Both the position numbers and the translations under genes were made by a program. Source: an uncultured Planctomycetaceae bacterium (GTDB lineage Bacteria; Planctomycetota; Planctomycetia; Planctomycetales; Planctomycetaceae). Taken from it: a stretch of DNA of 64,000 bases. The stretch spans positions 1 through 64,000 of the forward strand of contig CALFSX010000115.1 of NCBI GenBank assembly GCA_937916515.1. The letters are read 5' to 3'. Under the pieces are notes generated by a model. That model made no database searches, was not told the origin of the DNA, and saw nothing but the letters and a program-made list of their open reading frames with translations. The stretch's first letter is position 1. Each line of letters begins with the position of its first letter. This document shows, in pieces, positions 1 through 64,000 of the stretch.

Positions 1-118
1 GCCAAGCTGGTTGCAATCTTTGCCCGATTGTTGAAACTGTTAAGTGCAGAATACGCCGTACCTGGCCCGTTGTCCTGCATTCTCACTTAGAACGGCATAT
101 TGGCGGAGGCATTTCTGA

Positions 119-2215
119 ATGTTCTTACACGGCGTGAATCTGCGACATTCAGCAAGGTGCTGTCGACCGTCAATACTGGGAACAATCGCGTTCGCAGTAT
201 TGGCATTCTTCCCGCTGCAAGCGAACGCAGATGATGCGTTTACCGAAATCATCGGACCGGCAATCAAAACCCATTGTGCCAAATGCCATGGTGCCAGCGA
301 TGAAATTGAAGGCGATCTGGATCTGGCTCAGCTGACTTCCGCTGCCATGCCTCACAAAGCCAAACTGATCCAACGACTCATCAACGTGCTTGACCTTCAG
401 GAAATGCCTCCAGAAGACGAACCGCCGCTGGAACCGAAACTACGCCAGCAACTGATTTCAGAATTGAAAATCATGCTGCGTTCAGCGGTGACTGCAACAA
501 AGCAATTCCCACAAGCCCCAATGAGGCGAATGAATCGCTTCCAATACAACAACGCTGTCATTGACCTGTTCGACCTGAAGTGCATCGTGTTTACGCTTCC
601 CGAACGCATGCTGCGAGAACACAACGGATATTTCCAGCCGGCGTCCGGAAAAATGCCCGACGTGGTCACGGTCGGCAGCCGACCACTTGGTAAGTCGCAG
701 ATGATTGAAAACCGGCTTGCCGGAGTCGCCGCGTTTCCGCAGGATCTGCGAGCTGAACATGGCTTCGACAATCGCGGCGACCATTTGTCGTTATCCCCGC
801 TGCTAATGGAATCGTTTCTGAAGCTGGGGGAATCCATTACGGAAAGCCCGGACTTCACGGCTAAGAAAGTTGGTATCTGGAAGTCGTTCTTTGCACCACC
901 GCCTGCTGAATCAGACGTTCGTCCGCAGATTGCTGCTCGCTTGCAACGGTTTCTGGCAAAAGCATTTCGACGTCCGGTTGAAGCTGACGTATTGCTTCGA
1001 TACGCCAACTTTGTTGTTCAAAAACTTGATACAGGAACCAGCTTTCCTGACGCCATGAAAAGCGTGGCCGCAGCCGTCATTTCGTCACCAAAATTTCTTT
1101 ACCTCTACGACAAATCGGCAAGCGAAGAAACGGCCCAACCAATTGACGACTTTGAATTGGCTTCACGTCTTTCGTTCTTTCTGTGGGGCAGTTTGCCAGA
1201 CGAATCGCTGCTAAATGCCGCGGCAACAGGCAATCTGAAGCATCCAGAGATTCTTAACTCACAGATTGACCGGATGCTGGCTGACCGCAAACTGAAACGA
1301 TTCTGCGACAGCTTTCCGGCTCAATGGTTACAGCTGGAACGGATCATTTCGTCGGTCCCCAATCAGCAGAAATTTCCCGAATTCTACTTTTCAAAATACC
1401 GCGACAGCATGCATATGATGATTGAACCGCTGTTACTGTTCGAAACCGTTTTGATTGAAGATCTTCCTGTCACGCAGTTGCTTGACCCGGATTTCACCTA
1501 CCGTTCAAAGCGTCTGAATCTCGCCTATGGACAAATCGCCAGCGATGCGATCGACAAGAATGGCGGCGGGGCCGTCGCGGTTCTTAGTTTTCAACGAATT
1601 CCAGTGACAGATCGCCGAACTGGCGGCATCATCACAAATACTGCCGTGATGACGATGACTTCAGGCCCCGAACGAACGCAACCGATTACTCGCGGAGCCT
1701 GGATGGCAGCCGTTGTCTTCAATGATCCCCCCGAACCGCCGCCCGCAGATGTTCCTCCTCTGTCTGAAAAGCCAGCCGCAGACGAACAACAGCTTACTCT
1801 GCGAGAACGCCTGGCACTGCATCGCCAGCGAGCCGACTGTAAAGGTTGTCACGAACAGATTGACCCGCTGGGATTCGCTTTGGAAAACTTTGATGCGATT
1901 GGACGATGGAGAGAGCAGTACGACAACGGACGCGATATTGACGTAAGTGGCACTCTGTTTCGCAAGCATGGTTTCAGTGATATTGTTGAATTTAAAGACG
2001 CTTTACTGACGGAGAAAGACCGCTTCACGCGAGCACTCGCAGGCCATCTGCTGTCCTTTGCGTTGGCCAGAGAACTAGGCCCCGCAGACCAGCTTGCTCT
2101 GGACAGAATCACTGCGGCGACAATTTCTGACGGCTACAAAATTAAGACACTCATCCGGCAGGTCATCCACAGCGAACCATTCCAAACCAAGACGAATTCC
2201 CCGTTCGAACACTAA
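119..2215 (+). CDS. Secreted c-type cytochrome with DUF1587/1595/1592/1588/1585 domains (cassette A)
   Basis: The product is 698 residues with a signal peptide at about 12-37 ending in an ANA-D type cleavage site. A CxxCH haem site (C53, C56, H57) follows, then the planctomycete module series: DUF1587-like near RMNRFQYNNAVIDLFDL, DUF1595/1592 around LASRLSFFLWGSLPD, DUF1588 around GGIITNTAVM, and a C-terminal DUF1585. A second CxxCH lies at C574-H578 within the conserved segment CKGCHEQIDPLGFALENF. The family is periplasmic and common in Planctomycetes. Its reaction is not established, and an oxidative role in complex polymer breakdown is inference. It is followed 100 bp later by a DUF1552 gene, so the two probably form an operon. 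A relative with an inserted lectin-like domain lies at 40068-43031. Confidence 0.9.
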   Translation: MFLHGVNLRHSARCCRPSILGTIAFAVLAFFPLQANADDAFTEIIGPAIKTHCAKCHGASDEIEGDLDLAQLTSAAMPHKAKLIQRLINVLDLQEMPPEDEPPLEPKLRQQLISELKIMLRSAVTATKQFPQAPMRRMNRFQYNNAVIDLFDLKCIVFTLPERMLREHNGYFQPASGKMPDVVTVGSRPLGKSQMIENRLAGVAAFPQDLRAEHGFDNRGDHLSLSPLLMESFLKLGESITESPDFTAKKVGIWKSFFAPPPAESDVRPQIAARLQRFLAKAFRRPVEADVLLRYANFVVQKLDTGTSFPDAMKSVAAAVISSPKFLYLYDKSASEETAQPIDDFELASRLSFFLWGSLPDESLLNAAATGNLKHPEILNSQIDRMLADRKLKRFCDSFPAQWLQLERIISSVPNQQKFPEFYFSKYRDSMHMMIEPLLLFETVLIEDLPVTQLLDPDFTYRSKRLNLAYGQIASDAIDKNGGGAVAVLSFQRIPVTDRRTGGIITNTAVMTMTSGPERTQPITRGAWMAAVVFNDPPEPPPADVPPLSEKPAADEQQLTLRERLALHRQRADCKGCHEQIDPLGFALENFDAIGRWREQYDNGRDIDVSGTLFRKHGFSDIVEFKDALLTEKDRFTRALAGHLLSFALARELGPADQLALDRITAATISDGYKIKTLIRQVIHSEPFQTKTNSPFEH

Positions 2216-2315
2216 GTCCAGCAAAAGCACTCGGCAGCACGTTCTGTTGTTCTGCCGCATTGTTTGCCGTGCCAGACATTCTCCGCTCACCATCCCACCC
2301 TGAAATTATCCAGCC

Positions 2316-3662
2316 ATGAAACGAAATTCACGAAGAAACTTTCTACGAGGACTCGGCGGTGCGGCTTTGGCTCTGCCATGGATGGAAAGCCTTTCCGCAG
2401 CCACTGCCGAGCCGTTGGTTGCTAAGCGGATGGCACATTTCTACGTACCAATCGGAGTCGTTCGGCGTGGATTTTTCCCTGGCGAAGCAAACGACGTTAT
2501 CCCAAAGGGCAACCTGGGCAACGTGATGAAGTCTTTGGGGCATCAGGATCCCACGCTAAGCGTAAAACCGCTGGATGAACTAACGCCCACAATGCAGCCT
2601 TTGGAATCAATCAAACACAAGATCAACCTCATTACGGGAATGGACCGAACATTCCAGCAAGGCACGGACGTTCACGCGCAATGCGCATCATGCTATCTCA
2701 GCAGCGCAAAACCGTACACCATCAAAGGAACGGCGTGGCCCCTGAACAGAACCCTCGACCATATCGTCGCCGATCATATTGGCAAGACAACGCCATTTGC
2801 CACGCTGGAATTCAGTTGCAACAGCCACAACGACAACAAAGAATCAATCTATTTCGACAACATCTCATGGTACGGCACCGGGCATCTTGCGCCTTCCATC
2901 AGAGATCCCCGCAAAATGTATCATCGATTGTTTTCAACTCAGGAAGCAGATCGCTATCGAGACATCACCGACCTTGTGCTGGAAGACGCCAAAGACCTGA
3001 CAAAAGATCTGGGCTACAACGATCGTCATAAGTTTGCCGAGTACTTCGCATCGATTCGAACCATCGAAACGCAAATGAATCGACTGGAACAGATGCGATC
3101 AGAACTGGCGAAAGTGAACTTTGATGAACCTCCGGAAGCCTATCTTCCTCGAGGCGAATATATTCGATTGATGGGCGACCTGATGGTTGTGGCCTTACAA
3201 ACCGGCCTTACCAATGTGGCCACATTTATGGTTGGCCCAGAACGCTGGGACACTCCGTACAAATTTGAAGGACTGTTCGACAAACCACGCAGCCATCATC
3301 AGATGTCTCACGATCAAACCAGAATGATCGACGACCTGCTGAAGGTGGACCGGTTTCACATGCGGCAATACGCCTACCTGCTGAACAGAATGAATGCCAT
3401 CGAACAAGCGGATGGCTCGACACTGCTGGACAACACATTATTTACTTACGGTTCCGGGCTTGGTGACGGTTCCACTCACCAATACAACGACCTGCCGATT
3501 ATCGTGGCGGGTGGTGGCAGCAAAACCAAATCCGGACTGCACATCAACATGCCGGAAGGTACGCCATTGGCAAACCTGTGGCTGACTCAGGCACAAATTC
3601 TGGGACTTCCCATTACAGAATTTGCAGACAGCACCGGAACCGTCCAACAATTGTTTGTGTAG
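2316..3662 (+). CDS. DUF1552 family secreted protein (Tat signal)
   Basis: The product is 448 residues. A twin-arginine signal (RRNFLRG, residues 6-12) is followed by a hydrophobic stretch, so a folded protein is probably exported. The rest matches the DUF1552 family: the segments FYVPIGVVRRGFFPGE, LTPTMQPLESI, GTDVHAQCASCYL, VGPERWDTPYKFEG and the C-terminal FADSTGTVQQLFV are shared with its paralogue at 38663-40027. The family is nearly always paired with a DUF1592/DUF1585 cytochrome, as here, where that gene lies directly upstream. The biochemical function is unknown. Metal-dependent chemistry of the alkaline-phosphatase type has been suggested for related DUF1501 proteins, but I cannot show it here. 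Confidence 0.9.
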   Translation: MKRNSRRNFLRGLGGAALALPWMESLSAATAEPLVAKRMAHFYVPIGVVRRGFFPGEANDVIPKGNLGNVMKSLGHQDPTLSVKPLDELTPTMQPLESIKHKINLITGMDRTFQQGTDVHAQCASCYLSSAKPYTIKGTAWPLNRTLDHIVADHIGKTTPFATLEFSCNSHNDNKESIYFDNISWYGTGHLAPSIRDPRKMYHRLFSTQEADRYRDITDLVLEDAKDLTKDLGYNDRHKFAEYFASIRTIETQMNRLEQMRSELAKVNFDEPPEAYLPRGEYIRLMGDLMVVALQTGLTNVATFMVGPERWDTPYKFEGLFDKPRSHHQMSHDQTRMIDDLLKVDRFHMRQYAYLLNRMNAIEQADGSTLLDNTLFTYGSGLGDGSTHQYNDLPIIVAGGGSKTKSGLHINMPEGTPLANLWLTQAQILGLPITEFADSTGTVQQLFV

Positions 3663-4052
3663 TCCGATTCTTTAAACAGCCACGAACATCGACTTCTCCT
3701 GGAACAGTCTACCTTCTTCTGTGGACCGTTCTGGCTCAAGGACACCGCCGCACATTGTTCAATTCGCGTACTCCGCAGGCGCAGGATAGCGAAACTCACT
3801 TTCAGGATCGACCAGACAGCACGCACGACGCTTGTGTTCATCCGTCAACAGGTGGGAGAGCAGTTGTCACCCGAATGTTTCCCTGCACGGGTAAGGCGAA
3901 CCCCTCAGTTGCAGTTGGGTCTTATCACCAACCGGACGATCCAAACGTGCTTTCGCCAACACAGGGGATTGTCCGACACGTCTACCCCTAATAGGGCTCA
4001 CGCAGGCCCATGAGCCGCGCCCAATGTTCTTGCCAGACCAGGAGAAATCGCA
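3663..4052. other. Intergenic region, no gene recognised
   Basis: This stretch holds no open frame that looks protein-like. Its only clear signal is at the right end, where AGGAGAAA precedes the ATG at 4053 and serves as a good ribosome binding site for the next gene. Confidence 0.5.
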
Positions 4053-4571
4053 ATGATAAAATGGAGTCTATTGCTAGTTATCCCCACGCTACTGCTGTGT
4101 AGCACAGCATCAGCGCAATACGGAGATGTGGTGAACGGTCCGGATGGCCCCCAGAGTACTATGCCAATCGGCGACGGGGATGGCGGATCTGGCCCCTCAG
4201 AGCCGGAATGGAACATTGAGTTCCTGTACGGATCAATTTCCGGAATGATGCTGTCGTATGAACCTGCAGCGAATTGCATACAAGTGGATGGCACGTTCAA
4301 CATGCACGTCCCCGAAGGCGACCTTGAACCATGCATCTATGCCTGTCTTTATGGAGGCGTGGCCGACGGCACTTCGATGTACACGTTGAATCCCGGTGAG
4401 GCATTGTCGATCGATATCAACGACTGCGCGCCATACGATGGCCCTGGATCCTATTTCATGTTGATGATGCTGGGCAGATGTCCTGCTCCGTTCTACTTTG
4501 ACGAACTAACCCCAATGATTCAGGTTGATAGTCAAATGTCTGAATTCATCTTAACAGCTCCCGGCCCATAG
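4053..4571 (+). CDS. Small secreted protein of unknown function
   Basis: The product is 172 residues. The start is fixed by AGGAGAAA about 6 nt upstream. A typical signal peptide (MIKWSLLLVIPTLLL, cleavage after SASA) is followed by a Gly/Asp/Pro-rich acidic linker at about residues 24-50. The C-terminal part is a compact domain with four to five cysteines (in NCIQV, PCIYACLYGG, NDCAPY and GRCPAP), which suggests disulphides in an exported protein. I do not recognise a family. A strong hairpin lies about 60 bp after the stop, so it may be a single-gene transcription unit. Confidence 0.65.
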   Translation: MIKWSLLLVIPTLLLCSTASAQYGDVVNGPDGPQSTMPIGDGDGGSGPSEPEWNIEFLYGSISGMMLSYEPAANCIQVDGTFNMHVPEGDLEPCIYACLYGGVADGTSMYTLNPGEALSIDINDCAPYDGPGSYFMLMMLGRCPAPFYFDELTPMIQVDSQMSEFILTAPGP

Positions 4572-4628
4572 CCTCCCATACGACCTCAGTTCCAGACAGG
4601 TCCACCTGCGGAACATTCTTAACTTCAT

Positions 4629-4654
4629 GTTACCCCGCGCACGTGCGGGGTAAC
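4629..4654. terminator. Perfect 10-bp hairpin, possible terminator
   Basis: GTTACCCCGC and GCGGGGTAAC form a perfect 10-bp stem around a 6-nt loop, followed by only three T residues. It lies 58 bp after the stop at 4571 and before the next gene on the same strand. A transcription terminator is likely, but the short T tract also allows a simple palindromic site. Confidence is in the hairpin more than in its role. Confidence 0.45.
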
Positions 4655-4822
4655 TTTATGCTTGCGTAACACCTTCAGCAAAATCCGACACTGCGGACTT
4701 CCTGACAAGCCCCAAACAGCCACCTGTAACTCCACCGTAAAGCGACCCTCGCGATAAGCTTGGAGGGTGCAGGGAATCGACATCTCGAAAACGTTCATCC
4801 AGATTGGCAATTGGAAACCTTC

Positions 4823-6553
4823 ATGCGTCTTAATCCAGTTCACGGCCTGATGGCTGCCTGTTCCGTCATTTTCATGTTTCAGACAACGGCACAATGCAAC
4901 GCGCAGACGATTTCTCGCCCTCTTTGGATTGAGTTCGATAACGGCCTTCACACACCAGACTATGCTCTGACAAAAACACTGCTTATAAACGAAGCGTGCC
5001 CGGAAAAGTACCAGCGCAAATTCGATGTTGCTGCTCTTGAACGCATGAGCAAGCGTTACTACGAATTCGTGGACATAGACGGATTTGAGCCCGTCGGCGG
5101 CATTGCCACGTGTCTGGATGCCAATGGCGCCTTCATCAAGCTGCGATTCAGAACCGTGCCGGGCAGAGAAGTCTTTGAAAGCTTTGTTGCCGATCAGATG
5201 GCAAAACGCGGCGATACGGCATCTGCCGTGTGGAACGAAGACACTGTAACGATTTCCAAACCTCCCGTCCGCGAATCCAGCAGAGCTGTCCGCTCTTTCA
5301 GCGACCTTCACATTTCTTACAGGTCGAGCGTGGTTGTCTGGGCGACTCCCAACGTCACGCAGGCAGCGGGTGCTCCCTTTGAAGACATTCACGAGATCGC
5401 AAAGAAGTCGGGCAATCACGACTGGTCATTCTATGCGTCGCCCTCCGCTGTTTCGTCTCGATATCGGCAGTCGGCCCTGGCAATGATCGACCGTTTCGTT
5501 TCCGTTCAGGTGCAAAAACGCGATGGCGAACCAGAAGCTGCCTACAATTCTCGAAAAGCCGCCAGCGAACTACGCAACAATCTAATTGAACGAGCAATGT
5601 ACGACGTCGACGAAGTCTTTGTCTCTTTTGACGAGCCCACGACATCGGAAGACTTCCAATGCGAGCTTCGAGTCACGCTGATCAAGGGATCAACGCTCGC
5701 AAAAACGACGTCGCAGTTTCGTTCGTCGGCAAGTACCAGCCAAAAGCTCTCCGTTGGAAATGCTGTTCAGGCGTGGTTGAATTTCAAGCTGCCGAACAGC
5801 GTAAGTGAGCCTTTGTCGGTCATTGTCGCGAATTCATTTCCACCAGACTCAGCGGCCGGAGCAGCTCTTTGTGGCTTCATCCAGAACGCAAAAATCAATG
5901 CCGAAATAGCCGTTGCTGATAACGGTCAGGAAGCGGCATCGGCCTTCCTTCGCTGTGATTCCAGCACGGCAGTGCTGGCAGGCTTACTTCAGCTGGCCGG
6001 AACACCTGATGCCGGCCACGCCCCTCTATCGGAGATTCTGAACGCGTCCGCATTTGAACCATGGAAAGTCTATTGGGATGCATGCGATGACGGACTGCTG
6101 ATATCTCTGAACGAAATTGACTCGTCAGCACCGAAAGCGCAGCCGGACACAGGTGCGCCGAAAACAGATGCGCCGATTCGCAGTATCAGCCCACTGATAG
6201 ACTTGCAATTAAACCTGACAGACCTGGCAAAGCAGGAAACAAACGAGCACATCAACAGTCAGTTCGAACTCGCCGAGCGACTGTACCAGTACTACGTTGG
6301 CCTGCCATACAAAAACATGTTTAGAGGCCGCTCCAAAATGGCTGCACCAGCGTTTGAATCCATGATTTCAATGCTTCCCAAAGAACAGCCGCTACGGTTA
6401 AGCTTCGGCCTGGACTGCTCCAGTAACGGCGCTGAGATTTCAGGAAACCTGCGCATTACTCGAGGGTTGTACGCATGGATGCTGGCCCGAAGACATGTCT
6501 CTCAACTATCCGTCTTCAGCGGCTTCACCACAAACACGGCGAAAATGAACTAA
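4823..6553 (+). CDS. Large secreted protein of unknown function
   Basis: The open frame extends upstream to 4760, but the ATG at 4823 is preferred because it begins a signal peptide directly (MRLNPVHGLMAACSVIF, cleavage near CNA-Q), giving 576 residues. There is no transmembrane segment after the signal. The sequence is of mixed composition with several cysteines, and a Pro/Ala-rich linker near residues 436-452 separates two halves. I recognise no catalytic motif or family. It lies alone between a hairpin at 4629-4654 and a long gap. Confidence 0.65.
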   Translation: MRLNPVHGLMAACSVIFMFQTTAQCNAQTISRPLWIEFDNGLHTPDYALTKTLLINEACPEKYQRKFDVAALERMSKRYYEFVDIDGFEPVGGIATCLDANGAFIKLRFRTVPGREVFESFVADQMAKRGDTASAVWNEDTVTISKPPVRESSRAVRSFSDLHISYRSSVVVWATPNVTQAAGAPFEDIHEIAKKSGNHDWSFYASPSAVSSRYRQSALAMIDRFVSVQVQKRDGEPEAAYNSRKAASELRNNLIERAMYDVDEVFVSFDEPTTSEDFQCELRVTLIKGSTLAKTTSQFRSSASTSQKLSVGNAVQAWLNFKLPNSVSEPLSVIVANSFPPDSAAGAALCGFIQNAKINAEIAVADNGQEAASAFLRCDSSTAVLAGLLQLAGTPDAGHAPLSEILNASAFEPWKVYWDACDDGLLISLNEIDSSAPKAQPDTGAPKTDAPIRSISPLIDLQLNLTDLAKQETNEHINSQFELAERLYQYYVGLPYKNMFRGRSKMAAPAFESMISMLPKEQPLRLSFGLDCSSNGAEISGNLRITRGLYAWMLARRHVSQLSVFSGFTTNTAKMN

Positions 6554-7132
6554 CGGGACAGCCTCAAGTCTCGATCAACCGCAGCACGCTGGCCTAAATT
6601 TCTTACTGTGATCCGCGCAAAGCGCAACGAACGCTCAGATGAGCTGACAGAAATGCTGGCGTTTCGTCAAGCCTGGCACTATCCAGCTAAGAACGCGCAG
6701 ACACACTGAGGTTGTGATTCATGGACAGCGGTGATTTGTCACAACTGTTTTTTTTACCGGCAGCACTTCAAAGTGCCACGTTCTTCCGTTTCGTAAGCGT
6801 CCATAAATCCAAAGCTTCGTCCAGTCGAATCACTCCAGAGACTTGCTTCACAGCCCAGCAACGAAAGGCGAACAACGTTGCCCGCAACAATAGTTAACTT
6901 GCCTTAGCCACGAGGGACGTCCCATTTGCTGCAAACATCAGACACGGTAGCAAATCGGTTGAATCCGTGCGGACGGTTTCCTTTGCTACCAAAACGGCGA
7001 TGACTAGAACCAAGTGAGACAACTTTTCTTCCACACACGCTAACGCCCTGAACCAAAGCAAAGCAAAGCAAAAGGGGGACTTCCATGCCGATTCCAACTC
7101 TGAGACCCCGAGCATCCTGAAATGAACCGAAC
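6554..7132. other. Intergenic region, no gene recognised
   Basis: About 580 bp. Both short antisense frames near 6894-7115 overlap each other and lack family features or a convincing ribosome binding site. The stretch contains a T8 tract near 6749 and the short direct repeat CAAAG(CAAAG)n near 7055-7071. I see no hairpin or repeat shared with the rest of the window. Confidence 0.5.
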
Positions 7133-8038
7133 TTACTTCAGTGTTTTTTTCAGTAGCGATTTCAATTTTGCTTCATCAGCTGGACCGGTTAACCAACCAA
7201 GCTCAACAAGGAAATGATCGGTCTTCAATACGGTGTCCAAAAACGATTCCGGGCTTTTGCTTTCGTTGAAAAATCCGTGCGGCTGGCCGTCGTAAATCCA
7301 GACTTCAGATTTCACGCCCACTGCCTTCAGGTCGGCATCGAACTTCTTTGCCGTGGCAACCGGCACCAGGGGATCTTCAGAACCAAAGAAGACGATTGTG
7401 GGTGGATCGTCTTTGGAAATGTTGTGAGCTGGAGAAATTGCAGGAAACCAATCCGTCACACGTTCGTGCCCATAACCGGTTGGCCCGTTGTCGTACACCG
7501 GATTGAACAGCAGCAAAGCGTCAGGCTTTGAGCTCACCTTTGATTGCTTGTCAGCGGGGTCATCCATCCCATCGCAAATTCCGGCTGCGGCTGCCACGTG
7601 CCCACCCGCTGAACCTCCACCAGCAGCAATCCGGTTAGGGTCGATCCCTAATACAGTTGCGTTGCTGCGCACCCAGCGCACAGCGGATTTACCGTCTGCG
7701 ACGCACGCATCCGGTGTAGTCTGTTGCCGACTCTTCACTCGGTAATCTGCCACAAACGCAACCATGCCTCGCGACGCAAGATACCTGGCGTGCTGTTCAA
7801 ACTGCGCAACCGAACCGTTATTCCAGCCACCTCCAAAAAAGAACACGACAGCGGGACGTTTGTCAGAGCCCGGATTGTGGCCCTCTGGATCGAAGCGATA
7901 AATCCATAAATCGTCACCCGATGCCTGCTTGTAGACTTCCGCCGTCACATCGCCATTGAAGTCGTGTTTTTTTGTATCCGCAAAGGCAGATGACGCCAGC
8001 AACGTTCCGGATAGTATTACGAGCAACGCATATTTCAT
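7133..8038 (-). CDS. Secreted alpha/beta hydrolase (esterase/lipase-like, BD-FAE type)
   Basis: The product is 301 residues with a signal peptide (MKYALLVILSGTLLASSAFA). The fold is recognisable from the oxyanion segment FFFGGGWNNGS, where the usual HGGG is replaced by FGGG, the nucleophile elbow GGGSAGGH (Ser143), Asp222 in SEDPLVPVA and His254 in GQPHGFFN. That completes a Ser-Asp-His triad. The closest functional class is the esterase/acetyl-xylan-esterase-like group common in planctomycete polysaccharide breakdown, but the substrate cannot be read from sequence. It is transcribed alone, convergent with nothing close. Confidence 0.88.
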   Translation of the reverse strand: MKYALLVILSGTLLASSAFADTKKHDFNGDVTAEVYKQASGDDLWIYRFDPEGHNPGSDKRPAVVFFFGGGWNNGSVAQFEQHARYLASRGMVAFVADYRVKSRQQTTPDACVADGKSAVRWVRSNATVLGIDPNRIAAGGGSAGGHVAAAAGICDGMDDPADKQSKVSSKPDALLLFNPVYDNGPTGYGHERVTDWFPAISPAHNISKDDPPTIVFFGSEDPLVPVATAKKFDADLKAVGVKSEVWIYDGQPHGFFNESKSPESFLDTVLKTDHFLVELGWLTGPADEAKLKSLLKKTLK

Positions 8039-8210
8039 TGAAAGCGATCTTTCTGAGTCTGAACAGTCTGTGGCCGCGGTGCGTTATTTTAAAGGCAGCC
8101 TTGAAAGCTTAGCCAAACGGCCCGCCGAAAACAATTTTGACAGCAACCAAAACGATATCACTTTTAAACCTGAATGCCGAAAAAGCTTAGAGTCGTACTC
8201 AGAATCATGC

Positions 8211-8319
8211 GATCACGGTGCGCATGTTGCCCGTAGCGACAACGGAGCGGCTCGGCGATTGGAGCGTCCCATGTCTTGCAGCCCACCACGCCACCGGGTC
8301 AAGGGCGAAGCCCTTGTTG
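8211..8319 (+). repeat. R1 dispersed repeat, copy 1
   Basis: This copy carries the R1 core: GTAGCGACAACGGAGCGGCT, then CACGCCACCGGGTCAAGGGC and the terminal hairpin CAAGGGCGAAGCCCTTG. The orientation is the same as the tandem array at 34281-34675. It lies in the gap 8039-8571 between divergently transcribed genes. The rest of that gap shows nothing else I can name. Confidence 0.85.
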
Positions 8320-8571
8320 GGTATCCTACGTGGACGTGCTGGCAATTGCGTGCGGAAAAACATATTCAACGTAAGTTGTGGACTCTCACCTAAGGTAAGA
8401 ATTCAAGAAATACGGCAATAAACCTGATCCAACGTCAACAACGAAGTGACTGACGGTTCACTTGTGAGCGAGCGTCATGTTGCTTAATCTGCGTATATAT
8501 TATCGTGGAAAAATACCGTAACCTACAACCGGGGCAACCGATCTTTGTTGCCTAACAACTTTGGTATTGGC

Positions 8572-9939
8572 ATGTCGCAGAATTTCGACAACTCGCTGAA
8601 CAGCGATGAATCATCTGTGACGTTTCGCGGACCAGCCAACTGGTTTTCGTTTACCGTGCCTTCGTCGCTGCAACTTGAACAGACCGAAGCATTCATCGAA
8701 ATCAAACCGGTTGCGGCTGCCACCAGTGCAGTGCCGCCCAGCACAGCGTTCGCAGAAGACCTGCAATCCACAAAGAAAGCTACTCAGGCGGATTGGACGT
8801 TAACCCTGTATTCGGCCTGGGTTGATGCCGGCGAACCTCAAACCCGGGCCTCTTCGTTCAATGCGGCGTCGTTGTTTCCTAAGGTCATCAGTTCTGCTGG
8901 CGGTCAACCTTTAGACTTGCCGGGCGTATGCAAAACATGGGCCGGAACTTCACGTGAAGCAGCCGCCGGACCATGGTGGAAAAAATTGCTGGCGAAGCGA
9001 AGCACCTACGAATGGCGACTTTGGGTTGTGGAATACTGCGACATCATTATCGTCGCCAGTCTGCAAAGCAAAGCCGGAAGCATACTCAATCAGGCGACCG
9101 TTAAAGCCTGCGCAGAAGTGCTGAACTCCATCCTGTTTGCTGAAGACCTTGCAAAGCCGCCGATCCTGTTTCGCCAGGAAGTCATTGAAATCGCAAGAAC
9201 TCATTTTCCGTTACTCACAACCGTTCCGGTTGGAAGCTTTGGTATCGAAGTGTCCGGTTCCGAAGTCAATCTTTCCAACTTTTATCGATCTTACATTCAG
9301 TCTCCCAAGCGAATCAAAGAAATTGTGCTGCCGGGGCTTGTCACAATCGTGCGTCTGCAGGAATTAAGTCCTGAACAACTGATGCCCTCCTTGGATGAAG
9401 TGGTGGATCGAGTGATGCCCATGCTTTATCCGGAAAGCGAGGGCGAATCGACGATGAAAGACTTTGTCGGCATCAAATGGGTGGGCGGACTCACCGTTAT
9501 GTTTGTTCTGGACGAAGACGATTCGTACCGTTTTGTCCATAAGTCGATGTTGGAAAAATGGGACATCAATGCAGAACAACTGCAGCACCTTGCCATGAAG
9601 AACCTGCAGCTGTTTGCAGACGACAACCCACTGGAAGTGTCACTTGTCGGATCCGACAACGACGCTCAAATGCTGGTGCCCGTCAACCCAAGCCCTTACA
9701 ACAGTGTTCGGCTGCTGGGCGAACAGCTGCATGGAAGACTTCGACAGGTTTTGGGCGCTGAGCTTGTTGTGGGGGTACCGAATCGAGACTTCTTTGTCGC
9801 CGTTTCGTTAAATCACCCGGAACTGATTGCACAAATCCAGGAGCGAGTTGTGCAGGACTACCAGGCAATGCACCATCCGCTAACAAGTCGCCTGCTGGTC
9901 ATTTCCGCCGACGGCGTGAGTGAATACTGTGAGTCATAA
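8572..9939 (+). CDS. DUF1444 (YtpQ-like) protein with long N-terminal region
   Basis: From ATG 8572 the product is 455 residues. A TTG at 8545 would add nine residues. The C-terminal half (about residues 210-455) resembles the DUF1444 family known from Bacillus YtpQ, with the segments FVGIKWVGGLTVMFVLDEDD, an internal WDI-ELQ helix and LLVISADGV near the end. The N-terminal half is unlike that family and unassigned. There is no signal peptide, so it is probably cytoplasmic. The stop is six nucleotides before the murG start, which points to co-transcription. The function is unknown, and a link to cell-wall synthesis is inference from the operon only. Confidence 0.75.
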   Translation: MSQNFDNSLNSDESSVTFRGPANWFSFTVPSSLQLEQTEAFIEIKPVAAATSAVPPSTAFAEDLQSTKKATQADWTLTLYSAWVDAGEPQTRASSFNAASLFPKVISSAGGQPLDLPGVCKTWAGTSREAAAGPWWKKLLAKRSTYEWRLWVVEYCDIIIVASLQSKAGSILNQATVKACAEVLNSILFAEDLAKPPILFRQEVIEIARTHFPLLTTVPVGSFGIEVSGSEVNLSNFYRSYIQSPKRIKEIVLPGLVTIVRLQELSPEQLMPSLDEVVDRVMPMLYPESEGESTMKDFVGIKWVGGLTVMFVLDEDDSYRFVHKSMLEKWDINAEQLQHLAMKNLQLFADDNPLEVSLVGSDNDAQMLVPVNPSPYNSVRLLGEQLHGRLRQVLGAELVVGVPNRDFFVAVSLNHPELIAQIQERVVQDYQAMHHPLTSRLLVISADGVSEYCES

Positions 9940-9945
9940 CGTACG

Positions 9946-11085
9946 ATGATGCAGTTGAAACATGTAGCCTTCTGTGGAGGTGGTTCCGGCGGACACATTG
10001 TTCCGGCCATCGCAATCGCTGAAGAATTAATTGAACGCAATCAGTCGACTTCCATTGTGTTCTGCACTAGTTCAAGGCCGGTCGATGCTGAAATCATTCA
10101 GGCCAGTGAACTGTCTTCTGCAAACATAACTGTTGTTCAACAACCACTGGCGTCTTCCACCAGCAAACCTGCCTATGGCTGGGGACTTCTGAAATCAACC
10201 TGGCAATGCTGGCGGACGTTTCGCCGTCGAAAGCCGAATGTTGTACTGGCAACGGGAGGATTTGCATCGATTCCGGGAGTGCTGGCGGGCTGGTGGCTGG
10301 GTGTACCAATTGCTCTACTTGAAGCAAACACAGTTGTGGGCAGGGCAAATCTTTGGTTGCAGCGATTTGCCCGCGTGATTATGACCGGCTGGCCCCTGGA
10401 CGAAACTTCAACAACTGCGTTGGCAAACGCTAAGCACAAAGCGATTTTGAAGCTGACGGGCGTGCCAATGAGGCGATGTTTTGGGCCTGAATTAAGTCTA
10501 CCAGCAAGTCAGGAAACGCATGCAGAATCGGACGTCGTCCGACTGCTGGTGCTTGGCGGAAGCCTGGGAGCTGATCGCCTGAACGAACTGGTACTGGCGG
10601 CTCTGCTGGAATGCGGCGAACTGCGAGACGTGCTAAGGATTGTTCACCAAACGGGGCAAACAAACCTGGAATCCGTTCGAGCCGGTTACGACCGATGCGA
10701 TATGGACGCGGAAGTTCGCCCTTTCATCGAAGACATGGCGGCGGAAATACTGCGGGCAGATGTCGTCATCAGCAGAGCCGGCGCGGTATCGATATCGGAA
10801 ATCGCCAACGTCGGCCGCGCGTCGGTGCTGCTTCCTTTGTCGACGGCTGCGGATGATCATCAGACCATCAATGCCGAAATATTTGAGAAGGCAGACGCTA
10901 CGGTGTTGGTGCGTGAATCCGACAGCGATGCTTCCAGTCAACTTAGAGACGCAATTCTGTATCTGTGCTTAGATGAACAACCCCGGCTGGAAATGGCTGC
11001 CGCCGCGATGACGCTTGTCCAACCCAAAGCGGTGGAATCAATTGCTGACCTGCTGCGAGAATGTGCTGTTACGAATTCTCCCTGA
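9946..11085 (+). CDS. murG: UDP-N-acetylglucosamine--lipid-pyrophosphoryl-undecaprenol GlcNAc transferase MurG
   Basis: The product is 379 residues, close to the usual MurG length. Diagnostic motifs are GGGSGGH at residues 12-18, the segment VLATGGFASIPGVLAG, LLVLGGSLGA at the start of the second Rossmann domain, and the UDP-GlcNAc-binding stretch ISRAGAVSISEI...AADDHQ. MurG adds GlcNAc to lipid I to give lipid II on the cytoplasmic face of the membrane. It supports the presence of a peptidoglycan pathway. The gene is not in a division/cell-wall cluster here but follows a DUF1444 gene by six bases. ATG 9946 and ATG 9949 are equally possible starts. Confidence 0.93.
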   Translation: MMQLKHVAFCGGGSGGHIVPAIAIAEELIERNQSTSIVFCTSSRPVDAEIIQASELSSANITVVQQPLASSTSKPAYGWGLLKSTWQCWRTFRRRKPNVVLATGGFASIPGVLAGWWLGVPIALLEANTVVGRANLWLQRFARVIMTGWPLDETSTTALANAKHKAILKLTGVPMRRCFGPELSLPASQETHAESDVVRLLVLGGSLGADRLNELVLAALLECGELRDVLRIVHQTGQTNLESVRAGYDRCDMDAEVRPFIEDMAAEILRADVVISRAGAVSISEIANVGRASVLLPLSTAADDHQTINAEIFEKADATVLVRESDSDASSQLRDAILYLCLDEQPRLEMAAAAMTLVQPKAVESIADLLRECAVTNSP

Positions 11086-11285
11086 CGCGTTATCTCAACG
11101 ACTGTCAGCAATAGCGAGACCGAAAACACCGTCTTGACAATTGAAACAATTGCCGTGGTGGATGCCAGCCATGCTCGCTGGGGGCCAACGAAGTGAATCG
11201 CCAGGAACAGAATCAATGCCGCAATAAACGTCAGTAGCAGCGGCAACACAATAGGCCAGAACATCAAATTACCCGTTCCTGACAA
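10938..11285 (-). CDS. Possible small two-helix membrane protein, overlapping murG antisense
   Basis: This open frame of 115 codons would start at TTG 11285, where GGGAGG lies three nucleotides upstream. An ATG at residue 8 is the alternative. The first 70 residues fall in the gap after murG and read like a real membrane protein, with two hydrophobic helices (about 9-34 and 40-62) separated by GPQRAW. The last 45 residues are antisense to the murG 3' end and look less protein-like (Ser/Arg-rich). It lies 65 bp downstream of the PQQ-propeller gene on the same strand. It could be a genuine small gene or the remnant of one whose 3' end was lost. Confidence 0.4.
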   Translation of the reverse strand: MSGTGNLMFWPIVLPLLLTFIAALILFLAIHFVGPQRAWLASTTAIVSIVKTVFSVSLLLTVVEITRQGEFVTAHSRSRSAIDSTALGWTSVIAAAAISSRGCSSKHRYRIASLS

Positions 11286-11350
11286 TAGCCTCCCACTTGC
11301 CCCAGAAAGCGTGTGGTAACCCTGGCAAGTGGTCGTTGCGTAACGGATAC

Positions 11351-12760
11351 TTATTCCTTTCGCAGGTCCAGACAGATTAACCAGTCTTCGCTGCGCAGAT
11401 ACATTTGCTTGTTGGCAATTACGGGAGCCGTCCAGGCGGGATAGTGAATTTCGTCAAAAGACGTGCGGCATTGTTCCTTGAATTCCTGCGAATCCACATC
11501 CACCACCGCCAGCGTGCCACGTTCGCCCAGCACGATGAACCGGTCGCCTACCTGAGTTAATGAACCACGTCCAAAATATGGAAATGGAGCTGGCAGGCCC
11601 GTCTTCAGATTGACGATCTTACCTGTCGCTCGATCTCTTCCAAAATCCGTAAGTGGCCCCAGTGAACCGGTCGTTTGCCACATAACCTCCCCATCTGAAA
11701 CACGAATGCACCGTAACTCGCCTTCGTTTTCGTGACGCCCGCTAAATCCGAAAAGGAAGCCATCAACATGGATGGGAGTCGACCAGTGAGCCAGCATGTT
11801 ATCGCTGTTGGCCCATACCTGAGTAACAGATTTTCCGTCAGGATTGACTTTCAGCAATACGGAACCGAGCCGATAAGCAGCGGAAAGAAAAATCTGATCG
11901 CCGATGACAACCGGGCAGGCGGCGTTGACCGATTCATGCACCTTGGGACGAAACCAATACTGAAAATTCTGTTCACCAGTGGCCGGGTCAAGAGAAACCA
12001 GGCCCTGCCGAACAAAACATAACAGGTGACGCTTACTGTGAATTGTGGCGATCACGGGAGACGCATAACTGATGACCATCTCACTGCCGGACCATTCATG
12101 CGGCTTGCCGGAATTGGCATCAATGACACCGTCCCAGGTATCTTTCCCGACGCTCTCCCAAAGAACCGTGCCATCCACTTTATTAAATGCAACAATTCCG
12201 GAATTCGGCTGACCACCAACGGGCACAATCAAACGCTCGCCATCAATGATTGGCGTGCAGCCGACTCCAAAGAACCAATCCGGTAAATCAAATTCGTCTT
12301 TCAGCTTGTGCTGCCAGATCAGCTTTCCTGTGGTCAAATCGGTGCTGCACAAAATCCCGTCGGCTCCCAGTGTGTAGCACCGATCGCCTTCAAGCACAGG
12401 GCTGCAGCGAGGTCCGTTGTTGTAACCGTAGGGATCAGAAAACGAACTTTCGTACTTGTGTTCCCAGAGTTTTTCTCCGGTCGAGGCAGAACGACAGGTC
12501 ACCACTTCGTTTTCTTCAACGCGGTGATGCAGGACAACTTTTTCACCTAAAACAGAAGGTGCGCTGTATCCAGTGCCGACGCTCTGCTTCCACAACACCT
12601 TTGGCCCGGTTGCAGGCCAGTTCAATTGAAGATCCGTTTCTGTGGAAGTTCCATCATGCCGAGGCCCCAGAAACCACGGCCAGTCTTCCGCCGCGACGTC
12701 ATAAAAGGGGAACAGAACGATGACAACCAATAAGACGTGTCGTTGAAAAGCGACGTTCAT
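11351..12760 (-). CDS. Secreted PQQ-type beta-propeller protein (BamB/quinoprotein-like)
   Basis: The preferred start at 12760 gives 469 residues beginning with a signal peptide (MNVAFQRHVLLVVIVLFPFY, cleavage near VAAEDW). An upstream in-frame extension to 13000 runs through an R1 repeat and is rejected. The segments WPWFLGPRHDGTS and blades such as SVLGEKVVLHH, CYTLGADGILCSTD and RFIVLGERGTLAVVD are typical of planctomycete PQQ-like repeat proteins, which are usually exported. They resemble BamB and quinoprotein dehydrogenases without clear enzymatic residues. Substrate and cofactor use cannot be told. An R1/R2 repeat sits between it and the next gene upstream. Confidence 0.88.
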   Translation of the reverse strand: MNVAFQRHVLLVVIVLFPFYDVAAEDWPWFLGPRHDGTSTETDLQLNWPATGPKVLWKQSVGTGYSAPSVLGEKVVLHHRVEENEVVTCRSASTGEKLWEHKYESSFSDPYGYNNGPRCSPVLEGDRCYTLGADGILCSTDLTTGKLIWQHKLKDEFDLPDWFFGVGCTPIIDGERLIVPVGGQPNSGIVAFNKVDGTVLWESVGKDTWDGVIDANSGKPHEWSGSEMVISYASPVIATIHSKRHLLCFVRQGLVSLDPATGEQNFQYWFRPKVHESVNAACPVVIGDQIFLSAAYRLGSVLLKVNPDGKSVTQVWANSDNMLAHWSTPIHVDGFLFGFSGRHENEGELRCIRVSDGEVMWQTTGSLGPLTDFGRDRATGKIVNLKTGLPAPFPYFGRGSLTQVGDRFIVLGERGTLAVVDVDSQEFKEQCRTSFDEIHYPAWTAPVIANKQMYLRSEDWLICLDLRKE

Positions 12761-12905
12761 GAGCAGATCTTGGCGGGAATAGTGGTATGGGGCACAAACA
12801 GAAACAGAGCTGCATCGGCTGTTGAGCCGGCAGTGTCGCATTATCGTGGGATTTGGCGATGATGTACAGTGTCGAACAAGGGCCGACACTTTGCGGCTTA
12901 AGTCT

Positions 12906-13140
12906 AACAAGGGCTTCGCCCTTGACCCAGTGGCGTGGAGGGTGGGAAGACGTGGGGCGCTGGAATCGCCGAGCCGCTCCGTTGTCGCTACGAACAACAT
13001 GCGCGCATTGTGCGCGCATCATTTTGAGTAAGACTCTAACGAGGCCGTGCCTCAGACCATTTGAGCTGACGCTCAGAAGCGCGACTACGTCGCTCAGAAA
13101 ACCTGACTCAACATTCACAAGTTCGCGGCTTTAAGAAGTC
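12906..13140 (-). repeat. R1 plus R2 repeat, copy 2
   Basis: Inverted relative to copy 1. R1 begins with the hairpin AACAAGGGCTTCGCCCTTG and ends near 13033, followed directly by the R2 module (GAGGCCGTGCCTCAGACC, a GAGCTGACGCTC-like palindrome, and CGACTACGTCGCTC) to 13140. R2 is itself made of short palindromic units. The element fills most of the gap 12761-13163. It has produced a false N-terminal extension of the PQQ gene at 11351-12760. Confidence 0.85.
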
Positions 13141-13163
13141 CAGGTGCAGACGCAAAGCAAGCA

Positions 13164-13958
13164 TTAATCCGTGATCACCAACTCACTAACAACCGGAAAA
13201 TGGTCTGAGTTGCCTCGCTTCACAATTGCTGACTTTTTAGTTTTCAGATGCCGTGAATGAAAGATGTAGTCAATTCGCAGTCGTACAGGCAATGGGCGTG
13301 TTGGCCAATGCCATGTTGGATGCCGATCAGCATCCGAATGTACAGAAGCAAAGCTGTCGACAAGCCCAGCGGCGGCCAATGCCTGCGGTGCCTGAAATGT
13401 TGACAGGCTGTTGAAGTCTCCCAGAACGATGGTGGCACTGTTGTCAGAAATGTGTTCCACAATGGCCTTAGCTTCGCTGGCTCGCGTGTCTTCTGATCGC
13501 GCAATGCCAGCCAAAACTCCCGCCAATGTCGTGGCACCTTCCGTAGAAACTGGCGTCAAATGAGCATTAACAACTCGCAGCGGCTTGGCGTTCACTTCGA
13601 ACTCGGCAATGTAGAAGCCAAATAGCCCATTGCTGGGCGGAACAAAACGAAGCGATTTCGGTTTGATGCGAGATGCAAACACAAACCGTTCAGCGAAATA
13701 CTTCCCCTGATGCCCTGCGCTGTGAAATTCCGGATAAGTCGTCGCAAGCTGCTGTCGCAGAAAGCTCTCAGCCTTAACGGTGGTTTCCTGCAAACACAGA
13801 ATATCCGCATCAGCTTCAGCAATCGCATCCAGCACTTCCCTGCCGTTGAGATTGCCGTAGTTAACATTAAACGTCGCTATCCTAAACGGCTCCGCAGCGT
13901 CGGAAACGCCAACCAGAAAAAGCAGGACAGCAGACAACCAAACGTCTGACATCAGCAT
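13164..13958 (-). CDS. Secreted endonuclease/exonuclease/phosphatase-family protein
   Basis: The product is 264 residues with a signal peptide (MLMSDVWLSAVLLFLVGVSDAAE). Motifs of the EEP fold occur in order: ATFNVNYG, the metal-binding LCLQET, VNAHLTPV, LGDFNS, RIDYIFHS and SDHFPVV at the C-terminus. The full catalytic set (Asn, Glu, His, Asp, Asn, Asp-His) is therefore present. The family includes DNases, sphingomyelinases and phosphatases, and the exported location favours an extracellular nuclease or phosphodiesterase. It is the first gene upstream of the HtrA-like gene on the same strand, separated by 70 bp. Confidence 0.88.
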   Translation of the reverse strand: MLMSDVWLSAVLLFLVGVSDAAEPFRIATFNVNYGNLNGREVLDAIAEADADILCLQETTVKAESFLRQQLATTYPEFHSAGHQGKYFAERFVFASRIKPKSLRFVPPSNGLFGFYIAEFEVNAKPLRVVNAHLTPVSTEGATTLAGVLAGIARSEDTRASEAKAIVEHISDNSATIVLGDFNSLSTFQAPQALAAAGLVDSFASVHSDADRHPTWHWPTRPLPVRLRIDYIFHSRHLKTKKSAIVKRGNSDHFPVVSELVITD

Positions 13959-14029
13959 TCTCCAGCGGTGATCATGGCAGGGCGGAGAAATCGCTGATGT
14001 GCTGTTCGCGACTTCGACCTGTGTCGCCT

Positions 14030-16048
14030 TTACGAAGCTTTCTTCAGCGGTTGAGCGACATCCTGTTTTTTCATCTCGTCAAAGGCCTTAACGACGACGT
14101 GAGCTGGCAATGCATAGCTGGCGATGCGAGCCACTCTGGCGATATTCAGGCCAACCGCCTTACCGGAAATATCAAACAGCGGTCCACCACATTGATGTGG
14201 GTACAGGTCTGTATCGTGCTGCATGGCTTCAGGAAACCCTGAGTTATGAATGCTGGCATACTTTCCTCGATTGGCTGGGTCAAGATAGCGTTCCAGCATG
14301 ACTTCGTTGTCTTCAGCAACGAATTTTGCCGTCAATTCAACATTGATGGTACGGACGACTCGACCTCGCTCCAGACGCACTGCGATACTCTGTCCCGTGG
14401 GAGTCGAACTAACCAACTCAATCATTGTTCGACTGCGTTGAATAGGAGTCCCGTTGATGGCCAGAATGATGTCTCCTTCCTGAATCCCATGTCGCTTGGC
14501 AGCTCCGCCGGGCAACACTTCCTTAATTTCAACTCCTCTAAGGTCGTTGCGTTCAGCCAGCAACACGCCCAAAAAGCCCTTCGACGACAGGCTGCGATTC
14601 TTCACGCTGATCACACCCGGCCATTGAGGCGTGCCTCGAGCATCTGTCGTAATCACAATTCGCCCGGCTTCCGGAGCTGGTTCATTTGACCACTCGACTG
14701 GCGTTAATCCCGATGCATCGATTTTCAACAGAGCCAGATCCAGAATTCGATCAATCGCCACTTCGCGAACTTTGTAACGCGAACCGTTTGAAAGGATGCA
14801 TTCAGGAGCGATTGCATCTTCCAGTTCGCTGGCCTTGGTAAAGATGTAGCCATCGCTGCTCATCACCGAACCCATTGCCAGCGTTTCGCCGAATTCACGA
14901 ATTTCCACGACGCTGTTTGAGGCATTCGCAACCGTCGGTTCGAAACGCAACAGTTCTTCGGTGCTGCGTTTTTCGTAAGGGCCGACGCTGCGAAGTGAGG
15001 TGAGCTGATTCTTCAGTTCACGAAAGTGCTCGCGATCCTGAACACTGACGCCTTTTTCATTCCTATTGGCCAATTCCTCATCGGAAGGCTTTCGTCCGGT
15101 AATCAACGGGGCCGTTTTTTCCCGACCACGACGATCGTATTCGACAGACGTTTTTTGATCCTCTGCAAGGTCGGCCAACAAGGAACTTAGCCCCAGCGGA
15201 TCAGCAAAGCTCTGCCCGGCAATCTTTAACAGAATATCGCCTTCACGCAGCCCCGCCTTTTCTGCAGGACTGTTGCGAAGAACCCAAACAATTTCCGGAG
15301 TAAAGTTTCTCCAACGCAAGCCGACTCCGAAAAATTCGGTTTCAACCATGTCGTCGTCACGAGCGTTCAACTTTCCCCAGCGTTCGCGTTTTTCCATACG
15401 ATCACCGTCGCGTCGAAACACATCAATCGCAACGTGACGGTTTTCCACAATCACCTCAGTGATCATGCTGTGAATGCCAATCAGCTTACCCGCCAGGTCG
15501 AACAATGGCCCGCCTGAATCGCCAAGCACAATGGCACAATCAGAAACCACCGTACGGTGACCAACCGAAAGAACTCGACCAAGCCTGACAGGCGCTGGTC
15601 GCTCTTTCCGAAATCCGCCAGGATGCCCCAAAGCGAAACACCAGTCGCCTCGGCTAAGTTGATCGCTGTCGCCAAGTTCAACGTAGGGAAACTTTGAGCC
15701 ATTGCGATACGGTTCCGTGATCTTCAACATGGCGGCATCTGCTGAACGATTCATCCCCAGCAGTTCGGCACGATATTTGGAACCATCGGGAAACTGAACA
15801 ACCAATCGCTCGGAACCACGAAAGCGTGTCTCCACCACATGCGAAGCCGTCAGCACCATTCCATCAGCAGAAACAACCACGCCGCTTCCCGCGCCATATC
15901 CGTCCTGAACGGAGACCAATGCCGGCGTCACTTTCTGCAAAGACGCTTCCAATTGCTGTTGCCGGGCTTGAAGAGCCGCAAAGTCGGCAAAAGCAACTTC
16001 GCAGAACCATCCTGCAAAACAACCGGCCATAAGCAAGAAGCGTGTCAT
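14030..16048 (-). CDS. HtrA/DegP-like secreted serine protease with an inactive second protease domain and PDZ domains
   Basis: The start at 16048 is chosen because it begins a signal peptide (MTRFLLMAGCFAGWFCEVAFA), giving 672 residues. Domain 1 is an active trypsin-like protease with His70 (LTASHVV), Asp104 (RSADAAMLK) and Ser178 (GDSGGPLFD), followed by a PDZ domain (LREGDILLKIAGQSF). Domain 2 repeats the fold, but the His position reads TKASEL and the Ser position reads QCGGPLFD, so it should be inactive. A second PDZ (GIQEGDIILAINGTPI) is inserted before its last strands. This active-plus-decayed architecture suggests a periplasmic quality-control protease with a substrate-binding pseudo-domain. 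Its own neighbours show no sigma-E type regulator. Confidence 0.87.
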   Translation of the reverse strand: MTRFLLMAGCFAGWFCEVAFADFAALQARQQQLEASLQKVTPALVSVQDGYGAGSGVVVSADGMVLTASHVVETRFRGSERLVVQFPDGSKYRAELLGMNRSADAAMLKITEPYRNGSKFPYVELGDSDQLSRGDWCFALGHPGGFRKERPAPVRLGRVLSVGHRTVVSDCAIVLGDSGGPLFDLAGKLIGIHSMITEVIVENRHVAIDVFRRDGDRMEKRERWGKLNARDDDMVETEFFGVGLRWRNFTPEIVWVLRNSPAEKAGLREGDILLKIAGQSFADPLGLSSLLADLAEDQKTSVEYDRRGREKTAPLITGRKPSDEELANRNEKGVSVQDREHFRELKNQLTSLRSVGPYEKRSTEELLRFEPTVANASNSVVEIREFGETLAMGSVMSSDGYIFTKASELEDAIAPECILSNGSRYKVREVAIDRILDLALLKIDASGLTPVEWSNEPAPEAGRIVITTDARGTPQWPGVISVKNRSLSSKGFLGVLLAERNDLRGVEIKEVLPGGAAKRHGIQEGDIILAINGTPIQRSRTMIELVSSTPTGQSIAVRLERGRVVRTINVELTAKFVAEDNEVMLERYLDPANRGKYASIHNSGFPEAMQHDTDLYPHQCGGPLFDISGKAVGLNIARVARIASYALPAHVVVKAFDEMKKQDVAQPLKKAS

Positions 16049-16672
16049 TTTTGCAATCCCAATCAATACAGCGAGCAGATCTGATGTCCTGTCCGACAAA
16101 CACCACGAACTTTCATTCAGGTCGCCCGAAAGTTCCAAAAAACGAAAACGATTTGAGATAGAAATAAGATACTACCAGGAAACGACCGTGAGGCAATCCG
16201 TTGTCAGCAATTGTGGCTTGCCAGCGACAGATGCTCCCACAGCACCTGCAGCAAAGTATGCCACAAGCTGAACCCAAACCTGCCTGATAATGCCAACGAA
16301 CCAGCTGAATACCGAAGCCGTAGCAGCAGACCTGAACGATATTCAGGTTTGCCCAAAATCAGCCAGTTAACGGCAAACGCTTCCTTAGTGACGATTATAT
16401 AACTCGACTCCAACAAATCCAGGAGCACCACGTTTTCCGCCTTGTCCACTATCCTGCGGCCTGTTCGATCGTTGCTGGTTATGTCAGACTAAGATCGCAA
16501 TCAGTGCGAGATGAATCATAAATGCAACTTCCGCGTGAAAAAACGATCAGCCACGCTCAAGCTTTTTGCCCGGAACGATTGCGATTGAACGAGCCCAAAC
16601 AGCTCACGTGAAACAATTCTGCTAAAGACCACGTCAACCAGCCGTTGCATCGAAAATATAGGGAGAACGTTC
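16049..16672. other. Intergenic region between divergent genes
   Basis: About 620 bp separate the divergent HtrA-like gene and the protease/SirB1 fusion. The only hairpin I notice is CTGAACGATATTCAG near 16332-16346. At the right end, GGGAG at 16661-16665 is a good ribosome binding site for the TTG start at 16673. The promoters of both genes must lie here, but I cannot place them. Confidence 0.45.
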
Positions 16673-19018
16673 TTGAGACGACTCGAACAAAAACTCGGTG
16701 AGCCTGAATTCTACCGGAATCGTCTGCGCCACTGCGTTGCAATTGTGGCGATCGCATGCTGCAGCATGTCAAATTCAATGGCTCTGCAACTGGCAGATAA
16801 CGCCGCCACTACAGACGCAACAGTAACTGACGAAGTCAATTCTGACCGATCCATTCCGGACCTGGCCGATGCCGTTAAAAAGTCGCTGGTGGTTGTGCGT
16901 GCTGCTGGCCGAGACGGGCAGAACGTTGGATTGGCGACTGGCTTTGTGATTTCAGAAGACGGGCTGATTGCGACCGCTCGGCATTGCATCGAAGAAGGTC
17001 ACGATATTCGAATTGAAACTCAGGATGGCACGTTACTTCCCGTCACGCAAATCTATTGCCAACTGGAAGCCCGCGATCTGGTGGTATTAAAGATTGAATC
17101 CAAACAGCCGCTGATTCCGCTGACATTGGGGAATAGTGACAATATTTCCGATGGTGAATCAGTGGTGGCAGTCGGCCATCCGCAGGGACTTCGCAATACG
17201 GTCTTTTCCGGAATCATCGCTGGCAGCGAAGAGATCGACGGCATGCCGTTCATCAAGCTGTCCATGAAGATTGAACGCGGCAGCAGTGGCGAACCGGTCG
17301 TTGATCGGCAGGGAAACGTGATTGCCCTCGTGACCTTAAAATCGACGGCTCGCGACAGCGTCGGTTTTGGCGTTCCAGTGAATGACCTCAAACAACTGCT
17401 GGAAGACCCTGCACCAATTTCGATCGAGCGTTGGAAAACCATCGGAGCGTTGGACGCCGGTCAATGGCAAATCGTGTTTGGAGCGAACTGGCGCCAGCGA
17501 GCGGGTCGGATCGTTGTCGATGGATACGGTACATCCTTTGGTGGCCGCTCTTTGTGCCTGCAGCAAGCCAGTCCAACAGACACACCCTTCGAACTTCAGG
17601 TCGAAGTAAAACTGGACGACGAATCGGGCGCTGCCGGGCTGGCCTTTCATTCTGACGGAACAGATCGGCATTACGGCTTTTACCCAAGCAACGGCAGTAT
17701 GCGTGTCACGCGATTCAGCGGGCCGGATCTGGATTCGTGGACAATTCTGCACAGCGAGCCGCACAGTTCGTACCGCCCCAACGAATGGAACACGTTAAAG
17801 GTTCGGGCGACGGAAAACCGCTTCGAATTCTTTGTGAACGAACAGCAAGTGTTCACCACCGTCGATGATCGTCTTCCCCCCGGACGCATTGGCCTGGCAA
17901 CGTTTCGTGGAACATCCGCAGAATTTCGGCGCTTTCGAATTGGCGAAAAGATTCCGTCCGCCAAACCTTCAGCAGAACAAACGGCATTGATTGAGTCTGT
18001 TGTTGCCAACGTCAGAGCCATTCGGCCGGCTAAGAAGTCCGACATCGACAGCCTGCGACCACTGTCACAGTTTTCATCGAATGCACTGGAAACGAGGGCC
18101 AGACAACTTGAACAAAGAGCCATCCAGCTAAGGCGGCTGGCCGCAGACGTGCATTCAGCCAACATTCGTGAACAAATTCTTCTGGCGCTGCGGATACCAA
18201 GCGGTTCAGACGCGGAAATCTCCAGTGATCAGCCAGACCTGCTGCGAGCGTGCCTGTTGGTGGCCGCCCTGGACAACGAAGAAATTGAAGCCGATCCGTA
18301 TATTCAGATCGTCGACAGGATGGCCGAAGAAATTCGCACCACGTTCGACTCAACGGCATCTGAAGCCGAACGTATTCAAAAGCTGGACTCAATGCTGTTT
18401 CAAGAAATGGGATACCATGGAGCTGGCTTTGACTACAACACTCGATCCAGCAGCTACCTAAACGAAGTCATCGACGATCGCGAAGGCCTGCCGATTACAA
18501 TGAGTGTGCTGTATATGGAACTGGCCAAACGCCTGCAGTTAAAAGTTGTCGGCGTCGGCCTGCCGGGACATTTTGTCGTTCGCTTTGAGCCCACCACTGA
18601 AGCCGCTGCGACCGAAACTATCGACGTCTTCAACAAGGGAAAACGCCTGGATGCTGCGGACATCAACCGCCTGGTGGCGTCCCGCGGTTACGCGATGCGT
18701 TCTGAGTTCCAGGACGCCCAACAGCCACAGCAGATTATTCAGCGAATGGTGATCAACTTACTAGCGCTGGCGGAAGCGTCAAGAGAAGATGATCGAGTAT
18801 TGCGGTACCTGAATCTGCTGGTAGCGATGGATGCCGATGACTTTGAATTCCGCGCCAAACGAATGGAAATTCGTGCCAGAACAGGCCGTCTGACGGAAGC
18901 GATTGAAGACATTGATTGGTTTATCAGCCAACCAGACGAAGTCGTTGTTAAAGACGTGATCCGCGAACTTCGAGCAGACCTGGAGAAGAAAATCGAAGTT
19001 CAAAATGCGGAGCGTTAA
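16673..19018 (+). CDS. Fusion of trypsin-like protease, lectin-like domain and SirB1/transglutaminase-like domain
   Basis: The product is 781 residues from TTG, supported by GGGAG seven nucleotides upstream. After an N-terminal hydrophobic stretch (about 20-38) comes a trypsin-like protease (about 60-235) with His104 (TARHC), Asp135 and Ser205 in RGSSGEPVV, where the usual GDSGG is altered but Ser is kept. Residues about 245-440 form a jelly-roll, 3-keto-disaccharide-hydrolase or LamG-like domain (GLAFHSDGTDRHYGFYP, NEWNTLKVRATENRFEFFVN). Residues about 470-775 match SirB1 (YchA) transglutaminase-like proteins (GYHGAGFDYNTRSSSYLNEV, DDREGLPITMSVLYMELA, GVGLPGHFVVRF), with a TPR-like end. Its 3' end overlaps the convergent HlyD gene by four bases. 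I know of no described role. Confidence 0.8.
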   Translation: MRRLEQKLGEPEFYRNRLRHCVAIVAIACCSMSNSMALQLADNAATTDATVTDEVNSDRSIPDLADAVKKSLVVVRAAGRDGQNVGLATGFVISEDGLIATARHCIEEGHDIRIETQDGTLLPVTQIYCQLEARDLVVLKIESKQPLIPLTLGNSDNISDGESVVAVGHPQGLRNTVFSGIIAGSEEIDGMPFIKLSMKIERGSSGEPVVDRQGNVIALVTLKSTARDSVGFGVPVNDLKQLLEDPAPISIERWKTIGALDAGQWQIVFGANWRQRAGRIVVDGYGTSFGGRSLCLQQASPTDTPFELQVEVKLDDESGAAGLAFHSDGTDRHYGFYPSNGSMRVTRFSGPDLDSWTILHSEPHSSYRPNEWNTLKVRATENRFEFFVNEQQVFTTVDDRLPPGRIGLATFRGTSAEFRRFRIGEKIPSAKPSAEQTALIESVVANVRAIRPAKKSDIDSLRPLSQFSSNALETRARQLEQRAIQLRRLAADVHSANIREQILLALRIPSGSDAEISSDQPDLLRACLLVAALDNEEIEADPYIQIVDRMAEEIRTTFDSTASEAERIQKLDSMLFQEMGYHGAGFDYNTRSSSYLNEVIDDREGLPITMSVLYMELAKRLQLKVVGVGLPGHFVVRFEPTTEAAATETIDVFNKGKRLDAADINRLVASRGYAMRSEFQDAQQPQQIIQRMVINLLALAEASREDDRVLRYLNLLVAMDADDFEFRAKRMEIRARTGRLTEAIEDIDWFISQPDEVVVKDVIRELRADLEKKIEVQNAER

Positions 19019-20568
19019 TTGTCCGCTGCAAGCGATGCCGCCAAAGTTGCCTCCAAAGCGGCTTTGTGCTGTGGAGTCATGTCGGTCACCAATTTTTCGC
19101 CAGCCGATAATCCGGAAACAACGCACACATATTCGTCGTTGGCTTCACCAAGGTCGACCTTGCGTGGCACCAATTCTTTTCCGTTAAACACGTAAAGAAA
19201 GTTTTCGCCCGCGACGCCCGTGACAGCATGGCGAGGAACCTGCAGAGCATCCGGGATGTCCGTCACGGCGATCGTGACGCTGGCATCGGCCTTCATTTTG
19301 ATGAGCGAGCGTTGTTGTTCGGTCGGTAGCAGTTCCACATCCAGCCAATAGTCTTTCAGATCTGGCGTGCTTGAACTTCGACTACGTGGATAACGCGGAA
19401 TCTTTGCAATTTTCCCGGCAATTGTAACGTCTTCGTAACCCGCCAGCACAACATCAACATTCATGCCCTCGTGAACTCGATAGATCAAGGATTCGATCAG
19501 TGGAACGCTGACCTTCAAGTGTTCCTGATCTGGAATCTCAAACACTTTCTGCAGATTTCGAATACGAGCACCTTCGGCAACCTGAGTAATTCCGCGGCTC
19601 ATCAAATACCACGAATTACCATACATCACCTGTCCATCGCATGGTGCTCTCAGGGTGCAGGCTTCAATGCTTTCAACGGCACGGCGATAGTACCGTTCAT
19701 AAATTCGCAACGTGCGTTCGTAGGACAGAGTCGTCAAACGAGCCCTGGTCCTGGCAAGTCCGTTGGACATTTTCACTCGAACCAAATTGCGAACCGCTTC
19801 TGTATGGCGATGCTCAAGATTAATCTGAGTTCGTGGTTGAGTGAACTTTGTCAGCAGATTCAGTTTCGATTCCAACTGGCGATGCTTCTCATTCGCGTCA
19901 ATCAAGTCCAGAGTTCCGCGATCGAGCCCCTGTCGACTGGTCAGTCCCATAGCCCACATTTTTTCAATGTGCCGAATTTCGTCTCCCGCTGCATCTGACT
20001 GATCAGCAAGCACGGCAAGATCCTGCTCCATCTCTTCCAAAAGCTGCGGCAGAGTTCCGTCGGAGTATTCATGGAGTTGAAGTTCTGATGATTGAACCTT
20101 GAATTCCGCAGCCGTTAGTCGACGATCGTTTTGAGCGGCAAGCAGTTGCTCATCCTGAACGGCTCCATCCAGGCGGCCTCGATATTTAATCAGGATGACC
20201 TCTCGAGAACGCTTGAAATCTTCGATCTCGGCAGCATCAAGCACACACACCACATCGCCCGCCTGAACCCACGTTCCTTCCGGCACGATGCTAAGAATAT
20301 TGGTGCTCCAATAACACGACGAATGCACGGCTTTGGAACTCATCGGCTCCACAACGCCACGTTGCTGAACATTCACCAAAAACTGAGACGGCTGAATTTC
20401 TTCCAGCCCGATATCAACAGGGGCGACGTTGCGGTCAACAGCACCGGTCAGCAGCAACACTGCGAACATTGAAGCAAATGCAGTGGCGGTTAGCACAATT
20501 CGCTGGCGAGGAAGAACGATCCGCCAACGCGACATCACTGTCGTTTTATCTGAATGTTGTGAATTCAT
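19015..20568 (-). CDS. HlyD/membrane-fusion-type periplasmic adaptor protein
   Basis: The product is 517 residues. A cytoplasmic basic N-terminus is followed by one membrane helix (about 26-45). Then comes a lipoyl/biotinyl-like beta-hairpin region (ILSIVPEGTWVQAGDVVCVLDAAEI), a long coiled coil (about 130-290) and the returning half (CTLRAPCDGQVMY), ending with a beta-barrel and membrane-proximal domain (LSAGEKLVTDM). This layout is that of adaptor subunits of RND, ABC or MacA-type export systems. No transporter gene is adjacent, so the partner is encoded elsewhere. It overlaps the end of the preceding convergent gene by four bases. Confidence 0.85.
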   Translation of the reverse strand: MNSQHSDKTTVMSRWRIVLPRQRIVLTATAFASMFAVLLLTGAVDRNVAPVDIGLEEIQPSQFLVNVQQRGVVEPMSSKAVHSSCYWSTNILSIVPEGTWVQAGDVVCVLDAAEIEDFKRSREVILIKYRGRLDGAVQDEQLLAAQNDRRLTAAEFKVQSSELQLHEYSDGTLPQLLEEMEQDLAVLADQSDAAGDEIRHIEKMWAMGLTSRQGLDRGTLDLIDANEKHRQLESKLNLLTKFTQPRTQINLEHRHTEAVRNLVRVKMSNGLARTRARLTTLSYERTLRIYERYYRRAVESIEACTLRAPCDGQVMYGNSWYLMSRGITQVAEGARIRNLQKVFEIPDQEHLKVSVPLIESLIYRVHEGMNVDVVLAGYEDVTIAGKIAKIPRYPRSRSSSTPDLKDYWLDVELLPTEQQRSLIKMKADASVTIAVTDIPDALQVPRHAVTGVAGENFLYVFNGKELVPRKVDLGEANDEYVCVVSGLSAGEKLVTDMTPQHKAALEATLAASLAADN

Positions 20569-21123
20569 GTTCGTGAAATTTCGACCGAAGGTGGGAGGGA
20601 GGGTCGATTCTGGCAGGTTTTCTTAGGTGGGACGGCTGTACACCTCTGCTGTAACTATAGATAACAGGTCGGCAAAGAGCCAGGATCTCAAGTACAAAAT
20701 TCGCCTGATTCCCCGCTTACAGATGCTGGCAGCGGCGCATTCCCACGTCCGACGTCACCCATCCTGCGAAATCGCCAAAACGTGATTGACCAGGATACTG
20801 AAGTCGAAAAAATGCTGGTCTTTCGCGGATTTTCCAGCTCGTGCAAGAATCCCTGACTCAGCATCATCAAACGGCCAGATGTCGAAAACGAGCTGCGACG
20901 GCTTGTTTTAAAGCGTTTATAGCCATCAGTTTGCGGCAACAACTGCGTCTCAGCAAATGTGGCCGACAGATGTGACGTTTTGCCAACGGAACAGGGAAAA
21001 TCGCCGTAGATCACTACAAGTAGCATTGCGCGCGAGTGACCAGCAAACCACAGGTTCACTCGCTCGATTTGCCATCGCGGCTTCACATTCGCCGCTGATT
21101 TTGAACAGAACAAAGGTTCTCAC
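20569..21123. other. Intergenic region, no gene recognised
   Basis: About 555 bp between divergent genes. Two antisense frames (20688-21113 and 20950 into the next gene) lack family features and look like chance frames. The frame ending at 20688 contains a Ser/Phe-rich stretch that could be decayed coding sequence, but I cannot identify it. The start of the next gene is GTG at 21124. Confidence 0.4.
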
Positions 21124-24100
21124 GTGACTGATCCGAACGAAGAATTGCCCGAAAAAGCGGCGGCCCCAAAATCCACCAGCGATCAGGAAAGCTCCACTTC
21201 CGGAGGCAATGAAACGCTTGCCGCAAACACTGGCGAAGAAGAAATCGTGAACCAAATGGCCGCCAAACCGTCGGAACAGCTGGAAGACGAACTTCCGGAA
21301 TTCGAACCGCTGACTCCGGAAATTGTGGAAGAAGAAGCCATTCGTGGCGACTTCATGCTGCGTTGGGCGGCCATCTTTCTGGCGGTTTTGTTTGGTTTCA
21401 GCCAGATTGCAGAAACTCGAACTCTGGTACACATTCGGTCGGGCGAACAACTGCGAGCCAACGGCTTTCTGCCGGGCAGCAGCGACGCTTTTGCGTATTC
21501 ACTGGAAAGCAAACCCACCGCCAATGTCAGCTGGCTGTTCGATCATGTCGTCAGTGCCGCTTACGCTGCCGGCGGAGAATACGGCCTCACAATTTTCAAA
21601 GCGCTGATTGCCGGACTGATCGCATATTTCCTATCGCTGATTTCCGTGCCAGGAATGCCAACGTGGTGGAGTTCCATTTGCTGCGTGTTGGCCATTGGAG
21701 CCTGCTCTGTCGACTTCGTTCCGGTAACCGATCTGGCGACGCTGCTGGGAGTCACGTTGACACTGTTGCTTTTGCACAGCTATGCAGAAGGCCGAGCTTC
21801 CGGCATTGCCTGGAAACTGCCCGTGATAATCGCTGTGTGGGGAAATCTTGATCCACAAGCTTACATGGGAGTTATCGCAGTCGCCCTGTTTTCGCTGGGG
21901 CTTATGATTCGAAAATCGTTTGCAACCAAAGAAGGCGATGCTGCCGGACCAGACGCAGCCACTATGTGGAAAGCCACTGCCGCATGCGTGATTGCCTTGG
22001 CAATCAATCCGGCCCCGTTATCGAGCCTGATGTCTGTGGTGACCACCTACACCGTTGAATATCCGGCAATGGCAGCCATGAGACCTCTGACTGAAGCGGC
22101 TCCGATGATGGATGGTCGCACGGAATACTTCTCAGTATGGGACTCCAACGTTCGTCCCGGTTTCGAATTTGCCTACCTTTCCGGAACATCACTGCTGCTG
22201 ATTGCAATCGTCGTCTTGCTGATTTCAAGAAGCCGCGAAGACATCCCGCTTGCCATTGTCATGCTGGGTTTTGCCGGACTGGCCGCGTTCAAACTTCATG
22301 AATTGCCTGCAGCTTCTTTGGCGGCAGCCGCAGCGGCGGGTACCGCGGCTCAACGTTGGTACCGTCGAAGCTTCCGGATGGATTACACCGTCGAAACCAT
22401 GGAGGTGCTGTTTTCTCGCGGCGGGCGAGCCGTCACCGTATTCGCCATGGCCTTTCTGGGATTCTGCGTCGTCGCCGACCGACTTCCGACTCGCACACCT
22501 GTCGGAATGGGCTTCGAACCAGACTTAAAAACAACCGCCACAACGTTGCAGGCACAGTTAGCAGAAATTTCGGAAGAATCGAATGTCTTTCCGACTCGCA
22601 TGAGTCAGGGTGACTTCCTTATCTGGAGTGGACGGAAGACGTTTATTGACAGTCGAGCCAGGTTGTACGGCCAATACACTGACCCGGCGTCGTTGATTCA
22701 CCAGTTTGACGTACTACGTCAAAGCCTGCTGTTTCAACCAGCGGCCGCTGAACAGTTGGTTACTGAAACTGAACCCACCGATGCAGATTCGGCGGATTCG
22801 CCCGACACAGCTGAAGCAAGTTCAAAAGTCGTCGTAAAGCCGAATCCAAACTGGAAGTCCGACTACGACAAATTCAACATCAGCCACGTCATGGTGCGAC
22901 TTGCTCCACCGGGCTTACCGGCGTATTCCATGGCCACGGCATTTCTGCAGTCTCCCAGCTGGCAACTGACAGAACGCGGACCGTCTGCGATGTTCTTTCA
23001 ACACACCGATCAGCCGACCACCAAAATTGCGTACGACTCTCGTGACGTTGCATTTCGAACTTCCGTCGATCCCAAGGACCCCGAGCGTTTCGAATTCGCT
23101 CGCGAAAAAGATTTCTACTCAACCTATCTTTACGCAAGCCGGGCTACTCAAGATGCACCGCTGCGTGAAGCTCAGCACTATCTGCGTCTGGATAGTCAAC
23201 TTCCGCCTCAAGTTGCGTTCAATGTGGCCACAGCTTCGGCACAGGACCCCAAGAACCCGGAATATATGGCGTTGCTTGGCCGAATTCTGGCAGGCCCAAC
23301 GTTAACGATTCGCAATGCAAACCTTGCACTTGCCGCCGACAATCAGAATGCCACTGCATACCGATTATTGGGCGTTGGCTATGCAAAACTGAATGAACTG
23401 GAAAAAGCCATTGCCGCCGCATTCGGAGGCGACGCTATTGCGACCGTCCGCAACATGCAGGCGATTATGGCACTACGGCAATCGACGGTGATCGAACCGG
23501 AATTCTCCGACACGTGGCTGACTTTGATGAGTCTTTACGAAAGCCAGGGACGCACGGGACTGGCGTTGGACTGTCTGGATAAGTATCTGGAAATCGAAGA
23601 AGACCGTCTTCTGGAAATTGTTGAAGAAGATGAACGGCTAAGTCAGCTGTACCAGCTTCGAACCGACTGGAAACAGCGTCGCGATGATGTGATTCAGGGC
23701 ATGAACGACTACATCGAACAGGGCATGCCAACTGATCTGCAGGAACACGCCGCTCAGAAGTTTCAAATGGTTCAAAACATCTATAATGAAGGCCATGTGC
23801 AGGTTGCACTTGATCTGGCAGAAGACAACATCGACCTGCTGCGTTCTGTGCCCGACGCCGAATTGCTGCGAGGTCGGATGCTGCTGGAAGTTGGCCGCCT
23901 GGAAGATGGCTATGCCGTGCTGAATCAGTTGGCTGCCGTCATCCGAGAGAATGCTCAGAATCCGGAATTTGCACGGCTAAGGTGGCATGAATCTGTAGCT
24001 CTAAGCCAGCTTTCAAAAGGCGTTTACACTCAAGCCATCGAAGTCTGGAATGAACAACTGAACGTTGTGGCGGATGTAGAAAACAAAGCACCGGAACTTT

Positions 24101-24654
24101 CGCAGCCCATTGTTGCCAACCTGCCGCTGGTTGCAGCTGTTGAAGCTCAGATAAACGGGCGAGTGCCAAACTGGCCCATTTTATGCATTCAGGCGGCGAG
24201 CGTCTCTTTGGATTCAGTGCCATCCAGCCGACACGCCCCCCTGTTTCTGACAGCGATTGCCAATATTGAATCCGGAAACGTCGCCAACGCGAAGTTCATT
24301 CTGGAAGGCATAATCAAAGACGCAGGAGGCGGTGTCTATCGTCCTCTGGCAGAAGTGTACCTAAGCCAACTTACAGATGACGCACAGCAGCTCATGGAAG
24401 AATCGTACATGAATTCCTGGGAGAACTTTGAGTTCCCGGAAGTAGCGTCTGACGCTCAGGAAAATGATTCACCAAAAGCAACCAATCCCAAACCAGAACC
24501 AGTTAAGGACCAAACAAGCGCAACTGAATCTTCAGAAACACCAAAACCAGCTAAGAATGAATCCGGCGGCGATAAATCCACAGAAAGCACCAGCGGCAAC
24601 AGCCCCGAAGACTCACCAGCGCCGGCCAAAGAATCAGCGACTCCTGAGTCATAA
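21124..24654 (+). CDS. Large integral membrane protein with C-terminal TPR repeats (planctomycete GT-C-like)
   Basis: The product is 1176 residues from GTG. An acidic Glu/Pro-rich cytoplasmic N-terminus (about 1-80) precedes ten or so membrane helices from about 80 to 455. The loop after the first helix contains SWLFDHVVSAAYAAGG, reminiscent of GT-C glycosyltransferase-like proteins. A soluble part follows with a short Asp/Ser/Ala-rich linker (about 540-565), and TPR-like helices run from about 720 to 1100 (for example YRLLGVGYAKLNELEKAIAAA, LMSLYESQGRTGLALDCLDKYL). The tail (about 1105-1176) is low-complexity, rich in Pro, Lys, Glu and Ser. Function is unknown. Cell-envelope glycan assembly is a guess. 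It is convergent with the zinc-ribbon gene. Confidence 0.72.
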   Translation: MTDPNEELPEKAAAPKSTSDQESSTSGGNETLAANTGEEEIVNQMAAKPSEQLEDELPEFEPLTPEIVEEEAIRGDFMLRWAAIFLAVLFGFSQIAETRTLVHIRSGEQLRANGFLPGSSDAFAYSLESKPTANVSWLFDHVVSAAYAAGGEYGLTIFKALIAGLIAYFLSLISVPGMPTWWSSICCVLAIGACSVDFVPVTDLATLLGVTLTLLLLHSYAEGRASGIAWKLPVIIAVWGNLDPQAYMGVIAVALFSLGLMIRKSFATKEGDAAGPDAATMWKATAACVIALAINPAPLSSLMSVVTTYTVEYPAMAAMRPLTEAAPMMDGRTEYFSVWDSNVRPGFEFAYLSGTSLLLIAIVVLLISRSREDIPLAIVMLGFAGLAAFKLHELPAASLAAAAAAGTAAQRWYRRSFRMDYTVETMEVLFSRGGRAVTVFAMAFLGFCVVADRLPTRTPVGMGFEPDLKTTATTLQAQLAEISEESNVFPTRMSQGDFLIWSGRKTFIDSRARLYGQYTDPASLIHQFDVLRQSLLFQPAAAEQLVTETEPTDADSADSPDTAEASSKVVVKPNPNWKSDYDKFNISHVMVRLAPPGLPAYSMATAFLQSPSWQLTERGPSAMFFQHTDQPTTKIAYDSRDVAFRTSVDPKDPERFEFAREKDFYSTYLYASRATQDAPLREAQHYLRLDSQLPPQVAFNVATASAQDPKNPEYMALLGRILAGPTLTIRNANLALAADNQNATAYRLLGVGYAKLNELEKAIAAAFGGDAIATVRNMQAIMALRQSTVIEPEFSDTWLTLMSLYESQGRTGLALDCLDKYLEIEEDRLLEIVEEDERLSQLYQLRTDWKQRRDDVIQGMNDYIEQGMPTDLQEHAAQKFQMVQNIYNEGHVQVALDLAEDNIDLLRSVPDAELLRGRMLLEVGRLEDGYAVLNQLAAVIRENAQNPEFARLRWHESVALSQLSKGVYTQAIEVWNEQLNVVADVENKAPELSQPIVANLPLVAAVEAQINGRVPNWPILCIQAASVSLDSVPSSRHAPLFLTAIANIESGNVANAKFILEGIIKDAGGGVYRPLAEVYLSQLTDDAQQLMEESYMNSWENFEFPEVASDAQENDSPKATNPKPEPVKDQTSATESSETPKPAKNESGGDKSTESTSGNSPEDSPAPAKESATPES

Positions 24655-24724
24655 AATCGGGGAAGACTGGCACCCACACGGCAACGGCACTGCCAACTGC
24701 CATGCGCTTCATCGGAAGCAGTCG

Positions 24725-25669
24725 TTATTGCTTACGAGCTTTCTCCATCGCAATGACGGCTCGCCTGGCTGAGACAAGATCGGTACGCAACGTCGTGAAG
24801 AACGTGTTCAGTTTGCGCCCCAGATCGGGAGGCAGGATGCCGTTTTCCAGAGCCTTGTCGTCTAACGCAATCAGCGTTTCAGAACGTTCCCACAACTTCA
24901 CTGGAATGCCCTGCATATCGGCCTGAAGTTCAGCAGCTACAGAAAGCCCTTTTACTCCTGAGTTTTCCACCATTTTCAGCTTCACCTGCATGATTGGCTG
25001 ATTGGGGATTTCAACGCATTTCAGCTTGCAACTTTCCATCGCAGCATTCGTTGAAGAAGTAATCGCCTTTGTGACGTAACCTCGCAGGTCTTCCGGAAAC
25101 GGAATCACGTTAACGCCAAGCTGCGTCATTCTGGCCATCAGATAGTCCTGAGGACTGATGGACACAACAGAAGCGGGCGCTGACGAATCATCAATGCCGG
25201 AATCCATCACTGGCGATGTGACGTCTTCATCTTCAGACCCAGGCTGCTGAATCACGTCAATCTTTGACAGGTCAATGACACCTTCATCCTTTGTTGGCTG
25301 GCCGAGGGCCGGCAAAGATTCTGCGGCACCATTATTGGCTCCAGCATTTTCGCCTTCACCATAAATGACCGCATTGCTGGCGGCCGTCAGATCCTCCTGG
25401 GGAATGCTGTACATACGTACCGCCAGCATCCCCAAAACTCCAACCAGCAATACAGCGGCACCAGCCAAAAATATTCCAGCGGTGTTCCCACTGCCTTTTT
25501 GCACACGGTGATTTCTCCGTGCAGAACCTGGTGCCTTTCGGCCACCAGTGCCTTTGGCTGGAACCGCGATGGCCTCATCACATTCAGGGCAGGTAACCGT
25601 CTTACCGGCCTCCTTGTCACTGACAACGCCTTCGTAATCACACTCGAAGCATTGGATTTGAATGGACAT
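24725..25669 (-). CDS. Zinc-ribbon single-pass membrane protein of unknown function
   Basis: The start at 25669 is preferred since it begins directly with a zinc ribbon (CFECDYEG at about 7-14, CPECDE at about 27-32), giving 314 residues. An upstream in-frame ATG at 25714 would add 15 unlike residues. A basic linker is followed by one membrane helix (about 67-90, GIFLAGAAVLLVGVLGMLAV). The remaining 220 residues are outside the membrane, with an acidic, Asn/Ala-rich linker and a C-terminal domain of unknown family. Planctomycetes carry many zinc-ribbon plus membrane-helix proteins. No function can be assigned. Confidence 0.72.
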   Translation of the reverse strand: MSIQIQCFECDYEGVVSDKEAGKTVTCPECDEAIAVPAKGTGGRKAPGSARRNHRVQKGSGNTAGIFLAGAAVLLVGVLGMLAVRMYSIPQEDLTAASNAVIYGEGENAGANNGAAESLPALGQPTKDEGVIDLSKIDVIQQPGSEDEDVTSPVMDSGIDDSSAPASVVSISPQDYLMARMTQLGVNVIPFPEDLRGYVTKAITSSTNAAMESCKLKCVEIPNQPIMQVKLKMVENSGVKGLSVAAELQADMQGIPVKLWERSETLIALDDKALENGILPPDLGRKLNTFFTTLRTDLVSARRAVIAMEKARKQ

Positions 25670-26210
25670 GAGTGCAACTTTTCTGCCGCAGCGGACTTCA
25701 ATTGAAGTGGCCAATCAACATTGACCTGAATCGTTTCTACAATAACACACCACTGGCGTGCTACAGGCCGAATGTTAGCCAGCGTCCCCCAGAATACAAC
25801 ACCCTGGGTGCGGTAATGACAAAGGCCTCAGAATTGGGCCAGTAAATCCCAATGCCAGACCATTGCTCAAACAACCGCCGCCAAATTCAATTCGCTTTCT
25901 TGCAAGGTGCACAAGTCGCAACTTCGCCAACCGTTCTCACACCCGCGTGCAAATACCCAAGTACGACTGCACCGCTAAGTGCTTCCGCCGTATTGGCGGT
26001 TACATCAAATAGACCGATGGATACCCCGTTCTGAAAACATCGCTGTGCTTGCATTCTGCCTGAAAGACACTTAGTGTAATCGCCCAAAGCCCCCAGTGCC
26101 TTGTGAATGTCAGAACACAGACTCACGAACGGGCCATTGTGCGGCACAAACTTCACGCAAAACCAGACCGCAAACCGCAAGATACAGTACCGCTGCCATA
26201 GGGGCTCAGA
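25670..26210. other. Intergenic region, no gene recognised
   Basis: About 540 bp between divergent genes. An antisense frame of 134 codons (25887-26291) runs into the MoxR start and has no family signature. Its last 55 codons could be a tiny Cys-containing peptide but have no convincing start. AGGGGC about ten nucleotides upstream of 26211 can serve as the ribosome binding site of the MoxR gene. Confidence 0.4.
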
Positions 26211-27233
26211 ATGTCCGAATCTGATGAATTGAAGCAAAAGCTGGAAGCCTTCCGAAACGACTTTGCAAAGCTGCAAATAGAAGTTGGTCAAGTCATTGTG
26301 GGCCAGCAGGACATCGTCGATGGCACGCTGGCTGCTTTAATTGCTGGAGGACACGTGCTGCTGGAAGGTGTCCCAGGTCTCGGCAAGACGATGCTGGTGC
26401 GCACTCTGGCGGATGCTCTGCATCTGGCCTTTTCGCGAGTTCAGTTTACACCAGACCTGATGCCAGCAGACTTAACGGGCACAAACGTCGTTGTGGAAAC
26501 TCCAGAAGGCGGCCGTAAATTTGAATTTCAAAAGGGACCGATCTTCGGCAACATCGTACTGACCGACGAAATCAACAGAGCGACCCCCAAAACACAATCA
26601 GCTCTGCTGGAAGCGATGGCTGAAAGATCAGTCACTGTCGGTGGACAAACCTTCCAGCTTCCCAAACCGTTTCTGGTGTTGGCCACACAGAATCCGCTGG
26701 AAATGGAAGGCACCTACCCATTGCCGGAAGCTCAGCTGGACCGATTCTTTATCAAGTTGATCGTGCGTTATCCGACCGCTCAGGACATGTCCACGATTTT
26801 GAACCGTACCACTGGCATGGATGAAACATCTGCACAACCCGTCATCACAGGAGATCGCATTTTGGAACTTCGATCACTGGCGCGTCAAATTCCGATTGCC
26901 GACGACGTTCAGCAATACGCGATCGCTCTTGTGTTGGGGACTCACCCGGATCAAGGCTATGCCACGGACATGGTCAGACGCTTCGTCCGCTACGGAGCCA
27001 GCCCGCGCGGAGCGCAGGCCCTTATCCTTTACGCAAAAATCCTGGCCGTTTTAGACGGCCGTTACCACGTCGCCAAGGATGACATCAACAAAGCCGCTCC
27101 GGCCGTGCTAAGGCACCGCATGATCCTCAACTTTGAAGGTCAGGCGGAAAATATTTCCGCAGACAACATCGTCGCCGATTTGATCAAGAACGGCGCGAAA
27201 GCCCACAGCGCAAAAACCGTCTCAGCCGTATGA
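26211..27233 (+). CDS. MoxR-family AAA+ ATPase
   Basis: The product is 340 residues, typical for MoxR proteins. Walker A is GVPGLGKT (about 53-60), Walker B is VLTDEINRA (about 116-124), and a sensor region FLVLATQNPLEMEGTYPLPEAQLDRF follows, strongly conserved in this family. The C-terminal lid includes RFVRYGASPRGAQALI. MoxR ATPases act as chaperone-like partners of von Willebrand A (VWA) proteins, activating or assembling membrane or envelope complexes. Here it leads an operon with a DUF58 gene and a BatA-like gene, the classical MoxR set. Confidence 0.93.
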   Translation: MSESDELKQKLEAFRNDFAKLQIEVGQVIVGQQDIVDGTLAALIAGGHVLLEGVPGLGKTMLVRTLADALHLAFSRVQFTPDLMPADLTGTNVVVETPEGGRKFEFQKGPIFGNIVLTDEINRATPKTQSALLEAMAERSVTVGGQTFQLPKPFLVLATQNPLEMEGTYPLPEAQLDRFFIKLIVRYPTAQDMSTILNRTTGMDETSAQPVITGDRILELRSLARQIPIADDVQQYAIALVLGTHPDQGYATDMVRRFVRYGASPRGAQALILYAKILAVLDGRYHVAKDDINKAAPAVLRHRMILNFEGQAENISADNIVADLIKNGAKAHSAKTVSAV

Positions 27234-27355
27234 TATCGTTTCCAGAATGCAGTTTCGGCGAGACAACATCAGTGACGCCACCTGAGGGAACCAGCATTCG
27301 GTACCAGACGGATCGATTTCGCAATCTGACAAACGGCCATTAAACGGTTACCAGC

Positions 27356-28231
27356 ATGGCACTGTTCGATAAAGATTTTCTAACGAAGCTTGAATACCTG
27401 TCGATTGTGTCGCGTAAAGTCTTTCGTGGCCAACTGATGGCTCAGCGACGCACGATGCAATTGGGCAGCGGCATCGAATTCGCCGATCATCGCCAGTACA
27501 CGGCGGGCGACGACTTTCGCTATCTGGACTGGAACCTGTATGCTCGCCACGGCGAACTACTGCTGAAACGATTTCAGGAAGAAGAAGACCTGCACGTCTA
27601 TCTGCTGCTTGATTGTTCCAAAAGCATGGCCTCCGGCGACCCTCAAAAATTCGACCTCGCTCGACAGGTCACCGCTGCGCTGGCGTACATCGCGTTGTCC
27701 GATCTGGATCGAATCTCAGTGTACGCGTTTGCCAATGGAGTTCTGAATCACTTTCCACTCACCCGTGGCAAGGCTCGAATTCTTAGCCTGATGAAGTTTC
27801 TGGAAGAACTTCGCGCCGACGGCGAGGGCACCAACATGTCAGAACTAACCAGAGAATTCGTACTGCGAGCTCCCCGCCGCGGTCTGGCGCTGATGCTGAG
27901 TGACATGTATGACCCCAGCGGTTTTCGCAAAGGCCTGGACGTTTTGCGGCACCATAAATTCGAACCGCACGTCATTCAAATTCATCACCCCGCTGAAGCC
28001 AATCCCAAACTTCTGGGAGACGTCGAACTTCACGACATCGAAACCGACGACCTGAGAAAGATGACGATCACTGAAAAACATCTTCGTAACTATCGTGATG
28101 TTTACGAACGGTTCCTGCAGTCAATTCGAGACTACTGCTCAACGTACGGCATGGGCTGCACAATTACAGACAACAGTATCACCTTTGATCAATTGGTTCT
28201 TAACATGATGCGTGCCACAGGTATTGCCTGA
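27356..28231 (+). CDS. DUF58 (VWA-like) protein of the MoxR operon
   Basis: The product is 291 residues with no signal or membrane helix. The signature FADHRQYTAGDDFRYLDWN at about 42-60 is diagnostic for DUF58. The VWA-like core carries an intact MIDAS start, DCSKS (Asp86, Ser88, Ser90), and ends with the usual Tyr-rich C-terminus. It probably binds a metal ion and interacts with the MoxR ATPase encoded 120 bp upstream. The BatA gene that normally follows closely is separated from it by an R1/R2 repeat. Confidence 0.9.
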   Translation: MALFDKDFLTKLEYLSIVSRKVFRGQLMAQRRTMQLGSGIEFADHRQYTAGDDFRYLDWNLYARHGELLLKRFQEEEDLHVYLLLDCSKSMASGDPQKFDLARQVTAALAYIALSDLDRISVYAFANGVLNHFPLTRGKARILSLMKFLEELRADGEGTNMSELTREFVLRAPRRGLALMLSDMYDPSGFRKGLDVLRHHKFEPHVIQIHHPAEANPKLLGDVELHDIETDDLRKMTITEKHLRNYRDVYERFLQSIRDYCSTYGMGCTITDNSITFDQLVLNMMRATGIA

Positions 28232-28257
28232 CCCACCCCACAAAACTCACACACACA

Positions 28258-28470
28258 AACAAGGGCATGGCCCTTGAGCCAAAGTCGAGCTGACGCTCGA
28301 ACACGCTCCGTTGTCGCTTTAAAAAGATGCACGCATTGTGCTCGCATCACTCCGAGTGAAGAAGTCTAACGAGGCGGTGCCTCAGACCATTCGAGCTGCC
28401 GCTCGGAAACGCGACTACGTCGCTCTGAAAACTTGACTCAACGTGAACAAGTTCGCTGCTTTAATAAGTC
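28258..28470 (-). repeat. R1 (divergent) plus R2 repeat, copy 3
   Basis: This copy lies inside the MoxR-DUF58-BatA operon. Its R1 part is a variant: the terminal hairpin reads AACAAGGGCATGGCCCTTG and the middle is partly replaced by GTCGAGCTGACGCTCG. R2 follows from 28365 to 28470, with CGAGGCGGTGCCTCAGACC and CGACTACGTCGCTCTG. It ends 20 bp before the start of the BatA-like gene, so any transcript reading through the operon carries these palindromes. Confidence 0.85.
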
Positions 28471-28490
28471 TAAACACCTGAATCTCCGAA

Positions 28491-30395
28491 ATGTCGTTTT
28501 CCAACCCCGCCGCATTAATCTGGGCCGCTTTGGCGGTACCCATTGTGATCTTCTATATCCTGAAGATCCGCATGCGCCGAGTTCCGGTTTCGACAACCAT
28601 GTTCTGGCAGCAGGTGTTCGACGAAAAAGCTCCTCGATCAATCTGGCAACAATTGCGACATCTGCTAAGCCTGTTACTGCAACTGTTGTTTTTGGCACTG
28701 CTTGTCTTTTCGCTGACAGACCCATTTTTCAACAGCGATGTGCGACAGCAGCGGCGTGTGATTGTGGTTGTGGATACATCCGCCAGCATGCAGGCAAAAC
28801 TAGAAGACGACACCACGCGATTGGATGCCGCAAAGCAGCAGATTCAAAAGATGATTCAGTCGCTGAAATCGCGTGACGAAATGGCAATTATCGTCGCAGG
28901 AAATCAGGCACACGTGGCGTGCGGTCTTACCAGCCATCAGCGTACCTTGCAAAACCACCTTGACAATATCAAAGCCACCGATGGTCCGACTCAGGTTGCC
29001 GACGCGGTTGAAGTTGGACGCCGATTACTGGCCGATCACGCAAAAGGAGAAGTTGTCGTCGTTAGCGATGGCTGCTTTACCGAAGCAGTCGGGATTGCCG
29101 CAGACCCGAAAGTCGTCTGGGCTCAAATTGGCGAGCCAGCAGACAATCTTGGCCTCACACGTTTCCAGGTACGACGCAGTCTACTGGATCCGATTGGTTT
29201 CCAGATTCTGGTTGAAGTATCCAACTTTAGCCAGACCAACGCCGACACCAGCCTGGACCTGAACTTCAATGGAGAACTTCTGGACGTCATCCCACTAAAG
29301 CTGGAACCGGGCGAAGTGTGGAGCCGAGTCTTCGAAAAGACGTCCACCGGCGGCGGCATTCTGTTAGCCGCCATTGCCGCAGAAGATCAACTTCCTGCCG
29401 ACAACGCTGCTCAAGCCATTCTTCCCGAACGCCTGCGAATTCCCGTCACGCTGGTCACCAATGGCAACTGGTTTCTGGAACGAGTACTTGCGGCAAACGA
29501 CGTTGTGGATTTAACCGTAACATCGACGATCCCCACAGAACTTCCCCCCGGTGGAGTGCTTGTGCTGCATCAGACCGTGCCGCAAAAAATTCCCGCCGGC
29601 AAAGTGTTTGTCGTTCAGCCCACAACGTCCACTGATCTATGGAAAACAGCAGGAGCAGTCACTGAACCGCTGGTCGCCAAACAGGACAAAGAAAACGATC
29701 TAATGAAGTACGTCCGGCTGGACAATGTGTTAATGCCGGAAGCCAACGTCCTGCAGCCCAAAACGGAATTCAAGGCTTTGGTGGAAGCCATTTCTGGTGA
29801 CCCGCTATACCTGCATTTTGCCCGCCCCGAAGGCGACGTCATCGTACTTTCGGTGAATCTGGATCAAGGCGATCTGCCGCTGCGAACGGCATTCCCAATC
29901 ATGCTCACAAATGCACTATCGTGGTTCGCCGATGGCAAGGGCGAACTGGTGGAAGCCATCGCAACAGGAATTGTGACAGACGTCAGCCTTCCGCCAGAAC
30001 TGCAATTACTGGCTCAACAAAACAGCCAGAAACTTGCTCTGATCGCACCGTCCGGCAGCAAAACATTAATCAACGTAGAAGCCTCCGTCGCCCGGATCGG
30101 CCCTTTGGCAGAAGCGGGCATCTGGACGCTGGGAACGCCGCTAACTGACGAACAACTGCAAGCCATCACTCAGGAAACAGCAGACGCACAAGCCGCCTTT
30201 CCGGAATTCAAAATCGCCTGCAACCTGAACAGCCCCTCCGAAAGTAATCTCAGGCCAACACAAGACATCATCCCTCAACAGGAAGCATTACAAGCCGGAT
30301 TCGGTGGACGCCCCATCTGGTTCTACCTGGTACTGGTGGGCTTTCTGCTAATCATGGTCGAATGGTTCCTGTTCCAACGGCGCTGGATCTCCTAA
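28491..30395 (+). CDS. BatA-like membrane protein with VWA domain
   Basis: The product is 634 residues. It begins with the BatA N-terminal pattern NPAALIWAALAVPIVIFYIL followed by a second helix (about 56-75). The VWA domain has an intact MIDAS motif DTSAS (Asp95, Ser97, Ser99), and the protein ends with a membrane helix (YLVLVGFLLIMVEWFLF). The VWA and central domains therefore lie outside the cytoplasm or in a membrane-linked complex assembled with MoxR. The TAA stop shares its last two bases with the start of an R1 repeat, so the repeat abuts the gene exactly. Confidence 0.88.
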   Translation: MSFSNPAALIWAALAVPIVIFYILKIRMRRVPVSTTMFWQQVFDEKAPRSIWQQLRHLLSLLLQLLFLALLVFSLTDPFFNSDVRQQRRVIVVVDTSASMQAKLEDDTTRLDAAKQQIQKMIQSLKSRDEMAIIVAGNQAHVACGLTSHQRTLQNHLDNIKATDGPTQVADAVEVGRRLLADHAKGEVVVVSDGCFTEAVGIAADPKVVWAQIGEPADNLGLTRFQVRRSLLDPIGFQILVEVSNFSQTNADTSLDLNFNGELLDVIPLKLEPGEVWSRVFEKTSTGGGILLAAIAAEDQLPADNAAQAILPERLRIPVTLVTNGNWFLERVLAANDVVDLTVTSTIPTELPPGGVLVLHQTVPQKIPAGKVFVVQPTTSTDLWKTAGAVTEPLVAKQDKENDLMKYVRLDNVLMPEANVLQPKTEFKALVEAISGDPLYLHFARPEGDVIVLSVNLDQGDLPLRTAFPIMLTNALSWFADGKGELVEAIATGIVTDVSLPPELQLLAQQNSQKLALIAPSGSKTLINVEASVARIGPLAEAGIWTLGTPLTDEQLQAITQETADAQAAFPEFKIACNLNSPSESNLRPTQDIIPQQEALQAGFGGRPIWFYLVLVGFLLIMVEWFLFQRRWIS

Positions 30396-30523
30396 CAAGG
30401 GCTTCGCCCTTGACCCGGTGGCGTGGATCGTCGCAAGACGTGGAACCTTCGAACCGCCGAGAGGCTCCGTTGTCGCTACGGCCTACATTCCCGCACCGTG
30501 CGCATCATTTTAAGTAAGACTCA
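30394..30523 (-). repeat. R1 repeat, copy 4
   Basis: It starts at the second base of the BatA stop codon with AACAAGGGCTTCGCCCTTG and runs to about 30523, ending ATCATTTTAAGTAAGACTC. A second R1 copy begins straight after it at 30524 in tandem (130 bp from the first) but is interrupted after 16 bases by the E element. Confidence 0.85.
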
Positions 30524-30539
30524 AACAAGGGCTTCGACC

Positions 30540-30886
30540 AACGCCTTGAAGAGTTTTGAAAAGCAAGAACACTGTTTGAACTAGAGAAGATGCAGTCATG
30601 CCGAGTGGGCTTCAGTCACGAAGTGACGTTAGGTAGTAGCCACGGGCGCGAGCCCGTGGTTTGCAAAAAGTCAGACGGAAAGTCCCGAAGGGACGGTAGG
30701 CGTATCATTTCGCGTTGTTGCCTGTCGTCCCTTCAGGACTGAAAACGACTGTCGAATGCTGTTCCACGGGCTCGCGCCCGTGGCTATCACCTACCGTCAC
30801 TTCGTGACTTAACCGCATCCAAACTCCAGCCTCGAACTTTCGCTCTATCTCACTGTTTTCCCACTCAAAATTCCCTTCACGGCGTT
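30540..30886. repeat. E element copy 1: 347-bp MITE-like or REPIN-like insertion
   Basis: It is bounded by imperfect inverted ends: AACGCCTTGAAGAGTTTTGA at the left and, reading inward on the other strand, AACGCCGTGAAGGGAATTTT at the right. The interior is a large imperfect palindrome with two identical hairpins, CCACGGGC-loop-GCCCGTGG at 30640-30659 and 30764-30783 in opposite orientation. Smaller hairpins (GTCACGAAGTGAC, GTCCCGAAGGGAC) surround them. GTAG abuts the first hairpin (30636-30639) and CTAC lies seven bases from the second. Both outer flanks are pieces of the R1 hairpin, so it sits inside an R1. It contains no gene. A second, inverted copy is at 62735-63058. Confidence 0.85.
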
Positions 30887-30914
30887 GGGCCATGCCCTTG
30901 TAAGGGGCGACGCT

Positions 30915-32096
30915 TCAAAACTTTGCGTCCAGAATTCGGGCCACTTCACAGAATGAGGCGTCAATTTGTTCTTCCGAGTGCTTTACGGTCAATGAAAACC
31001 GCAGGCGTGCTGTTCCCGCCGGCACTGTGGGAGGCCGAATGGCGGGGACAAAAAATCCGGCAGCTTCCATTCTTTGCGACACAATAACGGATTGTGAATC
31101 GTCGTTCACGAGAATCGGCACAATAGGGGCCACCCCAGCAATCACAGCTTTCAGCTTCAATTCTTCAGCACGCCGATGAGCAAACGCGGTCAGTTGAGCC
31201 AATCGGTGTCGCCGATCCGGCTGCGATTCGACCACTCGTACAGATTCCAGCATGGCGGCGCAGATTCCCGGTGGCAATGCTGTTGAAAAGAACTGCGTGC
31301 GAGCTGAGTTGCGCAGCCATTCAATCGTCTGCTGATCAGCAACCGCAAATCCGCCAATGCCGCCCAATGCCTTGCTCATCGTGCCAATGCGAACCAAAAC
31401 GCGGTCTTCCACATTGCAAAAATCGCATGCTCCACGACCATGATCTCCCAACACGCCTGTTCCATGAGCTTCATCCACCACCAATTGGCAGTTGTGTTGT
31501 TGTGCAATCTCACACAACGCGTGCAAATCAGGAATGCAGCCATCCATGCTGAACACGCCATCGGTAACGATAAACACCTGATCGAAATCACCGCGGCGGC
31601 GAGCAATCGCGTCTGACAATGCCGCCAATCGATCACGACGATAAACATAAAACTTACCGGAACTGGCCTTCGCCGCGTCAATCAGACTTGCGTGGTTGTC
31701 GCGATCAGAAAAAACCGCATCACCAGATTCGACAAGACATCCGAGGACTCCCAGATTCGCCGCGTACCCGGTTGGAAACAGTAAGGCCGCCTCAGCCCCT
31801 TCCATCCTGGCAATCGCTTCTTCCAATTCGTGGTGCCAACCACTTCTGCCGCACACAAGAGCACTTGCGGTCGCCCCCATTTGACTGGCAAACACGGCTT
31901 TTACGTTTTCCTGTTGCCCAACTTCGTGAGCCAGATTCAGGTAATCGTTGCCTCCAAAGTTTACCAGCCTGCGACCGTTGATCACGCAGAAACCGTCTGC
32001 CTGCGAATGAACCGTTTTTGCAAACCGCCGCTGTCCGCGACTTTCCAGCTTCTGAAGATTTGCTTCCAGCCGATCATGAAACTCAGAAGACGTCAT
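30915..32096 (-). CDS. bioF: 8-amino-7-oxononanoate synthase (BioF) or related alpha-oxoamine synthase
   Basis: The product is 393 residues from the ATG at 32096, whose ATGA overlaps the TGA of the upstream gene, a translational-coupling arrangement that decides this start. Family motifs are FGGNDYLNLA, ASALVCGRSGWHHELE, the PLP-ring region VDEAHGTGVLG and the Schiff-base lysine in GTMSKALGG (about Lys242). The alpha-oxoamine synthase family condenses an acyl-CoA with an amino acid, and BioF makes the biotin precursor from pimeloyl thioester and alanine. Absence of other bio genes here leaves kbl-like or other members possible. It has no signal and should be cytoplasmic. Confidence 0.85.
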   Translation of the reverse strand: MTSSEFHDRLEANLQKLESRGQRRFAKTVHSQADGFCVINGRRLVNFGGNDYLNLAHEVGQQENVKAVFASQMGATASALVCGRSGWHHELEEAIARMEGAEAALLFPTGYAANLGVLGCLVESGDAVFSDRDNHASLIDAAKASSGKFYVYRRDRLAALSDAIARRRGDFDQVFIVTDGVFSMDGCIPDLHALCEIAQQHNCQLVVDEAHGTGVLGDHGRGACDFCNVEDRVLVRIGTMSKALGGIGGFAVADQQTIEWLRNSARTQFFSTALPPGICAAMLESVRVVESQPDRRHRLAQLTAFAHRRAEELKLKAVIAGVAPIVPILVNDDSQSVIVSQRMEAAGFFVPAIRPPTVPAGTARLRFSLTVKHSEEQIDASFCEVARILDAKF

Positions 32097-32455
32097 GTAA
32101 ACCGCCATTCAACCAAAGCCGCACTCGACACTTTTCGCTCCGCCTTCGTGGCAAAGCTTGTATCGAACAGGTTGTACGATTGAACGTCCCCTGCATCAAG
32201 CGCAGGCAGCGGTTCCAAAACACCGGTGGTGAACTGCACCACATGGCCGCGATTGTTACTGACAGGACCTTCGTAATCGAGATACATCAGCCGGTGATCG
32301 GGCAATGCTTCGGCTTCAATCCAGCAACCAGCTTTCGGACGCTGCAGCAGCCGGCAGGCAGTCAAAACGTTTCCATCCTGAATCAGCAGGTCCCAGTGCA
32401 AAAACGGGTGGTCATGTTCCAGAATTGTGAAGCGGCGTGCAGAATGATCAATCAT
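32093..32455 (-). CDS. LigD 3'-phosphoesterase-like (DNA polymerase ligase N-terminal domain) small protein
   Basis: From ATG 32455 it is 120 residues; an upstream frame start at 32482 adds nine. The sequence follows the stand-alone planctomycete relatives of the LigD PE domain: RFTILEHDHPFLHWDLLI, a short acidic spacer, and DHRLMYLDYEGPVSNNRGHV. The His in EHDHP and the Asp in HWDLL occupy the expected metal-site region. In LigD this domain trims 3' ends of DNA breaks. Whether this free-standing form acts on DNA is unproven. Its stop overlaps the bioF start (ATGA), so it is co-translated with bioF although the two functions have no obvious link. Confidence 0.72.
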   Translation of the reverse strand: MIDHSARRFTILEHDHPFLHWDLLIQDGNVLTACRLLQRPKAGCWIEAEALPDHRLMYLDYEGPVSNNRGHVVQFTTGVLEPLPALDAGDVQSYNLFDTSFATKAERKVSSAALVEWRFT

Positions 32456-32508
32456 GGAAACCTGTTGGCAGCCGCTGAACACGCAGCATTCGGTAATTGC
32501 GGTATACC

Positions 32509-33861
32509 CTAGACCAGCTCACGAATTGGTTCGCGGTGATCGATCAGGAACTGAGGACGCCCGGTCGGATCGTTAACCGTGGTGGTCATCGGATCAATTC
32601 CCAGATTATGGTAGGCAGTTGCCACGATCTCCTGCACGTGAACGGGTCGCTCAACCGCTCGTTCGCCCAATCGGTTTGTGGCACCGATCGCTTGCCCGGT
32701 CTTCATACCACCGCCCGCCATTAACGCACAGCTTACCTGCGGCCAATGGTCTCGTCCGGCATTTGCGTTGATTCGGGGAGTTCGACCGAATTCGCCCCAG
32801 ACCAATATCGTGACATCATCCAGCATGCCACGTTCGTCCAGATCTTCCACCAATGCACTCACTGCCTGATCAAGTTTTCCGCCATGATCACGCACAAGGT
32901 CGAAGTTGGCCCCGTGACTATCCCAGCGACCAAATGACAACGTCACAGAACGAACGCCCGCTTCCACCAATCGGCGAGCCATCAGTAAGTGGTCGTTGCA
33001 GGTTGGAGCACCATCGTATTGATACTTGTATGGCTTTCCGTCCCCATAGCGATCGCGAACTTCTTTGGGTTCCTTGGAAACATCCAGCGCGTCCGCCAAC
33101 TGGCTTGAAGTTAACACGCCGAAAGCAGCCTGAGTAAACGAATCGACACCATCCATCACACCGGATGCGTCAACGTTGCTTTTGACGGTGTCCAGGCTTG
33201 CAAGAAGTTGTTCTCGATTATTCAACCTATCCAGGCTGATGCCGTTCAGCACCAGATCGTCCATGCCTTTGCCGTTGGGCTGAAACGCCTGATTAGCTGT
33301 TCCCAGAAAACCGGCCGCTCCAGGTTCAGACCATGGCACGTGGCTGGTTTTTGCAGCCAGCGCCACTGAGGCGGGAATCGCCGGGGATGTGGGGCCAGCC
33401 AACTTTGACAATACGCTGCCGATACTCGGACGCCCACCGATCGACGCCATCGCGCTGCGTTCCCAGCCGCTGAAGCATTGAAATGCGTCGTGAGCTCCCG
33501 TGCATCCGACAACAGATCGAATCACCACCAGCTTGTCCATCAGACCAGCCAGTTTGGGAAAACACTCGCCAATCTGGATACCGGGAACCGCCGTGTTAAT
33601 CGGTCCAAACTCACCGCGAATTTCAGACGGTGCTTCGGTCTTGATATCCCACATGTCCTGATGTGGCGGTCCGCCACCCAGAAAAATATTGATAATGGCT
33701 TTGTTGGAATTCCGGCGAGAAGACACAGACTCTGCTCGCAGCAGGTCGGCTAAATTAAAGCCCCCCAAAGCTCCTGTGGCCAAGCCACCGATCTTTAGAA
33801 AACTTCGGCGAGATACGCCATCGCAATAACGTGTTTTCTGTCCGGAAATCGTAAGCATCAT
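32509..33861 (-). CDS. DUF1501 family secreted protein (Tat signal)
   Basis: The product is 450 residues with a twin-arginine signal ([10 protein letters not shown], about residues 17-26) followed by a hydrophobic run. DUF1501 features include [18 protein letters not shown], the segment FQCFSGW, the conserved [12 protein letters not shown] and DHWPQV near the C-terminus. These resemble the metal-binding sites of alkaline-phosphatase-superfamily or sulphatase enzymes. DUF1501 genes usually sit next to a DUF1549/DUF1553 cytochrome, but no such gene is adjacent here. The function is unknown, and location outside the cytoplasm is expected. Confidence 0.88.
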
Positions 33862-34280
33862 GTAACCTCTTCAGTTCGAGGTGTGCCAGACGCAAGGACT
33901 GTGTCTGGCGAAGGTGGGAATTATTCGGTGGGGAAAATTGCAGGTAACAAACGTCAAGATGACCCGCTGCATCCTGTTTATCTTATCGACGCGATCCAGT
34001 GCCGCGACCACACCCAATACGCACTTGCTGATAAACCTGCAGCAGCTTGAATCGGGACTTTCTGGTACAGGGAAAGGTTAAGCTGCAAATCAAAGGCCGT
34101 CAAGAAGATACGTCATCCAGACACCACTCATCCTGAAATCGCCGCAAGTCTGCCCCCAAAGCGACGTTTTTGAGGCTCAGAAACACTGTTTCAAGGTTTC
34201 CCCCTGCAGAAAACCACTCCCCAACGCGGTCAGCAAGGTTCCTCAGCAGCCTGATATCACGGGTTTCTTGCCCTGCTCAC
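33862..34280. other. Intergenic region upstream of the DUF1501 gene
   Basis: About 420 bp upstream of the minus-strand DUF1501 gene. No coding frame or hairpin stands out before the tandem R1 array begins at 34281. Confidence 0.4.
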
Positions 34281-34675
34281 AAAGATGCACGCACGGCGCC
34301 CGCATCATTGCTCGTAGCGATAACAGAGCGGCTCGGCGATTGGAACATTCCACGTCCGCTCGCGTACCACGCCACCGGGGCAAGGGCGAAGCCCTTGTTG
34401 AAAGTCTTACTCATAAAGATGCACGCACGGCGCCCGCACCATTGCTCGTAGCGACAACGGAGCGGCTCGGCGACTGGAACTTTCCACGTCTTCTCGCGTA
34501 CCACGCCACCGGGGCAACGGCGAAGCCCTTGTTGAAAGTCTTACTCGTAAAGATGCACGCACGGCGCCCGCATCATTGCTCGTAGCGACAACGGAGCGGC
34601 TCGGCGATTGGAACTTTCCACGTCCGCTCACGTACCACGCCACCGGGTCAAGGGCGAAGCCCTTGTTGAAGAAGG
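34281..34675 (+). repeat. Tandem array of three R1 units, exact 134-bp period
   Basis: Three direct copies start with AAAGATGCACGCACGGCGCC at 34281, 34415 and 34549, a period of exactly 134 bp. Each unit has the same order: the start segment, TCGTAGCGAYAACRGAGCGG, a variable TTCCACGT region, CCACGCCACCGGGKCAA and the hairpin CAAGGGCGAAGCCCTTG, joined by TTGAAAGTCTTACTC. The third unit lacks the final spacer. The copies differ by scattered substitutions, so the array is not freshly duplicated. It ends two bases before the stop of the minus-strand carbon-nitrogen hydrolase gene. Confidence 0.92.
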
Positions 34676-34677
34676 TG

Positions 34678-35421
34678 CTAATCGATTTCGTATGCTAGAG
34701 TCTCAACCACAACCTGTTCAGTGTCATAGTCAACGACAATCACACCTTCCGCACGGTCATCCAATCTGGCAAGCAGTTGCCCGTTGCGTCCCCACACCGC
34801 GGAACGTCCGGCACATTCAACGCCGTCCATTGGCCCCAGACAGTTGGCCAGCATCACAATGGCGGAATGCCGCCTTGCGATTCCAGACAATCGCCGACTG
34901 GCCTCACCCACACCACGTGCTGTTTTCGCAGCGCTGGCCACGTAAGCGGACGCACCTGACGCAAACGCTGCGTCAGCGTGTTCAGGAACCGACAATTCAT
35001 AACAGATCGCCAACGCCACAACGGGATCGACAAAGATGCTTGAATCACACTGTTCTCCGCATTCAAAAAACGGTACTTCATCCTGATGAAGGAATCTCTT
35101 GGAATACAGACTTGGCGGAACGTGAGCACCAAACAGCAAGTTCGAAATTCGCGGCAACGCATCTGTTCGCAATGAGAAACCCACACCTGTCGTAAGATTG
35201 CATTGATTGCAAAATGACTGAATGCGATCGAAGCAGAAATCGTCGCAATAGCGAGCATGTGCGTCGGCACAAGATGGTTCGTAACCCGTCAGCGAAAGTT
35301 CCGGAAAGACAATCAGGTCGGCACCACAACTGACGCCAAGATCGATCAACTTCAAATGCCGATCGACGTTCTTCTCAACGGCCCCAACTTCTGGCCTTAT
35401 CTGAGCAACAGCAATTTTCAT
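34678..35421 (-). CDS. Carbon-nitrogen hydrolase (nitrilase superfamily)
   Basis: The product is 247 residues with no signal. The full nitrilase triad is present: Glu41 in FPELSLTGY, Lys108 in YSKRFLHQDE and Cys140 in LAICYELSVPE. The start MKIAVAQIRPEVG is typical for this family. Members hydrolyse amide or nitrile C-N bonds, including omega-amidases and N-carbamoyl hydrolases, and the substrate cannot be told from the sequence. The tandem R1 array lies immediately beyond its stop. The kinase gene upstream on the same strand is 72 bp away. Confidence 0.9.
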   Translation of the reverse strand: MKIAVAQIRPEVGAVEKNVDRHLKLIDLGVSCGADLIVFPELSLTGYEPSCADAHARYCDDFCFDRIQSFCNQCNLTTGVGFSLRTDALPRISNLLFGAHVPPSLYSKRFLHQDEVPFFECGEQCDSSIFVDPVVALAICYELSVPEHADAAFASGASAYVASAAKTARGVGEASRRLSGIARRHSAIVMLANCLGPMDGVECAGRSAVWGRNGQLLARLDDRAEGVIVVDYDTEQVVVETLAYEID

Positions 35422-35493
35422 TTCCCTGACGATCTTTCCAACAAAGAATTGCCGACTCGCTTCAACACGTGAATATTTTGCCGCGCCTGCGTC

Positions 35494-37218
35494 TTAGCTA
35501 TCCGGAGCGGCAATGATGGTTTCTTCAAGAGCTGCGTCAACGTTGCCGGGCTGAGTTGGGCCTTCGGAATCGAGCGTACTGTTTACGCTGTTTGACTGAA
35601 TTTTGTTTTGCCGCCACCAGTGTTCAGCTTTACCCCAATTCCAGGTTTCCGGTATCGGCAACGCATCCAGAGCTGCAATCAATTCGTCCGGCGATTGAAA
35701 GCGATCTGCGGGAAGCTTTTGCAGACACTTCATGACGATAGCTGCCAGTTCGGGCGACACGACCACTCCGGCTTCTGCAAACGTAGGAGCCGGCTTTGTG
35801 GCGTGAGCGATCACCAGTTCCAGCGGGCTTTCCAGATCAAACGGCGGATGCCCCGACAGCAGAAAGTAAGCGGTTGCTCCCAGTGAATACAGGTCGCCTC
35901 TGGAATCAGGCGCCTGCCCCTGAGCCTGCTCAGGGCACATATAGCGAGGCGACCCCTTCACTGCGTTAGCCGCAGAAAGTTCCGGATCTTTTACCGCAGA
36001 AATCGGTCGCACCAAACCAAAGTCCAGCAGTTTAACAACGTCAAAACGGCTGCCAATTTCCGCCAGAAACACGTTGCTGGGCTTGATGTCGCGGTGCACC
36101 AGATTTCTGGCGGCGGCTTCTCTAAGAGCTTCCGCAACCTGTCGAATCACAAAAACGACACGTGCTTCGCACATGGGGCCAAATTCCAGCACCAGCTGAC
36201 GTAGGTTCTTGCCGTGCAGGTGTTCCATCACGTAAAAGAAGGTGCCTTCCGCCGTTTGACCATAGTCAAAAACCTGAACGGTGTTCCAGTGAGTCAAAGC
36301 AGCGGTCGCCCTCACTTCGCGTTCGAAGCGACTGACCATCACCGGATCTTCGGACATGTCAGCTCGAATCAGCTTCACCGCGCACAGGCGTTTCAGCAGG
36401 CGATGTTCTGCCAGATAGACGTCCCCCATGCCTCCGCTGCCAAGCTTTTCCCGCAGGCGATATTGCCCCAGCTGTTCTGCTTCCAACGCCCTGTTGCGCC
36501 AACGATTCATGATGGCGGTGCCGTAGATCGCGCAACCGGCCCCCACGCACAGGGCCAACAGGTTTCCGGAGAACAATCCCACAGCAATCACGTTTTGATT
36601 GCGGAAATTCTCAATCGCCTGCACGGACGTTCGATTGGCAAATATGACGACTCCAGGAGTAATCGCCATTAGAAACACCATCAACGCAGCTCGTCGAGCT
36701 CGGTTGGGAATCAGCATGCCGTAAATCATCATCATGCCAAACGTGGCAATGATCTGATCTTTTACCGCAACCACAAAGGCAACAGAAGCAGCTGTGGCCT
36801 GCGCTGGCGAGACGTAGTCTGTTGACGAGAGAACTCGCAAATTCGCGTGCAGTTGTAATCCCAGTTGCAGCGACATGCCCAGAAAAATGGCAGCTTCAAC
36901 GGCACGCAGTCCCAAAATGGAAATGTTTCGCGGGCTGTACAACCAATATGTTACGGTCAGCAACCCGCCGATCGTGACACCATCCAGCGGAATGGGCAGC
37001 CCCGTAAGCACCAGCTGCCGAATGGTAAATGCGACTTTCGCCATCAACAGCACCAGCGCGGCAGCCCGAATGCGCTGCCGAACCAAAACCTGATCGGCGG
37101 TTTCGCTGACAAAGGTTTCCGAATCGCTGAAGCGAATTCGACGCAACGAATCTCGATAGTTAATGAACTCTGAAACCGAGTTTCGAATTTTCGACCAAAG
37201 TCTGCGGTCAGATTTCAT
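35494..37218 (-). CDS. Serine/threonine protein kinase with N-terminal multi-helix membrane domain
   Basis: The product is 574 residues. Residues about 50-245 contain six or seven membrane helices of no known family. The kinase domain follows at about 253-520, with a glycine loop LGSGGMGDVY, an AVKLI lysine, HRDIKPSNVF and DFGLVRP, all expected catalytic elements intact. The tail is short and Thr/Ser-rich. In most bacterial kinases of this type the kinase is N-terminal and the sensor lies outside. Here the membrane block comes first, which could make it an integral sensor kinase. Substrate and signal are unknown. Confidence 0.9.
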   Translation of the reverse strand: MKSDRRLWSKIRNSVSEFINYRDSLRRIRFSDSETFVSETADQVLVRQRIRAAALVLLMAKVAFTIRQLVLTGLPIPLDGVTIGGLLTVTYWLYSPRNISILGLRAVEAAIFLGMSLQLGLQLHANLRVLSSTDYVSPAQATAASVAFVVAVKDQIIATFGMMMIYGMLIPNRARRAALMVFLMAITPGVVIFANRTSVQAIENFRNQNVIAVGLFSGNLLALCVGAGCAIYGTAIMNRWRNRALEAEQLGQYRLREKLGSGGMGDVYLAEHRLLKRLCAVKLIRADMSEDPVMVSRFEREVRATAALTHWNTVQVFDYGQTAEGTFFYVMEHLHGKNLRQLVLEFGPMCEARVVFVIRQVAEALREAAARNLVHRDIKPSNVFLAEIGSRFDVVKLLDFGLVRPISAVKDPELSAANAVKGSPRYMCPEQAQGQAPDSRGDLYSLGATAYFLLSGHPPFDLESPLELVIAHATKPAPTFAEAGVVVSPELAAIVMKCLQKLPADRFQSPDELIAALDALPIPETWNWGKAEHWWRQNKIQSNSVNSTLDSEGPTQPGNVDAALEETIIAAPDS

Positions 37219-37428
37219 ATCTAATTCCGCACATTCGACGGGATTCCAAAGCTGTAGCCAATGTTCGCAAGACGAGCGTCCTCGCGGCGACTATGATAGC
37301 CCAAACCAAAGGTGCGAAACAAGCTGGGGGCCTACTGACTTGCCGTTGGCCAAGCGGCACGATATTCGCCCGACCTTAGGACTGTTTCCAACTCGTTCCC
37401 AAACACCAGTTTCGGAACCAGAACAAAT

Positions 37429-37475
37429 GTAGGTCCTTCTTGTCGAGAGGGATTTCGTTGCTCGACGCGACCTAC
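37429..37475. repeat. Imperfect hairpin with GTAG foot next to the RAYT gene
   Basis: GTAGGTC at 37429 pairs with GACCTAC at 37469, and inside them GTCGAG pairs with CTCGAC. A 13-nt loop remains. It lies about 200 bp downstream of the RAYT-like stop codon. Elements with a GTAG foot and an imperfect stem are typical substrates of RAYT proteins in other bacteria, but I see only one copy in the window. A plain structured element or terminator is also possible. The rest of the gap 37219-37675 shows only a coding remnant. Confidence 0.5.
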
Positions 37476-37484
37476 GGCCACTGA

Positions 37485-37688
37485 AAAGAAAGCACTAAAA
37501 AGAACATCCACCCTCATGTAGACAACTGGGAATTCTGGGCGATTACAAAAGCCCAGGGCGAAATTCTACGTTACAGCGTGCTTCGCGATATTAGAGACTT
37601 GGTTCCCGATTGGCCGTTTGTTCGTGACTCTGTGGGTGTGGCGTACGTTGTGACTGCGCGGCTCAATTTGTGGAACTACCTCACATAG
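37485..37688 (+). pseudogene. Possible coding remnant without a start codon
   Basis: An open frame of 67 codons ends at TAG 37686-37688. The last 56 codons from 37521 read like real protein, with Trp, Tyr and aliphatic residues in a plausible mix (for example NWEFWAITKAQG, RDLVPDWPF, GVAYVVTARLNLW). No ATG, GTG or TTG with a ribosome binding site begins it, and upstream it runs into the GTAG hairpin. It overlaps the RAYT 3' end by 13 bases. I do not recognise the family. It may be the tail of a gene broken by the transposase region, or an accidental frame. Confidence 0.25.
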
Positions 37689-38434
37689 TCGACCCAGAAG
37701 GCAGGCGACATGTCCAGCCGTTGCAGAATCCCGGATAGGTGTTTAGGGATCGCTCCTCGCTTGCCGTGTTCGATGCGTTTGTCGCGAGCATCCGGTGTGG
37801 AAACTTCGTCGGCAGTTTTCGCGTCGACAATGCGATCCTGAGCACTCGTGAAATCGCTTGTTTCCGGAGTCTTCGCAATGTTTGCTCGCACAGGGTTCAG
37901 GTCGACGTTTTGCATGCAGGCCAGCAGCGCCGCTTCATCGGCTAAAATCTGAGCCTTGAAACGTCCTTCCAAAAATCGGCCCGTGCATTCATCCTGTTTG
38001 TTGCTTTCCCGAGCCACCTTTTCACACAAAAATCGCATGAACCACGAAATGCTGCTCAGTCGACTGCGGCGTCCTTTGAGTTGTTGCTTGTCGTTTTTGA
38101 TGGAGTTGATTTCGAACTCGGTGGGTTCTGCGGCATTGCCGTCTTTGCCCTTGCGAAGCGGAAACAACGCCCACCACTTTGCCGCCACTTCTTCGTCGGA
38201 CCACCCAGCCACAACGTCCGGGCGACTGCATAGAATACAGTGAATGTGATTGCTCATCACACTATAGCCGAGAACTTCAACACCCATAACTCCGGCGAGA
38301 AATTCCAAACGCTGACGAATGAGTTCACGACGATGTTCGTAGTCGGTCCCCATCAGCGGATCCTGGCCACAAAGAAACGCTCGTCGCACACAGCGATTCA
38401 CGCAATGCACCACCTGAACTTCACAATCCGCCAA
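37676..38434 (-). CDS. RAYT/IS200-like Y1 transposase homologue with Tyr-to-Asn change at the predicted catalytic site
   Basis: The product is 252 residues of the REP-associated tyrosine transposase family. It contains the HUH motif HIH (His63, His65) in SVMSNHIHCIL and the downstream block ALLACMQNVDLNPVRANIAK. In other members this block reads YVDLNPxRA or YIxxNPV, and its Tyr forms the covalent link to DNA (Tyr115 in E. coli TnpA-REP, by my alignment). Here that position is Asn176 (AAC codon, one base from TAC). The C-terminus also ends at TAG after WVDYVR, while the same frame stays open for about 35 further codons, so the end may be truncated. It is probably a domesticated or inactive copy. 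Confidence 0.8.
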   Translation of the reverse strand: MADCEVQVVHCVNRCVRRAFLCGQDPLMGTDYEHRRELIRQRLEFLAGVMGVEVLGYSVMSNHIHCILCSRPDVVAGWSDEEVAAKWWALFPLRKGKDGNAAEPTEFEINSIKNDKQQLKGRRSRLSSISWFMRFLCEKVARESNKQDECTGRFLEGRFKAQILADEAALLACMQNVDLNPVRANIAKTPETSDFTSAQDRIVDAKTADEVSTPDARDKRIEHGKRGAIPKHLSGILQRLDMSPAFWVDYVR

Positions 38435-38662
38435 AACATCCCGCCGATTTGCTCAAGGTATTTTCAATTCCTCAGATACAGTCGTTCAACAAACTAAATG
38501 CCCGCTTGACAACCCGCCGAAGATTCCAAAACATCCCCGTAAGGCCACAACACGGTTGGATGGCCCTATTTTAAAAAGATTGTGATGAGGCGTTGAGTGG
38601 CGAAACGGAATACAATCCGACACAATACAGAGCAGTATGCAGCAGCAGCAGGGAGATTATCG

Positions 38663-40027
38663 ATGAGACTTTCCAGAAGAACGTTCTTACGTGGTAACGG
38701 TGCCATGCTGGCATTGCCATTTCTGCCTTCACTGGCCAAAGCCGCGCTGGATGTGCGTGCCAGCACTGGACCGGATAAAAAACTGGTCATCATGTACATG
38801 CCCAATGGCATCGTTCGGCGCTGTTTTTTTCCGGGCGAAGAAAATGCGGATCTGCCGGATTTCATCGGCGGGTTCAATGCCGATCAAACGAAGAACGAAC
38901 GAAGGCGGCGAAACAAACATGGCTTCTATCCGCTCGAACTGACGTCCACGATGCAGCCGCTGGCGGACCACACCAACGATGTGACGTTGATTACGGGGCT
39001 GGATCGGACCTACAAAAACGGACAGGACGTGCATGCTCAGGGAGCATCCTGCTATCTGACCAGCCTGTCACCTGCACAGGCAACGGAGCAGGGCATCGCG
39101 CATCCGAACGGACGCAGTCTGGATCAGGTGATTGGCGATGTGGTAGGTCGCTCAACCATATTTAACACACTGGAAATCAGCTGCAACGGATTCACAGCAC
39201 CGAAGGAACCCATCGAGTTTGACAATATTTCGTGGTACGGTCCCGGCAAGATTGCACCGTCCATTCGAGAGCCTCAGAAACTGTACGACCGACTGTTTCT
39301 GCGTGACAGTTATCGTCATCACATTGCTGACGTGACCGATCTGGTGCTGGCCGATGCCAACACACTGTCAAAGAAACTGGGCCGCGACGACCGGCATACC
39401 ATGGGCGAATTTATGCAGATGATTCGTGACATTGAGTTACGAATTCAGAAAATGGATCAGCTGCTGTCCAATTTGGACGTGCAGATTCCCAAAAACGAAG
39501 TGCTGCCGCGCGGCGAGTATATCCGCCTGCAGATGGACCTGATGCTGCTGGCCTTTCAGATGGGCATCACCAACGTCTGCACTTTCATGCTGGGCCCGGA
39601 ACGCTGGGACGCCACATTGATGTACGAAGGCGTCTTTGACCAACCAGTACAGCACCACAACATGACTCACAATCAGAAAGGTGACGGTTACAAAGACCTG
39701 CAGAAGATCGACATTTTTCACATGCAGCAATACGCGTACCTGATTCAGCGGATGAAGGACATCCGTGAATCTGACGGAAGCTGTATGCTGGACAACTCAC
39801 TGATCGCTTACGGAGCCGGTCTGGGTGACGGAGCCACGCACCAATACTACGACTTACCGATGATTGTCGCCGGGCGAGCTCAGAATCAGATCAAGCAGGG
39901 CCGCTTCATCAAAATGGAAAGCGGCACGCTGAATTCCAACCTGTGGCTGACCATCGCGCAGCTGATGGGCCTCGAAATCGATGCCTATGCAGACAGCACG
40001 GGCGTCGTGTCCGATCTGTGGACCTGA
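38663..40027 (+). CDS. DUF1552 family secreted protein (cassette B)
   Basis: The start at ATG 38663 is preferred to the GTG at 38597 because GGGAG lies seven bases upstream and the Tat signal then begins directly (SRRTFLRG, residues 4-11). The product is 454 residues. It aligns end to end with the DUF1552 protein at 2316-3662, sharing MPNGIVRRCFFPGE, VHAQGASCYL, LGPERWDATLMYEG and the ending YADSTGVVSDLW. It is 40 bp upstream of the cytochrome gene of the same cassette. In cassette A the order is reversed, with the cytochrome first. The function is unknown. Confidence 0.9.
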   Translation: MRLSRRTFLRGNGAMLALPFLPSLAKAALDVRASTGPDKKLVIMYMPNGIVRRCFFPGEENADLPDFIGGFNADQTKNERRRRNKHGFYPLELTSTMQPLADHTNDVTLITGLDRTYKNGQDVHAQGASCYLTSLSPAQATEQGIAHPNGRSLDQVIGDVVGRSTIFNTLEISCNGFTAPKEPIEFDNISWYGPGKIAPSIREPQKLYDRLFLRDSYRHHIADVTDLVLADANTLSKKLGRDDRHTMGEFMQMIRDIELRIQKMDQLLSNLDVQIPKNEVLPRGEYIRLQMDLMLLAFQMGITNVCTFMLGPERWDATLMYEGVFDQPVQHHNMTHNQKGDGYKDLQKIDIFHMQQYAYLIQRMKDIRESDGSCMLDNSLIAYGAGLGDGATHQYYDLPMIVAGRAQNQIKQGRFIKMESGTLNSNLWLTIAQLMGLEIDAYADSTGVVSDLWT

Positions 40028-40067
40028 TCGCGGCGAATACAATTGCAACAGCGTGGGAGAAACCTGA

Positions 40068-43031
40068 ATGATGGCCTGGAATTTTCTGAGTCATACCGTG
40101 TGCGTGCTGCTGGTTGTCGGCAGCAGAACGACTATTGCGTCGGCTGATGATTTCGAGCAGATTCTGAAACCGTTGTTCGCTCAGAAATGTGTAAAATGTC
40201 ATGGCAGCGAAGATGTGAATGCGGACGTCCGCTTTGACAGCGTCATGTCTCAGACACACTTGCTGGAACAGCCGGAACTGATTCTGCGGACGCTGGAAGC
40301 CATCGACACCGGCGCGATGCCTCCGGATGGCGAAGAATCGCTGGATGAAACCACGCGTATGCAAACAGTCGTCGTGCTGAAAAGTATGTTGCAGGAAACC
40401 AGCCGTCACGCGCCTCAAACACGGGCCCCGCTGCGGCGGTTGAATCGACTGCAGTATAACAACACGGTGCACGATCTGTTTCAGCTGAATCGGGATGTGT
40501 TTGCACTGCCAGAAAAACTCATCACGCGGCACGACAACTATCTGCAGCGGCTGATCAAACAGCCAATACCCCGACAAATGCCGGAAAGCGTTGAGGTTGC
40601 CTCGCACGCATTGAATCCTCAGCCCGGCCTGCAGGACGTAAAGCCCTTTCCGAAAGATCTGCGAGCCGAACATGGTTTCGACAATCAGGCGAATCAGCTG
40701 ACGCTCTCTCCGCTGCTGCTGGACGCGTTTCTGCGACTCAGCGTGTCTATCGTCGAAAGTCCTGACTTCAACGAACAGACCGTCGGCATCTGGAACGAAT
40801 TCTTCAAAGCGCCTGCGGACAACACAGATCGCGACGCAGAGATCAGCAGCCGGCTGGCCCGCTTTCTGCGAATGGCATTTCGTGGCCCGGTCGATCAGGA
40901 TACGCTGGATCGCTACTCGGCGTACGCTAACAGCAAACTGCAGCAGGGCCTGTCTTTTACGGACGCTATGAAAAAAGTGGCTTCGGCCGCGCTGTCGTCG
41001 CCCCTGTTTCTATATCGAAGACCGGCCACGGTCGACCATATTCACCAGCTGGAACTGGCGTCCCGGTTGTCTTATTTCCTGTGGGGCAGCAGCCCGGATG
41101 ATGAACTGCTGGCGCTGGCCGAACGTGGCGAGTTATCGCGCCCGGATGTTCTGGAGCGAACCATCGTGCGAATGCTGGCAGACCCGAAGATCGAACGTTT
41201 TCTGGACACGTTTCCCACACAATGGATGCAGCTGGAAAACCTGCTGGCGGCGACTCCCGATCCCGGAATCAACAAATACTTCAGTTTCGATCAGAAAGCA
41301 CCGGCCAGCCTGCAGATGGTGCTGGAACCGCTGCTGTTGTTTGACGCGGTGTTTGTGGAAGATCGCCCGATTGGCGAACTGATCGCTCCACCGTTTAGCT
41401 ATCACAGTGACTTTCTGCAAACGTGGTACACCACCGACCTGCAACCACCCGCCGTCGATCCGCAGCAGATCAGCGACGACAACCAGCGCCATGAGCAGCA
41501 ACGAAAAACGCTGCAGGCCACCATCAGTGCCACTCAGGCCCAGCGCACCGCACTGCTGGAACCTGTTCGCAAACGACTGCTGGAAGCCCGGCGCAATGAG
41601 ATGCAAACAGCAGCCCCCGTGGACCTCAAGCCGTTTGCCGCATGGGAATTCCAGGACAATCTGACGGAATCGATTCGCGGGCTGGACCTGACCGCTCACG
41701 GCGAGATTACGTTTCGAGACGGAAGAATCATGCTGGATCAGGCGTACCTGCAGAGTCAGCCACTGCCAATTGATCTGAAGGCGAAGACTCTGGAAGTCTG
41801 GTGCCAGTTGGATAATCCCGATCAGCGTGGTGGCGGATTGATGGGAATTCAGGGACCGGGTGGGTTGTTCGATACGATTGTGATCGGCGAACGGCAGCAG
41901 CGACACTGGATTTCCGGCAGCAACGGGTTCAGCCGCACGGAAGATTTCCCCGAGTCCACGGCTGAGACAGTCACAGACGAAATTCTGCACCTGGCGATGG
42001 TTTATACAGAAGACGGTACCACGACGTTGTATCGCAATGGAACGATCTACGGAAAACCATTCCGCAAAGGGCAGGCCACCTTTCCTCAGGCACAGTCATC
42101 CGTCCTGTTTGGCCTGCGACATCTGCCAGCCGGAGGAAACCGGTTTCTGTCAGTCAGCATCGATCAGGCGCGGCTGTACGACCGTGCCCTGACGGCTGAA
42201 GAGGTGGCGGTTTCCGCCGGTGGGCATGGCTTATTCATTACAGACGCAGACCTAGCGGCCGCCCTGACGCCACAGCAGAAAGATCAGTTTGCAGCGATGA
42301 ATTCCGCTCTGGCACAGGCCGAAACAGCATTAACACAGGTGCCAGCCAATCAAACCGTGGATGAAGTCCGGCAGACGGTGCAACGCAGCTTTGAGAACAA
42401 TCTGAAGGCACAGTTGCGTTCGCGTACGTTTCGGCGTGTAGCGGCCAAAGATGCTCGCTACGGAGGCATCATCACCAATGCGGCGATGCTGAGCATGACG
42501 TCCGGGCCCAGGCGAACGCATCCGGTCGCTCGAGGAGTCTGGGTGATCGAAGTCATCTTCAACGACCCACCGGATCCGCCGCCCAACGACGTGCCGCCGC
42601 TTAATGAAGACTCGGCCGACAAAGATCTGACCATCCGGGAACAGTTTGCCGCTCACCGCGAAAACCCATCCTGCGCCGGGTGTCACACCAAGCTCGACCC
42701 ACTGGGTTTTGCGCTCGAGAACTTTGATATCACTGGCCGGTGGCGCGATCAGTATGACAATGGCCGAACCGTCGATGCCAGCGGAACGCTGATGCGAAAA
42801 CATGACTTCGGCGATGCTGTCAGCTTTAAACAGTCTCTGGTCCATGAAAACCGTCGCTTTGCCAAAGCGTTCATTGAACACCTGCTGAGATTCGCTCTGG
42901 CCAGGGAACTCGGTCCCGCGGACGTGCTGGCAGTGGACGAGATCATCAGCCGGACACAGGGTGACAACTTCCGCCTCAGCCAATTGATTCGGTCCGTGAT
43001 CTTAAGTGAAAGTTTTCAGCAGACGAACTGA
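40068..43031 (+). CDS. Secreted c-type cytochrome with DUF1587/1595/1592/1588/1585 domains and inserted LamG-like domain (cassette B)
   Basis: The product is 987 residues with a signal peptide (cleavage near ASA-D at about 26). A CxxCH haem site (C41, C44, H45) is followed by the same domain series as the cassette A protein. The difference is a block of about 290 residues at about 480-770 between DUF1592 and DUF1588. It starts with a coiled-coil-like Gln/Arg-rich stretch and holds a LamG/concanavalin-like domain (AAWEFQDNLTESIRGLDL, VWCQLDNPDQRGG, QARLYDRALTAEEV). A second CxxCH occurs in SCAGCHTKLDPLGFALENF. It may let the protein bind a polysaccharide. Its sister gene at 119-2215 lacks the block. 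Confidence 0.9.
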   Translation: MMAWNFLSHTVCVLLVVGSRTTIASADDFEQILKPLFAQKCVKCHGSEDVNADVRFDSVMSQTHLLEQPELILRTLEAIDTGAMPPDGEESLDETTRMQTVVVLKSMLQETSRHAPQTRAPLRRLNRLQYNNTVHDLFQLNRDVFALPEKLITRHDNYLQRLIKQPIPRQMPESVEVASHALNPQPGLQDVKPFPKDLRAEHGFDNQANQLTLSPLLLDAFLRLSVSIVESPDFNEQTVGIWNEFFKAPADNTDRDAEISSRLARFLRMAFRGPVDQDTLDRYSAYANSKLQQGLSFTDAMKKVASAALSSPLFLYRRPATVDHIHQLELASRLSYFLWGSSPDDELLALAERGELSRPDVLERTIVRMLADPKIERFLDTFPTQWMQLENLLAATPDPGINKYFSFDQKAPASLQMVLEPLLLFDAVFVEDRPIGELIAPPFSYHSDFLQTWYTTDLQPPAVDPQQISDDNQRHEQQRKTLQATISATQAQRTALLEPVRKRLLEARRNEMQTAAPVDLKPFAAWEFQDNLTESIRGLDLTAHGEITFRDGRIMLDQAYLQSQPLPIDLKAKTLEVWCQLDNPDQRGGGLMGIQGPGGLFDTIVIGERQQRHWISGSNGFSRTEDFPESTAETVTDEILHLAMVYTEDGTTTLYRNGTIYGKPFRKGQATFPQAQSSVLFGLRHLPAGGNRFLSVSIDQARLYDRALTAEEVAVSAGGHGLFITDADLAAALTPQQKDQFAAMNSALAQAETALTQVPANQTVDEVRQTVQRSFENNLKAQLRSRTFRRVAAKDARYGGIITNAAMLSMTSGPRRTHPVARGVWVIEVIFNDPPDPPPNDVPPLNEDSADKDLTIREQFAAHRENPSCAGCHTKLDPLGFALENFDITGRWRDQYDNGRTVDASGTLMRKHDFGDAVSFKQSLVHENRRFAKAFIEHLLRFALARELGPADVLAVDEIISRTQGDNFRLSQLIRSVILSESFQQTN

Positions 43032-43670
43032 GAGACTTCATCGGCAAACACCCCGCCGTGACAACTCACGACCATATCAAACGTCCGGGGGGGAAATGTC
43101 CGGAAAGCACCGTCATCGTTTCTTCAGGAACACAACAGACTCCGCTAACCGTTCACACTGCCTCGCGAAGACAAATACGCCTGATCAACGCCTCTCATTG
43201 AGCAATCCACACGTTGCAAGGCATCAAAGCGGGTGGATTAACAAGCGTGCAGAGACTGGGGGAATGCACTGAACTTGCGAAGTGGGATAAGCGAATAGAC
43301 AGGGCGCCGTCAGGAAGCCGCGTCAGGCACGGAAAACGGTTTTCTGCGGAGCAATGCTTCGCCAATGCGAAGTAAGTTACCAGAAGCTTTCTAACCTGCA
43401 GCAGATCCTACATATTAGTTTCAGGGTGGATGGCCCAATACACTGCCTCGGTCACTGACTTGTGGTTTCCGTCGGCTGTTCAATTTTTTCAGAATCCAGA
43501 AGTGTCTGCATACATTTCAACGACAAATTGAGAGAATGGAGGCCGGGCCAGCGGAGCGATGTTTCAACAACTACCAGACACCTGCCGGAACGGCGCTCCG
43601 CTGGGGCCGGCCGACCCTAAAAGCACGTTTCCTCAACGCACAACCTTTGAATACGAATTAGAATCGAACC
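43032..43670. other. Intergenic region with a long hairpin
   Basis: About 640 bp. No convincing gene. A long imperfect hairpin lies at 43541-43612, with arms GGCCGGGCCAGCGGAGCG and CGCTCCGCTGGGGCCGGCC and a loop of about 35 nt, some 60 bp before the next gene. A 7-G run (GGGGGGG) occurs near 43088. Otherwise nothing. Confidence 0.5.
43541..43612. repeat. Long imperfect inverted repeat before the dimethylformamidase-like gene
   Basis: The 18-base left arm and the 19-base right arm pair almost perfectly, with one bulge and a GC-rich stem. The hairpin would form in either DNA or the leader RNA of the gene starting at 43671. No T tract follows. I see no second copy in the window, so it may be a leader structure or a single repeat unit. 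Confidence 0.55.
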
Positions 43671-45170
43671 ATGCTGCCAGCCCGCCTGTATTCATCACTC
43701 CTTGTCGGAATCTGTATTGCCACCTTATCGAGCGTCGTTGCTGACGACTCGCCCAACCAGATTCAGCGGGAAAACGCACATGAAGGAGCTCGTGATTGGC
43801 AGCTCACGCGTGTGAAAGTGCTGAATGGTGGCTGTCGTTCGGCCAATGTCGAGGGGTATTGCTCAAAGCAAAGCGTTGCGGCTGGCGAATCGATCGACAT
43901 CATGGTTTCGACCAATCCGGCGCGGGCGTTTAAGATCGAATTCTTTCGCACCGGCTACTACGGCGGTCGCGGTGCCAGGCTGATGAAGACAATCGAACGT
44001 GTCGAAGGAATAGCTCAGCAGGATCCAACTCCGGGCGAAAAGGATCTACATGAATGCCGCTGGAAAAAATCACTCTCGCTGACAATTCCCAATGACTGGC
44101 TGAGCGGTGTGTATCTGGGTCGCCTCACCACAATCCCGGAAGGTAACGAGCCGTATTGGCAAAGTTACGTCATCTTCATTGTGCGTGATGATCGCCCGGC
44201 AGATGTGCTGTTTCAGTGCTCCGACAATACATGGCAGGCGTACAACGTCTGGCCCAGCCACTATTCTGTCTACACGCATCCCAAAGGCGGTCAGGGTCCG
44301 TGGGCGGATGTCAGTTTCGATCGACCTTATGGCCGTGAAGCGCAATACGCTTCCGTTGTGAACGATCCGTTAACAGTGGGTGCCGGCGAATTCATTCCGT
44401 ACGAATTTCCGATGACATTCTGGCTGGAACAAAACGGCTACGATGTCAGTTACGTCTCCAACAGCGATATGCTCAAGCCAGATCGAGGCCTCAAGTGCAA
44501 AACGTTTGTCAGCATTGGGCACGACGAGTACTGGGATCGCCGACAATTTGACAGCGTGACAAAGATGCGGGACGAAGGCGTCAATTTGCTATTCCTGTCT
44601 GGCAACAGCGTATGCTGGGTCACACCGCTGCGAGCTTCCTCCGACGGACAACCAAACCGTATCTTCTTTCGCGGTGGTCCTTACGGCGCTGATAATGATT
44701 ATGCGGTTGCCCGTGAAAGGGACAATGGGCCGTTTCCGTTTCGCGGCCCCGATGAAGGTTTGCTGATGGGGGCTCGCAATGTCGAACCTGTCAACGGCGG
44801 CGGGGACTGGACGGCCACCAAAGTCAATCATTGGATGTTTAACAAGACCGGCATGAAGAACGGTGATTCAATTCCAGGGCTGATCGGCTGGGAGTACCAC
44901 GGTTCGCCGGCAGACATCCCGGGGATTGAAGTCGTTGGCAGTGGCACAGCATGGCAAGGCGGCGTGAATCCACAGCAATGGACAGCCACAATTTATCCCG
45001 GCCCGAAAGATAATTTCGTATTCAATGCCGCCACCATCTGGTGGGCTCAGGCACTTGGAGATCCACCGGGCCACACTTTGCCGTGGTCACATCACAGTCG
45101 ACCACACGGACCGGACGAACGAGTCCAGCAGATCACCCACAATCTGCTGCAGCGGGCAATTGGAAAATAG
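43671..45170 (+). CDS. Secreted N,N-dimethylformamidase large-subunit-like protein
   Basis: The product is 499 residues with a signal peptide (MLPARLYSSLLVGICIATL, cleavage near VVA-D). The core matches the DMFase large-subunit-like family: FFRTGYYGGRGARLM, YVIFIVRDDRPADVLFQCSD, TWQAYNVWP, FIPYEFPMTFWLEQNGYDVSYVSN and SIGHDEYWD near the metal-binding region. DMFase hydrolyses the amide of dimethylformamide using iron. Exported planctomycete relatives probably have other substrates. It stands alone, with long gaps on both sides. Confidence 0.85.
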   Translation: MLPARLYSSLLVGICIATLSSVVADDSPNQIQRENAHEGARDWQLTRVKVLNGGCRSANVEGYCSKQSVAAGESIDIMVSTNPARAFKIEFFRTGYYGGRGARLMKTIERVEGIAQQDPTPGEKDLHECRWKKSLSLTIPNDWLSGVYLGRLTTIPEGNEPYWQSYVIFIVRDDRPADVLFQCSDNTWQAYNVWPSHYSVYTHPKGGQGPWADVSFDRPYGREAQYASVVNDPLTVGAGEFIPYEFPMTFWLEQNGYDVSYVSNSDMLKPDRGLKCKTFVSIGHDEYWDRRQFDSVTKMRDEGVNLLFLSGNSVCWVTPLRASSDGQPNRIFFRGGPYGADNDYAVARERDNGPFPFRGPDEGLLMGARNVEPVNGGGDWTATKVNHWMFNKTGMKNGDSIPGLIGWEYHGSPADIPGIEVVGSGTAWQGGVNPQQWTATIYPGPKDNFVFNAATIWWAQALGDPPGHTLPWSHHSRPHGPDERVQQITHNLLQRAIGK

Positions 45171-45808
45171 CTGTCTGGCCAGACACTGAGGACTAAGCAC
45201 TCGTGCAGGAGTCGAGATCCCAGTGCAGATCCCAGGGCCATCCACCCTGAGAACGACAAATGCATCGCACTTCAGGCGCGGGGGATTGAAGAACTTGCAG
45301 CAATGACACAAGGCGGGGGAATGGCCCGTGTTTTTTGCTTGCCGCGCCCCGTGACGGAGGGAACTCGCTTGCTGGAAACAGCGTCGACGGGGTTGGAGAC
45401 TGCGTTGTGTGCGGTTCGACTTCGCCGAAAATCCCTTCCGACAGAAAGGACCTACTGTCCGCCAACGCCAGATCGATGACGTCGTGGCTGAAGTGGTGGT
45501 GGTGACGACTCGTCGATGAGCGCCGGAATCCGATTTAGCTTCGATGTCGAGGCAGGCCTGAATGTCGGTGCCCCTGAATGTCCGTCACAAGTGCTTCGCC
45601 CGGCAGCCCCAGTTCCGGTAGATGCACTGCACGTTGATCTCAATCACCTGCAGCCACGGATCCGGAAACGGCATGGTATCCAACCGCTACAGTATTGAGT
45701 ACTCTTTCCGCCTTTAAGGTTGCCGCAACTTTGTGGTGCCTTTTCCTGCCCCATGAAGCCATCGCTGACGGTTTCAGGTTTTACTCAAATCAGTGTTTCA
45801 GGAATCGT
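45171..45808. other. Intergenic region, no gene recognised
   Basis: About 640 bp between the DMFase-like gene and the cyclase. A TTG-started extension of the cyclase frame covers 45695-45808, but AGGA six nucleotides before ATG 45809 marks that as the true start. Short frames on both strands (for example around 45321-45480) lack family features. I see no hairpin or shared repeat. Confidence 0.4.
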
Positions 45809-47704
45809 ATGTCGTCCGTTCAGGAATCCAACTTCACCAACCCGGCTCAGCAGGTCTGCGATCTGCTGCTGAATCAGCGTACCAGTGGCGGTTGGTGGGC
45901 AGGCGAGCTTTCGACGTCGGCTTTGTCGACCGCGACGGCCGTTATGGCCTTAACCTTGGCCAGCGAAAGTGGCCCGAATGCAGACCAACGTGCGAAGTAT
46001 CAGCAACTGGCCGCGGGTGGTCTGCGGTGGCTCGTCCATCATCAAAACGAAGATGGAGGTTGGGGAGACACGGTTCTAAGCGTCAGCAATATTTCCACGA
46101 CGATGCTGGCCAATGCTGTGTTTCACCGAACGGGCACGCGAGAACAATATGCCGAAACAGTCATCGCGTCTGAAAGGTACATCGATCTGGCGGGAGGAGT
46201 CGACGCGGTCATTCGCCGTTACGGCAAAGACCATACGTTTTCTGTGCCCATTCTGACTCATTGTGCTCTGGCAGGAACGATCCGTTGGCAGCGAGTGATG
46301 CCGTTGCCGTTTGAACTTTCGTGCGTCCCAGCAAAGTTTTATGCCGCCGTGAAAATGCCGGTCGTCAGCTATGCGTTGCCTGCATTAATTGCGATCGGGC
46401 AGGTAGTGTTCAAACATCAGGGGCACTGGAATCCGCTGGTGCGGTTAATTCGCCGGAAGTCGATCAAGCGTTCGTTGAAAGTGCTGGAATCCATTCAGCC
46501 GGAACATGGCGGTTTCCTGGAAGCCACTCCGCTAACAAGTTTTGTTTGCATGAGCCTGTTGGGATGTGAACTTCACGAACATCCCGTTACGAAACGCTGC
46601 CTGGAATTTATCGTGGCTTCTGTGCGAGCCGACGGAAGTTGGCCCATCGACACGAATCTAACAACGTGGGTCACAACGTTAAGCGTGAACGCGTTGGCGG
46701 CGACGACTCAACCAGGCATTCCGGTGACTGGCGGAAGCAGCGTTGACAAAAATCACATTGCACACGGCGTTTCGGCAAACGGTGGCATTGAAGAATTTCT
46801 GTGCGACGATGAGCGAGACAACATACGTCGCTGGTTGCTTGATCAGCAGTACAAGACCATTCATCCGTATACAAATTCGCCACCAGGAGGATGGTCGTGG
46901 ACGGATTTGCCGGGGGGAGTTCCCGACGCCGACGACACTCCGGGGGCGATGTTGGCATTGATGAATCTGCGGCCGCTCGGCGAAACGTATTTGCCAGCGG
47001 AAGTTTCGGCTCTGGAAAATTCGGCCGGTTGGCTGCTGAATCTGCAAAACCGCGATGGCGGCTGGCCGACGTTTTGTCGAGGCTGGGGAACTTTGCCATT
47101 CGACCGCAGCAGCAACGATTTAACGGCTCACGTCATTCGAGCCTTCGCGATGCTGATTCACCGAGTGCCAGGCGTTGCGACAAAAATCGTAGATCGCTGC
47201 AATTCCGGCATCGCCAGTGGCATCCGGTTTCTGCAGAAAACACAGGCGGCAGACGGTAGCTGGTTGCCGCTTTGGTTTGGTAACCAATATAACGAAAACG
47301 ACGAGAATCCTCTGTACGGTACCGCAAAAGTGGTTTTGGCGCTGCGAGACAGCGGTTTCGAAGATTCTCAACTCACCGTTCGCGGAATTCAGTGGCTGGT
47401 GCAAAACCAAAACGACGACGGCGGCTGGTCTGGGCGAAAAGGGCTGCAAAGTTCGACTGAAGAAACGGCTCTGGCTGTGGAAGCTTTGGCAGGTCTCGCA
47501 GCTCATGATGTGAACGTTGCGACCGGCGCGAAATGGCTGGAAGCTCAATTGCAGCAAGGAACGGTCGCGGATCCGACGCCAATCGGTTTCTATTTCGCGA
47601 AACTATGGTATTTTGAGCGTTTGTACCCCATCATATTTGCGACCGCCGCACTTCGCCGGTGTTCGCAGTTAAAAGAAATCGGCAGATCGCCAAAGGACGT
47701 TTAA
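45809..47704 (+). CDS. Squalene-hopene-cyclase-like class II terpene cyclase
   Basis: From ATG 45809, supported by AGGA at six nucleotides, the product is 631 residues, the length of bacterial squalene-hopene cyclases. The catalytic DxDD motif is at Asp373-Ala-Asp375-Asp376 in VPDADDTPG, almost the same position as in the Alicyclobacillus enzyme (374-377). QW-type repeats include GGWWAG, DGGWGD, DGSWPI, DGGWPTF, DGSWLP and DGGWSG. The start of the second domain, GGWSWTDLPGGVPDADD, differs from classical SHCs, so the substrate may not be squalene. Cyclisation begins by protonation of a double bond, at the membrane. A polyprenyl synthase gene lies just downstream. Confidence 0.88.
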   Translation: MSSVQESNFTNPAQQVCDLLLNQRTSGGWWAGELSTSALSTATAVMALTLASESGPNADQRAKYQQLAAGGLRWLVHHQNEDGGWGDTVLSVSNISTTMLANAVFHRTGTREQYAETVIASERYIDLAGGVDAVIRRYGKDHTFSVPILTHCALAGTIRWQRVMPLPFELSCVPAKFYAAVKMPVVSYALPALIAIGQVVFKHQGHWNPLVRLIRRKSIKRSLKVLESIQPEHGGFLEATPLTSFVCMSLLGCELHEHPVTKRCLEFIVASVRADGSWPIDTNLTTWVTTLSVNALAATTQPGIPVTGGSSVDKNHIAHGVSANGGIEEFLCDDERDNIRRWLLDQQYKTIHPYTNSPPGGWSWTDLPGGVPDADDTPGAMLALMNLRPLGETYLPAEVSALENSAGWLLNLQNRDGGWPTFCRGWGTLPFDRSSNDLTAHVIRAFAMLIHRVPGVATKIVDRCNSGIASGIRFLQKTQAADGSWLPLWFGNQYNENDENPLYGTAKVVLALRDSGFEDSQLTVRGIQWLVQNQNDDGGWSGRKGLQSSTEETALAVEALAGLAAHDVNVATGAKWLEAQLQQGTVADPTPIGFYFAKLWYFERLYPIIFATAALRRCSQLKEIGRSPKDV

Positions 47705-47830
47705 ATCCCTGGCATTTTCCGGTGTTGGCGGCACTTCCCGACGTCTGTGGGGTTATGCTGCGAAAACCGGTGACGTTTAGGCTCTCCGCCAATTTCTTCC
47801 CGCCAAACGATTGCTCTGTTGGAGTCTCCT

Positions 47831-49726
47831 GTGTCGACAGTTCCTGTTTCAGAAACGGCGCCAGCCAAGACTAACCTGAAATCCAGCCACGAGGCGGATT
47901 TTGATGACGACCCCGCGCCCGTCAGAAAAAAGGGCAAACGCCGCAGTACCAGCCATCTGAAAGCAGTACCGGAAACTCTGGAACAACGTGAAACGTTCAA
48001 AAAGGCGGCCGAACAGTACGCTTTGGGGTTGGATAAGTCGCGAGCATTCAACAAGAACGAGCTGGAAAAGCACGCTCGAATTCTGCTCGACCAAATGCAG
48101 TTGCCTGAGAAATTTCTCGGTTTCTCCATGGTGATGATTGGTAACTTTTTCTGGAAGCAGCAGTTTCTGGCGATCCCCTTCCATCGCCGGATGTTGCTGC
48201 TGCCTCACTGCCTGAAGCACGCTGAAGGATGTCCCGCTGAATATTCTGAGTTTGGGCTGGACTGCGAACGCTGTGGTGCATGTTCGATTGCCGACTACAA
48301 AGTTCGAGCCGAACAGCTGGGCTACAAAGTTTTGGTGGCGGAAGGTTCGCCCGTTGTCTTGAAGATTATTGTTTCCGGCTATATCGACGGCATTCTGGGC
48401 GTCGCGTGTTTGAACGTTCTGGAAAAAGCCATCGACAAGATTTTGATTGCCGGGGTTCCGTCGTACGCGGTTCCGCTGCATTCCGGAGACTGCATGAACA
48501 CCACTCTGGATGAAGCCTGGGTGTGGGATGTTCTGGATAAATACGAGCCACTTCCGGAAAAGCCGACGGCCAGCTATGTGCCGCTGATGCGAGCGTCCAA
48601 CAAGATCTTCGATCAGGATTTCGAACGCCTGCTGCCTCGCGTTCGCACCAAAGATGGTGCGAAGCAAAACAGCCCGGTCGCCTTTACGGAATCGATTTCT
48701 TACGACTGGCTGGCAAACGGCGGTCGACGTTTTCGCCCCTTCATTACTCTGGCAGCGTGGCACGCCGCGTCCGGCAGCGACATGCTGACGGCAGGTGACG
48801 AAACACCTGAAATTCCGGATGGTGTGGCCAGAGTCGCTATGGCCATCGAAGCATTCCATAAAGCGTCTTTGGTTCACGACGATATTCAGGACAACGACCA
48901 GTTTCGCTACGGCAAAGAAACTCTGCATCGTGAATACGGCACAGGTCAGGCAATTAACATCGGCGACCACTTAATCGGGCTCGGCTACCGCTTGATCCTC
49001 GGCAGCCGTGATCTGGATCCGGCCGTCGCCGTCGATGTTTCCGATCGCATGTCAATCGCCCATATTCGATTGTGCGATGGGCAGGGTGCGGAAATGTCGT
49101 GGCAGCAATCTCCCGACTGGAACATCACTCCACTGGACGCGCTGCAGATTTATTCTCTGAAAACATCGCCGGCTTTCGAAGCCGCTTTGTACGCGGGCCT
49201 GAGAATGGCGGGCCACAAGCTGGCTTCCAGCGATATGGTTTCCAACTTCTGCAGACACGTCGGCGTCGCGTTTCAGATTCTAAACGACCTGAAAGACTGG
49301 CAGGGCGATCGAGACAACAAGATGATCAGCGGGCAGGACGCCTTAGCCCTGCGTCCCACCTTGCTGCTGGCTTTAGCATTGAAAGATGCGGACGAAGAAC
49401 AGCGAGCAACCTTGCAGAAAATTCTGTGCGGAGAATTCACGGAGCTGTCGGAAGAAGCTCGAATTGACAAGATGCGAGCCATCTTTGACAGCTGCGGCGT
49501 GTTTGAAAAAGCAGAAACACTGGTTGAACGATCTCAGGAACGAGCTGAAGCGATTGTCGAAGAGATCGACGACGATCGCATTCAATCGCTGTTGCAGTTC
49601 TTTGTCGAAACCGTGCTGGCTCGCGACGAAGGCCCAACTCCTGCCGAGCATCTGGACGGAACCAGAGACGCTCCCCAACAAACGTCACAACCTGTGTTCG
49701 TACCACTAAGTCTTGGCCGTGCCTGA
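47831..49726 (+). CDS. DUF116-polyprenyl synthase fusion protein
   Basis: The start at GTG 47831 is preferred since GGAG lies six nucleotides upstream; TTG 47819 is an alternative. The product is 631 residues. A disordered basic start precedes a DUF116 domain (about 50-250) with clustered cysteines, [21 protein letters not shown] and HSGDC, which could bind a metal or Fe-S cluster. From about residue 275 a complete polyprenyl (isoprenyl diphosphate) synthase follows. It has [11 protein letters not shown], the first Asp-rich motif DDIQD (Asp350, 351, 354) and the second NDLKD (Asp486, Asp489). It should build a prenyl diphosphate chain of unknown length, perhaps for the cyclase encoded 126 bp upstream. 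Confidence 0.85.
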
Positions 49727-49799
49727 CCGCAACGCCGCAGAAAATGGCTGATTCCACGCAGTCAGGCCCGCTGGATTGTTTTTTGATAACAGATACCCC

Positions 49800-50022
49800 A
49801 ACAAGGGCTTCGCCCTTGACCTGGTGGCGTGGTTGGCTGGAAGACATGGGACGTTCGAATCGCCGAGCCGCTCCGTTGTCGCTACCACCAACACGCGCAT
49901 CTTTTTGAGTCAGACTCTAACGAGGCTGTGCCTCAGACCATTTGAGCTGACGCTCAGAAACGCGACTACGTCGCTCTGAAAACTTGACTCAATGTGAACA
50001 AGTTCGCTGCTTTAAGAAGTCT
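49800..50022 (-). repeat. R1 plus R2 repeat, copy 5
   Basis: R1 begins with AACAAGGGCTTCGCCCTTG at 49800. R2 follows from about 49918 (CGAGGCTGTGCCTCAGACC, CGACTACGTCGCTCTG) and ends with TTAAGAAGTCT at 50022. It occupies most of the gap 49727-50172 between the prenyl synthase gene and the ABC ATPase gene, which are on the same strand. Together with copies 2 and 3 it defines the combined R1-R2 form. Confidence 0.87.
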
Positions 50023-50172
50023 AACTCACAAACCAATCGTTGGCGCGTCACAATTGGGATACTCGTTGCGGGCGTTACATGATTCTGATTAATCCAGTGA
50101 TGAAGCCTGTGCGAGAAACGCTGTTCTGACCTAGGTTTTCACCGTCCGTAAATACGCGCGAAGGTGAACACT

Positions 50173-50952
50173 GTGAACAAAAATCAGACAAGCAGCCTGC
50201 TGCAGGTTTCCGACTTCCAGAAGGCTTATGAAGGCGTTCCGGCTGTCAAAGGCATTAACTTTCAGGTGGACGCAGGCCAGATACTGGGAGTCATCGGCCC
50301 CAATGGTGCCGGCAAAACCACCACAATGCGAGCTCTGTCCGCATTGATTTCGCCGACTGCCGGAGCGCTGCATGTTGCGGGATTCGATGTCGAAAAATCG
50401 CCGGTGGATGTGAAACGACGCCTGGCCTATGTGCCGGACGATCCCAAATTGTTTCCCCACCTGACCGTCGAAGAACATCTGGCCTTCACTGCCGCCGCAT
50501 TCCGTGTGAACGACGCCGATTCAAAGGCCGTTGCGTTGCTGGAAGATTTCGAACTGGCCGAAAAACGCAAAGTGGCAGCCAAGGATCTGTCTCGAGGCAT
50601 GCGACAGAAACTCGCCATTTGCTGCGCCTACCTGTACGACCCAGCCGCATTGCTGTTTGACGAACCGTTAACCGGGCTGGATCCAATGGGTATTCGCATG
50701 TTGAAACAGTCGATCGTCGATCGTGCCGCAAACGGAGCGGCCGTGATGGTAAGTTCACATCTTTTGGCGATGGTTGAAGATATTTGCACTCATATCCTGT
50801 TGATCAGTAAAGGAGAGCAACAATTCTTCGGAACCGTCGCGGAACTGAAGACACAGTTCTCCCAGCAAGGTCAGGCCGCAACTCTGGAACAGATCTTCTT
50901 TATGGCGACCGACAAACAGGCAAGCAACGCGAAAGAACACGCATTGGTTTAG
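50173..50952 (+). CDS. ABC transporter ATP-binding protein
   Basis: From GTG 50173 the product is 259 residues. AAGGTG at 50161-50166 is a well-spaced ribosome binding site for it, while the first GTG (50164) overlaps that site. Walker A (GPNGAGKTT, about 42-50), the signature LSRGMRQK, and Walker B (ALLFDEPLTGLD) are intact, as is the H-loop SSHLL. The domain layout is of the simple export or multidrug type. The permease gene starts 164 bp downstream on the same strand, so they probably form one transporter. Confidence 0.92.
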   Translation: MNKNQTSSLLQVSDFQKAYEGVPAVKGINFQVDAGQILGVIGPNGAGKTTTMRALSALISPTAGALHVAGFDVEKSPVDVKRRLAYVPDDPKLFPHLTVEEHLAFTAAAFRVNDADSKAVALLEDFELAEKRKVAAKDLSRGMRQKLAICCAYLYDPAALLFDEPLTGLDPMGIRMLKQSIVDRAANGAAVMVSSHLLAMVEDICTHILLISKGEQQFFGTVAELKTQFSQQGQAATLEQIFFMATDKQASNAKEHALV

Positions 50953-51116
50953 TCACCTGCAGTGGGTGGCACATAACAATTCACTTCCAACATCCCATCG
51001 CGTGCGTGCCCATGGCACAGGCTTTCCCGCCACACACTGAAGATCTCAGAAACGCAAACCCAGAGTCAGCCGCTTTTGCACAGGGCTCACGCAAATCAGC
51101 TCATAAGTAGACAACC

Positions 51117-52763
51117 ATGAACGCCGCAATCATATCACTTCTGAAGGCCCACTTCGCTGCAAGGATGCGACGAATTGCGAAAGGCTTCTCTTCACCGCGG
51201 CGAATCCTGCTGTCTGTGATGGTCGTTGTGCTGGCCTTTGTCTGGATTGGACAAACTTTGGCCAGCATGTTGCTGCGAGAATCGTTTGATCCATTCGCGT
51301 TTCGGCAATGGGTTTCACTTCCCTTGATGATGTATTTTGGCTGGCACATTGTTCGAGTTGCCTGGCAACGGCCCGTTGAACCCATTGAATGGTCTCCTGA
51401 AGAAGAAGCCCTTATTGTGGGTGGCCCGTTTCATCGTTATGAAGTACTGTTATATCGTTTTGCGGTAATTCTTACAGCAACTTTGCCCAAGGTGGTAATG
51501 ACAACTTTGGTGCTCTGGCCAGATCTGTCATGGAGCGGCCCGATTGGCCTGATGCTCGCTTTGACATTTCTTGAACTGTTTCGCCTGGTAATGGATCTTG
51601 CGACAAACTGCCTGTCGAAACGACAGTATTGGGGCTTCCGTATCGCATTAGTTGGCAGTGTTGTTTGGGCGACGCTGTTCGCTTACCAATACGGCTGTCG
51701 CTTTGCCCACAGCGTTGGCATCAATAGTTCACACGGATTGCTGACGCAGGGACATACGATTCTTTCAGCGGTCCGCAACAGTCCGGTCGTTGTATTCGCC
51801 GAAACTCCGTTCCTGATGGCGGCAGACGTGGTTACAGGTCAGGGCGGACCAACCTGGTTGCTGGTGAAAATTTCCGGACTCTGCGTTTTGCTGTTTGGAC
51901 AGGCGTGGCTGATCCTGCGACTCGACCAACGCTTATTGGCGATGGCCAGACAACCCGAACGAAGTTTGTGGAAAGCCGGGCATCGTAGCGACCTGAAGCG
52001 ACTTGTGGTTTTGAGTTCCAATCGACTTCCGTTTGTCCCGAAGTTGGGTTCATTAGGCCCTTTGATCTGGCGGCAGTCCAAGCGAGCCAAACGTTATGCT
52101 GGCGGACTGCTGGTATCCATGGGAATTCCCGCGATGCTGGCATCTGTGCCTTTGTTTTCCGTTCCTCATCCAGAAGTTGCATTTGTAGTTGTCGTTTGTG
52201 GGGTGCTGTTCTACACGTTTGTACTATTGCCCGAAGCGATTAAATTCGACTTCCGCCTGGATTCTGACCATCTTTGCCAGTTGAAAATGTTGCCGATGAC
52301 TTCTGCGAAAGTCGTGTTGGGACAGCTGGCAACTCCCGTAGTGTTGGCCTGTATGTTTCAGTTTGCCATGATACTGTTTGCGGGACTGTTTCGAGGCGTC
52401 TCGCCGGTGCTGATGCTGGGCGCGATGGCCGTTACGCTTCCACTAACGGTTGTCTTTGTGGCGCTCGACAACCTGGTATTTTTGTTGTATCCACACCGAC
52501 CGACTCAGGAAGGCTTTGAAGCATTTCTGCGAACGATTTTGAAGTTCACCGGAAAGTCGCTGCTGTTGGTTTTAGCTGGCGCGTTTCTCGTGCTGTGGGC
52601 TCCCATCGCCGCCTCCATGGCCGCGCGGACCAACTTTGCCGTCACCACAGGATTCGTATTCTACAGCGGGCTGTGTCTGGGAATCGCTGCATTGGCGGTT
52701 GTGTCAGTTCGCTGCGTCATCACGGCTTACGAGCGATTCGACGTGTCGCTGGATTCCGTCTGA
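51117..52763 (+). CDS. ABC transporter permease
   Basis: The product is 548 residues, rich in hydrophobic helices. I count about ten to twelve (for example LLSVMVVVLAFVWIGQ, VVMTTLVLWPDL, SLLLVLAGAFLVLWAP, GLCLGIAALAVVSVRC). There is no ATPase motif. A short cytoplasmic N-terminus precedes the first helix at about 29-50. It sits directly after an ABC ATPase gene on the same strand, which makes it the membrane partner. The substrate is not evident. The closeness to the terpenoid genes at 45.8-49.7 kb makes lipid or terpenoid export a thought, not evidence. Confidence 0.82.
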   Translation: MNAAIISLLKAHFAARMRRIAKGFSSPRRILLSVMVVVLAFVWIGQTLASMLLRESFDPFAFRQWVSLPLMMYFGWHIVRVAWQRPVEPIEWSPEEEALIVGGPFHRYEVLLYRFAVILTATLPKVVMTTLVLWPDLSWSGPIGLMLALTFLELFRLVMDLATNCLSKRQYWGFRIALVGSVVWATLFAYQYGCRFAHSVGINSSHGLLTQGHTILSAVRNSPVVVFAETPFLMAADVVTGQGGPTWLLVKISGLCVLLFGQAWLILRLDQRLLAMARQPERSLWKAGHRSDLKRLVVLSSNRLPFVPKLGSLGPLIWRQSKRAKRYAGGLLVSMGIPAMLASVPLFSVPHPEVAFVVVVCGVLFYTFVLLPEAIKFDFRLDSDHLCQLKMLPMTSAKVVLGQLATPVVLACMFQFAMILFAGLFRGVSPVLMLGAMAVTLPLTVVFVALDNLVFLLYPHRPTQEGFEAFLRTILKFTGKSLLLVLAGAFLVLWAPIAASMAARTNFAVTTGFVFYSGLCLGIAALAVVSVRCVITAYERFDVSLDSV

Positions 52764-52897
52764 TTTCGTTTCGGGACCAGAATCCTTGCGTGCCGTCGCA
52801 GCTTAACTTTGTCGCAGTGGTTTCTGTGACATCGCGGAGGTAAGCGCTCTTTTGTCACAGCGTCGAAAAAGATTTCGCCAGCGCGGTGGCGACATGG

Positions 52898-54115
52898 TTA
52901 TCCCAATGCCGTTGCCAGCTGTTCGAAGTGAAGTACGGCAGCGGCGGAAAATTCGGGATCGTTAATGTGAAACGGCAGCCGAATGACTCGTCTCGATTCA
53001 CTCTGCACGACACGGGCTTCCAACTCGCTGAACAACACCGCATTCGCCTGCTGATCTTCAAACGGCTCACCAGCATTATCCAACATTGACACTCCCTTTT
53101 CCGGAAGCAACATCGTGAAAGCCGAGGTGGACTGATTTAACTTGCCCGCCATCCATCGTGCGATCTGCCGGTTTTCTTCAACGTTCGTTCGCATCAATGT
53201 GATTTGATCGTTGTGAACATGCAACCTGCGTTCAGCAAACTGTGGTGGCACGCTGGCCAATGCGCCGAAGTTGACCATATCAACGGCCCCAACGCTAAGC
53301 ACTAACGGAATCCGGGCCTGCAACAATCGGTCAAAGCGTTCAGTACCTGCAGGAAAAATGCCTCCCACAATCTCGTCGGCCACTTCTGTTGTGGTGATAT
53401 CCAATACGCCTTGAATCAGCTGAGATTCCACCAGCTGTTCCATGGCTCGCCCACCAGCACCGGTGGCGTGAAACACAAGGCAGTCATATCCTTTCGCTTC
53501 CAGCGATTCGCGAATGGCAGTAACACACGGCGTCGTTACTCCAAACATGGTCATGCCCAGAGCAGGCCGAGACTCAGCCGCTTCTGGAGCTCTGGCCACC
53601 ATTCCAGCCACCGCATGAGCTGCGTTGCCAAGCACGATTCTGGAAACGACATTCAAACCGGCAACGTCCACCACTGAGTACATCATGGTGATGTCCGAAC
53701 AATCAACGTAGCCCGACGTGTTTCCACTGGCAACAGTAGAAACCATAAGTTTCGGCAAACCAATCGGCAAAGCTCGCATGGCCTTTGTGATGAGCGCCGT
53801 TCCGCCGCTGCCTCCGATTCCGATGACACCGGCAACAGTCCCTCGTTGGTATTCGGTCAGCAGAAAACGTTTCAACGCGTCCCCCATGACTGCAATTGAG
53901 GCACCTCGATCAGCGGTTTCCGGCAACGGAGTTTCTCCCAAGACCACGTCCCGCGAAACATCTGCCAACATCGCTTCGCCATTGCGGAGCAGCAGAGACG
54001 TACTGACATCAACAACCTTCACACTTGCGCCGGCTGACTTCAGACAGGTCGCCACATAGGCAATTTCTTCCGCCTTGGTGTCCATTGTCGCAATAGCATA
54101 AACATAAGTTTTCAC
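52898..54115 (-). CDS. Tm-1-like (UPF0261) ATP-binding domain protein
   Basis: The start is the GTG at 54115, supported by AAGGA seven nucleotides upstream, giving 405 residues. An in-frame extension to 54223 runs through an R1 repeat and is rejected. The sequence follows the Tm-1-like family throughout: YAIATMDTKAEE, GVIGIGGSGGTAL, STVASGNTSGYVDCSDI, GVTTPCVTAIRE, VFHATGAGGRAME and GAVDMVNFG. Plant Tm-1 binds ATP and inhibits a viral replicase. Bacterial members often pair with a PEP-hydrolase-like TIM-barrel protein, which is not seen here. It is convergent with the ABC permease gene and has no signal. Confidence 0.9.
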   Translation of the reverse strand: MKTYVYAIATMDTKAEEIAYVATCLKSAGASVKVVDVSTSLLLRNGEAMLADVSRDVVLGETPLPETADRGASIAVMGDALKRFLLTEYQRGTVAGVIGIGGSGGTALITKAMRALPIGLPKLMVSTVASGNTSGYVDCSDITMMYSVVDVAGLNVVSRIVLGNAAHAVAGMVARAPEAAESRPALGMTMFGVTTPCVTAIRESLEAKGYDCLVFHATGAGGRAMEQLVESQLIQGVLDITTTEVADEIVGGIFPAGTERFDRLLQARIPLVLSVGAVDMVNFGALASVPPQFAERRLHVHNDQITLMRTNVEENRQIARWMAGKLNQSTSAFTMLLPEKGVSMLDNAGEPFEDQQANAVLFSELEARVVQSESRRVIRLPFHINDPEFSAAAVLHFEQLATALG

Positions 54116-54129
54116 TGCAGAATTCCTTA

Positions 54130-54236
54130 ACAAGGGCTTCGTCCTTGCCCCCGTGGCGTGGATCGCGGCACAACCTGGAACGTTCAAGACGCCGAGCCGC
54201 TCCGTTGTCGCTACGAAAATCATGCACGCGTCGCCG
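54130..54236 (-). repeat. R1 repeat, copy 6
   Basis: It begins with AACAAGGGCTTCGTCCTTG and contains GGCGTGGATCGCGGCACAACC and CGAGCCGCTCCGTTGTCGCT. R2 is missing. It lies only 15 bp upstream of the GTG start of the Tm-1-like gene, between it and the PVC haem gene. Confidence 0.85.
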
Positions 54237-54317
54237 ACAACACCGGCCCTGTGTCCAAACTCTTATGGACACACAACAATCAAATGGCGATTTGCGTTGT
54301 CGTAGTATTAAACAATG

Positions 54318-57300
54318 CTAATTGCCAAGCCATTTCACCAGATGCAGCAGTTCGTCTTCTGACAACAGCTTATTCACATTGGCTGGCATGAGCGATAGGT
54401 TCGATTGCTTCCGATCTTCGATTTCGTCAACAGCTACGGATTGCGACTTACCCTCGGCGTTGATTAGCGTAATTGTGGTTCCATCCGGTGATTCTCTCAC
54501 AAGTCCATTCAACACGCGGCCATCCGTCAGCTGCAAAATTGTTGTTCGAAAAGCGACATCTACGTTGCGGTTGGGATGTAGAATGTCTTCCAGCAGCCGC
54601 GTCGTTCCTCGAGTACCAATGCCATCCAGTTGAGGCCCTGCATTGCCTCCAGTGCCAGCTCGGCGATGACACGCAAGACAGTTTTTCGTGAAGACGGCTT
54701 TGCCGGTTTCGTCATCTCCTTCACCCAGCCTCAGCCGCTTGACAACGTTGGCAACTAACACATCGGTGTTGTCGGATTCCGGCGGTAAATCTGCCTTCAA
54801 CAATGTCACAGCGTCGGCGTATTGCTGACCGTATGCGGACAGCTGCTGGGCAACTCGTTCATCAAGCAGCACGTGAGCTGACGGCGTACCAACTTCAATG
54901 GCGGACAGCAGCAGTTCCGCTCCTTCCGGCGATTCCGCCAAAGCCCGTACAAGCTGCGTTCGGCCTTCGCCTTCCAAAATCCCAAACAGTTTGACCAGCA
55001 ATTGCAGTTCTTCACTACGTTCTGTTTTGGGCTCGTCGGACTGGTCCTGCGCAGAGCTCTGCTGACCTGCGTTGACGCAGAACTCAGAAATACTCGCGTC
55101 TACCATTCGCGGCGTTGTTCCAACTTTCATCAGCTCGGTAGCCGCAAGTACGCCAGTGCGGTTGTGGTGTAGTAACAGACACTTCGCCGCAGCGGCTCGC
55201 ACATGGCCGCCCAACTGCAACGCCTGAACCAGTTCAGCCATTCTGGAAACGTTAGCCTCAGAAAGATCTGTTCCCACCTGTTGCTGACGATAAAGAATTT
55301 GAACTGCAGCCAGCAATTGAGCGGTCGTTCCGTCCGGGTCGAATTCCGTTACCGAAACAACTCGCGGAGCCAAGCTGCCGACAGCGATCCATGCGTACGA
55401 TGGCAGTTCGATACCGTCAATCACTTCGATGTACGCTCGACGACCGGCCTTGCCTTTGTATTCCCAGTCGTAGGTGGTCGCAACGTCGTTGCGTGGAGCC
55501 AATGATGAGCTGATTTCTTCGCCCGTTAAGAAATCACGCAGCACAACTCGGTTGTCTGGCAAGGCTGCATTTTGCGGTAATCCCAAATGACCGCAAACCT
55601 GAATATTTAAAGAAAACGGCAGCACAAAAGCTCGTGAACGCAGAATGCCGACGGCTTTCTCGCCGGCTGGCAAGCTGCTGATAAACGGAACCTTTTCCCT
55701 GGCGTCAGCGGATGCGAAACGAGGTTCTGTCGCCCAGTTCAGCAATGGCTTAGTCTGATACGAATACGTTCCCCAGGAAAGATCATCGATATCGAACGAC
55801 TGCAGAATCTGCTCGGACAACGAATCGCTCCATTGGCGGAACTCAGCAGGAGGCTCAACTTTGCGACGCAGATACCCGTCTGACAATGACGTCCATATCA
55901 GTGTCTGCAACCGGTGTTGTTTCGGATCAAGCTGTTTAGCGATCTGCACAAGCTGCAACGCGGATGGCCCGGTAGCGTGCTGTGCGGCGAATATAATGAT
56001 CGATTCCATTTGCTGCTGCGGCAGGCTGTCCGATTCAATCAGCGTGACAGCCAATTCGGCGGCGGCTTCTGTGTTCACTGCGGGAACTACGTCTGCCAAC
56101 ACCAGACATGCCACAGGTGGTGGAGACGACTTCGCGAACCATTCTGCAACCGCAGCATCCCGCAGTTGATTACGCAACGCAATCTTTAAGGCGTGTCGCA
56201 AGTGCACATCGTCTGCCGGACAAACGGCCATTGCGTTAACAACTTCCTTCGCCACATCAACCGATGGATGCCGACCAGCAGCATCAGCGGCCGCTCGTTC
56301 AACCAGCGGAAGCGGATCGCGCAAACCAGCGCGGATCAGCGATTCGACAGTCGACGTCAACGCGACTTCAGAACAAACCTTCATCGCGTGAATCCGAACA
56401 CGTTCGTTCCCGTGTTCAAAGACACGGTTCAGCATCGCGTCATCCAACGCGTTTAGCCGTTGCAGTATCCACAACAGCTGAGGCACGTTGGTCTCGTTTT
56501 TCGGTTCGTCTCCCAGTTCAAGAATCTGCTGCAACCGGGCTGATACTTCGGCTACGGCTTCTGAACCGATTCGATCCACAATCTGGTCGGCGGCCAGTTG
56601 GCGGATGTTTTTGTTTCCGCTGTTAAGAGCGTCCAACAGGTTCGGCAGGTCAGCTATTCTCAACTGCCCCGACGCGGCGGCTTCGTCTTTCTGGCCAGAC
56701 TCGCCAACGTACGACACTTTCCAGATTCGTCCTCGCTCACGATCTCGCCCCGGATGATCCAACGGAACTTCGTAGTGGCCGATAATGCGATTGTAAAAAT
56801 CGGCAACAAACACAGCTCCGTCGGGCCCAACCTGAATATCTACGGGGCGAAACCAGGGGTCTTCTGAGATCAGAAAATCGGCCTCTTCCTGCATTCGAAT
56901 GGAGGCACCATTGCGAACGATGGTGTTCCGGTGAACGCGACCTGTCATCACGTTGCCGACAAACAGGCTCTCGCGGTATTCTGGCGGAAACATCGAACCC
57001 TGATATTGACAGATGGCGTCGATCGCAGTGGAACCGTGCAGGTGATCCATTACGTCTGGCACGTATCCCAGCCCATCGTCTGGCTTGCCAAAGCTGTCGT
57101 AGTAACCGTCTCTTATCAGCAGCGTCACCGGCTTTGTGTGGCAGTCTGAAGTGAAGATGTCACCGTTGGCGTCAATCGTCATGCCGAAGGGGTTGACCTG
57201 TCCGTGAGTGAAGTGTTCGATGGACGAACCGTCCAGCCGAATGCGATATGTATTACCGCTGTTCATGGTCACCTGGCGACCATCAGTGCCAGCCACTCGA

Positions 57301-57938
57301 GATTGATTATTAAAACCATGACAACAATATAACCAACCGTCGAACCCACGTCGAAACGCATTGTTCATGCCATGTGTATCTCGCGACGTGTCAAAAGGAC
57401 CGTACAGAACTTCCCGAGTATCGCACTTGCCATCTGCATCGGTGTCTCGCAGAAACAGGATGTTGGGAATACTGAAAACGACAACTCCGTCTTTGTAGGG
57501 ATACAATCCGATGGGGATATTCAAGTCGTCAGCGAACACCGTTACTTTGTCCGCATTGCCATCGCTGTTTGTGTCTTCCAGAATGCGAATGCTGTCGCGG
57601 CCTGCACCTTCTTTGGCGGGATACGGATATTCGTTGGAACCCGTCACCCACAGACGACCATCTGCGTCGAAGGCCATGTTCAATGGTTTCTGAAGCTGCG
57701 GCTCGCTGGCAAACAAGGTTACCTTAAAACCGGGTGGCACTTTTAATGCGGCTGTTTCCTGCTCCGGAGTCAGCGGCTCTGTTGTTCTTACCTGAGAACG
57801 AAAGACGTCTTCGTCAGCGGAAGCATCCTGAGCAACTGCGCTAACACAGAAGCCCACAAACAAGAACACAAGAACCAGCGTTTCGCGGCCACGTGCGCTG
57901 AACGCTGCAGACGAAAGCGATTGAATGATGTTGAACAC
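54318..57938 (-). CDS. PVC-type haem protein: NHL/sorbosone-dehydrogenase-like propeller, HEAT repeats and C-terminal cytochrome c
   Basis: The start at GTG 57938 gives 1206 residues; the ATG at 57965 would add nine but lies inside an R1 repeat. After a signal (about 18-37, TLVLVFLFVGFCVSAVAQD) comes a beta-propeller of the sorbosone-dehydrogenase type (PPGFKVTLFASEPQL, DTDADGKCDTREVLYG, VNPFGMTIDANGDIFTSDC). HEAT-like repeats follow (about 410-700). At the end is a cytochrome with CLACH haem site and SLMP as likely Met ligand. The protein is periplasmic, and an electron-transfer role in sugar or polymer oxidation is inference. It is one of the most typical Planctomycetes/Verrucomicrobia gene families. 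Confidence 0.88.
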   Translation of the reverse strand: MFNIIQSLSSAAFSARGRETLVLVFLFVGFCVSAVAQDASADEDVFRSQVRTTEPLTPEQETAALKVPPGFKVTLFASEPQLQKPLNMAFDADGRLWVTGSNEYPYPAKEGAGRDSIRILEDTNSDGNADKVTVFADDLNIPIGLYPYKDGVVVFSIPNILFLRDTDADGKCDTREVLYGPFDTSRDTHGMNNAFRRGFDGWLYCCHGFNNQSRVAGTDGRQVTMNSGNTYRIRLDGSSIEHFTHGQVNPFGMTIDANGDIFTSDCHTKPVTLLIRDGYYDSFGKPDDGLGYVPDVMDHLHGSTAIDAICQYQGSMFPPEYRESLFVGNVMTGRVHRNTIVRNGASIRMQEEADFLISEDPWFRPVDIQVGPDGAVFVADFYNRIIGHYEVPLDHPGRDRERGRIWKVSYVGESGQKDEAAASGQLRIADLPNLLDALNSGNKNIRQLAADQIVDRIGSEAVAEVSARLQQILELGDEPKNETNVPQLLWILQRLNALDDAMLNRVFEHGNERVRIHAMKVCSEVALTSTVESLIRAGLRDPLPLVERAAADAAGRHPSVDVAKEVVNAMAVCPADDVHLRHALKIALRNQLRDAAVAEWFAKSSPPPVACLVLADVVPAVNTEAAAELAVTLIESDSLPQQQMESIIIFAAQHATGPSALQLVQIAKQLDPKQHRLQTLIWTSLSDGYLRRKVEPPAEFRQWSDSLSEQILQSFDIDDLSWGTYSYQTKPLLNWATEPRFASADAREKVPFISSLPAGEKAVGILRSRAFVLPFSLNIQVCGHLGLPQNAALPDNRVVLRDFLTGEEISSSLAPRNDVATTYDWEYKGKAGRRAYIEVIDGIELPSYAWIAVGSLAPRVVSVTEFDPDGTTAQLLAAVQILYRQQQVGTDLSEANVSRMAELVQALQLGGHVRAAAAKCLLLHHNRTGVLAATELMKVGTTPRMVDASISEFCVNAGQQSSAQDQSDEPKTERSEELQLLVKLFGILEGEGRTQLVRALAESPEGAELLLSAIEVGTPSAHVLLDERVAQQLSAYGQQYADAVTLLKADLPPESDNTDVLVANVVKRLRLGEGDDETGKAVFTKNCLACHRRAGTGGNAGPQLDGIGTRGTTRLLEDILHPNRNVDVAFRTTILQLTDGRVLNGLVRESPDGTTITLINAEGKSQSVAVDEIEDRKQSNLSLMPANVNKLLSEDELLHLVKWLGN

Positions 57939-57954
57939 GATCGATTCCCACTCT

Positions 57955-58053
57955 AACAAGAGCATGGCCCTTGACCCAAAGTCGAGCTAACGCTCGGAAA
58001 CGCTCCGTTGTCGCTCTGAAAGCCTGACTCAATATGCAAAAGTTCGCTGAAAC
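57955..58053 (-). repeat. R1/R2 hybrid repeat, copy 7
   Basis: It starts with AACAAGAGCATGGCCCTTG, as in the variant copy 3, then goes straight to the R2-like part CGAGCTAACGCTCGGAAACG and CTGACTCAATATGCAAAAGT. It is a shortened form of R1-R2. It lies just upstream of the PVC haem gene start and shares an ATG that could wrongly extend that gene. The rest of the gap 57939-58462 holds nothing I can support. Confidence 0.8.
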
Positions 58054-58462
58054 AAAAAGCGTGAATCGTCAGACGAATGAAATTCACCGCGAGACCAGAT
58101 CCTGTCGCAGGCGAATCTGAAGTCGAAGCCAGGATGGCTTTGAAAACCGACAACGACAACACGTTTAAATATCAGTATACGATGACGGCTGCAACGCATG
58201 GCGACATGCATCTGCCAACAGTAATACCCTGCCGATCCACAAAACTCGCTGGCGAGTCGTTTTGGGAAAGCCGGGCTGAGACTGCAGGCAACAGCGAAAA
58301 ACTCAGCAAAATCATGCCTCCATTGCCCAACTGGCAGTTCAATTTGACTCAAATTTCCAGCATGTTGCATGCTATTTGTCTTTGTCAAGGCCGGAGATTG
58401 TTTCAGCAGTACGGATTGGTATTATTGCAGGAATAGTTTTTTTCGGTGGAGACATTGCGTTC

Positions 58463-59764
58463 ATGTATCCGGTCGCACGGGAACTTCCCGAAGACATACA
58501 GCTGCGTCTTTCGCGGCTGGCAGCTCAAATGGGAGTCGGCGAGGATGACTTGCTGCTGTCGTTTGTTTCTGATGCGCTGGAAGAAACGGAAGCCATTCGG
58601 CTGCCACGAAAACAGACCGATCACCGTTCGCTGTTTCCCGATGACGAACCGACGCACGACGCGCCCATGAATTCTGCCGAAACAAGTTTGCCATTTTCAT
58701 TCATCGACCTGTTTTCAGGCGTGGGTGGCCTACGACTCGGCCTGGAAGCCGTCGGCGGACGTTGCGTGTTTTCCTGTGAAAAAGACAAGTACGCACAAAA
58801 AACCTATCAACACTGGTTCGGCGAAAATCCGGCTGGCGATGTGATGGAGTTGACTCAATCCGGCAGCGTTCCCGATCACGACCTGCTGGCGGCTGGATTT
58901 CCGTGTCAGCCATTTTCAATCGCCGGCGTGTCCAAGAAGAACAGTCTGGGCCGAGCTCACGGCTTTAAAGACAGAACTCAGGGTACTCTGTTCTTTCATC
59001 TGGCGGATATTATCGACCGCAAGCAGCCACCCACGTTGCTTTTGGAGAACGTAAAGAACCTGAAGTCACACGACAAGGGACAAACCTGGGCCACAATCCA
59101 GGGAACTCTGCAGGAACTTGGCTACTGCGTGTTCGACAAAATCATTGACGCGGCCGACTATGTCCCGCAACATCGCGAACGAATCTTTATCGTTGGGTTC
59201 CGCAAGGATGTCTTTGGCGAAAATCCGGCGTTTAGCTTCCCGGCAACTCCCGACGGACCGCGACCAAAACTGCAGCAGATTCTTGAATCAAACGTCGATC
59301 CAAAATACACGCTTTCCGACAAGCTGTGGAACTACCTGCAGGACTATGCCGAGAAACATCGCAAACGCGGCAACGGCTTCGGCTGCAGCGTCGCCAAACT
59401 GAACGGCACGACTCGCACGTTAAGCGCTCGATACCACAAAGACGGATCAGAAATTCTGATTCCACAACGCCCCGGGCAAAATCCTCGTCGCCTAACGCCG
59501 CGAGAAGCGGGGCGGCTGATGGGCTTTCCTGAAGAATACCTGTCGGCAGAAAAGACTATCGTGTCCGACACTCAGGCGTATCGTCAGTTCGGCAATGCTG
59601 TGGTACCAACGGTGATAACCGCCGTAGCACGCCAGATTGTGAGCGTCATGCGAGAAGCCGTCGTTTCGAAATCGACGAACGGCTGTATTCTGAAGTCAAA
59701 GAAACAACGTCGAGTCAAACCGGAACTGGTGACTCAGGAATTGGCAAAACGAAAACCGCGTTAG
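58463..59764 (+). CDS. dcm: DNA (cytosine-5-)-methyltransferase, Dcm-like
   Basis: From ATG 58463 the product is 433 residues; an in-frame upstream start at 58376 adds an unlikely hydrophobic leader. The first 50 residues are a small domain (YPVARELPEDIQLRLSRLA) that looks like ribbon-helix-helix. The methyltransferase core has all motifs: LFSGVGGLRLG, the catalytic GFPCQPFS (Cys138), LENVKNL, QHRERIFIVGF and QFGNAVVP. AGVSKKNSLGRAHGF, RGNGFG and TRTLSARYHKDGSEILI match E. coli Dcm almost exactly, so CCWGG is the likely target by similarity. No restriction enzyme gene is adjacent, so it is an orphan methylase, in the window at least. Confidence 0.92.
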   Translation: MYPVARELPEDIQLRLSRLAAQMGVGEDDLLLSFVSDALEETEAIRLPRKQTDHRSLFPDDEPTHDAPMNSAETSLPFSFIDLFSGVGGLRLGLEAVGGRCVFSCEKDKYAQKTYQHWFGENPAGDVMELTQSGSVPDHDLLAAGFPCQPFSIAGVSKKNSLGRAHGFKDRTQGTLFFHLADIIDRKQPPTLLLENVKNLKSHDKGQTWATIQGTLQELGYCVFDKIIDAADYVPQHRERIFIVGFRKDVFGENPAFSFPATPDGPRPKLQQILESNVDPKYTLSDKLWNYLQDYAEKHRKRGNGFGCSVAKLNGTTRTLSARYHKDGSEILIPQRPGQNPRRLTPREAGRLMGFPEEYLSAEKTIVSDTQAYRQFGNAVVPTVITAVARQIVSVMREAVVSKSTNGCILKSKKQRRVKPELVTQELAKRKPR

Positions 59765-59938
59765 TCTTCGCTGGAATAAAGCTTTGAACACGCTGAACCC
59801 GATTGCCCCCCTCGCGTTGTTCGCACAAGACGTTCAAAGCTGAGCCACCAGAAACAGGTCGCTCTTCCTGCGCGGCTTATCACGGCAGAGGGCGACGGCC
59901 ACTTGGGCCATGCAGGCTTTTCAGAGTGCGAACCGTTT

Positions 59939-61363
59939 CTATGCCAAAATCGCGTTAACAACTTCGCCATGAACATCCGTTAAGCGGAAGTTGCGGCCCT
60001 GATAGCGGTAGGTGAGTCGTTCGTGATCGATGCCCATCAGATGCAGGATTGTGGCGTGTAGATCGTGGACATGCACCGGATTGCTGACAATGTTGTAACT
60101 GAAGTCGTCCGTTTCTCCGTAGCTGATTCCCGGTTTGATTCCGCCTCCTGCCATCCAGATGGAAAAACAGCGAGGATGATGGTCGCGACCATAATTATCT
60201 TTGGTTAGCGTCCCCTGGCAATACGCGGTTCGCCCGAATTCGCCACCCCACACAACCAGCGTGTCGTCCAGCATTCCACGTTGCTTCAGATCTTTCACCA
60301 ACGCCGCAGACGGTTGATCGGCGTCTTTGCATTGCCCGGGCAGTTGCTTTGGAAGACTTGCGTGCTGGTCCCAACCCATGTGAAATGTCTGCACAAATCG
60401 GACACCTCGTTCCAGCATTCGCCGGGACAGCAGGGCGTTGTAGGCGTAACTGCCGCGTTTGTGAACTTCGGGACCGTACATCTCCAGAATGTGCTTCGGT
60501 TCGTCGCTGAAATCGGTAAGTTCCGGTACCGATGTCTGCATGCGAAACGCTAATTCGTATTGCGAAATGCGAGTGTCAATTTCAGGATCGTTGTAGACAG
60601 CTTTATTCAGCTGGTTCATGTGATTGATGTCGTCCAGCATCGAACGTCTCAAGGCACTATCGACGCCTTTGGGATTCGACAGATACAACACTGGATCCCC
60701 CTGACCTCGAAACTTGACTCCCGAATACACGGTTGGCAAGAATCCGCTGCCCCACAGTCGATCATACAACGGCTGACAGCTTGGCCGACCGGAACCGCGA
60801 GAACTCAGAGCTACATACGTCGGCAGATTTTCATTCAGGCTTCCCAGACCGTACGAGGCCCACGAACCAATGCTGGGGCGGCCTGCAATTTGTGAACCGG
60901 TTTGGAAGAAGGTCATGGCCGGATCGTGGTTGATGGCCTCCGTGTACATTGACTTAATAAAACACAAGTCGTCAGCAACACCTGCCGTGTGGGGCAATAA
61001 CTCGCTAAGCCATGCTCCTGAATTTCCGTGCTGTTGAAACTGAAACGTTGATGGAGCAATCGGGAAACGCGTTTGCCCGCTGCTCATGGTGGTTAGTCTT
61101 TGCCCGTTACGAACGTCTTCCGGCAGGTCTTTATTGAAGTAGTCCTGCATTAGTGGCTTGGGGTCAAACAGATCCTGCTGAGCGGGAGCTCCCGATTGAA
61201 ACATGTAGACAACACGCTTGGCTTTCACTTCGTGGTTTGGGAAACCTGTGCCACCATTCGGCGACGCAGCTCTGGCGGAATTCAGCAGCGCTGCCAGTGC
61301 GACCGAACCAAGCGTTCCACCGGACTTCTTCAAGAACGCTCGTCGAGCGATTCCATTCATCAT
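59939..61363 (-). CDS. DUF1501 family secreted protein (Tat signal), second copy
   Basis: ATG 61363 is used because it puts the twin-arginine motif ([11 protein letters not shown], about residues 6-16) at the very N-terminus. An ATG at 61387 would add eight residues. The product is 474 residues. DUF1501 motifs are [45 protein letters not shown] and [15 protein letters not shown]. It differs from the DUF1501 protein at 32509-33861 in length and in its middle part. The usual DUF1549/DUF1553 cytochrome partner is not adjacent. Exported protein of unknown chemistry. Confidence 0.9.
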
Positions 61364-61570
61364 GTCGTTATTCTTGAGAGGCAGCATAAGGGGAACTGTC
61401 TTTGCTGGGATTGATGAATCGACGTTCTGAATACCACTTCAGTAGTCGGGTGTGGTAGCAGCGGTCGTGTTGAATAGATTGTACGATGACGTTGCAGGGT
61501 TGCAAAGAACAAGACGCCACCATCCCCCCCCAGCGAAGCTTCAAGCATTGCAGGTCCGCAACGTTGAGGT

Positions 61571-62374
61571 TTAACCCCGGCCAACCAGCGGCATTTTAGT
61601 GGCCATGACGGTCATAAACTGCACATTGGCATTCAGAGGAAGATTGGCCATGTACAGCACGGCGTCCGCAATATGCTGCACGTCAATCGTAGGTTCTGTG
61701 GCGGTCGATCCGTCAGCCTGAGGCACTCCGGCGCTCATTCGTGAGGTCATATCTGTGCCGGCATTGCCAATGTCAATTTGGCCGCAGGCGATGTCGTACT
61801 TTCTGCCGTCCAGCGAAGTAGACTTCGTCAGCCCGGTAATGGCATGCTTGGTCGCAGTGTACGGTGCTGAATTTGGTCGGGGAGCTGTTGCGGAAATTGA
61901 ACCATTGTTGACGATTCGACCGCCCATCGGAACCTGCTGCTTCATCTGACGGAAGGCTGCCTGAGTACACAGGAAGACTCCTGTTAAATTCACGTTCACG
62001 ACGTGCTGCCAGTCTTCAACAGAAATGTCTTCCAGTAACGCCGCAGGAGCACTCACGCCGGCATTGTTGAATACAACATCAACTCGTCCGAAACTGGCAA
62101 CTGCCGCCGCAAACAGTGACCGCACAGATTCGTCGTTGGTCACGTCCGCAGAAACGGCCAATGCTGTTTCGGCGTTTGCCGCCGCTGAGTTGCCAGTTTC
62201 TGCTGCACGTTTCAGAGCGATCGAAATTGATTCTTCCAACGCTTCCAGCCGACGACCTGCAAAGACCACGTGGAAACCGTGAAGCAAAAGAGTGGTGGCC
62301 ACAGAACGTCCAATTCCGGATCCGGCACCTGTGACGATAGCGACCTTTGACGACGTGTTCATATTCAAACTCAT
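61571..62374 (-). CDS. Short-chain dehydrogenase/reductase
   Basis: The product is 267 residues. Classical SDR signatures are present: VTGAGSGIG (about 14-22) for NAD(P) binding, [17 protein letters not shown] with the catalytic Ser, and YTATKHAI with the catalytic Tyr and Lys. The Asp-rich tail and [16 protein letters not shown] are as in many oxidoreductases of this group. An Arg-Arg after the first strand (AGRRLEA) suggests NADPH preference. Substrate unknown. It is about 200 bp upstream of the DUF1501 gene on the same strand. Confidence 0.9.
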
Positions 62375-62620
62375 GATACAATGTCTAACGGTTTCAGATG
62401 TTTTTGGTTAACCCGGCAACAACGGACGCACTTTACATCAAACAAATGTTTGACAGTGCAGTTGTGTTTCCACCAACATCCAACAGGCTGTTACGTATTG
62501 CTTTCAAATGATTTCGTGACTGATTGGCACGCGTTCCCGCACGGTACAGAACGATCAGAATGAAACGCGGCAACGTGTGCCAAATATGTGGTTGAAGAAC
62601 GTGCCTGAAGGAATAGCGTT

Positions 62621-62734
62621 AAAGTCTTACTCAAAATGATGCGTATGATTCTCGTAGTAACAACGAAGCCGTTCGGCGACTAGAACATTTCACGTCTTGC
62701 CGCGATCCACACCACTGGGTCAAGGGCGAAACCC
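62621..62734 (+). repeat. R1 repeat, degenerate copy 8, interrupted by E copy 2
   Basis: It starts with AAAGTCTTACTCAAAATGATGC and ends with the hairpin half CAAGGGCGAAACCC at 62721-62734. The E element begins straight after it. The other half of the same R1 hairpin continues after E at 63059-63077. Several substitutions separate this copy from the consensus. It fills part of the gap 62375-63129. Confidence 0.8.
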
Positions 62735-63058
62735 AACGCGGTGAAGGGATTTTTGAGCGGGAAAACCGTGAGATAAAGCGAAAGATCGCAGGCTGGAGTT
62801 TGGATGCAGTTAAGTCACGAATTGACGGTAGGTGATAGCCACGGGCGCGAGCCCGTGGAACCGCATTCGACAGTCGTTTTCAGTCCTGAAGGGACGACAG
62901 GCAACAACGCGAAATGATACGCCTACCGTCCCTTCGGGACTTTCCGTCTGACTTTTTGCAAACCACTACCTAACGTCACTTCGTGACTGAAGCCCATTCG
63001 GCATGACTGCCTCTTCTACAGTTAAAACAGTGTTTTTGCTTTTCAAAACCTTTCACGG
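62735..63058. repeat. E element copy 2: 324-bp insertion in R1 with 14-bp direct repeats
   Basis: This is the inverted relative of the E element at 30540-30886, matching it along its whole length. One difference is directly visible: copy 2 lacks 20 bp (one CCACGGGC hairpin) present in copy 1. It keeps one hairpin, at 62839-62858. Ends are AACGCGGTGAAGGG at the left and, on the other strand at the right, CCGTGAAAGG. The same 14 bases, CAAGGGCGAAACCC, flank it on both sides (62721-62734 and 63059-63072), as expected from duplication of the target on insertion. It has no coding capacity. Confidence 0.87.
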
Positions 63059-63129
63059 CAAGGGCGAAACCCTTGTTAGTGTGGGATATTCAAGTTTACC
63101 GAACAAGTGCACAGAATAGCAGAGCGAAC

Positions 63130-64000
63130 ATGAAAGTCACTATTGTTGGCATGGGGCACGTCGGTGCCACTTTAGCTTACGTAACCGTACTTGAAGGTTT
63201 GGCCGAACAACTGGTGCTGATTAACCGTAATCGGAAAGTGGCGGAAGGCAACGCCATGGACTTGCGGCATACAGCATCGATGGTCAGGCATCCGATTCAG
63301 ATTCGCAGCGGCGACATACCAGATTCAGCAGGGTCGCACGTGGTTGTGTTCACCATTTCGGCTCCCATGTCGCAAAGCAACCCGGATCGGCGAGCCCTTG
63401 CACATGACAACGCGGCTTTGATTCGCGACTGGATGCCTCAACTTGCTGAAGCGAGTCCCAACGCCGTCTTTCTAATCGTAACCAATCCCGTAGATGTGAT
63501 GACGTGGGCAACTCTTCAAGTGACGAACCTTCCAGCCAATCGGGTCTGCGGGATTGGAACGCTGGTTGATAGTGCTCGCTTTCGAGCGATGATGTCAGAC
63601 GAACTGGGAATTCACGCTGAAGATATTCGAGCTTACATTCTTGGCGAACACGGAGCATCTCAGGTGGCAGCCATCAGCGTCGCATCTGTTGGTGGCGAGC
63701 CGATTGATGATTCGCTGGATCTGGCACGACAGTTTGCCAGGTTAACCACGGAAAGCGGATTGGACATTTTTCGCCTGAAGGGACATACCAACTTTGCCGT
63801 TGCCAAGGCAACTGCGTTGGTGATGGAAGCCATTCAGCATGACCAACAGCACACAATGCCACTGTCGGTTTTACTGGACGGATTCTGCGGTGTCCACGAT
63901 GTGTGCTTATCTGTACCTGTGGTTGTAGGCCGCAACGGAGTAACCAGGCGGCTGAAGCCGAAACTGACGACTGAAGAAACAGAAGCTTTTCGCAGGTCGG
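63130..64000 (+). CDS. Lactate/malate dehydrogenase family protein, cut by the window edge
   Basis: The frame opens at ATG 63130 and runs beyond the right edge (290 codons visible). The NAD-binding start is VTIVGMGHVGATLAYV with the GxGxxG pattern. The substrate and catalytic residues follow in GTLVDSARFRAMM and LGEHGASQVAAIS with the active-site His in LGEHG. The loop that tells lactate from malate (around SAPMSQSNPDRRAL) is longer than usual, so I cannot choose between the two substrates. It is cytoplasmic, with no signal. An R1 end lies about 50 bp upstream. Confidence 0.88.
   Translation, partial: MKVTIVGMGHVGATLAYVTVLEGLAEQLVLINRNRKVAEGNAMDLRHTASMVRHPIQIRSGDIPDSAGSHVVVFTISAPMSQSNPDRRALAHDNAALIRDWMPQLAEASPNAVFLIVTNPVDVMTWATLQVTNLPANRVCGIGTLVDSARFRAMMSDELGIHAEDIRAYILGEHGASQVAAISVASVGGEPIDDSLDLARQFARLTTESGLDIFRLKGHTNFAVAKATALVMEAIQHDQQHTMPLSVLLDGFCGVHDVCLSVPVVVGRNGVTRRLKPKLTTEETEAFRRS

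Follow-up and report, generated by a model that had tools for sequence, protein, structure and literature searches.

What is the palindromic, gene-less repeat at 30540–30886 of the 64,000-nucleotide stretch of planctomycete DNA analysed here (the window), and which enzyme would recognise its hairpins? A first-pass annotation, made from the sequence alone, described it as REPIN-like, with two inverted hairpins, a GTAG foot and a RAYT-family gene in the same window. Our analysis upholds the kind of repeat, that is, inverted TAG-foot hairpins that occur genome-wide and resemble the substrate of a Y1 (HUH) enzyme, but not the family, which is not RAYT. The repeat, here element E, is probably a non-autonomous composite in which a gene-less pair of hairpin modules, of the type that flanks TnpA-Y1 subclass 1.2 genes, is enclosed by TIR-type arms with a target duplication.

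Anatomy and copies of element E

Copy 1 of E (30540..30886, plus strand, 347 bp), delimited by where homology stops among about 17 full copies and additional fragments genome-wide, has inverted termini and no coding capacity, and occupies the gap between two convergent genes, whose ends are at 30395 and 30915. Inverted arms, AACGCCTTGAAG...CTTCACGGCGTT, enclose a palindromic core. From the outside inwards, the arm is followed by hairpin A; 12 nt of spacer, the last four of them GTAG or ATAG, separate this from hairpin B, and 22–24 nt lie between B and hairpin C. Beyond a short centre the order is reversed, with C', B' and A' leading to the second arm. The left half module (A-TAG-B-C; 30612..30702, plus strand) comprises, all on the plus strand, hairpin A, GTCACGAAGTGAC (30615..30627), at −25 from B; the GTAG foot (30636..30639), directly 5' of B; hairpin B, CCACGGGC-GCGA-GCCCGTGG (30640..30659); and hairpin C, GTCCCGAAGGGAC (30682..30694), at +42 from B. 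The inverted right half module (C'-B'-A'; 30719..30811, minus strand) lies 16 nt away, and contains, on the minus strand, an imperfect hairpin C' (30727..30739), hairpin B' with the foot ATAG (30764..30783) and hairpin A' (30796..30808). All these features were identified in the sequence, B and B' also by a genome-wide count, and C' and A' also by the covariance model R1 described below. When folded, the core (201 nt; about 195 bp) forms a single long hairpin (−75 kcal/mol, z −12.2).

Hairpin B indeed occurs twice in inverted orientation, 104 bp apart, and the annotated GTAG and CTAC are both present; the foot directly abutting B' in copy 1 is, however, ATAG (CTAT on the plus strand), with CTAC a few nucleotides beyond. 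GTAG on one side and ATAG on the other is the arrangement in most copies of E. The initial description captured the B hairpins and was otherwise incomplete, E also having hairpins A and C, outer arms and duplicated tips.

Copy 2 (62735..63061, minus strand), directly upstream of a gene start, has a single B hairpin, as annotated; a deletion of exactly 20 bp has removed the second one, and this deletion recurs in the copies on contigs C9 and C94. Its intact half module (62811..62903, plus strand) scores 61.8 bits with R1, and the half that lacks hairpin B (62920..62990, minus strand) scores 35.6 bits.

The genome under study (G000; 8.33 Mb, 343 contigs) contains 37 occurrences of the hairpin B 20-mer, with the loop left free, against 0 for a reversed control pattern, and a DNA search with the E region recovered about 30 copies or fragments of E. 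Hairpin B has uniform surroundings in the copies displayed, the exceptions being one diverged relative and some forms that are fused or truncated. The annotation had treated rarity of the hairpin outside E as evidence against a REPIN, and such rarity is what we found: every copy inspected with its flanks lies within E or E-derived remains, and none is free-standing. Hairpin B is a part of E and not an independent REP-type repeat. In two copies, on contigs C151 (L130) and C213 (L131), a single A hairpin stands between the arms of E, and the junction is identical at both loci; these could be either empty sites or hairpin-to-hairpin deletions.

Tips and target duplication

Short palindromes, usually GGGC-NNN-GCCC, lie outside the arms of E. 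Their loops vary between copies and agree as direct repeats at both ends of the same copy in 13 of 13 classifiable cases, a concordance as high as which was obtained in 0 of 5000 permuted pairings (p <0.001). Copy 2 carries identical tips, GGGCGAAACCC, at 62724..62734 and 63062..63072; in copy 1, the left tip GGGCTTCGACC (30529..30539), assigned as a target-site duplicate by the direct-repeat match of tips across copies, and its partner GGGCCATGCCC (30887..30897) form a decayed pair. Because terminal hairpins belonging to E itself would be inverted, directly repeated tips point to a duplicated target. Comparison of occupied sites thus provides statistical support for insertion of E with duplication of a palindromic target of about 9–11 bp, the exact length between these limits being ambiguous, since G and C are common to target and tips.

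Many targets of E are the tips of a second repeat family (CAAGGGCTTCGCCCTTGACCC..GTGGCGTGG...), which occurs in the window at 8219-8313, 12904-13015, 30392-30503, 34276-34677 (three tandem 134-bp copies), 49798-49909, 54127-54238 and 62640-62734. The tips AACGCCGTGAAG of E are also common to other gene-less elements of this genome with different cores: L159 (C278:76591-76687), L158 (C311), L152 (C153:690-1065), L151 (C144) and L156 (C297). The hairpins of the C153 element resemble those around the Y1 gene on contig C216 discussed below. In G000 and seven congeners, the search for an autonomous element with E tips returned only gene-less elements or unrelated neighbours. Two candidate relationships of the ends were set aside. 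An affinity to integron attC-like ends (GCCCAAC...GTTGGGC) was dropped, as the copies lie dispersed between ordinary genes and have simple inverted repeats for ends. An IS4/IS231-type parent, prompted by the GGG-N5-CCC targets and the ~10-bp duplications, is unproven: the ends of IS231 are CAT (PMC2266710), and E lacks CAT ends.

The three-hairpin module flanks subclass 1.2 transposase genes

The lead came from a congener (G005), in which GTAG and the same hairpin stem lie upstream of a Y1 gene, between A- and C-type hairpins. The protein encoded by genes of this type is IS200-like by NCBIfam and Pfam, and an alignment of eight members of the family shows invariant HUH and Y---Q--HH motifs, the latter being the signature given for TnpA-Y1 subclass 1.2 (Quentin 2018, PMC6006769). 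Across 110 loci of the family, TAG directly precedes 79 flank hairpins (GTAG 36, TTAG 25, ATAG 15, CTAG 3), compared with 0.05 per shuffle set, and small hairpins in their vicinity are most frequent at −25 and +42. In relatives, the genes are flanked by inverted modules of the form A-25nt-[TAG]B-42nt-C, and these offsets of A and C are those found in E. In planctomycete loci, modules are common, and they are also present at some loci labelled as Verrucomicrobia, Acidobacteria or other groups, many of these non-planctomycete loci being MAGs with possibly contaminated taxon labels; most Bacteroidetes loci of the family are without modules. In G000, a single gene of the subclass 1.2 type was found (C216, 9796-10137; L033), which shares 28% identity with the query and encodes the Y---Q--HH motif; it is flanked by CCACCGGC-NNNN-GCCGGTGG hairpins that are similar to those of E, yet different. 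No close cognate gene was found in this 343-contig assembly.

The covariance model R1 was trained on 14 modules from gene flanks, all of them in other genomes; its training stems were perfect by selection, so that base-pair counts are descriptive. R1 matches both halves of E copy 1 (75.7 bits, E 3.8e-17, left; 70 bits, E 1e-15, right), and the best match elsewhere in the window, 13.9 bits, is noise. Among 96 related genomes, the module is present in 43 of 44 with a subclass 1.2 gene and in 16 of 52 without a detected one (p 1e-12); where a RAYT is present, the odds ratio for module and subclass 1.2 gene is ~97 (p 1e-10). These p-values are optimistic because the genomes are related and not phylogenetically independent, and the per-genome module counts are those among the matches listed (44 at most). 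Given the order and spacing shared with gene flanks, the R1 matches and the co-occurrence, E is, to judge from its sequence, a gene-less A-B-C/C'-B'-A' pair like many dispersed pairs in relatives.

RAYTs of the genome have other hairpins

The window gene proposed as a RAYT partner (37676..38434, minus strand) makes a poor candidate. It is a divergent RAYT-like gene that matches NF047646 with 30.4 bits against a cut-off of 80, it has Asn where a paralogue on C151 has Tyr at the catalytic position, and no E hairpin was found within 1 kb of it. The genuine RAYTs of the genome, identified by NF047646 matches on C171 and C131, are accompanied by the REPs GTAG-GGCCGGT..ACCGGCC and GTAG-GGTGGGC..GCCCACC, and no CCACGGGC hairpins occur in their flanks. 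Two related genomes, G001 and G004, encode RAYTs above the cut-off, and no E-type TAG-hairpin was found in either. The suggested co-occurrence with RAYT genes disappears once the subclass 1.2 gene is considered: among genomes without that gene, the odds ratio between module and RAYT is 0.94 (p 1.0).

Gene-less pairs nested in different arms

Among the matches listed, relatives contain 32 facing module pairs with bimodal spacing: in 26, the modules are 3–62 nt apart, and in the other 6, 464–601 nt, the size of the gene. One genome (G075) has seven gene-less pair elements that are 88–99% identical, with related ones in G013; the homology in G075 extends about 20 bp beyond A, into arms TTTTGAAGTTGCGCACTTT that are shared with G013 and differ from those of E. 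Duplications of 8 bp, with at most one mismatch, bound 9 of the 12 G013/G075 elements. None of the outer arms tested was found around gene-bearing units, and G071 contains diverged hairpin pairs without such arms. The occurrence of different outer repeats with 8-bp duplications in two other genera makes it probable that conventional TIR elements carry the pairs; no transposase was identified for the outer arms AACGCCGTGAAGG and TTTTGAAGTTGCGCACTTT.

When copies of E with its two arm types are compared, the arms diverge by 19% and the core spacers by 5%; arm divergence overall is ~15–19%, and that of the core spacers ~5%. Core and arm divergence are weakly correlated (Mantel r 0.24, p 0.08). 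This gap could be due to constraint, to conversion or to separate movement of the core.

Origin and spread of E

We suggest that the core of E descends from the ends of IS200-like subclass 1.2 Y1 transposase gene units of planctomycetes, and that it would presumably be recognised in single-stranded form by an enzyme of this type. To our knowledge, Y1 transposases make no target duplications; dispersal of whole E, with its duplications, is therefore most likely to proceed by cut-and-paste through some TIR-type transposase. We infer in this way both the mobility of E, past or current, and the binding of the module by a Y1 enzyme. Several results weigh against this explanation: the failure to find a close enzyme gene in G000 or a transposase for the outer arms, the absence of the tested arms around gene-bearing units, the 16 genomes with the module and no detected gene, and the unequal divergence of core and arms.

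The most serious alternative, although we rate it as rather unlikely, is that some DDE transposase moves E as an ordinary TIR MITE, with the hairpins as passive cargo, the remnant of a Y1 element that inserted once and has no continuing role. Homology that stops at the outer arms, the target duplications both in E and in the differently armed G013/G075 elements, and the failure to find a close subclass 1.2 gene in G000 all fit this explanation. It accounts less readily for a core that is more uniform than the arms and only weakly correlated with them in divergence, for the same nesting with two different arm types, and for the armless pairs of G071.

Mobilisation of E as a REPIN by a RAYT (class 2 TnpA-REP) is improbable, and we reject it on the evidence of the RAYT flanks and the conditional association, although the hairpins are inverted, one has an abutting GTAG and RAYT genes are present in the genome. 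Apart from the different REPs that these RAYTs own, the lack of free-standing hairpins and the ~9–11-bp duplications also speak against it. Maintenance of the hairpins as transcription terminators or RNA-stability elements, spread by recombination only, is hardly credible: the hairpin is strong and the genes around copy 1 are convergent, but copy 2 is located just upstream of a gene start, and target duplications with dispersal to unrelated loci indicate insertion.

Comparison with known systems

E resembles REPIN/RAYT systems (Bertels and Rainey 2011, PMC3116915; Di Nocera 2013, PMC3733652) in that two inverted hairpins, in most copies with GTAG before one and ATAG before the other, form one large hairpin and in being dispersed, gene-less and linked to a Y1 (HUH) transposase; it differs in its three hairpins per half at fixed spacing, in a linked gene that is IS200-like subclass 1.2 and not RAYT, and in being nested within TIR arms with target duplications. 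The protein associated with the module in relatives has the HUH and Y---Q--HH motifs of subclass 1.2, a group described as generally without typical terminal structures and as found mostly in Cyanobacteria and Bacteroidetes (Quentin 2018, PMC6006769), whereas among the planctomycete members an inverted trio of hairpins is conserved, and there are gene-less derivatives. TIRtrons/TIRYT (Di Nocera 2013, PMC3733652) likewise combine Y1 genes with inverted-repeat flanks and are also found as repeat families; they belong mostly to subclass 2.1 with a GGGGWSAS motif (Quentin 2018, PMC6006769), in contrast to the TAG-hairpin trio of the E module. MITEs share with E the lack of genes, inverted termini, a duplicated target and many copies, but E holds a nested Y1-type hairpin module, and its parent transposase was not identified. 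PATEs (for example, in Haloquadratum) are gene-less, non-autonomous IS200/IS605 derivatives that keep the hairpin ends of the Y1 element. From PATEs as generally described, E differs in its symmetry, with two inverted halves enclosed by TIR arms, and in its target duplications.

We found no description of the three-hairpin module in the literature consulted. Tyrosine transposase genes with flanking repeats had already been noted in R. baltica (Di Nocera 2013, PMC3733652), so that the novelty of the module is that of a variant. The module would provide a candidate DNA substrate for a transposase group that the literature we found describes as lacking one, and the enzyme-substrate pair is directly testable; it would also explain an abundant class of palindromic repeats of planctomycetes. 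Nesting of hairpin pairs in TIR elements is seen in separate genera. More tentatively, and with somewhat less than even confidence, we propose that subclass 1.2 Y1 enzymes might constitute a hairpin-mobilising system of their own, the third after IS200/IS605 and RAYT/REP, with fixed three-hairpin ends and inverted gene-less pairs that repeatedly nest in TIR elements and so have two modes of spread.

As a separate observation, gene-less hairpin pairs form an array ahead of a Y1 gene in G004 (L148, C1:6138200-6140400), and gene and array adjoin apparent restriction-modification genes.
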